DNA from: Balneolaceae bacterium | GTDB taxonomy: Bacteria; Bacteroidota; Rhodothermia; Balneolales; Balneolaceae | DNA: 42,267 nt | Direction: 5' to 3' | NCBI GenBank assembly: GCA_020832285.1 | Contig: JAFIFB010000078.1 | Location: 1-42,267, forward strand | Shown here: positions 1-42,267 of the stretch, in pieces | How the letters are laid out: each line of letters starts with the position of its first letter | Numbering within the stretch: position 1 is the stretch's first letter | The notes under the pieces: model-generated | What the model saw: only the letters and a program-made list of their open reading frames with translations | Told to the model about the DNA's origin: nothing | The model's database searches: none | Program-made: the position numbers and the translations under genes

Positions 1-10
1 AGATAACGCC

Positions 11-781
11 TTACAGTCGAAATTTCTGCCAGCGCTGGCAAAAATTCAAGAAACGAAAGACAGATGCAGGCGCAAAATCAGGGCTACCTCCATATAAAGT
101 ACTCGTATCTTTGGCAAACAGATCCCTTGCGGATTTTAGGTCATTATTATTTAGTGTGGAATTACCTCTTACCAGAATTGAGGCCTGATCTTCTCCGGGT
201 TCTCCAACTTCCTGCATGAAAATACCTCCCGGTAACCGGCCTGTAAGAGCATTTGAAACATTCGAAACCGGTGCATCTGTTAGATCCCTGCTCTGTATAG
301 ATGTTACAGAGCCAATTACATTAGCCCTTCTCTGTGTTCCATATCCTACCACAACTACTTCATCAAGATCGAACAGGTCTGCTTCCATCGTGATGTTGAT
401 CTCAGACCGGCCTTCAATCGGTACATTCAGATCTCGCATCCCAATAAAAGTGAACAAAAGAAATTCGGCATTATCCGGAACCGTTAGTTCATAGCGGCCA
501 TCAGCATCTGTTGTTGTACCAACCGTTCCGCCCACAGCTCCGGGAACGACTACCGTTACACCAGGTATCGGGTCACCCTGTCTGTCAGTTACAAGGCCGG
601 TGATATTTCTATCCAGATCATCATCATTAACTAACTCTGTTTGATTTTTAAGATCACCCAGTTCTGATAAACCGGAATCCGGCATCGCATTTACATTCAC
701 ATACATCAATAAAATGAGTGATAAACATATACCACTCAACCAACGATATTTTATTTTTATATCTCGTTTTTCCATATCCAT
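11..781 (-). pseudogene. Truncated SusC/RagA-type TonB-dependent receptor (N-terminal fragment)
   Basis: A signal/membrane segment (about residues 13-32) is followed by a carboxypeptidase-like regulatory domain (about 58-135, ITGLVTDRQGDPIPGVTVVV), a TonB-box-like stretch (DEVVVVGYGTQRR) and the start of the plug domain up to a RGNSTLNNND motif near residue 210. Intact SusC proteins are about 1000 residues and continue there with a plug segment resembling PLVVVDG. Here about 40 unrelated residues follow and the frame ends at a stop near the window edge. The abrupt loss of similarity points to a deletion or insertion junction, so I call it a broken gene. SusC receptors import oligosaccharides through the outer membrane with a SusD partner, and no susD is visible. 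A composite or decayed locus continuing outside the window cannot be excluded. Confidence 0.75.
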
Positions 782-970
782 GTGTTAAGGTTATTTCGAA
801 TATTTCATATAAAAATTAACCAATAAAGCATACAGACTGTAAAAACTAACACTTATAAATATTTGATTATAAAGCAGAAAATTATTATTCCGGTATTCTG
901 TTTACATTAAATATTCAGCAGCTGAACAATACATATACAATTACTATATCCTTTATTTTATCAACTGAAA
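782..970. other. AT-rich intergenic spacer
   Basis: This is AT-rich sequence between the receptor fragment and the broken oxidoreductase, both on the minus strand. It would hold the promoter of the receptor fragment. I could not assign a convincing promoter or terminator. Confidence 0.4.
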
Positions 971-2313
971 CTACACGATATCAGGCACCACGAAGGGTTC
1001 CCGATACTGGCGTTTCATATAAATTGAAGAATTAGCATCTTCATCACCAATAAACCGTTCTGTTCCGGGATCGAACTCCAGGTTTTTATTCAACCGGGTA
1101 GCAATTAATCCCATATGGCAGAGTGCCGAGGAGAGATGTCCCTCGTAGATCTCTGCGGTTAACAGGTGTCGGTCTCTCGCCCTTACGGCTTCTATAAAAT
1201 TGGCGTAATGATCTCCCCCGGCATCATTCTCAGGCCCGGGTTCCTCATCACGGCCAAGATAGGTTTTGTAGCGATTGTAGCTGTCTATCACCATATATCC
1301 TTCAGAACCATAGAATATCACGCCAACTTTGGCATTTTTTTCATCGTTTGTCATCCATGGGCGTGTATCAAAAACAAGCATTTTTCCCTTTTCCCCCGCA
1401 TCAGGAAAGAAGTAAGAGGTATTGATCACATTAGGAACCGTTTTGTCATCATCCCAAAGAAACATGCCTCCCATAGAGGTTACACGACTCGGCAATCCAA
1501 CATCTAATCCCCATCTGGCAAGATCCAGTTGATGGACACCCTGGTTACCTATATCTCCGTTTCCAATTTCCACTGCCAGTGCCAGTCGTAATGAACACGG
1601 CTCTCACTGTACGGAACATACTGTGCCGGACCCAGCCAAAGGTCGTAGTGAACTTCTTTGGGAGCAGGTTTTATCGGTTTTTTTCCGATATCTCCCCTCC
1701 ACCGAAAACATAATCCACGGGCCATATAAACCTCACCCAACAGGCCTTCCCGGATTTGCTGAATCGCCTCCTGAATTCCTTCACTGCTGCGAATCTGTGT
1801 ACCATGCTGAACCACTCTGTTATATTTCCGGGCAGCTTCCACCATTTTTCGCCCTTCCCAGATATTATGTGAGCCGGGCTTTTCCACATATACATCCTTG
1901 CCCGCCTGACATGCCCAAATTGTGGATAATGAATGCCAATGATTAGGTGTAGCATCAGAAATGACATCAATTTCAGGATCGTCCAGTACCCTTCGAATAT
2001 CCGTTTCCACACCCGGACGTGTGCCCTGAATCTCTTCCGCCATGTCCAGTCGTTCATCAAATAGCCGCTCATCAATGTCACAAAGCGTTTTCACACGTAC
2101 ATTATCCATATTCGCAAATGCACTTATATGTCCCCGTCCCCTGCCGCGGATTCCAACCACAGCAACATTTATCCTGTCGTTCGCTCCCATTGGTTTTTTT
2201 ATCAGATTTCTGCCGGTTACAGCCATCGGTCCCAATGCAGTGAATGCGGCAGTTGCCATTGTGCTCCGGGTGATGAAGTCTTTTCGAGTAATGTTTTTAG
2301 CTTTTTTTGACAT
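971..2313 (-). pseudogene. Gfo/Idh/MocA-family oxidoreductase, split by a single-base frameshift
   Basis: Two overlapping minus-strand frames together make one family member of about 445 residues. The 5' part (2313 down to about 1572) has a Tat-like leader (TRKDFITRS, with RK rather than RR), a Rossmann glycine motif (GIRGRGRGH) and the family EKPGSHN motif. The 3' part carries GNGDIGNQGVHQLDLARWG and the C-terminal dehydrogenase fold. The break lies near 1572: restoring one G in the TGG/GAA region joins ...DWHWQW to EIGNGDIGNQG, which is how intact relatives read. These enzymes oxidise or reduce sugars or cyclitols with NAD(P), often exported by Tat. Either the gene is a pseudogene or the base is an assembly or sequencing error. 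It lies in the same orientation as the SusC fragment, fitting a former sugar locus. Confidence 0.85.
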
Positions 2314-2459
2314 GGTAACTTTTTATTCTATTTCTCCTTTAATTGATTCTATTTGTTGATAAAGTTTGAATGGATCTAGTTTTAAATTGATGCAATTTTC
2401 TCACATAGCTTGGCCAATATTCCTCAATTATTTTAAAAAGATGAGTGAGCATACCTCTA

Positions 2460-2473
2460 CTTTACCGGTTAAG
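2460..2473. promoter_or_regulatory. Candidate operator, copy 1 (CTTTACCGGTTAAG)
   Basis: This is a 14-base near-palindrome with a central CG: the left half CTTTACC matches the reverse complement of the right half, CTTAACC, at 6 of 7 positions. It lies about 150 bases upstream of the broken oxidoreductase start. The identical 14-mer is found at 4940-4953 between uxaE and the TRAP operon. LacI-family operators commonly have this central CG symmetry, so the regulator class is an inference. Confidence 0.45.
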
Positions 2474-3094
2474 TTTCCGGCCGAAAAAAAATGGCCTACT
2501 TTTCCAGGTATTACACAAACTTCCGATTTCCGACTTCCGATAATTAAACCTCTCAAAACCTCTCTGGAAGCGCTTTTTATATTTAACCATCTTTACGGAC
2601 TTACGCAACCAATTTTGTAAAAAATTTATAAACAAATGGTTTTTATGATTTTTCCATTCTTATCAAACAGAAATAAACTGCTTTTAACATAAATTGAGAA
2701 GGCAAATAACAAGGCAGATGGAGATTACTCTTTTTAACAAATAAGGTACTTCAAATAAAATGTTGCATTCATTTTTGCCCGCAATTCTTTTCACGGAAAT
2801 CGCTTCGCCCGGTACTTATAGCAAAAAATTATAGAAACTCTATTCATTCTGCTGTTAATCTCTTGAACCTCATTTTCTGTATTAGTGCCAATAACACCCT
2901 TTCAGATGGTGTGAAATATGGGTCAAGTTTCGGATTTCAAGATAATCCCTGGCTTCGGCAAGTTTATTTTTGAATCCACCATACATCAAAGAATCTCAGG
3001 ATGTTGAAAGGTGCAGTAATACATTATAACCCGGAACTTAACCTCTCTTTGACCAGGATTATGGCAGAAAATGTTCCATAGAAGTTGCAGTACT

Positions 3095-3231
3095 ACTGTC
3101 GTGTCAACTGTAAAAATGTGAGAGAGTCATCAGACGAGTCAATCCGGGATCATCCCAATTATCGTAATTGGTATATTTTTTGAAGAACTCGTCTGATGAC
3201 TTACCCGACGTTTTATCTTTGAGATAACACT
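3095..3231. repeat. Dispersed palindromic element, copy 1
   Basis: Inner inverted repeats GTCATCAGACGAGT (3126-3139) and ACTCGTCTGATGAC (3187-3200) sit inside weaker outer inverted ends of the type TGTC.TGTCAA...TTGA.ATAACA. The central part reads AATCCGGGATCATCCCAATT. The element is flanked on both sides by CTAC (3094-3097 region and just after the right end), which could be a 4-base target duplication. Four more copies occur in the window. There is no coding capacity, so it resembles a MITE or a large REP. Confidence 0.8.
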
Positions 3232-3327
3232 ACTCACTACTTAAATAGAATGACTCAAAACCGAAAGCTTTCACAATTCTGAATCAAAAAGATCTTTTCA
3301 ATCCTATAAGCAAATTATATATTTCGT

Positions 3328-4857
3328 TTACAAGAAAGGATTAAGATGCTTTTTGAAATGCGCGTACAAGTTTTTCTCATGAAGTTCTTCATTTTCTTCA
3401 AGAACCTGCATTAGCCTGGTCTTATAATGTTTCGCTTCGGGAAGATCCCCGGATAGTACAGATCCGAAAGTTACGTGCAGTACCTGTCGTGCATCGTCAT
3501 CATCCAATAAACCTAACAGCCCTTTTTCATCCAATGATTCCGGGTCCGGAACTTTATCAACGCCGGCAGAAATATGATAGGTTTTCTTATCGGTCTCGAA
3601 ACGTCCAAGGGAAAACTCCAGGATTTCACGGAAAAATTCGGGATCAGCTTCTGCGATGGTCCGCAGCGCTTCGAGATAACTTGTGCCTGCTGTTTTTACA
3701 TGTACAACTCCGCCCCCAAGTGAACCAATCACCTCATATACCGAAAATTTGTCGCTGCCTGAATGGATACTGAGTTTATACCCTCCAAATTTTTTAGCGA
3801 TGGCCAGATGTTGTTTGTATTCACTGCGGAATTGATCCAGATCTCCTTTGAAATCGATTCCTTTTTCAAAATCTCCGCAGAATCGAGGTGCCACGCTAAC
3901 CAATTCCACACCAAGGCGGTGTAACTCAGAAACAATCAGGTAGTGTTCAAAAAGAGTGGTTGGCCTGCTGGTTTCATCAACGGAAAGTTCCAGTTCGGCG
4001 GGATGCTCCGGATAGGCTGATTCAATATAGTCGGCCAGGGATTTTGTGTGTGTAATGACCTGGCCATATTTCACCATACCGGTCATAATCTCTCTGTGTG
4101 TTGTCTGGAGTTCAAATCCATCCGAGAGAGTTACCGAAGTATTCTTAAACCGGTTCAGCAGGGTTTCGGGTTGATCCTGCAGCAACCCCCAGGGAAGTTT
4201 TTTGTAATAATCCTGCACCTCTTCATCACTCATCGAGATGGCATCGTTTACAACGTAATCGCTTGGATCGATCGTCAGCATGGTATAACCGGCTTTCACC
4301 ATCAGATCAATATCTTTTTTGGTTTTTAAATGGTCTCCATCAGCCCCGAATCCATCATGAAACCCCTCCTGGAATACCGACCATATAGCCGCATCCATCA
4401 CTTCTTCAGCCGTTCGTTTGGTTCGCTCAAGTTCCCGGATAGACTGCTGTGCCAGCACGGGCATAAACCCGGTTCCCCGAACAGCTCGCAGATGAGCAGG
4501 TCCTGCATTGCCCAAACGATCTCCAAAACCGTAGGAATTTACTTTTCCGATTAATTTTGCCCTGGTAAAATCAAATCGCTCTCTTATGGCTTGAGCATGT
4601 TCGTGAGAGAGTTCACATATTGCTGCATTTCCATCTCCAAAGGATACCACTTCTCCTTTAAATTCTGCCGGAACGGTTATTCCATTCTCACTGGCAACCA
4701 CAAGATATTTTTTTGCATCTTTACGAATCATCAGATAGATGAAACCATCATGCTGGTGAACAGATTGCTCATAAAGGGATGCCCCGTCAATCTGATCAAG
4801 AACACTCTTTACGATTAAAAGGCTGTTTTGCTTTACCTCAGCGTCTGATTTGTTCAT
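3328..4857 (-). CDS. uxaE: Tagaturonate epimerase-like protein (UxaE family)
   Basis: The product has 509 residues, with the overall length and pattern of the UxaE family (tagaturonate epimerase, PF16257 type). Recognisable parts are the N-terminal block around GFGDRLGNAGPAHLRA (about 111-126), the VFQEGFHDGFGADGDHLKT block (about 161-179) and a C-terminal KLSIHSGSDKFSVY block. UxaE interconverts D-tagaturonate and D-fructuronate in galacturonate catabolism without uxaB/uxaC steps. It is cytoplasmic with no signal peptide. The start ATG at 4857 faces the TRAP operon across about 190 bases, so a shared, coregulated promoter region is likely. Assignment rests on recalled family motifs and was not searched; the exact substrate is inferred. 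Confidence 0.75.
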   Translation of the reverse strand: MNKSDAEVKQNSLLIVKSVLDQIDGASLYEQSVHQHDGFIYLMIRKDAKKYLVVASENGITVPAEFKGEVVSFGDGNAAICELSHEHAQAIRERFDFTRAKLIGKVNSYGFGDRLGNAGPAHLRAVRGTGFMPVLAQQSIRELERTKRTAEEVMDAAIWSVFQEGFHDGFGADGDHLKTKKDIDLMVKAGYTMLTIDPSDYVVNDAISMSDEEVQDYYKKLPWGLLQDQPETLLNRFKNTSVTLSDGFELQTTHREIMTGMVKYGQVITHTKSLADYIESAYPEHPAELELSVDETSRPTTLFEHYLIVSELHRLGVELVSVAPRFCGDFEKGIDFKGDLDQFRSEYKQHLAIAKKFGGYKLSIHSGSDKFSVYEVIGSLGGGVVHVKTAGTSYLEALRTIAEADPEFFREILEFSLGRFETDKKTYHISAGVDKVPDPESLDEKGLLGLLDDDDARQVLHVTFGSVLSGDLPEAKHYKTRLMQVLEENEELHEKNLYAHFKKHLNPFL

Positions 4858-5051
4858 ATGATGTTATTTTATATGTTTGGATTTTACAGAACGACCTGCC
4901 CCGCAACTTTGTAAAGCGTGCATCTTTTACTAAATTAAGCTTTACCGGTTAAGGCTTTTTTGGTAAATTTCCCCTTATTTTTCGGATTTTCAAAATCGAA
5001 AGAATAACTTCTGCCTTACACAACACGTAACTTCAATTGATACGGCACATT
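4858..5051. promoter_or_regulatory. Divergent control region between uxaE and the TRAP operon
   Basis: This spacer must hold promoters for both directions. It contains the 14-base near-palindrome CTTTACCGGTTAAG at 4940-4953, identical to the one at 2460-2473, embedded in a looser symmetry (AAGC...GCTT on either side). A small palindrome GATTTTCAAAATC lies near 4986-4998. No convincing -35/-10 pair was assigned. Confidence 0.5.
4940..4953. promoter_or_regulatory. Candidate operator, copy 2 (CTTTACCGGTTAAG)
   Basis: This is identical to the 14-mer at 2460-2473 and lies centrally between divergent uxaE and dctP, the expected place for one regulator to control both. The CG-centred symmetry resembles LacI-family sites. 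No LacI or GntR regulator gene is present in the window. Confidence 0.5.
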
Positions 5052-6059
5052 ATGAAGTGTACAAAATTACTTAATTTTTTCTCCCTGATCCTTCTGTTTC
5101 CATTTTTTCTTTTTCAGGGATGTAACAAATCCGAAAGCGATGAGGATGGCACCAAAACCATTATTCTTGCCCATGCCATGCACCTTACGCATCCGGTCAC
5201 CATTGCGATGGATCATATGGCTGATCTGGTGGAAGAGTACTCAGACGGCAAACTGAAAGTTGAAATTTATCCTACAGGTCAGCTTGGCGGTGAACGCGAA
5301 CTGCTTGAACTGGTTCAGATCGGGACAATCGGGATTACCAAAATTTCAGGAGCTGTTCTGGAAAATATTGTACCTCCTGTTCGGGTGTTGAGTCTGCCGT
5401 ACCTTTACAGGGATAGCGAACACTTTCAAAACACACTTTGGGGTGAAGTGGGTGAAGAGCTGCTGCTTGAAGGAGAAAGGTACCAGTTGCGGGGACTTGC
5501 CTATTACGATGCAGGCATGCGCAGTTTCTATTCGGTTGACCGGCCAATCAATACACCTGCTGACCTGGCGGGAATGAAAATCCGGGTACAGCCCAGTGTC
5601 ATGGCAATGAACCTGATCCGTGCCTATGGCGGTTCAGCCACACCGCTTGCCTATGGTGAACTTTACACAGCATTTCAGGGCGGAATTGTTGATGGTGCCG
5701 AAAACAATCCTCCCAGTTTTTACACCTCACGCCACTACGAAGTTACCAATTACTACATCCTGAATGAGCATACTGCTGTACCCGATTTCCTGGTGATCGG
5801 AACGCGGCTGTGGAACAGTTTAACAGAGCAGCAGCAAGAGTGGCTTCAGCGGGCTGTTGATGAATCGGTTGAGTTTCAGCGAGAGCTTTGGCAAGAATCA
5901 GAGCAAGAATCCCTGCGGATTGTCCAGGAAGCTGGTGTTGAAGTGATCTACCCGGACAAAGAACCGTTCCGGAACATGGTACAGCATATTTATGATGACA
6001 TCCGCAACAACGAACCAGAACTGTATGAATGGGTGGAACGAATCCGAAGAGTAGAATAA
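5052..6059 (+). CDS. dctP: TRAP transporter solute-binding lipoprotein (DctP family)
   Basis: The product is about 335 residues. I chose ATG 5052 over the in-frame TTG at 5037 because it starts directly at a classic lipoprotein signal ending in LFLFQGC (Cys24). The mature part has the DctP fold pattern: VTIAMDHMADLVEEYSDGKLKV, GGERELLELVQIG, and the ligand-site block GMKIRVQPSVMAMNLIRAYG...YGELYTAFQGGIVDGAENN. It captures a carboxylated solute and delivers it to DctQM, driven by the sodium or proton gradient. The lipid anchor holds it to a membrane, a variation on free periplasmic DctP. Position next to uxaE suggests a hexuronate ligand (inference). It is the first gene of a three-gene operon. 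Confidence 0.9.
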   Translation: MKCTKLLNFFSLILLFPFFLFQGCNKSESDEDGTKTIILAHAMHLTHPVTIAMDHMADLVEEYSDGKLKVEIYPTGQLGGERELLELVQIGTIGITKISGAVLENIVPPVRVLSLPYLYRDSEHFQNTLWGEVGEELLLEGERYQLRGLAYYDAGMRSFYSVDRPINTPADLAGMKIRVQPSVMAMNLIRAYGGSATPLAYGELYTAFQGGIVDGAENNPPSFYTSRHYEVTNYYILNEHTAVPDFLVIGTRLWNSLTEQQQEWLQRAVDESVEFQRELWQESEQESLRIVQEAGVEVIYPDKEPFRNMVQHIYDDIRNNEPELYEWVERIRRVE

Positions 6060-6089
6060 ACGAAACCAACTAAACTAATTACCTGAATC

Positions 6090-6611
6090 GTGCGAAAATA
6101 TATAGATGCAGCAACAAGAAGTACGCTTGTTTTTTTAATGGGACTGCTGGTAGTGGTGGTTGTCTGGCAGGTATTTTCCAGGTATATCTTAAACGCCCCC
6201 AGCACCTTTACCGACGAACTTGCCCGTTTTTTGCTTATCTGGGTCAGTTTATTGGGAGCAGCCTATTACTCCGGCAAAAACCTGCATATTGCCATTACGG
6301 TGCTTCCTTCGAGGCTGAGCCCTCCGGGCAGAAGAAAACTGAATATCCTGATCAACCTGATTACCATCTCTTTTGTGTTGTGCGTTTTCGTCATTGGCGG
6401 TGGCACCCTGGTTTATTACACCTACACATACCTGCAATTAACTCCGACTCTGCAGATTCCGATGGCATTTGTTTACGCAATCGGGCCTCTCAGCGGCCTG
6501 TTGATCATCTATTACAAAATAACTGACATCTTTACTCTCTTAAAATCTCAGCCTGAACAAATTGAAGAAGATCACCAGTTTGACCAGGATGAGTTTCAGG
6601 GGTCTATTTAA
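6090..6611 (+). CDS. dctQ: TRAP transporter small permease (DctQ family)
   Basis: The product is 173 residues with a GTG start 30 bases after dctP. It has four predicted membrane segments (about 10-32, 47-63, 85-108, 127-145). The family signature VWQVFSRYILNAPSTFTDEL (about 26-45) and the following LARFLLIWVSLLGAAY are typical of DctQ. It is the 4-TM subunit that pairs with DctM in the inner membrane. The C-terminal tail is acidic and Glu/Asp/Gln-rich, which carries no family meaning. It is co-transcribed with dctP and dctM. Confidence 0.88.
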   Translation: MRKYIDAATRSTLVFLMGLLVVVVVWQVFSRYILNAPSTFTDELARFLLIWVSLLGAAYYSGKNLHIAITVLPSRLSPPGRRKLNILINLITISFVLCVFVIGGGTLVYYTYTYLQLTPTLQIPMAFVYAIGPLSGLLIIYYKITDIFTLLKSQPEQIEEDHQFDQDEFQGSI

Positions 6612-6625
6612 ACCAATCACATACT

Positions 6626-7924
6626 ATGGGACTATTAGAAATTCTGATTCTGGTTCTGAGCTTTCTTATTCTGCTTGCCATTGGGGTGCCGGTTGCCTGG
6701 TCGCTTGGAATCGCAAGTTTACTCACGATACTCTTCAGCCTTGAAACCATCACGGCTTTTGCCACGATGGGTCAGCAGGTGCTCACCAGCCTCGATAGTT
6801 TTACACTGCTTGCCATCCCGTTCTTTATTCTGGCCGGCCAGTTGATGAATAAAGGGGGAATAGCCACCAGGCTCATAAACTTTGCGAAAAGTATTATCGG
6901 TTCACTGCCAGGCGGACTTGCACATATTAACGTGGTTGCGGCCATGCTTTTCGGGGCCATTGCAGGTTCTTCTGTAGCAGCAGCATCGGCAATCGGAAGT
7001 ATCCTGGGCCCGCGTATGGAAGAAGAGGGCTACACCAAAGAGTTCGGTGCGGCCATTAACATCTCCTCCTCGACCATGGGCCTTATCATACCGCCCTCTA
7101 ACATTCTGATTGTTTACTCCCTGGCCAGCGGAGGAACGTCCATCGCAGCACTCTTTATTGCAGGATATATCCCCGGAATTCTCACCGGGCTGATCCTTAT
7201 GGCCGTAGCTGCTGTCTGGGCTTCCCGAAAAAACTTTCCTGTTGGCGAGAAATCCGATTTCAAAACACTGGTCAGCACCTTTTTTCAGGCTTTGCCGAGC
7301 CTCTTGCTGCTTGTCATTGTAATCGGCGGGATTGTTGTTGGAATTTTCACAGCAACCGAAGCCGCTGCAATAGCTGTTGTTTACACTCTCGGGCTTGCCT
7401 TTTTCTACAGGGAAATTTCCTTTAAAGACCTGCCTGATGTTCTGATGGGAGCAGTTCAGACCACTTCCATTGTTATGCTTCTGATTGCCACTTCCATCAG
7501 TATGTCGTGGGTAATGTCCTACGGCCATATCCCTCAAAACATGAGTGAAACCATGCTGGCACTCAGCGACAACCCGATCGTTCTTCTGCTGATCATCAAC
7601 CTGTTGCTTTTGGGTGTAGGTATGTTCATGGATATCACACCTGCTGTACTGATCTTTACCCCGATTTTCCTCCCGGTGGTGGTCGAACTGGGTATCGATC
7701 CGGTTCACTTCGGTATCATCATGATTATGAACCTCTGTATCGGAATTTGTACACCGCCGGTGGGTACTCTGCTTTTTGTAGGTGTGAGTGTGGCCGGAAC
7801 CACCATCGAAAAAGTGATCAAACCGCTGATGCCGCTCTTCGTTGCAATGATTTTTGCACTGATGCTGGTTACCTTCTGGGAAGATTTAAGTCTTGTACTG
7901 CCGCGCTTTTTCGATTTGATGTAA
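6626..7924 (+). CDS. dctM: TRAP transporter large permease (DctM family)
   Basis: The product is 432 residues, the usual DctM length, with about 12 membrane segments. Family landmarks include the AIPFFILAGQLMNKGGIATRL block (about 62-82), FGAIAGSSVAAASAIGSILGP, SSTMGLIIPPSNILIVYSL and the C-terminal MIMNLCIGICTPPVGTLLFV. It is the ion-coupled translocating subunit of the TRAP system. It starts 14 bases after dctQ, and a strong terminator follows, so this is the last gene of the operon. No fourth subunit or catabolic enzyme follows on this strand. Confidence 0.93.
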   Translation: MGLLEILILVLSFLILLAIGVPVAWSLGIASLLTILFSLETITAFATMGQQVLTSLDSFTLLAIPFFILAGQLMNKGGIATRLINFAKSIIGSLPGGLAHINVVAAMLFGAIAGSSVAAASAIGSILGPRMEEEGYTKEFGAAINISSSTMGLIIPPSNILIVYSLASGGTSIAALFIAGYIPGILTGLILMAVAAVWASRKNFPVGEKSDFKTLVSTFFQALPSLLLLVIVIGGIVVGIFTATEAAAIAVVYTLGLAFFYREISFKDLPDVLMGAVQTTSIVMLLIATSISMSWVMSYGHIPQNMSETMLALSDNPIVLLLIINLLLLGVGMFMDITPAVLIFTPIFLPVVVELGIDPVHFGIIMIMNLCIGICTPPVGTLLFVGVSVAGTTIEKVIKPLMPLFVAMIFALMLVTFWEDLSLVLPRFFDLM

Positions 7925-7958
7925 CCCGTTAATTTCCAAATAATCTAAGATTTAAACA

Positions 7959-7988
7959 AAACCGGCCTTTATATGGCCGGTTTTTTAT
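7959..7988 (+). terminator. Rho-independent terminator of the TRAP operon
   Basis: The stem ACCGGCC (7961-7967) pairs with GGCCGGT (7975-7981), followed by a run of six Ts. It lies 37 bases after the dctM stop. Confidence 0.88.
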
Positions 7989-8240
7989 TTGACAAAATTA
8001 GCCCGGATCTCCGCTTTTTGAAAAAGCTAAACACAGTTTCGAGGTGCTATCGTTGTAATCCGGGAAAAATAACCTTGGCGGGATTGATGAAATGGGGAAC
8101 CGCAAAGGCCGCAAAGAGGGTTGATAAATCTGGCACATAAATTGAACTGCAATTGGAAAACGGAACTTTTGATATATGGATTAGAATGGACTTTTCTAAT
8201 AACCTGATTCTTTATCGTTGATAAGACAAATTCAAAACCC
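7989..8240. other. Intergenic spacer between convergent genes
   Basis: This is the space after the TRAP terminator and before the 3' end of the serine hydrolase. The reading frames across it have no family features. No further structure was recognised. Confidence 0.4.
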
Positions 8241-9935
8241 TCAGTCAGATATCCGTTCAAACAACAGATCCCAAACCCTGCCGCTGGATGCCCTGAATCC
8301 GGTTATCGAACCGCTCTCTTCTTCAAACGTAATCCGGTTAATGTGCCAGGCATCTCCCCTGAAGAGATTTTCGGAAACGGGTGTCAGGTTGATGTCTCCT
8401 GTTCGAAGATGACGGGCAATGAGTTTACCCTCTTCCAGTACAACCGAATAGGTCGTTTGCAGCTCTTCGCTAAAATAGTAACCTGTAAACTTTTCCAACT
8501 CCTCTTCCCTGTAATCTACGGGCATTTCACGGACAAATTCAGCAGGTGCCTCTGATGGTTGAACCTCCGCTCTCATCTGTCCCTCATGATTGGTAAAACG
8601 AACAGTGACCTGAGTTCCGGGCAGATGGAACAGCTCTTTTTCAACCGGAATCAGCGGTACACTCAGATTTCCGGTGGAATAGAGCAAAATTCCATCTCTG
8701 ATGATAAAATTTCTTGTTACAGCATTATGATGATTCACATAATGCCCTTCGAACTGTTTCAGATGATCGGGATCAAATGTCTGATAATCTTTTTCATTAT
8801 AAAGAGGCTCCGGGCCTGATGAATCGACATGATCGTCCAGGTATATATCGGCAATCTGCATGGCGTAGCGCGCCGGATTGAACGAAGCGTAATTACTAAA
8901 GACAATCACGGCAAAATCGTGATCGGGAAATCGTCCCATAAATGTGCGATACCCTGCATCTGAACCTCCATGCTGAATTCGATTCAGCCCTTTGTGTTCA
9001 TCCACAAACTGACCAAGTGCACCGCCGAAAGTATCTCCGTTATTGAGCGTTGCTTTCTCGTTCATCGCTTCAACAAGGGATGTTTTTTCAGAATCCGGCC
9101 GGTTCATGAAAATTGCCCAGCGGCTCAGGTCTTCAACTCTGGTGAACAGACTGGTTGCCCCGGCGTTAGCGTAGCTGAGAACCCGCTTTTTGTAGCTATT
9201 GTTACTACGGTCAGAGTAGTAGGAATAGGCGCGGTTTGGTACAATTTTTTCATGATCATCATAAAAGAAAGTATTCTCCATTCCCAGAGGCTCAAAAATA
9301 TTTTTAATCGCAAACTCATTAAACGACATACCTGACACCCTTGCGGCGACCTCTCCCAGTAGTGTAAAGCCGGTGTTACTGTAAAGGTATTGTTCACCCG
9401 GCAGAAAATTGAGTTCCTGCTGACGGCCGGTGTATCTGAGAATATGCTCTTTGGTGATCACATCATCCAGACGCCACCCGGCCATGCCAAGCAGATTCCA
9501 CTGGTCGCGCATGCCGCTTGTGTGATTGGCAAGATGGCGCAGTGTGATCGTATGGCCAAAATCGGGCACTTCGGGAATATAATCGCGAATATCATCATCA
9601 ATAGAGAGTTTGCCCTGCTGTTCCAGTAATAAAATTGCATATACCGTAAACTGCTTGGAGATGGAGGCGATATGATAAATAGTCTCAGATGTATTTGGAA
9701 TATTATATTCGAGATTTGCCTGGCCGAATCCATTCGAGTAAACCATGCGGCCGTCATACACAACTGCAACCGATCCACCTGGCTTTTCACCGTTGTCCCA
9801 CTGCCTGAAAAGTGCATCCACTTTTTCCGCCTTTTCACGAAGCTCCGCTTCTTTCTTTTGTTCAGGAGATGAGTGGCCCAAAACGATTAAACAGGCCAAA
9901 AGTACCGGGATAACAAGAAGAATATTTCTTTTCAT
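8241..9935 (-). CDS. Serine hydrolase, beta-lactamase class C/penicillin-binding-protein family
   Basis: The product has 564 residues and an N-terminal signal segment (about 4-22). The beta-lactamase fold covers about 40-370, with the catalytic SISK tetrad at 91-94 (HIASISKQFT), the YSN motif at 185-187 (YLYSNTGF) and a C-terminal HGG triad within RIQHGGSDAGYRT. About 190 residues follow in two small beta-rich blocks (FEGHYVN... and FTGYYFSEELQ...), as in many Bacteroidota members of PF00144. Such proteins are secreted or periplasmic esterases or D-amino-peptidases of mostly unknown substrate. True beta-lactamase activity is possible but less likely given the C-terminal extension. It stands alone, convergent to the TRAP operon. 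Confidence 0.85.
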   Translation of the reverse strand: MKRNILLVIPVLLACLIVLGHSSPEQKKEAELREKAEKVDALFRQWDNGEKPGGSVAVVYDGRMVYSNGFGQANLEYNIPNTSETIYHIASISKQFTVYAILLLEQQGKLSIDDDIRDYIPEVPDFGHTITLRHLANHTSGMRDQWNLLGMAGWRLDDVITKEHILRYTGRQQELNFLPGEQYLYSNTGFTLLGEVAARVSGMSFNEFAIKNIFEPLGMENTFFYDDHEKIVPNRAYSYYSDRSNNSYKKRVLSYANAGATSLFTRVEDLSRWAIFMNRPDSEKTSLVEAMNEKATLNNGDTFGGALGQFVDEHKGLNRIQHGGSDAGYRTFMGRFPDHDFAVIVFSNYASFNPARYAMQIADIYLDDHVDSSGPEPLYNEKDYQTFDPDHLKQFEGHYVNHHNAVTRNFIIRDGILLYSTGNLSVPLIPVEKELFHLPGTQVTVRFTNHEGQMRAEVQPSEAPAEFVREMPVDYREEELEKFTGYYFSEELQTTYSVVLEEGKLIARHLRTGDINLTPVSENLFRGDAWHINRITFEEESGSITGFRASSGRVWDLLFERISD

Positions 9936-10043
9936 AACAAGAAAACTTGAAGCATCGGAGAGTAATTAAATATAGAATATTTTTCAATTCACACAACTGT
10001 AACCGGAGAAAAATCCGGGATCCTTGCTGTCGCGGGCATCTGC

Positions 10044-10215
10044 CCTGAAATGCCTCAAAGCCAACCAAGCTCTCAATCCACAACTCTTGCAGGAACTCCG
10101 CTCCGCTTCGTACTCTGCCAGGTTGTTTAAGTAGCGACCTGGCAGAGTGCCCAGTGTTTTTCCGGGATCCTGCCCCTTGGGTTCGCTATGCGGCAAGAGT
10201 CGCGGGGGATCTGGC
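10044..10215. repeat. 172-base repeat unit A
   Basis: It runs from CTGAAATGCCTCAAAGCC to the next cognate boundary at about 10216. Inside is a perfect hairpin: CTCTGCCAGG (10113-10122) pairs with CCTGGCAGAG (10138-10147) around a 15-base loop. It is closely similar to 10606-10777. A related, decayed block occurs at 16376-16455. Confidence 0.8.
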
Positions 10216-10220
10216 ATGAA

Positions 10221-10347
10221 ACGCCTCTATGATATTCGATTCTTGAGATGTAACGACGTAACGATTTTCGATCTGATGGCATTAAAATCGCTACGTCGAA
10301 TATCGAATATCTCATAAATCATTCAATCATAACGACATCTTGGCTCC
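10221..10347. repeat. 127-base palindromic repeat, copy 1
   Basis: It matches 16235-16361 along its whole length with the same spacing. The core has ACGTAACGATTTTCG and AAAATCGCTACG arms, with outer GATATTCGA/TCGAATATC symmetry. It ends at CATAACGACATCTTGGCTCC, matched by a near-identical end in copy 2. Non-coding. Confidence 0.8.
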
Positions 10348-10410
10348 ATAAATAAATCCCATTTTAGGATCTAACAGAACCATTGTAGGAAAAAATATGG
10401 TTTTTGTTCA

Positions 10411-10464
10411 GCGACCTGGCTGTGGCCGGTACATTTCCGGGCTCTTGGCATAGTCGCGAGGCAC
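10411..10464. repeat. Partial 172-base repeat unit
   Basis: The block AGCGACCTGGCTGTGG...TTTCCGGGCTCTTGGC...GTCGCGAGGCACTAC matches the right half of the 172-base units. It is interrupted at its right boundary by the palindromic element at 10465-10602; the next unit resumes directly after that element. Confidence 0.65.
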
Positions 10465-10602
10465 TACTGTTATGTCAAACATAAAATGTCGGGTAAGTCA
10501 TCTGACGAGTTTTTTAAAATATACTCCAATAGAAAAGATTGTGAAGATCCCGGATCGACTCGTCTGATGACTCTCTCACATTTTTACAATTGACACGACA
10601 TT
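10465..10602. repeat. Dispersed palindromic element, copy 2 (inverted orientation)
   Basis: Inner arms are GTCATCTGACGAGT (10497-10510) and ACTCGTCTGATGAC (10558-10571). Outer ends TGTTATGTCAA and TTGACACGACA are inverted to each other. Orientation is opposite to copies 1, 4 and 5. It splits a 172-base repeat array at a unit boundary, which gives a before/after picture of insertion. Confidence 0.85.
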
Positions 10603-10605
10603 ACT

Positions 10606-10777
10606 CTGAAATGCCTGAAAGCCAACCAAGCACTCAATCCACAACTCTTGCAGGAACTCCGCTTTGCTACGTACTCTGCCAGGTTGTTTAAGAAGCGACC
10701 TGGCAGAGTGCCCGGTGCTTTTCCGGGCTCCTGTCCCGTGTGGAATCGCTATGCGGCAAGAGTCGCGGGCACTACCG
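10606..10777. repeat. 172-base repeat unit B
   Basis: It is closely similar to 10044-10215 and keeps the same hairpin: CTCTGCCAGG (10674-10683) with CCTGGCAGAG (10699-10708), again with a 15-base loop. A third, decayed unit follows at about 10778-10880 (ATGCCTTAAAGTCAATTATTC ... TTGCCAGGTTGTTTGG). Confidence 0.8.
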
Positions 10778-10930
10778 TGATATGCCTTAAAGTCAATTAT
10801 TCCACAGTTCGCAACGCTGACAGATCCAGTGGGTGCCCCGAGGGGTCGGCACGCCGCAGTCGCTTGCCAGGTTGTTTGGATCGAACCACTAAACACATAC
10901 AGGGTTCAAACTTGGAGGTTTCGTTAAGCT

Positions 10931-11434
10931 TCATTTCCTGATTTGACTCATTGAGCGCAGCCACCCGGAAACTTCCGGACTTCCTTCAGCCGGAGACCAG
11001 GAAGCGAAGGCTTTGTCTGTCTGTGCATTATAGGGGCCTTTTTTAGCTTCAAACAGAATAGTGTCTGGTTTCAGTACGAGAAAGGAGTGCCACACGTTCG
11101 GCTCAATATCCACCAATCCCGGAACCGGTACAGCGGACAAATCGGATACGGTTTTCACTTCTCCCTTATCATCATGCGTAAAAAAACGAATTGACCCTCT
11201 CAGAACCACGATTGATTCGGTTGCGTGTGGCACCGGATGGTAGTGTGGACGCACGTAGGTACCCGGTTGCAAAAAATTAAGCATTCTCTGCACTTCCGCT
11301 TCCTGGGAACGGTGCAGAGGCAAAATCATACGCAGACGTTCACTTTCTCTTGATGCCTTTAGTCCATTTTCGATCAGCTCATCTGTTAGCTCAAACAGAT
11401 CGCCAGATATATTTTCGAATGCAAGTTTAGTCAT
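10931..11434 (-). CDS. WbuC-family cupin-fold metalloprotein
   Basis: The product has 167 residues. The pattern QRMLNFLQPGTYVRPHYHPVP (about 49-69), then ESIVVLRGSIRFF, a WHSFLVLKPDTILFEAKKGPY block and the terminal FASWSPAEG are those of the WbuC-type cupins found beside O-antigen genes in other bacteria. The metal-binding residues are likely His64, His66, His70 and the later WH histidine (inference from cupin motif 1 and 2 spacing). Substrate unknown. It starts 23 bases after the M20 amidohydrolase stop, so the two are probably co-transcribed; no sugar-nucleotide genes are near. Confidence 0.82.
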   Translation of the reverse strand: MTKLAFENISGDLFELTDELIENGLKASRESERLRMILPLHRSQEAEVQRMLNFLQPGTYVRPHYHPVPHATESIVVLRGSIRFFTHDDKGEVKTVSDLSAVPVPGLVDIEPNVWHSFLVLKPDTILFEAKKGPYNAQTDKAFASWSPAEGSPEVSGWLRSMSQIRK

Positions 11435-11457
11435 TATTAATTTTTTACGGAAACAGG

Positions 11458-12642
11458 TCAGCCCAGTGCCAGCCCGGCCATAAGTGCTGAACCGGTCAGA
11501 AAAGCGCGCTCATCCACATTATATCGCGGATGGTGCCAGCTCCACTGGGAATCTGTCTCTTCACTTCCGCTTCCCAGAAAGAAAAACGCTCCCGGAAACT
11601 CCTGCTGGTAAAAGGAGAAATCTTCACCGGCCATCAGCGGCCTTTCCATTTCAATCACGTTTTCTTCACCCAGAACAAGACGGGCTGCTTTCTGCAGTTT
11701 CTGTGTACTTTCCTCATTATTCACAACTGCCGGGTAACCTTCACTGAAATAGAATGTATAACTTCCGCCGTTACCCTCTGTAATACTTTTTACGATCGCT
11801 TCCATCCGGTCTCTGATAAACCGGGCTGTATCCATTGAAAAAGCACGCACAGTGCCCTGCATCACTGCTTTACCCGGAATCACATTAAAAGCCGAGCCCG
11901 CTTCAATTTTCCCGACCGTAATGACAGCTGGTTCCGTGGGATCAATCGACCGGCTGATAATGGTTTGAAACTGGTTGATTACCTGTGCTGCCAGAACAAT
12001 CGGGTCTACAGCCGTGTGCGGAGCTGCCGCATGGCCCCCTTTCCCAATCACTTCCACACCAAACTCCATCGTGCAGGCCATAAATGGGCCCGGTTTTACA
12101 GCGATCTGTCCCGGTTTATAGTTTGGGTTGGTGTGAAGCCCGAAAATCTCTTTTACTCCATGTTTTTGTAATACACCGCTTTCGGTCATCACACGGCCGC
12201 CACCTGGTAATTTCTCTTCAGCCGGCTGAAATACCAGCACCACTTTTCCATCAAGGTGTTCACGCAGATCGGACAAAATTCTTGCCGTTCCAAGCAAATT
12301 TGCGGTGTGAGCGTCATGGCCGCAGCAGTGAGCAGCACCGGGACGTTCGGAAAGAAACTCTTTTTTGACATCTCCCTCTTCATCCATCGGAAGGGCATCG
12401 ATATCGGCACGAAGTGCAATGGCCCGCCCGGAAGGTTTTCCTTCAATAATGCCCACACACCCGGTCTCCAGTGGCTTTTCGGTTTTAATTCCGATTTTTT
12501 TCAATTCATGCAGTATGTACTCTGTCGTATCAAACTCTTTGAAGCTGACTTCGGGATTTTTATGAAGATGTCTTCGGGTCTGAACCATATATTCAAAATA
12601 TGTTTCTGCTTTTTCCCGGATTGCGCTTGCTAAATCAGCCAT
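11458..12642 (-). CDS. M20-family amidohydrolase (N-acyl amino acid hydrolase type)
   Basis: The product has 394 residues, the standard length. Motifs in order are ALRADIDALPMDEE (about 96-109), GAAHCCGHDAHTANLLG with metal/activation Cys and His residues (about 126-142), VLVFQPAEE carrying the catalytic Glu pair (about 159-167), FGLHTNP (about 191-197) and MAGEDFSFYQQEFPGAFFFLG. These define the M20D amidohydrolases (hippurate, IAA-amino acid, N-acetyl amino acid deacylases). It has no signal peptide and so acts in the cytoplasm. First gene of a two-gene unit with the cupin, divergent from the alcohol dehydrogenase gene. Confidence 0.93.
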   Translation of the reverse strand: MADLASAIREKAETYFEYMVQTRRHLHKNPEVSFKEFDTTEYILHELKKIGIKTEKPLETGCVGIIEGKPSGRAIALRADIDALPMDEEGDVKKEFLSERPGAAHCCGHDAHTANLLGTARILSDLREHLDGKVVLVFQPAEEKLPGGGRVMTESGVLQKHGVKEIFGLHTNPNYKPGQIAVKPGPFMACTMEFGVEVIGKGGHAAAPHTAVDPIVLAAQVINQFQTIISRSIDPTEPAVITVGKIEAGSAFNVIPGKAVMQGTVRAFSMDTARFIRDRMEAIVKSITEGNGGSYTFYFSEGYPAVVNNEESTQKLQKAARLVLGEENVIEMERPLMAGEDFSFYQQEFPGAFFFLGSGSEETDSQWSWHHPRYNVDERAFLTGSALMAGLALG

Positions 12643-12755
12643 ATGTGAATTTCTTCTTTGTTAAATCTGTTAAAATATGAGTGAAGGAACGATGAAACAA
12701 CGATCTTTCTGTAAGTGCTGGTCACCTAACCAATGATAATCAAATTTACATAATT

Positions 12756-13976
12756 ATGAACTCATTTGAAGTCCACATTCCAACACGAATTTATTTCGGA
12801 GAAGAAAAGGCCGATGATTTTTTTGAACAGCTTCGTTCTTACGGCTCACACGCAATGCTGGTAATCGGAGGAGGCAGCGTTCAAAAGCTTGGCTATCTGG
12901 ATGAAGTAATAGCACATCTTGAAAAAAGAGGATTAGAATATACGCTGTTTGAAGGGATTGAGCCAAATCCCCACGCAGCCACAATCGATAAAGCTGCGGC
13001 TCTTGGTAAAGAAAAAGATGTCGACTTTCTGCTTGCGTTTGGCGGTGGTTCTGTAATGGATGCATCCAAGTCGATTGCCGGGCTGATACACGACAATGAA
13101 ACAGAAATCTGGCCTTTCGTTCTGGGTGAACCCAGATATAATACCATGAAAGGTGCTCTGCCGGTAACCACCATTCCCACAACGGCGGCAACGGCTTCAG
13201 AAGTAACTGCCCATGCTGTCATCTCCAACCCCGATGTTAAAGGAAAATCACCGGTCAGCTATCCTTTTTTCAAACCATCGGCTTCCTGGTTAAACCCCGC
13301 CTACCACACTTCACTCCCGGCAGAAACCACGCGTGATGGTGCGTCTGACATTCTGAGCCATGTGTTTGAAAACTATGTACTCGGAGGAAATGATTCTCCA
13401 CCGGCCGACCGCTATAGCGAAGGGGTGATGCAAACAGTGATCGAAACTTTACCGAAAGTGCTCGATGATCCTGAAAATGAATCCCTCCGCGGACAAATGC
13501 TCTGGTCTTCCACACTGGCGCTGAACACCATTCAGGTTGCCGGCCGTAAACCCGAACCTTTCATTCTCCACAATCTGGAGCACTCATTAAGCGGATACAG
13601 TCCCCGGCTTGCACACGGGCGCGGCCTTGCTATTCTCTATCCTGCTTACTTCAAATGGCTGATGGAAAATGATCGTGTGGTTGACAGGCTTGCCCTAATG
13701 GGTGAAAAGCTTTTTGGCATTAAAACGGATGATGAATATGAGGGAGCCGCTGAATTTATCGCAATATTTGAAGAGTGGCTGAATGATAACGGACTTTATC
13801 ACCGCCTTTCTGATGTGGACATTCCTCCCAAGGCTTTTCATGAAATTGCCAGTTATACCATAAGGGTTTATGGTGGTGGTAATGATATGAATGCAGCCGG
13901 ACCCTTAGATAAACAAGGAATTGTGGAAATTTTTGAAAAAACAGAAGAGCAGGTTTACGAAAAAGCAGAACCTTAA
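12756..13976 (+). CDS. Iron-containing alcohol dehydrogenase (butanol dehydrogenase/YqhD-like)
   Basis: The product has 406 residues and is slightly longer than YqhD. The nucleotide site GGGSVMDASK lies at about 97-106. Likely iron ligands are Asp198 and His202 (DGASDILSH), His272 (FILHNLEHSLSGY) and His287 (RLAHGRG), all present, so the protein looks active. It reduces aldehydes or oxidises alcohols with NAD(P)H in the cytoplasm. The N-terminal FEVHIPTRIYFGEE is the BDH-type start. It is divergent from the M20 gene across 113 bases and followed by a hairpin at 14010-14049. Confidence 0.92.
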   Translation: MNSFEVHIPTRIYFGEEKADDFFEQLRSYGSHAMLVIGGGSVQKLGYLDEVIAHLEKRGLEYTLFEGIEPNPHAATIDKAAALGKEKDVDFLLAFGGGSVMDASKSIAGLIHDNETEIWPFVLGEPRYNTMKGALPVTTIPTTAATASEVTAHAVISNPDVKGKSPVSYPFFKPSASWLNPAYHTSLPAETTRDGASDILSHVFENYVLGGNDSPPADRYSEGVMQTVIETLPKVLDDPENESLRGQMLWSSTLALNTIQVAGRKPEPFILHNLEHSLSGYSPRLAHGRGLAILYPAYFKWLMENDRVVDRLALMGEKLFGIKTDDEYEGAAEFIAIFEEWLNDNGLYHRLSDVDIPPKAFHEIASYTIRVYGGGNDMNAAGPLDKQGIVEIFEKTEEQVYEKAEP

Positions 13977-14009
13977 ACCTCAATGATCTATGAGTGCTCT
14001 GTATTGTCC

Positions 14010-14049
14010 AAAGGGCAGGCTAAAATGTACAACGGGCAGCCTGCCCTTT
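14010..14049. terminator. Hairpin after the alcohol dehydrogenase gene
   Basis: A perfect 12-base stem, AAAGGGCAGGCT (14010-14021) with AGCCTGCCCTTT (14038-14049), has a 16-base loop and lies 34 bases past the stop. There is only a short T stretch in the stem end, so termination is likely but the site may be a REP-like palindrome instead. Confidence 0.6.
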
Positions 14050-14178
14050 AACCCTGAACTCACAGCAGGTTCCTCTTATTTTCCGCGAATCAAAAATCTT
14101 TTCCTCAGTAATCCCGAACTGTCAAATAATTTTCAAGGGTAATTGATCTTATACAAGAGAAAAGATTTCGTTTTTTAT

Positions 14179-14202
14179 GTTGAATAAAACTCATTATTCA
14201 AC
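14179..14202. repeat. Short perfect hairpin upstream of porin
   Basis: GTTGAATAA (14179-14187) pairs with TTATTCAAC (14194-14202) around a 6-base loop. AT-rich stem, function unknown. Confidence 0.5.
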
Positions 14203-14230
14203 GAAACTTGTCATCCAAATGATGGCACGT

Positions 14231-14281
14231 AAGCGTTATATAAAAAGAGTGCCCTCCGGCACGGGGTATGTTGTAACGCTT
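14231..14281. repeat. Nested inverted repeat upstream of porin
   Basis: Outer arms are AAGCGTTA (14231-14238) and TAACGCTT (14274-14281). An inner hairpin has GTGCC (14249-14253) and GGCAC (14258-14262) with loop CTCC. It lies about 240 bases before the porin start and could be a structured leader, a small RNA or a decayed element. Confidence 0.5.
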
Positions 14282-14522
14282 AAACAAAAAGAATTTTAGG
14301 AAGTTGAAAATAGCCTTTATTCTGTAAAGGAATCTCTTCCAGAATTCGCTCCTGCTTAATCAATTCTTCATTTCTGAAAGCTAAATTTATAGTACAGAGA
14401 AGTAACAAAAAATGAGAGTTCCTGGGAGAGATTTCAAAGTGAAATAATAAACCAGATAAAACAGACTCCCTTACTCCTCTCAGCTATTTTTATATGGAGA
14501 ACCCAAAGAGATCAGGAAGAAG

Positions 14523-15629
14523 ATGAAAAAAAGAATGGCTCCTTTCACCCTGTCTGTTCTGTTTATTTTATTAATACTTTCAACACAGACTCAAGCACAA
14601 ATTAACCTTGATGTAGGCGGTTATATGCAAACCTGGTACATTGCCGAGCAGCAGAATGAGCTGCTCGATATAAATGGTAATGTTTACGACACCAGTGTTC
14701 AGGGGTTTCGCATGAGAAGAGCGCGAACTGTTGCGCGCGGTCAAATTAGCGAATCTTTCAGTGCGGCTACCTGGATGGAATTTGCCGGCAGCTCCCCCAC
14801 CCTGCTCTGCTTCTATGCCGATGCGCACATTAAGCCGTGGCTTAACATCCGCTTTGGCCAGTTCATCATGCCAGGGCAATCTTTTGATACGGGAAGACTG
14901 CCCTCATCTCTGCTTATATTTTACGACCGCGCCTCGATCACATCCACTCTCTCCAGAACCATGGGCTTTGACCTGTTCCGGGATATCGGGGTGATGGCAT
15001 ACGGTCAGCACGGCCGGCTTTGGTACGGAATCCATGCAAGTAATGGAAGCGGTCGGTTTCAGCACGCTGGATCAAACATCACCGAACGGAATGCAGGAAG
15101 CGGAATCTACGGTGGAAGGGTTGATTTTGAGATGTTTGATGGCTTTACACTTGGCGGACACTTCTCCACAAACCAGCAGCGAAATGTGGTTCAGAACGGC
15201 ACCGGCCCGTTTGATATCAACCGCACCTCCTACTCGTTCAGAGCCATTACCAACAACCTGGGAATAGACGGTCTATTCAGCCAGTTCGAATACATGCAGC
15301 TCACCTCTAAAGACAGCAATGGAGGCATGGTGCTCAACGACGAAGGAGAATACAACCTTCACGGCTTTTACGCTCAAATCGGCTATCGTATCACTGCCGA
15401 CTGGCACGTCCTGGGGCGATATGATGAGATGACCCAAAAACCGGGACAGACGTTCGAAACCGGGCGCTTCCATACCAACAGATATGTACTTGGAGTATCC
15501 CGCTACATCCGGCATGACGGCAACGAAATCGTGCGGACTCACCTCAATTACTCATTCGGAAAATCCGGCCCGATGGAATTGAGCGACTCGATTCTGGTAC
15601 TCGTTTTCCAGCTAAGATTTATACCGTAA
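14523..15629 (+). CDS. OprP/OprO-type (phosphate-selective family) outer membrane porin
   Basis: The product has 368 residues with a clean signal peptide ending at TQTQAQ (about 26). The mature start INLDVGGYMQTWYI, then GFRMRRARTVARGQISESFSAATWMEFAG, and INIRFGQFIMPGQ-like WLNIRFGQFIMPGQ (about 107-120) match the PF07396 porin family. The C-terminus ends in alternating beta strands (LVLVFQLRFIP), as for 16-strand barrels. Family name aside, substrate is unknown and no phosphate genes are near. A polyanion or sugar role is possible. It stands alone after a 546-base gap. Confidence 0.8.
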   Translation: MKKRMAPFTLSVLFILLILSTQTQAQINLDVGGYMQTWYIAEQQNELLDINGNVYDTSVQGFRMRRARTVARGQISESFSAATWMEFAGSSPTLLCFYADAHIKPWLNIRFGQFIMPGQSFDTGRLPSSLLIFYDRASITSTLSRTMGFDLFRDIGVMAYGQHGRLWYGIHASNGSGRFQHAGSNITERNAGSGIYGGRVDFEMFDGFTLGGHFSTNQQRNVVQNGTGPFDINRTSYSFRAITNNLGIDGLFSQFEYMQLTSKDSNGGMVLNDEGEYNLHGFYAQIGYRITADWHVLGRYDEMTQKPGQTFETGRFHTNRYVLGVSRYIRHDGNEIVRTHLNYSFGKSGPMELSDSILVLVFQLRFIP

Positions 15630-15742
15630 CGTCCAAACCTGACATGGTTTTTTCTTTTTTCAATCCTATTAAACATGGTGATTACTCAAACCTGATTTCA
15701 TTATATTTGAAAAAGAAATTTAACTGATTCCAAACTCAAAAC

Positions 15743-16045
15743 ATGCACTACCTTCTGATCTACGAACTGAGCACCGATTACCTGGAACGCCGCGGGGAAT
15801 TCCGGGATGAACACCTTAAAATGGCCTGGGATGCACATGAAAAAGGCGATCTGATTCTTGGCGGGGCACTTCAGGAGCCGGCTGACTGCGCTTTTCTCCT
15901 GTTTGAAGGAGATTCTCCAAAAGCCGCAGAGAATTTTGCCAAAAGCGATCCGTACGTAAAAAATGGTCTCATCGAAAATTGGAGAGTCCGTCCCTGGATG
16001 ACGGTAGTGGGAGAGATGGCTGCATCACCCGTAAAGCCAGAGTAA
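15743..16045 (+). CDS. YciI-family protein
   Basis: The product has 100 residues, typical of YCII-related proteins (PF03795). The pattern YLLIYELSTDYLERRGEFRDEHLKMAWDAHEKGDLILGGALQEP (read in segments, residues 3-47) contains the conserved His of the putative active site (EFRDEH) and the GDLILGGAL strand. SDPYVKNGL (about 74-82) carries the partner Asp. A small cytoplasmic ferredoxin-like-fold dimer; enzymatic role is not established for most members. Confidence 0.88.
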   Translation: MHYLLIYELSTDYLERRGEFRDEHLKMAWDAHEKGDLILGGALQEPADCAFLLFEGDSPKAAENFAKSDPYVKNGLIENWRVRPWMTVVGEMAASPVKPE

Positions 16046-16098
16046 GCCGGATTTCGTTTCACTGGAATCGCTTCGCTTGGTGCTCACAGCAATTTCAC

Positions 16099-16207
16099 TA
16101 AACGAAGTGTAAGCTTTTGATATAACGTACTTTATGATCCAAATATGGGATTTTCGAATGATCCCGACCGCAGTCGGGACTGTTTTTCTGCGACATTTCC
16201 TCCTCAG
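16099..16207. repeat. Shared intergenic repeat, copy 1
   Basis: It matches 22371-22478: both begin TAAACGAAGTGTAA, pass TTATGATCCA and end CTGTTTTTCTGCGACATTT followed by CCTCAG. This copy has an extra hairpin TCCCGAC/GTCGGGA (16162-16179) absent from the other. Confidence 0.65.
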
Positions 16208-16234
16208 AGAATTCAGTACTTACATTGTTTTCAA

Positions 16235-16361
16235 ACGTCTCTTTGATATCCGATTTTTGAGATTTAACGACGTAACGATATTCGATCTGATGGGCATAAA
16301 ATCGCTACATCGAATATCGAAAATCTCATAAATCTTTCAATCATAACGATATATTGGCTCC
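16235..16361. repeat. 127-base palindromic repeat, copy 2
   Basis: It is similar to 10221-10347 end to end with no visible length difference. Both copies lie beside material of the 172-base unit, so the two form a repeated composite. Confidence 0.8.
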
Positions 16362-16375
16362 TGTCACGTACGTTT

Positions 16376-16455
16376 TTGCAGGGGTTCAAAAAATGGCACT
16401 CCGCTCAAACTCTGGCAGGTTGTTAAATATAGTGCCCTGACAGATTGCATGGTGA
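16376..16455. repeat. Decayed fragment of the 172-base repeat unit
   Basis: The order TTGCAGG, CTCCGCT, CTCTGGCAGGTTGTT and GTGCCCTGACAGA follows the centre of units A and B, but the hairpin arms no longer match. Confidence 0.5.
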
Positions 16456-16751
16456 ATAAGGCAAATTTATGGCCTGGTCAGTCTCCTTTTTCCACTCTAT
16501 GGGTCATCCAAAAAATGAGCGGTGTGATCACGATAGTTGGTGCTAACCAGGCTATCCCACGTTTCTCACAAAAAAATTATGAATAATTATATCAATTTAT
16601 TTATCAACGTCTTAGCCAATATTTAGAGCGATAGTGTTAAAAACACCCTGTCATATGCTGCGAAATTTACCCGTGGGCCATCCAGATGGGATCGGTTTGC
16701 ACATTGGTAACCAGAAAAGCAGTAACAGCAGCATGAACGGTGAATTTGCCC

Positions 16752-17606
16752 TTAAAAGCCAAACACTCTGTGGATATTAAATCCGAAACGGAATTTCCCT
16801 TCCCAAAACCGATCTCGGTTGTTGGCCATGATAAAGGATTCGTTATGCCATTGGGAACTGGTAAAAAAGAGCTGAAAAATATGCCCGCCAGTGTCGATGT
16901 TTAAGGTTATGGCAGCTGTATCGTATGTTCCGGGATTCTTATCGCCAATCACCGGAAGGTACTCTGCGCCCAGTGAAAAGCGGTCGTTCAATTCAAGTCC
17001 GGCAACAATTCCGAGGCCAAATAGCTGCTTTTCATTATTGCCCGATACATGATTAAAATAAGCATACATCGGAGTCGCCTGCAAGCTAAAGCTGCCCATT
17101 CTCCGGGCAATCATTACCGTTGCGAAATAGTTGAGACGCTCTGAAAAATCTCTGCCCGTTCCCGGAAATGTGTTGATTCCCACCGATGTCTTCACGGCCA
17201 GTTCCACCGGTTTGCTCCCTGAAACCGTCTGCCTCAATATGTTGTATTTGGCGTGAATATCAACCAGTTTATTAAACGTCATCCGCCCGATACCCATCGA
17301 AAACCGGTCGTGAAAACCATAATCGAGCCCGAGTCGTGTATTTGCACCGTCATCAAGTCCGAAAAAACGATCGATACCGCCATCAACCAGGCCAAATGTG
17401 TGTTTTACAGTGGAATTGAGATTTCTGGCCGACACACTCTCAACCGTGCTGATACCAATACCGGATGAGGCCCAGAAGAGGCGGTCAACCGGCGGATCGG
17501 CATCAGCTCTTTCACGTGGAAGCTGTGCGTTCATACTCTCAACAAACAGAACAAAGAGCAAAAAAATGGCCGTTAAACCGAAATTGGCAAATTTGCAGAC
17601 ATTCAT
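16752..17606 (-). CDS. DUF5777-family beta-barrel protein
   Basis: The product has 284 residues with a signal peptide ending near SMNAQ (about 28). The mature start, with LFWASSGIGISTVESVSARNL, then DFGFHDR-like LDYGFHDRFSMGIGRMTF and HAKYNILRQT, is the pattern of the DUF5777 outer membrane barrels of Bacteroidota. The last residues (FRFGFNIHRVFGF) form an aromatic-ended strand as expected of an outer membrane protein. Function unknown. It is the last gene of the five-gene minus-strand run starting with the ECF sigma factor, 29 bases after the YceI gene; YceI and cupredoxin neighbours suggest a respiratory or lipid-soluble carrier context (inference). Confidence 0.75.
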   Translation of the reverse strand: MNVCKFANFGLTAIFLLFVLFVESMNAQLPRERADADPPVDRLFWASSGIGISTVESVSARNLNSTVKHTFGLVDGGIDRFFGLDDGANTRLGLDYGFHDRFSMGIGRMTFNKLVDIHAKYNILRQTVSGSKPVELAVKTSVGINTFPGTGRDFSERLNYFATVMIARRMGSFSLQATPMYAYFNHVSGNNEKQLFGLGIVAGLELNDRFSLGAEYLPVIGDKNPGTYDTAAITLNIDTGGHIFQLFFTSSQWHNESFIMANNRDRFWEGKFRFGFNIHRVFGF

Positions 17607-17635
17607 AAGCCGTTATTTTTGGTTATGGTTCAGGT

Positions 17636-18190
17636 TTACTCTCTTGATGAGGAGTTCAATATCGCTTCAATCCGAAGTTCCTGCTCTTCATCCACCCGGT
17701 AAAAAAGTATTCCCGGCGGTTCGATATCGTAATCTTCCAGGTCCAATATCCATTCTGCCGTAAGGTGAAGTTCACCTCCCTGTTTTTGGAGCGTTCCCTC
17801 AATAGTTATTTCCCTTGTAACTCCGTGAATAGTGAACTCTCCCCTCACTGCCACTTGTTGAATTTCACTGCTGTTGATATCAAATGAACTGCTTAGTGAA
17901 CCTGTAAATTCTGCAAAAGGATGATCATCCACGTTCAGAGTCCGGTAGATATCGCGATCACGGCGGCCAATACCCGATTTTAATGTACTGAGGTCGAGAT
18001 AAAAGTCGACCAGGTTTTCATCAAAATCGATCAGGCCGTGCAGATGATCCGAACTTCCTGTAAAGGTGTGAAGCGGCACTCTCGATGTGAACTCCGCATG
18101 TCCGCTATCGGTGATATATACTACATCCTGACGGACATCTTCACATACCCCGCAAAACAATGATACAATCAGTGATAAAAGAATATTCAC
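17636..18190 (-). CDS. YceI-family protein
   Basis: The product has 184 residues with an N-terminal signal-like stretch. The body shows the YceI lipocalin-like pattern: SGHAEFTSRVPLHTFTGSSD, GLIDFDENLVDFYLDLSTLKSG, MNVDDHPFAEFTG-like RTLNVDDHPFAEFTGSL, then VRGEFTIHGVTREITIEGTL. YceI proteins bind isoprenoid-chain lipids such as quinones in the periplasm. It lies between the cupredoxin gene (50 bases) and the DUF5777 gene (29 bases), same strand. The Cys-rich LFCGVC near the signal end might be a lipobox, but this is not certain. Confidence 0.85.
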   Translation of the reverse strand: MNILLSLIVSLFCGVCEDVRQDVVYITDSGHAEFTSRVPLHTFTGSSDHLHGLIDFDENLVDFYLDLSTLKSGIGRRDRDIYRTLNVDDHPFAEFTGSLSSSFDINSSEIQQVAVRGEFTIHGVTREITIEGTLQKQGGELHLTAEWILDLEDYDIEPPGILFYRVDEEQELRIEAILNSSSRE

Positions 18191-18240
18191 GATGACTCCG
18201 GGTTCAGCTATTCAACAGGTTTACAGACTAACAAATCGTA

Positions 18241-18741
18241 TTAATACCCGTTGCCATCTCCGTTGCCACCATTCCCGTTATCTCCGTTATCATCATTATC
18301 CGGTTCATCTTCGGTTACGGTGATGGTTCCTGTCATACCGTGATCCACGTGGGGTATACAGTAATAATCGAAGGCACCTGTTTCATCGAATGTGTATTCA
18401 AATTCACCATCCGGCGGGATGTCGCCGCTGTCGAACAGTTCGTCGTGCTCACCGTCTGAACCACTGGTAACGGTGTGTATCTCTCCGCTTTGGTTGATCC
18501 ATGTTACAGTGGTTCCTACCTGAACAGTTCTGTTACCAGGTGTAAACTGTGTGCCTTCCATCCAGACCTCATTGGCCGCAGGGGTTCCGTTCCCGCCGTT
18601 TCCATTGTTATTGTGGTTGTTATGATCCGCGTCCGTTGAGCTGTCGCAGGAGGCAAACCCCAGCAGTGCCAGCACTGATACGGAAACAAACATAATGAAA
18701 ATGGCTTTTATCTTGATAGGAGGATTTTGTCTTGATAACAT
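18241..18741 (-). CDS. Cupredoxin (plastocyanin-like) lipoprotein
   Basis: The product has 166 residues. A lipoprotein signal ends at FASC (Cys32), followed by an Asn/Gly/His-rich linker. The copper domain (about 57-143) has the type 1 copper ligands His89 (GEIHTV), Cys128 and His131 (YYCIPH) and Met136 (HGMTG). The tail is a repetitive Asp/Asn/Gly stretch. It is a single-electron carrier at the envelope surface or periplasm. It lies between the anti-sigma-like barrel gene (63 bases) and the YceI gene, co-directional. All four ligands are present, so it should bind copper. Confidence 0.92.
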   Translation of the reverse strand: MLSRQNPPIKIKAIFIMFVSVSVLALLGFASCDSSTDADHNNHNNNGNGGNGTPAANEVWMEGTQFTPGNRTVQVGTTVTWINQSGEIHTVTSGSDGEHDELFDSGDIPPDGEFEYTFDETGAFDYYCIPHVDHGMTGTITVTEDEPDNDDNGDNGNGGNGDGNGY

Positions 18742-18804
18742 TTTATTAGCTTTTTGAGTGAAGGTTATATGAGATTTGACTGAATTTTTTTAAAGTGTCA
18801 GCCA

Positions 18805-20076
18805 TCACCTTTGTGAAAACCGATAGTTGAGTGAAATAAAACTACCCATCGAATAGAGGTTCACATCACCCCATCCCACTCCGCGAACAGGCAGCCGGAT
18901 AAATGGCTCGGCCCGAACACTCCAATTTGGATGGACATCAAGCTCATATCCGACTGAAAATCCGGCATTGCTGAACAAGTGGTGTGATCCGTTCCGAATG
19001 CTGACGGACTCTTCCAAACCATAACCGGCTTCATCATACCGAAACCGGTAATCTTCATTGAGCATGATGTATGAAGACAATCCTGCGGTTGCAAAAATCC
19101 GAGATCTTTCAAAATTGTATACGTTGTATTTCAGGTTCAGGGGAATGTCCAGAATCAGACAAATTGCTGTAGTTTCATCGGGCAAAACACCTTCATTCCA
19201 GTAACCGGGAGGATTATACTCGCCAGAGCCTGCCACATAGCGAACATTCGATGCAATCAATCCGCCACTTAAAGAGAAGTTACTGCTGATCCTATACTCA
19301 CCCGTTACACCGATTTTGTACCCCGGACCATAAAAATCAGAAAGTCTTCCTGCGGTACTCAGATCGGGCGAAACGGCAAAGCCCAGAGCAATGCGGGAGT
19401 ATTCGGATTCAATGGCTGCTTCTGCCAGTTCATCAAAAGGGTAAAGCCCATCTGCAGATTCTTTCGCATAAGTATCTGTCAGAAAAAAATCACCGTACGG
19501 TTCTGTTTTGTCTCTCATCGTGAATAAAGTCTGCATTTTGCTCTCCACAGTTTCCTGAACATCTTCCGGCAGCATCGGCCGGAGCAGGTCGCCCATAAAC
19601 TGCTTATGCTCCATCTGAACCGCATAGTCCATTCTCCTGTCCAGCGGAAACTGCTCTTCACGTTCTGCCAGAAGGCGGGATAATTGATCCGGTGTCACAA
19701 CCGGAATTTGATCTGCTTTCGGCTCGGGAACAGCGTCGTTTTCCGGATCTTCATCACTTTCTGTCAGCAACGGGGCATCGGGCGAAATCACTTCAGGCTG
19801 CTCAGTCTGAGGTTCTTCTTCCCTGGCCATCATATCAGAAAACTCGTTGAGCCTGTGGTGATTTTCGTAGGTAAAATATCCCAGCATCGAAATAATGAGA
19901 ATGGCGGCTGCCGTAATCCATGCAATTTTCCTGCGGTAAGAACGCTTCATATCCCGAATATCGAGCTGTTTTTCCAGTTTCATCCAGTCTTCTTCGCGGA
20001 ACGGAATGTCAAAATCGTCAGCTTTTTTCCTGAAAAAGCGCTCCAGAGAATCGTTATGGTTATTTTCTTCAGACAT
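18805..20076 (-). CDS. Membrane-anchored beta-barrel-domain protein following an ECF sigma factor
   Basis: The product has 423 residues with an unusual layout. The N-terminal soluble part (1-50) contains FDIPFREEDWMKLEKQLD, a pattern seen at the start of many Bacteroidota proteins encoded after ECF sigma genes. One membrane helix follows (about 51-69), then an acidic Pro/Glu linker (85-130) and a C-terminal beta-barrel-like domain (about 228-423, ending LNYRFSQR). No signal peptide precedes the helix. It starts 7 bases after the sigma gene stop, so it is probably translationally coupled and may regulate that sigma factor (inference). Family not firmly recognised beyond outer membrane beta-barrel type. 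Confidence 0.7.
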   Translation of the reverse strand: MSEENNHNDSLERFFRKKADDFDIPFREEDWMKLEKQLDIRDMKRSYRRKIAWITAAAILIISMLGYFTYENHHRLNEFSDMMAREEEPQTEQPEVISPDAPLLTESDEDPENDAVPEPKADQIPVVTPDQLSRLLAEREEQFPLDRRMDYAVQMEHKQFMGDLLRPMLPEDVQETVESKMQTLFTMRDKTEPYGDFFLTDTYAKESADGLYPFDELAEAAIESEYSRIALGFAVSPDLSTAGRLSDFYGPGYKIGVTGEYRISSNFSLSGGLIASNVRYVAGSGEYNPPGYWNEGVLPDETTAICLILDIPLNLKYNVYNFERSRIFATAGLSSYIMLNEDYRFRYDEAGYGLEESVSIRNGSHHLFSNAGFSVGYELDVHPNWSVRAEPFIRLPVRGVGWGDVNLYSMGSFISLNYRFSQR

Positions 20077-20083
20077 AAACTAT

Positions 20084-20611
20084 TCAGATTAATTTGTTTT
20101 CCAGCAAAGCCCGTAAATTCCGTTTGGCTTTGGAAAGGTTCGATTTAGACGTGCCCACCGAAATATCAAGCAGTCCTGCAATTTCCTCATGTGAAAACCC
20201 TTCTATCACATGCAGGTTAAACACCGTACGGTAAGCGGGTGTCAGCTTCTGCACCATCTCCACAATTTCATCATAAGAAATACCACTTGTGATCCTCTCA
20301 CCAGAAATGGGTTCTGGCCATGCTTCATCCAGGCTCTCCCATTTATTCATCTTCCTTGCCTTATGAAAATGAGTGATAGCCGTATTTACAATAATCTGTC
20401 TCAGCCAGGGTTTAAACGGCCTGCCGGAATCGTATTGGCGGATATTTTCAAACACTTTCATAAATGCATCATTTAAAATGTCTACCGCTTCATTTCGCGA
20501 GTCGGCATAGCGGAGAGTAATACTCATTCCGTAGGCATAGAACAACTCGTAGAGCTCCTTTTGGTCTTTACGCCGCCGTTTCCGGCATCCTATAATGATT
20601 TCTCTGAGCAA
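20084..20611 (-). CDS. ECF-type RNA polymerase sigma factor
   Basis: The product has 175 residues. Region 2 covers about 17-84 (YELFYAYGMSITLRYADSRNEAVDILNDAFMKVFENIRQY) and includes PFKPWLRQIIVNTAITHFHK. Region 4 covers about 117-170 (LTPAYRTVFNLHVIEGFSHEEIAGLLDISVGTSKSNLSKAKRNL). It redirects RNA polymerase to its own regulon. It is first in a run of five co-directional genes: barrel protein (7 bases away), cupredoxin, YceI, DUF5777. Autoregulation is common in this class but no promoter pair was proven here. Confidence 0.93.
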   Translation of the reverse strand: MLREIIIGCRKRRRKDQKELYELFYAYGMSITLRYADSRNEAVDILNDAFMKVFENIRQYDSGRPFKPWLRQIIVNTAITHFHKARKMNKWESLDEAWPEPISGERITSGISYDEIVEMVQKLTPAYRTVFNLHVIEGFSHEEIAGLLDISVGTSKSNLSKAKRNLRALLENKLI

Positions 20612-20809
20612 CGGTGTACATTTTTATTTAACTTAAAACAGATAACAGTGAATCGGAATTTACAGCTTACTTCTGTTTGCCTGTACTGCATTTATGGCCA
20701 TGGGGTTGCCTCGCTTCTCCGATTTATCTATACATAATGTATTTACAGGGAATCTTCAATCTCTTTCAATCAGTGCCCGATGCACAACTGCACTGAATTT
20801 TTCGCAGTA

Positions 20810-20925
20810 TAAAGATTGGCATAGTTGGAGCCTGCCATCCGTAGTTTTAACGAAGGAGGGCCTGCCCTCCGAAACCCTGGTATAGTGGGGCCTACCCTAC
20901 GAAGCCTTGGCGTAGCAGGATCTTG
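20810..20925. repeat. Row of short degenerate tandem palindromes
   Basis: Three or four units of about 30 bases each have the sense GGxATAGTxGGxxCCTxCCxTxCG. The clearest is GGAGGGCCTGCCCTCC (20856-20871), a perfect stem pair; neighbours GTGGGGCCTACCCTAC and GTTGGAGCCTGCCATCC are variants. Confidence 0.55.
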
Positions 20926-20955
20926 CTGAAGAAAAAATCTCTTGATGAGAAATCC
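20922..20955 (+). repeat. 34-base direct repeat, left copy (before xseA)
   Basis: It matches 22535-22568 with 3 differences in 34 bases. It begins CTTGCTGAAGAAAAAATCTC and ends GATGAGAAATCC. Confidence 0.75.
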
Positions 20956-21005
20956 ACTCTGAATATTATGTGGAAATTGATTCACAAATCAAAGATTTTC
21001 AATGC

Positions 21006-22337
21006 ATGGCTAATCAAATTCCATTTACATTCGATGTGCCGTCGGTTTCGGAGCTGACGGCAAAAATCAAACAGATTCTCGAACACAATTTCAGGGATAT
21101 CCTGGTGGAGGGGGAGATCAGTAATGTAAACCGAAGCCGGAACGGGCATTACTATTTTACGGTAAAAGATAATGACGCCCAGCTCCCCTGCGTAATCTGG
21201 CGAAGCACCGTCCAGCGGCTTGATCTGGATTTACGCGACGGGCAGCAAGTTGTGCTTGGCGGTGACTTGCAGGTTTATCCTCCCCATGGGCGTTACCAGC
21301 TGATTGTAAACCTTGTTCAACAGGCCGGAGTTGGAAAACTTCAGCAGAAATTTGAAGAGCTGAAACGAAAACTCGAAAGCGAAGGACTGTTTGATGACGC
21401 CCACAAAAAACCACTGCCTCCGTTTCCAATGCGCATCGGTGTCATTACATCTTCAACCGGGGCGGCATTTCAGGATATCCGATCTACATTTGAACAGCGA
21501 TGGCCGGTAGCAACGATTTACCTGCATCACACCACTGTTCAGGGACTGAATTCAGCAGGGGAACTGGTGGAAGCCATCAACTATTTTTCTACTCAAACCG
21601 ATCCGGTTGATCTGCTCATCATCGGGCGGGGAGGCGGTTCACTGGAAGATTTATGGCCGTTTAATGAAGAAGTTGTTGCCCGTGCGCTTTTTAACTGCCC
21701 CATTCCCGTCATCAGTGCTGTGGGGCATGAGGTGGATTTCAGTATCAGCGATTTTGTGGCTGATGCCAGGGCAGCCACACCCACACAGGCGGTCATCATT
21801 GCTGCGCCCGATATTAATGAACTCCGATTCCAAATCGAAGATTACACGTCAACCCTTGAGCAGGCCATACAGCAAAAAATTCAATACTACCGCGATTATG
21901 TGCACCGTCTTGCCCACTCACATGCGCTGCTGGTGGTTCAGGAGAAACTAAAATTCCATAAGAACCGTGTGGAAAATCTTTCCGATAAGATGCGCTCACA
22001 AATCACACAACTGCTTTTTAAAAACCGGTCTGACCTTCAGCAGCTATCAGGCAGACTGGAAGCGAAAAATCCCGGCACAGCCGTTCAGCAGAATCAAAAC
22101 AAAGTTGCATCGCTGAATGAACGGCTTCGGAACCGTTTTGAGCGTTCACTCAGCAAAAAGTCTGCAGATCTTCAGCAGAAAATATCTGCTCTTGAAGAGA
22201 TGAACCCCAAAGCACCTCTTGAACGTGGATTCACACGGATTCTGCAAAATGGGAAATGGGTGCGCAGTAAAACCGGTTTTTCGGAAAACACCTCCACTGA
22301 AATTGAATGGAAAGACGGGCGCGTTTCCTTGCCCTGA
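21006..22337 (+). CDS. xseA: Exodeoxyribonuclease VII large subunit
   Basis: The product is about 443 residues from ATG 21006. I prefer that to GTG 20970, because the protein then begins just before the conserved VPSVSELTAKIKQILEHNF. The OB-fold (about 10-105) contains VEGEISNVNRSRNGHYYFTVKD. The catalytic domain has FPMRIGVITSSTGAAFQDI, LIIGRGGGSLEDLWPFNEE and ISAVGHEVDFSISDFVADARAATPT, all intact. A long coiled-coil region follows, and the end carries RGFTRIL. It degrades single-stranded DNA together with XseB. No xseB follows here; the gene stands alone between 34-base direct repeats. Confidence 0.96.
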   Translation: MANQIPFTFDVPSVSELTAKIKQILEHNFRDILVEGEISNVNRSRNGHYYFTVKDNDAQLPCVIWRSTVQRLDLDLRDGQQVVLGGDLQVYPPHGRYQLIVNLVQQAGVGKLQQKFEELKRKLESEGLFDDAHKKPLPPFPMRIGVITSSTGAAFQDIRSTFEQRWPVATIYLHHTTVQGLNSAGELVEAINYFSTQTDPVDLLIIGRGGGSLEDLWPFNEEVVARALFNCPIPVISAVGHEVDFSISDFVADARAATPTQAVIIAAPDINELRFQIEDYTSTLEQAIQQKIQYYRDYVHRLAHSHALLVVQEKLKFHKNRVENLSDKMRSQITQLLFKNRSDLQQLSGRLEAKNPGTAVQQNQNKVASLNERLRNRFERSLSKKSADLQQKISALEEMNPKAPLERGFTRILQNGKWVRSKTGFSENTSTEIEWKDGRVSLP

Positions 22338-22370
22338 CAATTTAACCCGGACATCTCACAGTAAATAAGC

Positions 22371-22478
22371 TAAACGAAGTGTAAATTATTGATATATTAT
22401 GATTTATGATCCATTTTTGGACTCTTCTAATAAAACATCCTGTTTTTCTGCGACATTTTCCCCTCAGCTGCGTTGAAT
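22371..22478. repeat. Shared intergenic repeat, copy 2
   Basis: It matches 16099-16207 (TAAACGAAGTGTAA ... CTGTTTTTCTGCGACATTT ... CCTCAG). It runs straight into the CTCAGC/GCTGAG palindrome, which the 16-kb copy lacks. Confidence 0.65.
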
Positions 22479-22543
22479 CTAAAATGTCGTGCTCAACGTA
22501 CTCTGGTACGTTTCCGCTGCCATTTTATCTTCGCCTTGCTGAG
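22463..22543. repeat. Imperfect palindrome
   Basis: Arms CTCAGC.GCG...AAAATG and CATTTTA...GCTGAG enclose GCTCAACGTACTCTGGTACG. An extended stem-loop of REP type; only one copy was seen in the window. Confidence 0.5.
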
Positions 22544-22568
22544 AAAAAAATCTCTTGGTGAGATATCC
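22535..22568 (+). repeat. 34-base direct repeat, right copy (after xseA)
   Basis: It begins CTTGCTGAGAAAAAAATCTC and ends GGTGAGATATCC. Same orientation as 20922-20955. Confidence 0.75.
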
Positions 22569-22668
22569 GGGTTAATTCTGTCATTCCCGCCTGCAACTAT
22601 TTGTAATTTATAAGATTCAGTTTTATTAGATTAACGGTTAATTAGAGAACAATGATAATCATCTGTAA

Positions 22669-24090
22669 ATGAATACGCTGATTGCCGGTTACAACGATGA
22701 ATCAAAGCGAATCTTAACAGAAGCGCTTCGCAAACGAAACCACTTTTTTGTGGTGACCAAGCCCAGTGAAGACGCTCTGAACCTTCTGGATGAAAAAAAC
22801 TTTTCCCTGATTATTCTCAGTGATTACTCCGAAGATGCGATCCATTTTTGCAGGCAGATACGAGCAAAAGAACTCGGACGAAAATACACCATCTATTCCG
22901 TGATCCGTGAAGATGAAATAGAGTTTTTATACCGTCTGCTTGATGCTGATATTGATCAGTATATGGTAGAATCGATGTTTGACGAACAGCGGCTGGATGT
23001 TCGTCTTTCTTTTGCTGAAAAACTTGCACGAAATAAAGAGGGGCAATTTCTGATTGAACAGAAACTCCGCGAAAGCGAAGCGCGCGCCCGAAGCATTCTG
23101 CGCACTACTGTTGATGCCATTATTACAATTGATAACCGTGGCTCTGTGCGCTCTTTCAATAAAGCTGCGGAGAACCTCTTTCAGTTCACCTCATCCGAAG
23201 TGGTTGGAAAAAATGTAAATATGCTGATGCCCCAGCCCTACAGGCGCGAGCATGACGATTATTTGGAAAATTATCACAAAACCGGTTCACGAAAAATCAT
23301 TGGCATTGGCCGGGAAGTTACCGGAAGACGAAAAGACGGCAGCACATTCCCGATGTACCTGGCTGTGAGTGAAGTAAATGTAAACGGGCAGCGTCTCTAT
23401 ACGGGCATCATACGCGACATTACCGAACAGCGCCGGCTTGAACAGGAAGTTCTGCGAATCAGTGAACACGAACGCCACCGCATCGGCCAGGACCTGCATG
23501 ACGGGCTTGGACAGATGCTTACCGGTATCTCCCTCATTAACAAAAATATCGCTGAAACCCTGAAAGAAGAGGATCATCCGCTTGCCGGTGAAGTTGAGGA
23601 TATCACCAAACTGGTGAAAGAAGCCGATGAGTATGCCCGGGGACTCTCGCGAAACCTGATCCCCGTTGAGCTGGACCGAAGAGGATTGAAAGCTGCCCTC
23701 AAACGGCTGGCATCCAACGCCGAAAAACTGTTCAGTATTGAATGCCGGCTCAGTAATATTTTAAACCTCCATTTTGACGATCCCACCAGTCTGTCGCATT
23801 TGTTCAGGATTGCGCAGGAAGCCACCAGCAATGCGGTGAAGCACGGGAATGCATCAAAAGTATACATCAGTATGGAAGCCGACGATTCCAAACTGCTGCT
23901 CAAAATTGAAGACAATGGCTCCGGGTTTTCGAAAGACTGGGACAAACAAAAAGGACTGGGGGTACGCATTATGCAGTTCCGTTCCCGGCTGATCGGTGCC
24001 AATCTGGAAATCAGCACAAGTGGAATGGGCGGTGCTGCCATCGTTGTGACACTGCTGAAAGTAGGATCGTCATATAAAATTGTTGATTGA
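22669..24090 (+). CDS. PAS-domain sensor histidine kinase (NarL-partner type) with degenerate receiver
   Basis: The product has 473 residues. Residues 1-125 look like a receiver fold, but the phosphorylation site reads LIILSDYSED, with Ser where the Asp is expected, and the acidic pair and Lys are not apparent. A PAS domain covers about 135-258 (RSILRTTVDAIITIDNRGSV ... GIIRDITEQRRL). A HisKA_3 dimerisation domain has the phosphoacceptor His in RIGQDLHDGLGQ (about 279). The HATPase domain (about 370-470) has NAVKHG, DNGSGF and GLGVRIMQFR. No membrane segment, so it senses a cytoplasmic signal. It lies 38 bases before its likely partner regulator. Confidence 0.9.
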   Translation: MNTLIAGYNDESKRILTEALRKRNHFFVVTKPSEDALNLLDEKNFSLIILSDYSEDAIHFCRQIRAKELGRKYTIYSVIREDEIEFLYRLLDADIDQYMVESMFDEQRLDVRLSFAEKLARNKEGQFLIEQKLRESEARARSILRTTVDAIITIDNRGSVRSFNKAAENLFQFTSSEVVGKNVNMLMPQPYRREHDDYLENYHKTGSRKIIGIGREVTGRRKDGSTFPMYLAVSEVNVNGQRLYTGIIRDITEQRRLEQEVLRISEHERHRIGQDLHDGLGQMLTGISLINKNIAETLKEEDHPLAGEVEDITKLVKEADEYARGLSRNLIPVELDRRGLKAALKRLASNAEKLFSIECRLSNILNLHFDDPTSLSHLFRIAQEATSNAVKHGNASKVYISMEADDSKLLLKIEDNGSGFSKDWDKQKGLGVRIMQFRSRLIGANLEISTSGMGGAAIVVTLLKVGSSYKIVD

Positions 24091-24128
24091 TATTTCTTGG
24101 GTTATTTTCCATCAAACCAAACAGAATT

Positions 24129-24785
24129 ATGGCTGCGAATAAAAAAATATATATTGTTGACGATCACCCGCTAATGCGAAAAGGCCTGGCGATGACTATT
24201 GATAAGGAGATGGGTTTCGAAGTGTGCGGCCAGGCCGAGAGTGCCGAAATAGCCCTGTCTGACATGATCTCACTAAAACCCGATGCCGCTGTGGTGGATA
24301 TTTCATTACCGGGAATGAATGGTATTGAACTGATCAAAAATATTCTCCACCAGCTTCCGGAGCTCAAGGTTCTGGTGGTATCGCGCCACGACGAAGAGCT
24401 CTACGCCGAACGTGCCCTCCGCGCTGGTGCCAAAGGCTACCTGATGAAACTGGAAGCAACAGATATTCTCATATCAGCCCTTCATCAAATTTTGAAAGGC
24501 AACATCTACCTCAGTGATAAAATCGGTACCAAAATGCTGATGAAAATGGCATCTGGTAATGCCGGTAAAAGTGATAATCCGCTGGACCTGCTCAGCGACC
24601 GCGAACTCGAAGTTTTTGAACTAACAGGCAAAGGCCTTTCCACCAAAGATATCGGCAAAAAACTGCATATTTCAGTAAAAACTGTGGAATCGCACCGGGC
24701 CAATATTAAAGACAAACTGCACCTCGATACGGCCAATGAACTGATGCGCCACGCTGTGAAGTGGGTTGAAGAAAGTTCGAAGTAG
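24129..24785 (+). CDS. NarL/FixJ-family response regulator
   Basis: The product is about 218 residues from ATG 24129; the upstream in-frame TTG overlaps the kinase stop and adds no domain. The receiver (1-120) has the acidic pair in IVDDHPLMRKGL, phosphoacceptor Asp in AAVVDISLPGMNG, Ser in LVVSRHDEE and Lys in KGYLMKLE. The LuxR helix-turn-helix covers about 150-212 (LSDRELEVFELTGKGLSTKD, KKLHISVKTVESHRANIKDKL). A complete, likely functional DNA-binding regulator phosphorylated by the adjacent kinase. Target genes unknown. Confidence 0.93.
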   Translation: MAANKKIYIVDDHPLMRKGLAMTIDKEMGFEVCGQAESAEIALSDMISLKPDAAVVDISLPGMNGIELIKNILHQLPELKVLVVSRHDEELYAERALRAGAKGYLMKLEATDILISALHQILKGNIYLSDKIGTKMLMKMASGNAGKSDNPLDLLSDRELEVFELTGKGLSTKDIGKKLHISVKTVESHRANIKDKLHLDTANELMRHAVKWVEESSK

Positions 24786-24865
24786 TTTTCAGGAAAATCA
24801 GAACCTGATGGTCATTTCAGTCAATCCCTCAAAATAATTGCTGTTTATATTCGTATTTTTCATCT

Positions 24866-25324
24866 ATGAACAAGCAAAACATTCTTACTTCGATCCGATT
24901 CCTTTTTCGCTTTCTTTTGGGCGGAATGCTGGTATTTGCAGGGATCTTAAAAGTGCAGGACAATACAACCCTGTTCGAATCTGTGGCATACATTCCCTGG
25001 CTGCCTATTGCCATCAAATCCCTGATTATCGACTACCTTCCCTGGGTTGAAATCGTTGTGGGTGCCCTTCTGATGATTCCGCGGCTGGACATCGTTATAC
25101 TTCCTGCAACCGGACTGATCTACCTGAGCTTCTTTATTTTTGCAATCTGGGGCCACAGTACCGGCCTTGAAGTAGACTGCGGATGCTTCGGCGACCTGGA
25201 CAGCTCCTCCTTCATCGGTGCCCTTCTGGGGAGTGAAATGGGCTGGCAGATGGTGATCCGCAACGGTATTTTCCTGTTGATGACGGGCTTTCTTTTCTGG
25301 AAACCGAAGCCGGCAACCGAATAG
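24866..25324 (+). CDS. MauE/DoxX-family redox-associated membrane protein
   Basis: The product has 152 residues and four membrane segments. The start FRFLLGGMLVFAGILKVQD (about 14-32) is the MauE/DoxX signature and VDCGCFGDLD (about 106-115) is the paired-cysteine loop seen in this group. Such proteins are thought to support periplasmic disulfide or thiol redox. It stands alone here. A dispersed palindromic element begins at or within a few bases of the TAG stop. Confidence 0.82.
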   Translation: MNKQNILTSIRFLFRFLLGGMLVFAGILKVQDNTTLFESVAYIPWLPIAIKSLIIDYLPWVEIVVGALLMIPRLDIVILPATGLIYLSFFIFAIWGHSTGLEVDCGCFGDLDSSSFIGALLGSEMGWQMVIRNGIFLLMTGFLFWKPKPATE

Positions 25325-25459
25325 TGCCGTGCCATTTGTAAAAAGAGTAAGATAGTCATCTGACGAGTCTATCCGGGATGATTCCTATCATCTTAACTGT
25401 TTCTTTTTTCGAAAAACTCGTCTGATGACTTACCCTTCGTTTTATTATAGACGTAACTC
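25322..25459. repeat. Dispersed palindromic element, copy 3
   Basis: Inner arms GTCATCTGACGAGT (25355-25368) and ACTCGTCTGATGAC (25416-25429) surround CTATCCGGGATGATTCC. Outer ends are more diverged than in the other copies. The left end coincides with the stop codon of the MauE/DoxX-like gene. Confidence 0.78.
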
Positions 25460-25500
25460 TATGTTTTGTCCCTCTTGATATCGGCTCCATTACTTTAAAC

Positions 25501-25537
25501 AAAAAAAGGATACAATGAAAATCACTGCATCCTTTAT
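25501..25537 (-). terminator. Rho-independent terminator of rpmE
   Basis: Read on the minus strand, AAAGGATGCA pairs with TGTATCCTTT and is followed by a run of Ts. It lies about 26 bases after the L31 stop. Confidence 0.8.
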
Positions 25538-25562
25538 AAAAAATTTCCAGAAGTATTTTTTC

Positions 25563-25775
25563 TTACTTCTTCTTATATCGCTTGTTAAAGCGGTCGATAC
25601 GGCCGGCTTTCTTCTGAATTTTCTGGTTTTTATTGTAAAACGGGTGATTCTTTGAATCTACCTCGCTTTTATAAACCCCGTCCTTCACATTCATAGTGCT
25701 CCGGGTTTTGATCTCCGTTCCGTCGCTCAGCAATACTGTAATTTCTTTGTAATCGGGATGAATTCCTTTCTTCAT
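25563..25775 (-). CDS. rpmE: 50S ribosomal protein L31 (cysteine-free form)
   Basis: The product has 70 residues. MKKGIHPDYKEITVLLSDG, KTRSTMN, EVDSKNHPFYNKNQKIQKKA and GRIDRFNKRY follow L31 through its length. The four zinc-binding cysteines of the C+ form are absent (TVLLSDG where TVTCSCG occurs). This is the zinc-independent C- form in the short, type-A-like length. It has its own terminator and is probably a single-gene unit. Part of the large ribosomal subunit, near the central protuberance. Confidence 0.94.
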   Translation of the reverse strand: MKKGIHPDYKEITVLLSDGTEIKTRSTMNVKDGVYKSEVDSKNHPFYNKNQKIQKKAGRIDRFNKRYKKK

Positions 25776-26256
25776 GGTCTTGTGGTGTTGATAATTTTTG
25801 TTTCCGGCTTGAATCGGAATTTGGATAGACAGGAAATATACGGTTTACGAAAACCTATTGCAATTTCTTTAGAAACCGAACCACTCTGCACAATAAATCT
25901 TGTCCAAAGCATTTTGAATATTAGGAATAAACTGTCTATTATTGAAGATAAGCTCGGATTGTTCACCATGGTTACTATCAATCCCTTATATTTCGTCTGC
26001 CCGGTGCTTTCCCGGGCTGACGAATTGGAATGGTGGACCTGCTTACGTTACAAGAACAGGATTCGACAGCTGAAAAAAGCATTCAGCAGTCGAAGAGGCA
26101 TAAAATAAGCACAAATCTGTCCCGGGATTTTGTTGTAATGAAAATAAAAAATCAATGTATTCGGAATATTATTTTACCATAACAGATTCCAACGTTTTGG
26201 ACACCTTAAAAAGAATCCTGATGATGTGATCAAACATTACATTCAAATCTAAGCTT
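25776..26256. other. Intergenic region upstream of rpmE
   Basis: It should hold the rpmE promoter (minus strand) and the promoter of the small lipoprotein gene. A strong hairpin lies at 25992-26024. An open frame through part of it (plus strand, about 25758-26108) overlaps the rpmE start and has no family features, so I do not call it. Confidence 0.45.
25992..26024. repeat. Strong hairpin of unknown role
   Basis: TTCGTC.GCCCGG (25992-26004) pairs with CCGGGC.GACGAA (26012-26024): twelve paired bases with one T-T mismatch and a 7-base loop. No T run follows, so it is not an obvious terminator. Confidence 0.6.
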
Positions 26257-26664
26257 ATGCACACATTATTGAATTTTAGAAAAATCATTCTACTGTTATT
26301 CGTAATATCTGCAGGCTGGTTAACAGGGTGTGAACCGAATAACTCCGTTGGCCCGGAAGACGAGCCGCCTTTTGTCATTGGTGAAATCACAGAGATAGAA
26401 GAAGGTGAAAATAATGACCGATACTGGATTAAAGTTGTCGCAGAATCGTGGGCAGACTATATAGAATTCAATGCTAACTTTGTATGGTTTGGTGTAACCG
26501 ACAACACCGGGGTCTTTAAACAGGCAGAGAATCGAAATCTCACAAAGCTCACCGCTGATGATCTTGGCGTTGGTCAGAAAGTAAAAGGCTGGTCGGCCGG
26601 AAATGTCATCAGAGATTTATATCCACGGGGGCGGGCGGCATATATAGTTGTGGTTGAAGAGTAA
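26257..26664 (+). CDS. Hypothetical small lipoprotein
   Basis: The product has 135 residues. A lipoprotein signal runs to SAGWLTGC (Cys25). The rest is a small acidic, beta-rich domain with no family I recognise: PFVIGEITEIEEGENNDRYW, then KVVAESWADYIEFNANFVWF, and a closing strand AAYIVVVEE. The pattern I-G-E-I-T-E-I and KVKGWSAGNV could fit an OB-like or bypass-of-forespore-like small beta domain, but this is weak. It has no operon partner; a palindromic element lies 167 bases downstream. Likely expressed, as the signal and frame are intact. Confidence 0.7.
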   Translation: MHTLLNFRKIILLLFVISAGWLTGCEPNNSVGPEDEPPFVIGEITEIEEGENNDRYWIKVVAESWADYIEFNANFVWFGVTDNTGVFKQAENRNLTKLTADDLGVGQKVKGWSAGNVIRDLYPRGRAAYIVVVEE

Positions 26665-26830
26665 TTATTTTTCAGGCCACAAAACACTTAACGGTCCAGA
26701 ACCCGTTAAAGAGTGCACCTGATTGTGAATGAAGAAGGTATATTGACCCTTATCCTCTGCCTTTTCTAACTTTTTGCTGAACTGTCAAAAACGGTTATCA
26801 AGATTGAAAGAATTTTATCCCGCTAGAATC

Positions 26831-26963
26831 TTGTCATCTGTAAAAGTGTGAAAGAGTCACCAGACGAGTCGATCCGGGATCATCCCAATTATCTTCACTG
26901 GTTAATTTTTTGAAAAACTCGTCAGATGACTTACCCGACATTTTATCTTTGACATAACACTAA
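26831..26963. repeat. Dispersed palindromic element, copy 4
   Basis: Inner arms GTCACCAGACGAGT (26856-26869) and ACTCGTCAGATGAC (26917-26930) surround CGATCCGGGATCATCCCAAT. Same orientation as copies 1 and 5 and very similar to copy 5 through the middle. Confidence 0.82.
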
Positions 26964-27092
26964 CGAAGCCGATGATGTACGATTTTTCCTTACAAAATCT
27001 GTAGGGTATTGGAAGTGTACTCATTAGTAGAAACTATCAGGTTAGCAAAACAAAAAATCAGGTAGATTGCACATAAGAACTTATTAAATAAC

Positions 27093-27220
27093 GTGAGTTC
27101 GATATAAAATCTTCGAGTGTAGCAAACACCCTGAAGCCTCCTTTTCAAGGAGGGAATCCAAGCATTAGCGACATCCGTGCAGGCGAATTTCATTTTGTCA
27201 GTTTCATATATCGAATTCAC
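27093..27220. repeat. Long-spaced inverted repeat with central hairpin
   Basis: GTGAGTTCGATATA (27093-27106) is inverted at TATATCGAATTCAC (27207-27220) with one mismatch. In the middle is a perfect hairpin CCTCCTT/AAGGAGG (27137-27153). The size and terminal inverted repeats resemble a small non-autonomous element of a second kind. It ends about 38 bases before the L,D-transpeptidase start. Confidence 0.6.
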
Positions 27221-27257
27221 ATAAAATAAATCTTTTGGAACCCAAATTGTATTACTG

Positions 27258-28178
27258 ATGATAGCAGCCCGAAACATATCGTTCGCATTAATGAGTACTG
27301 CTATGCTTTTTTTGTTACACTTCAGCAACAAGAATAGTTTCATTCCTTATTCGAGTCCTCCCGCCGGTGTATCGACAAGCAGCTCTCATCTCATATACAA
27401 TTTCGAAAATACGGTTAAAATTGGTGACTATTTTAAAGTGATGGAAGGCATCGTTCATCAATATAATTCTATACTCAGCTACCCGATTACAGAACATCAT
27501 ATAATCAGGAATAATCCCTGGGTGATAGATTCGCTCGCCGCATCGGATTATTACCGTTTAAAGGAGCGGGGAATAATCAGTCACGACCCTAAAATACTCC
27601 CCATATTTATACCTGGGCAATTTCTGGTCATACCCGATTCTGTAACGATTGATAGTCTGAACAGGGTTTTCAAACAGACCTACCTGGATCTTAATATACC
27701 TGAATTTAAACTTAGGGTTATACAGGCAGACAGTCTGATTTATGAATTTTTGGTTCGCGTTGGCCGAAATGAGAGCAGGTATCTTGCTATGTCGGGGAGG
27801 GTTACTGATTTACGAACACATACCGGAGAAGGGATTATTGTTCGGCATGTAAAAAATCCTGATTTTATCAATCCTGTCAACAATCAAATCTATCGCGTAA
27901 CCCGGCGTGATGATGGAGTGGTGACCGGGCTGCCCAACATCCCTTGGATTGAAACTGAAATCAATGGTGTGCGCCACGGGCAGCTTATACATCCTACTAC
28001 AAACATCGAAACCTTGGGCAAAGCATATTCTAACGGTTGTATTGGTACATCTGAGGCGGCAGGTTGGTATCTCTATTACTATGCACCAACAGGCACGCGT
28101 ATTAACATCCGGTATGATCTGGAAATTTTTGATAGTGAGGGAAATGCCCTCAAACTTGCCAATATTTATAACCGGTAA
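27258..28178 (+). CDS. L,D-transpeptidase (YkuD family)
   Basis: The product has 306 residues with an N-terminal membrane or signal segment (about 5-22). The catalytic domain (about 180-290) has the YkuD motif: His in GQLIHPTTNIETLGKAYSNG and the nucleophile Cys in SNGCIGTSEAAGWYLY. Residues 50-180 are an unassigned region that may contain a peptidoglycan-binding fold. Such enzymes form 3-3 crosslinks or attach proteins to peptidoglycan in the periplasm. It stands alone, convergent with the AAA ATPase gene. Confidence 0.85.
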   Translation: MIAARNISFALMSTAMLFLLHFSNKNSFIPYSSPPAGVSTSSSHLIYNFENTVKIGDYFKVMEGIVHQYNSILSYPITEHHIIRNNPWVIDSLAASDYYRLKERGIISHDPKILPIFIPGQFLVIPDSVTIDSLNRVFKQTYLDLNIPEFKLRVIQADSLIYEFLVRVGRNESRYLAMSGRVTDLRTHTGEGIIVRHVKNPDFINPVNNQIYRVTRRDDGVVTGLPNIPWIETEINGVRHGQLIHPTTNIETLGKAYSNGCIGTSEAAGWYLYYYAPTGTRINIRYDLEIFDSEGNALKLANIYNR

Positions 28179-28726
28179 ACTTTTCGCTTTTCATAAGGGA
28201 ACGTTGTCCATTTTCGTTTCGAATATAAATTGAGAGAATCTTAATTCAACAAATTGACACTCATATTTAATATTTTCTGTTATTACCGGGTGGAACTTTA
28301 ATTCCATCCCAAACCACAAAAAATTAATCAATATGTATTGAATAAGCCGTTATTTTGTGACAAAAATAACTAATGAGTGACGACCAACAACACATTGTTA
28401 TCGTAACTACCCGGGTGGGTGGTAGCGATTACCATCATCAAAAAAAGAAACAGAAATTTCCCGATGATGAATCTACCGGACTACTATATTTTCCTTGCTT
28501 CCAGCACTCTGTTTGGCCTTCCCAGTTGCCATTAATTGGCATACAAATATTTCCAAAACCAGGCTTTTTTGATGTTAAAAGTACCATGTCACTTGTAGAA
28601 GTGCAGGAGAGTCATCAGACGAGTCGATCCGGGATCATCCCAATTATCTTCAATGGTTTATTTTTCGAAAAACTCGTCAGATGACTTACCCGTTGTTTTA
28701 TCTTTGACATAGCAAATGGGCCAAAA
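28179..28726. other. Intergenic region between convergent genes
   Basis: It contains copy 5 of the dispersed palindromic element (28585-28715). An ATG-initiated frame at 28373 runs into the element and has no recognised family, so it is not called. The remainder shows nothing I recognise. Confidence 0.5.
28585..28715. repeat. Dispersed palindromic element, copy 5
   Basis: Inner arms are GTCATCAGACGAGT (28611-28624) and ACTCGTCAGATGAC (28672-28685). The middle CGATCCGGGATCATCCCAAT equals copy 4. The right end is 11 bases from the stop of the AAA ATPase gene on the minus strand, so it may act as its transcription end. Confidence 0.83.
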
Positions 28727-30220
28727 TCAAATCTCATCCGTAAAATCATCGTCATCGAAACCGGTCATTCCGCCCAGCATGCTTCCGAGCATATCGGTAT
28801 AGGTGCGGGTATCATCAATATCATCTTTGCCGATTTTTGAATGTTGATGCAGCCCCTCAACCACCAGATCCATCATGGCAAGCAGGTCATCCGGCTCGTC
28901 TTTTGCATATTTTTGAGTGATCTCTTTCAGCCCGGATATCTGCTGCAGCCGTTTTTTATATTCGTCATTGCTGATCAACTCCGGGATTTCAAGCATGTTG
29001 CCGCCTGCAAACCAGTCCAGAACTTCATGGTACTCATCTTCGGATTCTTCTGATTTTCGCTGCTGAGGATCTGGAAAATAGTCGCGGAAAGTTTTGTTTA
29101 TGGCCTTCCCGATGATGTGCTTCGCCACATTTACGGCTCCCTCCTGCTCGCCTTCGTACACCAATTCCAGCTTCCCGGTAATGGCAGGCACCATTGCGTA
29201 GAGGTCGGTTACACGAAGTGTTGTTTTCGTCTCCTGATTAAATACCGATCGGCGTTCGGCGGCTGAGATCACCTGTTCCATCGCCGTGATTGTCATCCTT
29301 GTAGAGACCCCGCTTTTCTGGTCCACATACTCACTATTGCGCGCTTCGAAAGCCACATATTCCAGAATTTTTTTGTAGCTCGGAGGTATCTTAACCTGAA
29401 TCTCTCCGCCCCGTTCAGCCCAGGCTTCCTGTTCGGTAATTTTAATCGCCACGTCCATTTCCCGCGGATAGTGGGTAATGATTTGTGAATCGATCCGGTC
29501 TTTCAACGGTGTGATGATATTTCCACGGTTGGTGTAATCCTCCGGGTTGGCCGAAAATGCCATCGACACATCCAGCGGAATGCGGATATTGAACCCGCGG
29601 ATCTGAATATCACGCTCCTGCATAATATTGAGCAGAGCCACCTGGATTCGTGGCTGCAAATCGGGCAGCTCATTAATCACAAAAATACCGCGGTTTGTAC
29701 GCGGTATCAGCCCGTAGTTAATTACCTCTTCACTGGCCAGTGCCAGTTTCAGCGAGGCTGCTTTAATGGGATCAAGATCGCCGATCAGATCGGCCACAGT
29801 GGTATCGGGTGTGGCCAGCTTTTCTCCGTAACGATGTTCACGGTGAAGCCAGCTAACCGGTGTCTCATCTCCTTTTTCACCAATCAGATCTCGGGCGTAT
29901 TTCGAAATGGGTTTCAGCGGATCGTCATGAACTTCCGAACCTTCCACCACGGGGATATACTCATCAAGAAACTGTACCAACATACGTAAAATCCGGGTTT
30001 TGGCCTGCCCTCTCAATCCCAGCAGGATCAGATCGTGCTGGGCAAGAATTGCATTTTGAATTTGAGGGATTACCGTTTTTTCATAACCCAATATCCCGGG
30101 AAACAGAACCTCATTCTTATACATTTTTTTTATGAGATTTTCCCTCATCTCTTCTTTAATGGAGCGTGATACCCAGCCGCTTTTTTTTAGTTCGCCAAGT
30201 GTACTGATCGATTGATCCAT
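28727..30220 (-). CDS. MoxR/magnesium-chelatase-like AAA+ ATPase
   Basis: The product has 497 residues. The Walker A-like loop reads LLGLRGQAKTR (about 65-75), with Ala for the last Gly of the GxxxxGK[T] motif. Walker B reads GIFVINELPDL with Asn-Glu, and sensor 1 reads MAFSANPEDYTNRG. A ChlI-like lid follows (STRMTITAMEQVISAAERRS). The C-terminal 120 residues are helical and end in an acidic, Gly/Met-rich tail. These ATPases usually work with a von Willebrand A-domain protein encoded next to them; none is in the window. It starts 60 bases after pabB, probably read through from it. Substrate unknown. Confidence 0.82.
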   Translation of the reverse strand: MDQSISTLGELKKSGWVSRSIKEEMRENLIKKMYKNEVLFPGILGYEKTVIPQIQNAILAQHDLILLGLRGQAKTRILRMLVQFLDEYIPVVEGSEVHDDPLKPISKYARDLIGEKGDETPVSWLHREHRYGEKLATPDTTVADLIGDLDPIKAASLKLALASEEVINYGLIPRTNRGIFVINELPDLQPRIQVALLNIMQERDIQIRGFNIRIPLDVSMAFSANPEDYTNRGNIITPLKDRIDSQIITHYPREMDVAIKITEQEAWAERGGEIQVKIPPSYKKILEYVAFEARNSEYVDQKSGVSTRMTITAMEQVISAAERRSVFNQETKTTLRVTDLYAMVPAITGKLELVYEGEQEGAVNVAKHIIGKAINKTFRDYFPDPQQRKSEESEDEYHEVLDWFAGGNMLEIPELISNDEYKKRLQQISGLKEITQKYAKDEPDDLLAMMDLVVEGLHQHSKIGKDDIDDTRTYTDMLGSMLGGMTGFDDDDFTDEI

Positions 30221-30280
30221 GCTGTCTTTCTTTCCGGTTTGATAATTGGATTGGTTATGATAACTGAATTCATCGCAACT

Positions 30281-31576
30281 TCATTTCGGATTGAAGTGAT
30301 CTTCTGAAAAAACTTTCACCAGTCCCCGGGCCTTTACTTTTGTTTCCTCCCACTCTTTTTCGGGATCAGAATCACTGGTTATAGCCCCGCCCACCGGATA
30401 CATCAGATGTCCGTTTTGAAGGATGGCTGTCCGAATCACCACATTAAAATCGAAATCACCGTCTGGCGTGATGTAACCGATTGCACCTGAATAGATTCCC
30501 CGCTTATAATTTTCCAGCCGTTCGATGGTTTTCATTACTTCAATTTTGGGTGCGCCGGTCATCGAGCCCATCGGAAAACAGTTTTTAATCACATCCACCG
30601 GGTCTGCATCCGGCCTGGCCACCGCTTCAACCACGGAAATAAGCTGATGTAATGTCTCGAAGGTCTGCACATCGTAAAGGCTCGATACCTTCACTGAGCC
30701 GGTTTTTGCAATTCTTGAGAGATCGTGCCGCACCAGGTCTACAATCATCAGGTTTTCGGCTCGGTTTTTCTCGTTGAGCAGTTCATTTTTCCGGTTTTCA
30801 TCGAGCCATTTTTTTTTCGATCGGGCTGCGGTTCCCTTTATCGGTTCGGAGCTTACTTTAAGACCATTTTTTTTCAGAAATCGCTCGGGACTTGCACAGC
30901 AGATTTCAATATTTTCCAATCTCAGGTAACCTCCAAACGGTACCGGATTAATCCTGCGCATTTGCCGATAAAGTTCAAACCCATCGGCAGAACAATCACC
31001 AAACATCGGATATGTGTAGTTAAGCTCATAAAAATTTCCCTCAGCAATCATCTGCCGGATACTGTTCACATTTTCCAGGTACTCCTTTTTTGTAATTGCC
31101 GGTTCGATCTTTGCACTCATCTGCTTAAACGATGATTCGGCTGCTATTCCCGGTGACAGATCAGCGGTCATGGAACCGGATACATCCCTCCATTGGCCCT
31201 TTTCCTCTATCAGCAAAATTTGCGGTTCCATAAAATAGAGGTCTGGTGCTGTAATCAGGGCACGGTTGGCAGAAGAGAGGTTTTCTGTGAAGTTTTTCAG
31301 ATCGTAACCCAGATAACCGAAAAGCCAGCCGCCGGTTTTTTCCCGGAACTGCTTGATCGCTTCCCAGGGATTCATATCTGTCGACTTACTCTTTCCATTC
31401 ACTCGCCATGAAACCCGGTCATGCTCTGCCCTGATCCAGTTTTTAGCGCGCACAGCCAGAAAAGAACGGTGTGAAGAGGGATGACTTTTCAGTTGCGATT
31501 CAAGCAAAATCAGCTCATCCGAACCAAACTGCGCTGCAATATTATCGATAATACGTTGGGAATTTGATGAATTCAT
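30281..31576 (-). CDS. pabB: Aminodeoxychorismate synthase component I
   Basis: The product has 431 residues of chorismate-binding fold. PIKGTAARS (Lys247 in the position of the ADC synthase nucleophilic lysine), EPxRF-type CASPERFLKK, then MIVDLVRHDLSRIAKTGSV, NCFPMGSMTGAPKIEVM and GIYSGAIGY are all present. It converts chorismate and ammonia to aminodeoxychorismate for folate. The PIKGT lysine favours PabB over anthranilate synthase (PIAGT). No pabA or pabC is adjacent. Same strand as the downstream AAA gene. Confidence 0.9.
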   Translation of the reverse strand: MNSSNSQRIIDNIAAQFGSDELILLESQLKSHPSSHRSFLAVRAKNWIRAEHDRVSWRVNGKSKSTDMNPWEAIKQFREKTGGWLFGYLGYDLKNFTENLSSANRALITAPDLYFMEPQILLIEEKGQWRDVSGSMTADLSPGIAAESSFKQMSAKIEPAITKKEYLENVNSIRQMIAEGNFYELNYTYPMFGDCSADGFELYRQMRRINPVPFGGYLRLENIEICCASPERFLKKNGLKVSSEPIKGTAARSKKKWLDENRKNELLNEKNRAENLMIVDLVRHDLSRIAKTGSVKVSSLYDVQTFETLHQLISVVEAVARPDADPVDVIKNCFPMGSMTGAPKIEVMKTIERLENYKRGIYSGAIGYITPDGDFDFNVVIRTAILQNGHLMYPVGGAITSDSDPEKEWEETKVKARGLVKVFSEDHFNPK

Positions 31577-31716
31577 GTATCAAAAATAACCAATAATAAA
31601 CATATCATATCAAGTTTCGATCTTTGCAGGCAGGTGGTTAAATTTGGAGCGATTCCGGGTACATTTTAAAAACTATTTTCAGATATTACCATACTGCTGA
31701 ATCTTATTAATAACTA

Positions 31717-32796
31717 ATGATTTATAATAATCTGGTTCGTCCGCTGCTGTTCAGGTTTCCATCAGATTACGCTCACGAACTTGCCATAAATTTGGCTTCT
31801 TCGATGAGTAAGATGAGATGGGTACTTCAAACTGTGGGGGCTCTTTATGAATATTCTGACCCTTCCCTGGAACAGAAAATTTTCGGTCTGAAATTCAAAA
31901 ACCCAATCGGGCTTGCTGCCGGTTTCGATAAAAACGGTACAATTTGTCCGCTGATGGAAAAGCTGGGTTTCGGATTTGTTGAAATTGGAAGTATAACGGC
32001 AAACCCTTCTGCGGGTAATCCCAAACCCCGGAGTTTCCGCCTGCCGAAAGACAAGTCACTTATCAATCGACTTGGGCTGAATAATGATGGTGTCAGGACG
32101 ATTTCAAGACGCCTTCGAAAGCAGAGCATCTCAATACCAACAGGCATAAATATCGCCAAAACTCACAACCCTTCCATTACCGGGGAAAAGGCGATTCTGG
32201 ATTATCAAACCAGTTTTAACCTCGTAAAAGATTTCGCGGATTACATCACACTGAACATCTCCTGCCCAAACACTGAAGAGGGAAAAACTTTTGAAGAACC
32301 TGAAGCGCTGAATACACTGCTCGATGCCCTGAAAATTAAAAACGATGCCAGCCTTCCTGCCGTACTTGTTAAATTTTCTGTTGATCTGGATGACAGACAA
32401 CTCACAGAACTTATTGATATCTGTGAAGATTATGCTATTGATGGATATGTTGCCACAAACACATCATCGATGAGGGAGGGTCTTAAAACATCCTCTTCTG
32501 TAATCGAAAAAATCGGGAAAGGGGGTCTGAGCGGAAAAGCCATCACTCATAAAAGTACAGCCATTATTGAAAAAATTGCTGCACAGACCAACAGTGAGAA
32601 AACAATTATCGGGGTGGGGGGAATCAGCAATACGTCCGATGCGATCGATAAACTTAAAGCCGGAGCCGATCTCCTTCAGATTTATACCGGCCTGGTTTAT
32701 GAGGGTCCGGGCCTTGTTAAAAAAATCAATCGCGGACTTGCTGAGTATCTGGATAAACGCGGCATTGACCATATTTACCACATTTACAAATCTTAA
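31717..32796 (+). CDS. pyrD: Dihydroorotate dehydrogenase, class 2 architecture
   Basis: The product has 359 residues. The amphipathic N-terminal extension (1-45), NPIGLAAGFDKNG, the GSITANPSAGNPKPRSFRLP and LINRLGLNN blocks are class 2 (quinone-dependent, membrane-associated). The active-site loop reads NISCPNT (180-186), with Cys183 where class 2 enzymes such as E. coli PyrD have the catalytic Ser; class 1 enzymes use Cys. C-terminal IIGVGGISNTSDAIDKLKAG and QIYTGLVYEGPGL bind FMN. It catalyses the fourth step of pyrimidine synthesis. Convergent with the PorW-like gene; the two stop codons overlap in one TTAA. Confidence 0.93.
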   Translation: MIYNNLVRPLLFRFPSDYAHELAINLASSMSKMRWVLQTVGALYEYSDPSLEQKIFGLKFKNPIGLAAGFDKNGTICPLMEKLGFGFVEIGSITANPSAGNPKPRSFRLPKDKSLINRLGLNNDGVRTISRRLRKQSISIPTGINIAKTHNPSITGEKAILDYQTSFNLVKDFADYITLNISCPNTEEGKTFEEPEALNTLLDALKIKNDASLPAVLVKFSVDLDDRQLTELIDICEDYAIDGYVATNTSSMREGLKTSSSVIEKIGKGGLSGKAITHKSTAIIEKIAAQTNSEKTIIGVGGISNTSDAIDKLKAGADLLQIYTGLVYEGPGLVKKINRGLAEYLDKRGIDHIYHIYKS

Positions 32797-35537
32797 AGAT
32801 CAATAGGGAACACTACCGAACACTCCACTGCACTATCTGATCCTGTTTCAGTGAATTTCAAAATCCGGTCGATGGCATTTTCAATTGACTGTGGTATCCC
32901 TGAACGATCCATACTGCCAAGCTGCTCGTAATTCTGAATGGTACCATCTGGTTCAACCGTAAATTTATAAGGTACTTCACCGCGCATATCCTGATTCTGA
33001 GTCCATGAAGGAAATGTGATTGCCCCAAGAAACTCTTCCATTCCTCCACTCATATCAATTTCAATGCCCAGGTCTTCGCAGGCCGGAACTTCTGCAGGCT
33101 GTCTGTCGGCTGGTTCCTCTCCTCCATTTAAAGTCAAAGTTTCAATTACAGGGACCGGCTTATCCGGTTTTTGCAGTGTTTCTTTCAGAGCACGGACATT
33201 TGTGGCCAGAGGATTAGAGGGATATTTTTCCTCCAGCTTATTCAGGATAGAGCGGGTACTGTCCCAATACGCTCCTTCGAACGGATAGTTTTCTATAAAA
33301 TCCGGCTCTGCAAATGTAGAATCAGAGATCTCTTCCCAAAACTGCCTGTCCGTCTCGGTAAGTGTAGTGTCGCTGAGCATGACCCTTGAAGAATCCTGAA
33401 GCATGTTAAATTCATTTTTCCGGGTTGTGTAGTCTTGCTGTCTTTCGAACCAGTCGCGAATTACCTGCGTATTATCGGTTTCGAATCTGGCGGCGCGCAT
33501 ATATTCACGGGCTGCTTCGAAAAGAATGATTGCACGCTGGGAATCATCGCGCCCGAAGTCGGCAAGCTCCAGCAGCCTGGCTGCCTTTTCTGCCGATCCC
33601 ATATCCTCGGCGTTTTGAACAAGATCAAAATATTGATCTTCGATCTGTGGTTCCTGCTCATCTTGCTCACTGGTAATATCAATACCCAGACGGTCGGCTA
33701 TTCGTCTTGCATAAACCGACTCGGGCTGTTTTTCATAGAGCTTATCAAACCAGTACCGGGCTTCATCAACATCCTCTTGTAAAACCCCGATCTCGGCAAG
33801 TGAATAGAGAGACATTGTGACAAGATGAGGATTCAATGCGCTTTGATTCACTTTTTGATAGTATGTTCGGGCGCTATCAGGTTTATCAAGTGAGAGAAAA
33901 AAAACGTTCCCCAGCCGGTAATGGATCTCTTCTACCTCTTCCCGCATCATTTCTTGTGCTTCTTCAGTGAAGGGTACATCGCTAAGATCGATCGGTGGCA
34001 TTACAGTACTGGTCTCTGTCTCTTCTTCGAGAGTAATCTCTTCGTCTGCCTCATCAACCAGCACAAGCTGATCAAAGCGGCTGCCACTCACATCCGCCCT
34101 TCTTCGCCAGTTATCTGCAAGCGGACGATCTCCCCAGATTGCCTGAAACTGAAGGCTTGCATCAGCAAGCATAGTCTGGCTTCTGATGTTCAGGAATCCA
34201 AACTCGGTTGATTCAGCAGCTTCAATCACACTGTCGGGCTCTTCAACGACAGCCATTTGTGCCCGTTCAGCTTCCATTTCGCTTAATTCCCTGTCAAGTC
34301 GTTCCATCTCAGCACGCTGTAACTCTTCCACCAAAGCATCGAGTTCATCAGGGGGTAAGTTTGCGAGACGGAGCAGGCTGTCGCGGTGTGCCAGTTCACG
34401 TTTTAATTCTGCATATTGGCCAAACGACTCAGCCAGTTCACTTGCGTTAAAATACTCCGGCAACAGGTCGTGATCTACCCGTTCTGATGCAGCTGAATCG
34501 AAATAGGCAGCAGCAAGAGAATAATCATTCAGTAAATCTCGGTAGGTTTCACCCAGGCCGAAATAAGTTTTAGCCCGTGTAAGTGGCGAAGGACTCTGAA
34601 TACGGTCTCTTAGAACCCGGTTATAATTTCCTACAGCAAGCTCCGCATCTCCTCTGAACTGCTGTGTTCGCGCAATTTCATACTGAAGTTCATTCCTGTA
34701 ATCGTAGAATTTGTCGTCGCGACGCATATCATTATAGATAGACTCTGCCCGCTGGTAACTGCCGATACGTCTCGATACCTCTGCTTCTTTTCGCAAAGCG
34801 TTAAACTCCATATCGTAACTGGTTCTGATATTGCTAATCTGCCCGTAGGCGTAGAGTGCCTGGTTATCTTCGTCTAGCCGCTCGAAAATCTGTCCAAGCA
34901 GGAAAAATGCCCGCGCCCGCTTATTCCTGTCTTGAAGATTTACAATAGAAAGCTGCAGGTATCCAGCGGCTTCCTGCCAGTTTCCTTTTGCCGTGTGAAG
35001 CTGTGCAAGTATGGCATTAACCTCTGCCAGAAGAGCCGGTTCCCATTCTTCAACCAGGTCTTTTTCGATTTCCAGAAAATTAACCCCTTCATTGTAGTTT
35101 GTCATTTCAAGGTAGGTGAGTCCCTGCCATAAAATGGCTTCCTGCAATAAAGTGCCTTCAGCCAGTGTCTGAAGTTCCTGAAATTTTTCCAGGGCCGAAA
35201 AAAACTCCGACCGATAGTAGTATGATTTGCCAATAATAGCGATGGCAGGAAGCACATATTTTGACTCATCGTGATTTCTCAAAATAGAACTTCCCCGCTC
35301 AATTGCACTTTCAAACTCATCCTGCCCGGCATTTGTGGGAGATTGATGAACTCTTATCGGCTGCATCGGATTCAGGTCGGGAACCTGCCGAAAATTGCTT
35401 TTCAGCCCTTCATCAAAAAACTGCTGTGCATTGTAGAAGGTGTTATAATAAGCAGTAAAGTTTTTCCAGCCCTGCTTAAAAGACGCACACCCGGTGATGA
35501 GGAAAAAAATAAGAGCTATTTGAACAGTCTTCTTCAC
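32793..35537 (-). CDS. TPR lipoprotein, PorW/SprE-like
   Basis: The product has 914 residues with a lipoprotein signal ending FLITGC (Cys17). The adjacent FKQGWKNFTAYYNTFYNAQQ resembles the start of PorW/SprE, lipoproteins of type IX secretion and gliding. Tetratricopeptide repeats cover about 95-420, and more appear at 565-640. An acidic, Glu-rich coiled part (about 410-440) separates them. The last 80 residues (ITFPSWTQNQDMRGEVPYKF ... GSMDRSGIPQ) resemble a TonB C-terminal domain. It starts 36 bases after the pyruvate kinase stop. Assignment to type IX secretion is tentative: no other por or gld gene is in the window. Confidence 0.7.
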   Translation of the reverse strand: MKKTVQIALIFFLITGCASFKQGWKNFTAYYNTFYNAQQFFDEGLKSNFRQVPDLNPMQPIRVHQSPTNAGQDEFESAIERGSSILRNHDESKYVLPAIAIIGKSYYYRSEFFSALEKFQELQTLAEGTLLQEAILWQGLTYLEMTNYNEGVNFLEIEKDLVEEWEPALLAEVNAILAQLHTAKGNWQEAAGYLQLSIVNLQDRNKRARAFFLLGQIFERLDEDNQALYAYGQISNIRTSYDMEFNALRKEAEVSRRIGSYQRAESIYNDMRRDDKFYDYRNELQYEIARTQQFRGDAELAVGNYNRVLRDRIQSPSPLTRAKTYFGLGETYRDLLNDYSLAAAYFDSAASERVDHDLLPEYFNASELAESFGQYAELKRELAHRDSLLRLANLPPDELDALVEELQRAEMERLDRELSEMEAERAQMAVVEEPDSVIEAAESTEFGFLNIRSQTMLADASLQFQAIWGDRPLADNWRRRADVSGSRFDQLVLVDEADEEITLEEETETSTVMPPIDLSDVPFTEEAQEMMREEVEEIHYRLGNVFFLSLDKPDSARTYYQKVNQSALNPHLVTMSLYSLAEIGVLQEDVDEARYWFDKLYEKQPESVYARRIADRLGIDITSEQDEQEPQIEDQYFDLVQNAEDMGSAEKAARLLELADFGRDDSQRAIILFEAAREYMRAARFETDNTQVIRDWFERQQDYTTRKNEFNMLQDSSRVMLSDTTLTETDRQFWEEISDSTFAEPDFIENYPFEGAYWDSTRSILNKLEEKYPSNPLATNVRALKETLQKPDKPVPVIETLTLNGGEEPADRQPAEVPACEDLGIEIDMSGGMEEFLGAITFPSWTQNQDMRGEVPYKFTVEPDGTIQNYEQLGSMDRSGIPQSIENAIDRILKFTETGSDSAVECSVVFPIDL

Positions 35538-35573
35538 AAAATATCAACGGTGAAAAATCATGAAGCGTATTTT

Positions 35574-37010
35574 TTAACGGTCAATTGTACTCACTTTAAT
35601 CATGTTGGTTCTGCCGCGTTTTGCAAGCGGAATTCCTGTTGCAATGATTACCCTGTCCCCTTTATTTACCTGTCCGTTTTTCATAAGATAATCTTCCATC
35701 ATCTTCACGCTCATATCCGTATCAAAAATTTCATCAAGACGAACGGAGTGAACACCCCAAACCAGGTTAAGCTGCCGGCGTACAATTCTGCTTTCTGTAA
35801 ATGCGATAATGGGAACTCTTGGTCTGAACTTGGCAATTCTGCGGGCTGTATTCCCTGAGTGGGTGATGGTGCTGATAGCTTTTGCATCAACATTATCGGC
35901 CAGGCTTACACAGGAATAAGCCAGTGACTCGATTACTTGTTTTTCTTTCCAGTCGGGTTTGCGGTATTTCAGGCTGTAGTAAATCGAAGAAGCCCGGTTT
36001 TCTACGGTTTTGATGATATTTGCCATCGTTTTTACGGCTTCTGATGGGTATTTCCCGGCTGCAGTTTCACCTGAAAGCATTACAGCATCGGTTCCGTCCA
36101 TCACAGCATTTGCCACATCCGAACTTTCGGCCCGGGTAGCACGCGGGTTGTTGATCATGGAATCGAGCATCTGTGTAGCTGTAATAACGGGCTTGCCTGC
36201 CATCCGGCATCTTTCGATAATTTTTTTCTGAACAAGCGGAACTTCCTCACTCGGAATTTCGATTCCCAGGTCTCCCCTGGCTACCATTATACCGTCAGAC
36301 TCTTCAATGATTTCGTCAATCACTTCAACCGCTTCGGGCTTTTCTATTTTTGCAATGATGGCTGCATTACTTCCTTTGGCTCTCACCCGGGATATTATTT
36401 CCTGTACATCTCTGGGTGAGCGAACAAACGAAATGGCAACAAAATCCACTCCAACATCAAGGCCAAACTCCAGATCTTCAATATCTTTTTCGGTAAGAGA
36501 TGCCATTGAGATATCCACATCAGGCAGGTTTACCCCTTTACGCGATTTCAGCATCCCTCCCACCACAACTTTGGCAGTCAGTTCCGATGCATTTTTTTTA
36601 ATAATCCGAAGTTCAAGCAATCCGTCATCAATCAAAATCTGGTTGCCCTCTTTAGCATCATCCACCAGGTTGGGATAATCAATGGGAATAACTGAACTGC
36701 TGCCTTCCACATCTTCGGGTGTAATCGTAACCAGGTTACCGGCCTCTATGATTTGCCCGCCATCTTTCATCTGGCCAACCCTGATTTTTGGACCCTGAAG
36801 GTCCATCAAAACAGGAATTGAGTATTGATATTTACTCGCTACTTTCCGCACATAACCGATGGTTCGTTTATGATCTTCGTGGGATCCGTGCGAAAAATTT
36901 ATTCTTACAACGTTCATTCCAGCCCGATACAAATTTTCAATTTCTTCCATTGTATTGCTGCTGGGACCTAAAGTGCAGACTATTTTTGTTCTGCGCGCAC
37001 TACTAAACAT
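35574..37010 (-). CDS. pyk: Pyruvate kinase
   Basis: The product has 478 residues. RRTKIVCTLGPSS (6-18), VVRINFSHGSHEDH (about 34-47), DLQGPKIRVG, the metal-site MVARGDLGIEIPSEEVPLVQ and PVITATQMLDSM are intact. The C-terminal allosteric domain (about 350-478) is present. It makes pyruvate and ATP from phosphoenolpyruvate at the end of glycolysis. The PorW-like gene follows 36 bases downstream. A plausible promoter lies at 37046-37074. Confidence 0.97.
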   Translation of the reverse strand: MFSSARRTKIVCTLGPSSNTMEEIENLYRAGMNVVRINFSHGSHEDHKRTIGYVRKVASKYQYSIPVLMDLQGPKIRVGQMKDGGQIIEAGNLVTITPEDVEGSSSVIPIDYPNLVDDAKEGNQILIDDGLLELRIIKKNASELTAKVVVGGMLKSRKGVNLPDVDISMASLTEKDIEDLEFGLDVGVDFVAISFVRSPRDVQEIISRVRAKGSNAAIIAKIEKPEAVEVIDEIIEESDGIMVARGDLGIEIPSEEVPLVQKKIIERCRMAGKPVITATQMLDSMINNPRATRAESSDVANAVMDGTDAVMLSGETAAGKYPSEAVKTMANIIKTVENRASSIYYSLKYRKPDWKEKQVIESLAYSCVSLADNVDAKAISTITHSGNTARRIAKFRPRVPIIAFTESRIVRRQLNLVWGVHSVRLDEIFDTDMSVKMMEDYLMKNGQVNKGDRVIIATGIPLAKRGRTNMIKVSTIDR

Positions 37011-37045
37011 AAAATTTTGTTGTGATTATGAAATATTTTAAATAG

Positions 37046-37074
37046 ATAATATAAATACTGTTAAAGGTAAGCAA
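37046..37074 (-). promoter_or_regulatory. Putative promoter of pyk
   Basis: On the minus strand TTGCTT (37069-37074) and TATTAT (37046-37051) are separated by 17 bases, about 35 bases before the pyk start. The match is to the general sigma-70 pattern, not the Bacteroidota TAnnTTTG type. Confidence 0.4.
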
Positions 37075-37154
37075 TTATCCGACAGTTTTGCTGTTATAAT
37101 AATTCAATTAAAATTATTTGTGAAGTGTCCCTTTTAGCAGATAACTTTGGTTAT

Positions 37155-38585
37155 ATGAATACAAACACCCACAATACCCTTTTTTCTATTCTGTTTATTC
37201 TGCTGATTGTTTATGCAACAGGCTGTGTACGCTCGGCAAATCCAGACGTTGAGAGAGGCTCTTTCTTTTATTTTCAAGACGGTTATCCTGAAGTTCGAAT
37301 GTCATCAATCGGTTTTTTGAGTGAAGATGATAAAGCATTGATCAATGTAACCACCGATGTTGTTCTTGGTAGTTTAATATATTCTACTATTGATGATGTT
37401 CGAAAAGCAGAAGTAACACTTGAAATTCGAATACTCGAAAAAGACGGTGATTTTAGTAAAGATATACAAAGAAGTTTTTCGGTTCAATCGGACTTCGAAG
37501 GCAGCAGCACGTTAAGCCAGGATGTTTTTACCCACGATGAAGACATTGAGGTACAACCAGGAAGATTTTCTGTACAGGTTTCGGTGCTCGACCGCTCATC
37601 GGGCAAAGCATCGACCAGAGAAAGTGAAGCGATTATTCCCGATCCCGAAAAGCCTGAAATTAATCTTACAACAGTACGGCTGCTTGGAAAAGGCGTTGAA
37701 GATCCCGACGGTCCTTTTTTCCCAATTACCACCTACACTGTCTCTTCTGCACTCGACAGTCTTATGTTCACATTTCAGGTAACAAATAACGATATGGAGG
37801 ACCCGCTTGAAGTTCGGTCGAGGCTCCTGAAGTTTAATTCGGACACGACTGCCGCACGCCCGATGAATTATAATAATTACAGCCCTTCAACCATGCCTTA
37901 TATCGGTGTGGATATGAGAAATCCTGAAGAGATTGATGCAACCACCCGGAGGCTCGATCAGCCCGGAAGTGTTCTCATTGATTTTAAGTACGAACTGCTG
38001 AACCGGGGAAATTACCGGTTCGAAGTGGAAACAACCGATGAAAATGGTGACAGGCTTTATAAAGCCCGTGACTTCGCAATAAAAAGTGAAAATTATCCCG
38101 CCGTCGTTAGCCCAAGGGAGCTAGCAGAACCACTCATTTATCTGATGGGCCGCCGTGACCATGAAAGAATGATGCAGATCGAAGACCCTGATTCCCTCAA
38201 AGAAGCGATTGATCGTTTCTGGTTATCGAATATCGGCAATGCAAACCAGGCCAGGTCTGTAATCAGCCTTTATTATGAACGTGTTGAACAGGCCAACAAG
38301 CAGTTTACCACATTCAAGGAAGGCTGGAAAACCGATCTCGGTATGATGTATATACTGTTTGGCCCGCCTTGGTATGTAGACCGGTATCTCAATACCATGG
38401 TTTGGTCTTACTCTTACGACAGAACTGATCCGCGCTATAATTACACTTTTGAACGGCCCAATATGCGCAACGAATACTTCCCGTTTGATAACTATCTCTT
38501 GCAGAGAAATCAGGGTTATTTCAATGTGCAATACCGGCAAATCCAGTTGTGGCTTTCAGGCGGAATATTAACCACCCGTATTTAA
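37155..38585 (+). CDS. GWxTD-domain lipoprotein
   Basis: The product is about 476 residues from ATG 37155; the GTG at 37125 adds ten residues before a complete lipoprotein signal (LLIVYATGC, Cys24), so I reject it. The first two thirds is beta-rich and unassigned (SVQSDFEGSSTLSQDVFTHD, GRFSVQVSVLDRSSG). The C-terminal third has the GWxTD domain: YYERVEQANKQFTTFKEGWK, TDLGMMYILFGPPWYVDRYL and MVWSYSY. The domain is found in Bacteroidota, Acidobacteriota and others with no settled function. It is followed by a terminator shared with the bacilliredoxin gene. Confidence 0.88.
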   Translation: MNTNTHNTLFSILFILLIVYATGCVRSANPDVERGSFFYFQDGYPEVRMSSIGFLSEDDKALINVTTDVVLGSLIYSTIDDVRKAEVTLEIRILEKDGDFSKDIQRSFSVQSDFEGSSTLSQDVFTHDEDIEVQPGRFSVQVSVLDRSSGKASTRESEAIIPDPEKPEINLTTVRLLGKGVEDPDGPFFPITTYTVSSALDSLMFTFQVTNNDMEDPLEVRSRLLKFNSDTTAARPMNYNNYSPSTMPYIGVDMRNPEEIDATTRRLDQPGSVLIDFKYELLNRGNYRFEVETTDENGDRLYKARDFAIKSENYPAVVSPRELAEPLIYLMGRRDHERMMQIEDPDSLKEAIDRFWLSNIGNANQARSVISLYYERVEQANKQFTTFKEGWKTDLGMMYILFGPPWYVDRYLNTMVWSYSYDRTDPRYNYTFERPNMRNEYFPFDNYLLQRNQGYFNVQYRQIQLWLSGGILTTRI

Positions 38586-38615
38586 ACCTCTCTTAACAGC
38601 TTCTTTTTTGAGCGT

Positions 38616-38660
38616 TAAAAAAAGCCCGCTTCGAAATTATCGAGACGGGCTTTTTATTTT
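38616..38660. terminator. Bidirectional Rho-independent terminator
   Basis: AAAGCCCG (38621-38628) pairs with CGGGCTTT (38646-38653), extended by TCGA/TCGA, with A-rich and T-rich flanks on both sides. It serves both the GWxTD gene and the convergent bacilliredoxin gene. Confidence 0.88.
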
Positions 38661-38701
38661 AAATGGATTTTAACCTAATAATAAAAGTTGATTGCGAACC
38701 T

Positions 38702-39148
38702 TTATTTTTCTTCCTGCTTGCTGAATGCATCAAACACCATAAGCAGATCCTGTGCTACTTCTTCACGAGTGCGTCCTTCAATTCTGTGGCGGGGTATCAT
38801 CGCTTTGATTTCACCGTCAACAAAAAAGGCAAAAGCAGGGGAAGAAGGTGGATATTCACTAAAGTACTCTCTCGCCCTTGCTGTAGCCTCCCTGTCCTGT
38901 CCTGCAAAAACAGTCACCAGATTGTCAGGTCTCTGTCCGGCTTTTTCCAAAGCTATTGCTAATCCTGGTCTCGCATTACCTGCTGCGCAGCCACAAACCG
39001 AATTAATAGCCATCAGCATTGTGCCGCTGTTATACTCTTTCATTGCCCGATCCACATCTTCCGGGGTTTTCAGTTCTTCAACTCCTACATCGGTGAGTTC
39101 CTTGCGCATCCAAGAGGTGTCGGGTCCAACGCCAAATCCAAATTGCAT
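38702..39148 (-). CDS. Bacilliredoxin, BrxA/BrxB (YphP/YqiW) family
   Basis: The product has 148 residues. GTMLMAINSVCGCAAGNARP (about 42-61) has the unusual CGC active site (Cys52, Cys54) of this family; FAGQDREATARAREYF and SPAFAFFVDGEI follow. These proteins remove bacillithiol from mixed disulfides or act as disulfide isomerases in the cytoplasm. Length matches the family. It is a single gene, convergent with the GWxTD gene through a shared terminator. Confidence 0.93.
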   Translation of the reverse strand: MQFGFGVGPDTSWMRKELTDVGVEELKTPEDVDRAMKEYNSGTMLMAINSVCGCAAGNARPGLAIALEKAGQRPDNLVTVFAGQDREATARAREYFSEYPPSSPAFAFFVDGEIKAMIPRHRIEGRTREEVAQDLLMVFDAFSKQEEK

Positions 39149-39372
39149 AATGTTGTAATGTTTATGTTTTAAATTTACAGCCTAAATATACTGAAAATTC
39201 CACACTATTGGAGAAGCTCTCCGACAGATCAATTTTCAGTTTTTTAAACCTCACAAAAAGTGATAGGTTTCTTTGATTGAACTATATTATACCATAAAGC
39301 TTGGTTTTATGTTATAAATCAGAAAACCACCAACTGAAAAAAAATTATGTTTAGGTCCACTGAAAATTCTTT

Positions 39373-40170
39373 ATGAATCAATTATCAGCCATTTATTTCA
39401 TTATTTTGTTTTTACTGCTGGCAGCTTGTTCCAGCACTCAGCAAATCTCTGTTCATCATCTTGAAGAAAGTATTACTGTTGACGGAAGCCTTTCGGACTG
39501 GAACACTACTGATGCACTTCTCAAGGAAACCGATAACATCCGCTATTTTGCAGCTATTCACGATGAATTTCTTCATCTTTTTATTGATGTTCGCAGCCCT
39601 TTTAAAGAAAACACCATCCGCCAGCTCGGGATGATTGTCTACCTGAGTAATTCCGAAAGTGACCGAAGAAATGTTGGTATCGCCTATCCGCCCGGCACGT
39701 TCAACCTCTTGCGTGACAACCCCGGTGCATTTAATTCCTTCCTGACCGATGAGGAGTGGGGACAAAATCCTGAGAATGTAGAACTTATAAACGAACTCTC
39801 TGAAGATCTCTTTTCCAGGGTAATGATTGTTGAGCGTCCAGACGGCAGCAACGCTGAATATGGTTTTGTTGAACTTTCACGCCTCGAAATCGACGGTTTT
39901 GAAATTTATGCCGATGAAGAACGAAGCAGAATGTCTATTGAAATGAGAATTCCGATAAATGATTCTTCAATTTTTAACCTCAGACAGGAAGATCTCTGGG
40001 TTGGTTTTGCAATTGAACCACCTCGTTTCCGGTTCAGGAATGAAAGCGATATGTCTGCAACCCGGCAACAGCGCGGAGGTTACGGCCAGCGCCAGCCAAT
40101 GATGCAGCCACGAAGATCAGGACAAAGTTTACCTAATGAAGAAGAATGGTTTATTCTGAGTTTTGACTAA
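39373..40170 (+). CDS. CBM9/DOMON-like-domain lipoprotein
   Basis: The product has 265 residues. The lipoprotein signal ends at LLLAAC (Cys19). The start of the mature domain, EESITVDGSLSDWNTTDALL (about 31-50), is the usual opening of the carbohydrate-binding family 9-like beta sandwich, and DEFLHLFIDVRSPF and RMSIEMRIPI fit its strands. The final 45 residues are Arg/Gln/Gly-rich (RQQRGGYGQRQPMMQPRRSG). Function unknown; the domain may bind a sugar or haem in other proteins. The neighbouring GWxTD lipoprotein is also outer-envelope type. Confidence 0.7.
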   Translation: MNQLSAIYFIILFLLLAACSSTQQISVHHLEESITVDGSLSDWNTTDALLKETDNIRYFAAIHDEFLHLFIDVRSPFKENTIRQLGMIVYLSNSESDRRNVGIAYPPGTFNLLRDNPGAFNSFLTDEEWGQNPENVELINELSEDLFSRVMIVERPDGSNAEYGFVELSRLEIDGFEIYADEERSRMSIEMRIPINDSSIFNLRQEDLWVGFAIEPPRFRFRNESDMSATRQQRGGYGQRQPMMQPRRSGQSLPNEEEWFILSFD

Positions 40171-40182
40171 TTTATAGTAATG

Positions 40183-40222
40183 TAAAAAAAAAGGTGCTCC
40201 ACACAAGTATGGAACACCTTTG
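40183..40222 (-). terminator. Terminator of the superoxide dismutase gene
   Basis: On the minus strand AAAGGTGTTCCA pairs with TGGAGCACCTTT and is followed by a run of nine Ts. It may also stop the convergent CBM9-like gene, though the T stretch on that side is weak. Confidence 0.85.
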
Positions 40223-40253
40223 ATGTTCAATTCAGATAAAAATTACAGTCTGC

Positions 40254-40862
40254 TTAGATAGCAGCTTTATAATTTTCTTCAACCTGGTCCCAGTTCACCA
40301 CATCCCAGATTGCCTTCAGATAATCAGGGCGCCTGTTCTGATAATTCAGATAATAAGCATGTTCCCAGACATCCACCCCAAAAATGGGTGTAAGTCCATT
40401 CATATATGGGCTGTCCTGGTTGGCGGTAGCTACAATTTTCAGATCGCCATTTCCGTCTACACACAACCAGCCCCAACCGGAACCGAACTGTCCGGCCGCC
40501 GCTGAACTGAATTTTTCTTTGAAATCATCAAAGCTTCCGAAAGTCTCGTTAATTGCTTTAGCAACTTCTCCTTTAGGGGATCCGCCACCGCTTGGAGAAA
40601 GGACCGTCCAAAACAGGTTATGATTTGCATATCCTCCACCATTATTTACAACGGCCTGACGAATTTTTTCAGGAACTTCATCTATTTTTTGCAGCACTTC
40701 TTCTACAGGAAGAGAAGCAAATTTGTGCCCCTCGAGTGCAGCATTCAGCTTGTTGGTATAACCCTGGTGATGCTTTCCATGATGTATTTTCATGGTTCTC
40801 TCATCAATACTTGGTTCTAGCGCATCGTATGCGTAGGGTAAATCTGGAAGTTCGTAAGCCAT
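40254..40862 (-). CDS. sodA: Superoxide dismutase, Mn/Fe family (Mn-like residues)
   Basis: The product has 202 residues with no signal peptide. Metal ligands are His27 ([11 protein letters not shown]), a His in [10 protein letters not shown], and the Asp and His of [18 protein letters not shown]. The [10 protein letters not shown] block and the Gln in TANQDSP favour Mn over Fe, so I use sodA, but cambialistic use is possible. It dismutates superoxide in the cytoplasm. A perfect inverted repeat and a promoter-like stretch lie upstream. A strong terminator follows, so it is a single-gene unit. Confidence 0.95.
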
Positions 40863-40899
40863 ATTTTTTTGATCTTTTTTGTTTAGATTATTGTGTCTG

Positions 40900-40924
40900 T
40901 AACACGCGGTACATCAGCGTGTTA
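40900..40924. promoter_or_regulatory. Perfect inverted repeat before sod
   Basis: TAACACGC (40900-40907) and GCGTGTTA (40917-40924) form an 8-base perfect inverted repeat around 9 bases. It lies 38 bases upstream of the sod start and about 12 bases downstream of a TATAAT on that strand. Could be an operator or a leader hairpin. Confidence 0.55.
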
Positions 40925-40936
40925 AATGTTTCTTGT

Positions 40937-40967
40937 ATTATAGTATGGATAATAAAAAATAAGACAA
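40937..40967 (-). promoter_or_regulatory. Putative promoter of sod
   Basis: On the minus strand TTGTCT (40962-40967) and TATAAT (40937-40942) are 19 bases apart, wider than ideal. The TATAAT is exact. Confidence 0.35.
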
Positions 40968-41193
40968 AAAACGTTCCAATTTTTTTTTGATTTACCTCAA
41001 AACCCAAACTTCGGAAGATTTACAGGAGAATTTCTTCTATCTTTAAGTTTGGAATAAACTGGCAGAAGTTGTTAAAATTGGAAGGGTCCTGCACCTGTTA
41101 CCATAACCCTCCGCGTCTTATTTTAAAGGCAAGGTTGCTGTTCAAGCCAGTTATTTCAGCACGGATCTTTCAATACGTTAATTTAATTTATTT

Positions 41194-42267
41194 ATGAAAT
41201 ACGATTACGATGTAATCATTATCGGGAGCGGACCGGCAGGTTTCTCCTGTGCCATGCAGAGTACAAAATTCAATAAAAAAGCATTAATTGTTGAAGCCAG
41301 CGACAAGAGCATCGGCGGTTCGTGGATACACAAAGGCACCGTCCCGAGCAAAGCTTTACGTGCAGCGGCCAAACTCATCCAGTCTTTTCATTCTCAGTTT
41401 GGTGATGAACGAGGGCGAAAACCATACGAACGTTTCCGCATGGAAGACATCATGGAGTACAAAAAACCCATCCTCGAAAGCAAAAACAAAAAAGTAAAGG
41501 ATGACATCATCAAAAACGAAGTGGAAACTGTGCGGGGCTGGGGGCTTATCAAAGATTCCAACACAGTGGAAGTTGTAGATCATCTGCATCAGAAAAAAAC
41601 TTTCACTACTAAAAATATTTTAATATCAACGGGCAGCAGTCCTTCCCAGCCTAAAATTTTTGATATAGATCACACTAAGGTTCTTGACTACTCATCCATT
41701 CTTGAACTTACCCATATTCCCCGGAGGCTGGCAATTATTGGCGGGGGAATTATTACCATCGAATTTGCTACCATTTTTTCAGCGCTCGGCACACGAGTTA
41801 CAATCCTGAATGAACAGAGTGAAATTCTGCCTTTCCTGGATGAAGAGATCAAGTCGGCACTTCTGAAAGCTATAAAAAAGAAAAATATTCAGATATTTAA
41901 CAACACCGAGATTCAAAAAATCTCATCCAATGACCTCAGAACCTGTGAAGAAGTTCTCTTCAAAACCATTGAAAGTGACCGCCTTCAGGTTGTTGAAACT
42001 GATCATATTCTTTACGTGGGAGGCAAAACACCAAATACAAAGAGCCTTGGACTTGAAGATCTGGGAGTAAAGACTGACCCGAATGGTTATATCACCGTAG
42101 ATCAATATTATCGTACATCTGTGCCCAATATTTACGCTGCCGGAGATGTAATTGGTGATCCGTCACTTGCCTCGGCCTCTTTCCTTCAGGGCAGGCTCGC
42201 TTCGTGTGATATGTTTGGTTCTTCCAGTGAAATTATGGCCGATGATAATCTTCCCTATGGTATATAC
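41194..42267 (+). CDS. sthA: Soluble pyridine nucleotide transhydrogenase-like flavoprotein (3' end outside window)
   Basis: The frame is open for 358 codons from ATG 41194 to the window end. The FAD motif GSGPAG is at 11-16, GTVPSKALR at about 48-56, the second dinucleotide motif in RLAIIGGGIITIEFATIFSA (about 183-202) and the FAD-closing IYAAGDVIG near 312. In disulfide oxidoreductases the redox pair is CxxxxC; here the positions read W44 and T49, so no redox disulfide. This matches SthA, which moves hydride between NADH and NADPH, better than lipoamide dehydrogenase. E. coli SthA keeps the first Cys, so the match is partial. It is divergent from sod. Confidence 0.8.
   Translation, partial: MKYDYDVIIIGSGPAGFSCAMQSTKFNKKALIVEASDKSIGGSWIHKGTVPSKALRAAAKLIQSFHSQFGDERGRKPYERFRMEDIMEYKKPILESKNKKVKDDIIKNEVETVRGWGLIKDSNTVEVVDHLHQKKTFTTKNILISTGSSPSQPKIFDIDHTKVLDYSSILELTHIPRRLAIIGGGIITIEFATIFSALGTRVTILNEQSEILPFLDEEIKSALLKAIKKKNIQIFNNTEIQKISSNDLRTCEEVLFKTIESDRLQVVETDHILYVGGKTPNTKSLGLEDLGVKTDPNGYITVDQYYRTSVPNIYAAGDVIGDPSLASASFLQGRLASCDMFGSSSEIMADDNLPYGIY

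Follow-up and report, generated by a model that had tools for sequence, protein, structure and literature searches.

The element at the center of this work is very probably a MITE that is mobilized in trans by an IS630-family transposase and that duplicates four bases, NTAN, at its target. It lies in the window, the 42,267-nucleotide stretch of DNA analyzed here, which is one contig (C35) of a 5.33-Mb Balneolaceae genome in 130 contigs, and it belongs to a multicopy, intergenically placed family with ends shared with IS630, with empty sites and with a 4-bp flank duplication. According to the proposed mechanism, the element, which has no transposase of its own, would have its ends (TGTYRTGTCAANNNTAAA) recognized by an IS630-family enzyme from elsewhere in the cell. 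This transposase would join the element to a TA-centered target so that a four-base NTAN stretch is duplicated, and the target in the present case would be CTAC within an intergenic modular repeat. The core and its borders are as follows.

10468-10600, plus strand: MITE core, 133 bp, TGT...ACA, with TGTTATGTCAAAC...TTGACACGACA at the ends
10464-10467, plus strand: left target copy, CTAC
10601-10604, plus strand: right target copy, TTAC, one base unlike the left
10468-10493, plus strand: left terminal repeat, like the C-terminal-side end of IS630 in the same genome
10575-10600, minus strand: right terminal repeat, an imperfect inverted copy of the left

A palindromic element nested in an older repeat array had been proposed by a reading made from the sequence alone, and this element is real: it is strongly repeated, and 10460-10610 folded as single-stranded DNA beats 200 of 200 shuffles (z -3.94). 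The borders given by the sequence-only reading, 10465-10602, were a few bases off the exact core. With a length of 133 bp, imperfect inverted ends and no transposase gene inside, the element has the features of a MITE, and like bacterial MITEs it is both multicopy and mobile, with filled and empty sites. The window holds five copies; the four besides the one at 10468-10600 lie on the minus strand and have 75-85% identity.

3097-3229, minus strand: further copy, flanks GTAG/GTAG in element orientation
26827-26959, minus strand: further, older copy; the orthologous place in the relative G017 is also filled
28582-28714, minus strand: further, diverged copy (partial match, from which the borders are extrapolated)
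25325-25458, minus strand: further, diverged copy

A search of the whole genome returned at least 40 element matches (148 first-look candidates), and the loci examined comprise 57 element places with different flanks, of which 49 are full length. Most of the copies listed share 97-100% identity with a 134-bp consensus, the commonest form. The window copy has 89% identity to this consensus and, among the matches listed, is nearer to copies in C60 (98%) and C43 (93%). Seven 20-kb stretches of the genome chosen regardless of copies contained five element matches, of which two reach at least 92%. Contig ends in this assembly often consist of an element copy or its IS630 (C25, C26, C29, C31, C36, C73, C101, C110 and C128 are among such contigs); because many contigs begin or end in this way, the copy counts are probably too low.

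The target footprint was read from the 31 full copies that have 30 or more bases on either side. In 19 of the 31 the left and right four bases are identical, where 4.6 are expected, and none of 20,000 shuffles of the right flanks reached 19. Agreement is seen in 27 pairs at position 1 (against 14.4 expected) and in 22 pairs at position 4 (against 13.2, p 0.0002), and four other registers tested showed no excess agreement. When copies with a left CTAG are set aside, 13 of 24 pairs are exact (position 4, p 0.003), and a looser set of 35 copies, 22 of them exact, gives the same picture. As expected for an IS630 MITE, most of the 31 flank pairs have TA at positions 2-3, with exceptions such as CTTG, CTGG, AGCG and CTCC, and it is four bases rather than exactly TA that are duplicated as a rule. 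The base just outside the four leans toward A on the left (20/35) and toward T on the right (19/35), and therefore the preferred target is approximately ACTAGT. A short target duplication had been suspected from flanks read as CTAC/TTAC at the window copy and CTAC/CTAC at the copy at 3097-3229. The second pair was read correctly (GTAG/GTAG in element orientation) and target flanks do repeat across the family, although the window copy itself differs at one base. We regard the 4-bp duplication as firm for the MITEs.

The main competing account keeps the same MITE and posits a classical duplication of TA, the outer two bases belonging to the element ends and only looking duplicated. ISY100, the in-vitro model, duplicates TA, as is classical for IS630 (PMC2170065), and 12 of the 31 MITE flank pairs are indeed inexact, some of them at young copies (TTAT/CTAC, CTAC/CTAT). 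IS630 copies themselves give a mixed record. We examined 22 plasmid IS630 loci with a finder that requires TA on both sides, and 17 of these have CTAG/CTAG (for L171, as the second-best pairing), a target that hides the length of the duplication, so that these loci cannot discriminate between two and four bases. Two loci lie outside CTAG: L261 (TTAG/CTAG) is unequal at position 1, as is a copy in the genome G018 (L159, GTAG/CTAG), which fits duplication of TA only, whereas L262 (GTAG/GTAG) speaks for four bases. The remaining loci have other ends (L254, L255) or no clear end (L268). Duplication of TA only predicts no agreement at the outer bases, and thus the agreement seen in the MITEs, confined as it is to one register and extending to non-palindromic targets (CTAC, TTAG, GTAG and CTAA), argues for four. 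Other short elements with the same ends behave likewise: 18 of 22 agree at each outer position, where 10.0 and 10.5 are expected, in a set that keeps only rows with TA on both sides and includes one composite (L008) and four pairings that overlap within a single nested locus (L215). Inheritance of the target type with the element sub-type was rejected as a source of the agreement, since of eight variable sites tested among 27 copies none is associated with target position 4 (lowest p 0.12); for position 1, three of the eight show a nominal association (p 0.0065 to 0.022), each on two or three copies. We therefore consider duplication of TA alone unlikely.

The link of the MITE to IS630 comes from its terminal repeat, which is found at the ends of IS630 copies too, both in this genome and elsewhere in the genus. 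Of 26 genomes of the genus, 7 contain exact matches to the motif TGTCATGTCAANNNTAAA, 46 in all, and a reversed control pattern has none in the same 26. Five of the 13 matches in the genome of the window lie 118-208 bases from a contig end, and inward of these five is the C-terminus of an IS630 transposase (LNIAEIELNVLGGQCLKRRIDEIEK...ARIKLKQLYPKL). This C-terminal tail matched 193 of 72,556 plasmid records; the best 10 of the 193 show 59-66% identity and are annotated as IS630, including ISPna1 and ISMae29, except for one that is unannotated. A matching end stands behind the stop codon at 10 of 12 loci with such a tail: five in this genome, two in G013 and one each in G018, G014 and G009, with a single-base change in the G014 and G009 ends. 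The exceptions are C22 of the genome of the window and C31 of G009. The MITE ends thus match those of an IS630 of the same genome, as expected of an IS630-derived MITE. Complete IS630 copies with TGTCATGTCAAGTCTAAAG ends were not seen in this genome, where contig-end pieces were the only form found. The copy in G018 (L159) is 1,195 bases long, and its two frames, of 147 and 221 codons, match HTH_32 and DDE_3 above the Pfam cut-offs; the long frame is above the cut-off of NF033545 (IS630), and the short frame is below it. Judging by these shared ends, the IS630 would be the source of the responsible enzyme, acting in trans, and by analogy with ISY100 the chemistry is presumably cut-and-paste. 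The sole PF13358 match in the genome of the window, on C22, differs in its ends (GTATTTCAACAAATTAATT); it is located in CTAG and adjoins an end of the TGTCGTGTCAA type. The IS630 there (L157, approximately 880-2090) looks complete but for a split reading frame, and it is inserted at the CTAG next to the end of an IS630-type element.

We lean toward the broader hypothesis that an ISPna1-like clade of IS630/Tc1-mariner makes a 4-base, TA-centered stagger in place of the typical 2-base TA and has seeded several MITE families in the genus. The nearest named relatives of the 64-aa tail, among the best 10 of 193 plasmid matches, are ISPna1 and ISMae29 (62.9% and 62.5% identity). ISPna1 has the ends TGTCGCGTCATGA and CTAG on both sides; the ends of this pair are unlike TGTCATGTCAA, and a CTAG target cannot reveal whether two or four bases are duplicated. 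ISHsp2 of Halomonas is, like the present IS630, a two-ORF element, and it has a 4-bp duplication (TTAA), unlike other members, which duplicate TA (PMC3606827). It differs from the MITE in being an autonomous IS, and the comparison made here covers its ORFs and duplication. With this precedent, a 4-bp duplication does not exclude an element from the IS630 family. Among pogo elements, duplications of TAA and TAAA are described for Fot and Fot-like elements (PMC7386202). A close parallel among MITEs is RUP of Streptococcus pneumoniae, which is attributed to IS630-Spn1 and resembles the present family in its length (~100 bp), its ~100 copies, its ends like those of an IS630 in the same genome and the TA in its target (PMC2229807, PMC3049150). 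RUP has another end sequence and another host, and excerpts of these two papers report no 4-bp duplication. Given that RUP and ISHsp2 are already published, neither the kind of element nor the 4-bp footprint is new. Excerpts of PMC4853749, PMC3542288 and PMC8944449 contain nothing on duplication by IS630 MITEs. In searches that left subscription journals largely outside, we found no literature on Balneolaceae insertion sequences and none that, by title, concerns such repeats as MITEs in Balneolaeota.

A MITE of a different DDE family with a 4-bp YTAR-type duplication, IS5 or IS701, would account for the footprint if the likeness to IS630 were due to chance. A model exists in MITEPsy1 of Pseudomonas syringae, a 100-nt MITE with a 4-nt duplication of CTAG or YTAA that is ascribed to ISPsy2 of the IS5 family and has ends matching that element, not IS630 (PMC3189936). 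The ends of the present element match IS630 ends in the same genome and do not match an IS of either type, and the loci with PF01609 and PF00665 that were examined as a source have IS borders without the ends of the element. For PF13546 (DDE_5), which we take to be the IS701 domain, a profile search of the genome gave no match. This origin is accordingly very improbable.

The copies lie between genes. Judged by whether a frame of 120 codons crosses the joined site, 30 of 31 are intergenic, and the exception is the window copy, where a 134-codon frame runs across the repeat itself. The copies at L034 and L212 each adjoin a second element of their type, with one CTAG common to the two. On the left, the neighbor of the window copy is a PF00144 serine hydrolase (8241-9935, minus strand), which falls below the cut-offs of all named beta-lactamase models shown; on the right, it is a WbuC-type cupin. 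In L094, a contig of a close relative, the WbuC-type cupin gene (approximately 386-400) is without some 330 bases that are present in the window (11058-11385), which represents either a deletion or an assembly error. We see no reason to assign a host function to the element. A 40-codon frame in the majority form was rejected as a gene: it has no NCBIfam match and, by eye, is lost in copies one base shorter, including the window copy, so that it appears to be a chance frame. A conserved RNA hairpin was likewise rejected, as 16 diverged copies and the consensus show no stem pair changed on both sides, and Rfam gave nothing in 9900-11000 at E<=1.

The window copy interrupts a modular repeat, of which the relevant parts are given below.

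10411-10463, plus strand: left part of the interrupted modular repeat
10605-10769, plus strand: right part of the interrupted modular repeat (unit B of the sequence-only reading)
10044-10215, plus strand: paralogous unit A, with its left junction without the element

We joined 10438-10467 to 10605-10650, keeping one CTAC, as a query for empty sites. Among the loci examined in this genome, 25 distinct sequences align with this query across the junction, some of them with gaps of one or two bases, and two of the 25 are in the window, at the start of unit A and in the stretch after unit B. The earlier observation that the same two ends meet elsewhere with no element between them is thus borne out. 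At the best-fitting empty paralogue outside the window (C70, L069) the sequence is AGTCGCGGGGCACTACCCTGAAATGCC, in which CTAC occurs once at the point of insertion. The junction in unit A reads GGCATCTGCC, not GGCACTAC as had been stated. The element had also been placed exactly at the boundary between two 172-base units; since the paralogues run through the junction, the unit does not end at the insertion point and the element interrupts a longer module. The array itself (10000-10890) is part of a larger, GC-rich modular repeat with short palindromic modules (CCTGGCAGAG / CTCTTGCAGG), and a 172-base query has 46 matches in the genome, many of them to pieces. By eye, one of its modules is similar to the interior of a different element family in G031. 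An AT-rich palindromic repeat is present at 10219-10347 and 16233-16361 (89% identity between the two) and, by eye, lies beside units in L056, L057, L063, L064 and L067.

Insertion after the array had formed, as originally proposed, is supported by these paralogous empty sites and by four orthologous empty sites for sister copies; for the window copy itself, it is the paralogues that support a younger age than that of the array. An orthologous site with the array and without the element was not found for this copy. The L094 contig is 94% identical in nucleotides over 11386-14033 of the window, and the flanking matches in it are 151 bases apart, versus 904 in the window. It has neither array nor element, and thus is not a case of the element without its flanking units.

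The four orthologous sites come from G017, in which the joined flanks of 17 of the 31 usable pairs were searched; the best 40 of 77 first-look candidates were scored, so that a missing match is not proof of absence. Clean empty sites were found for the copies in L014, L036, L026 and L012. At the L014 site CTAC is single in the empty G017 and double where the element is present, and at the other three the bases in G017 are unlike the target. At the L208 site, G017 has ~108 bases of different sequence in place of the element (C415; L225, approximately 1595-1702), palindromic-looking and of the form AACCTGAATTATTC...GAATAATTCAGGTT, which may be a different element that entered the same target. 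The left flank of L024 continues in G017 for 12 bases beyond the junction without the element, and the junction of L011 is spanned without it, but by a flank that matches several places. The copy at 26827-26959 of the window has its site filled in both species. Matches are one-sided for L147 and L010 and of a repeat nature for L038 and L018, and five tested sites are not among the G017 matches listed. Four clean empty sites among 17 suggest that the family moved fairly recently. The simplest reading is movement that postdates the divergence from G017, at least one window copy being older, although loss by precise excision in G017 may also have produced the empty sites.

The same sites weigh against two further accounts. 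A REP-type palindrome moved by a Y1 transposase (IS200/IS605-like, RAYT) would also be palindromic, intergenic and multicopy, but Y1 elements are not known to make a flank duplication, whereas the present family has one, of 4 bp at the clean empty L014 site, and has long terminal inverted repeats that it shares with a DDE-type IS; we give this origin hardly any credence. Equally implausible is an account without transposition, in which the element was an original part of the array or recombination between repeats spread its copies: repeats do form a mosaic in this region and some copies abut other elements, but different copies have unrelated flanking sequences, the flanks carry the duplication, and empty sites occur in paralogues and in G017, the orthologous ones in particular disfavoring it.

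Movement of a MITE by an IS630-family transposase would explain an intergenic region built of repeats as well as many of the contig ends of the assembly. Elements with IS630-type ends insert beside each other and into older repeats at TA-centered sites. Most related IS copies examined reside at CTAG sites, which cannot show the stagger, and the dozens of non-palindromic insertion footprints make the stagger of an IS630-clade transposase readable and testable. If the reading of a 4-base stagger is true, the non-palindromic targets of these MITEs would record a footprint that the usual CTAG hides.
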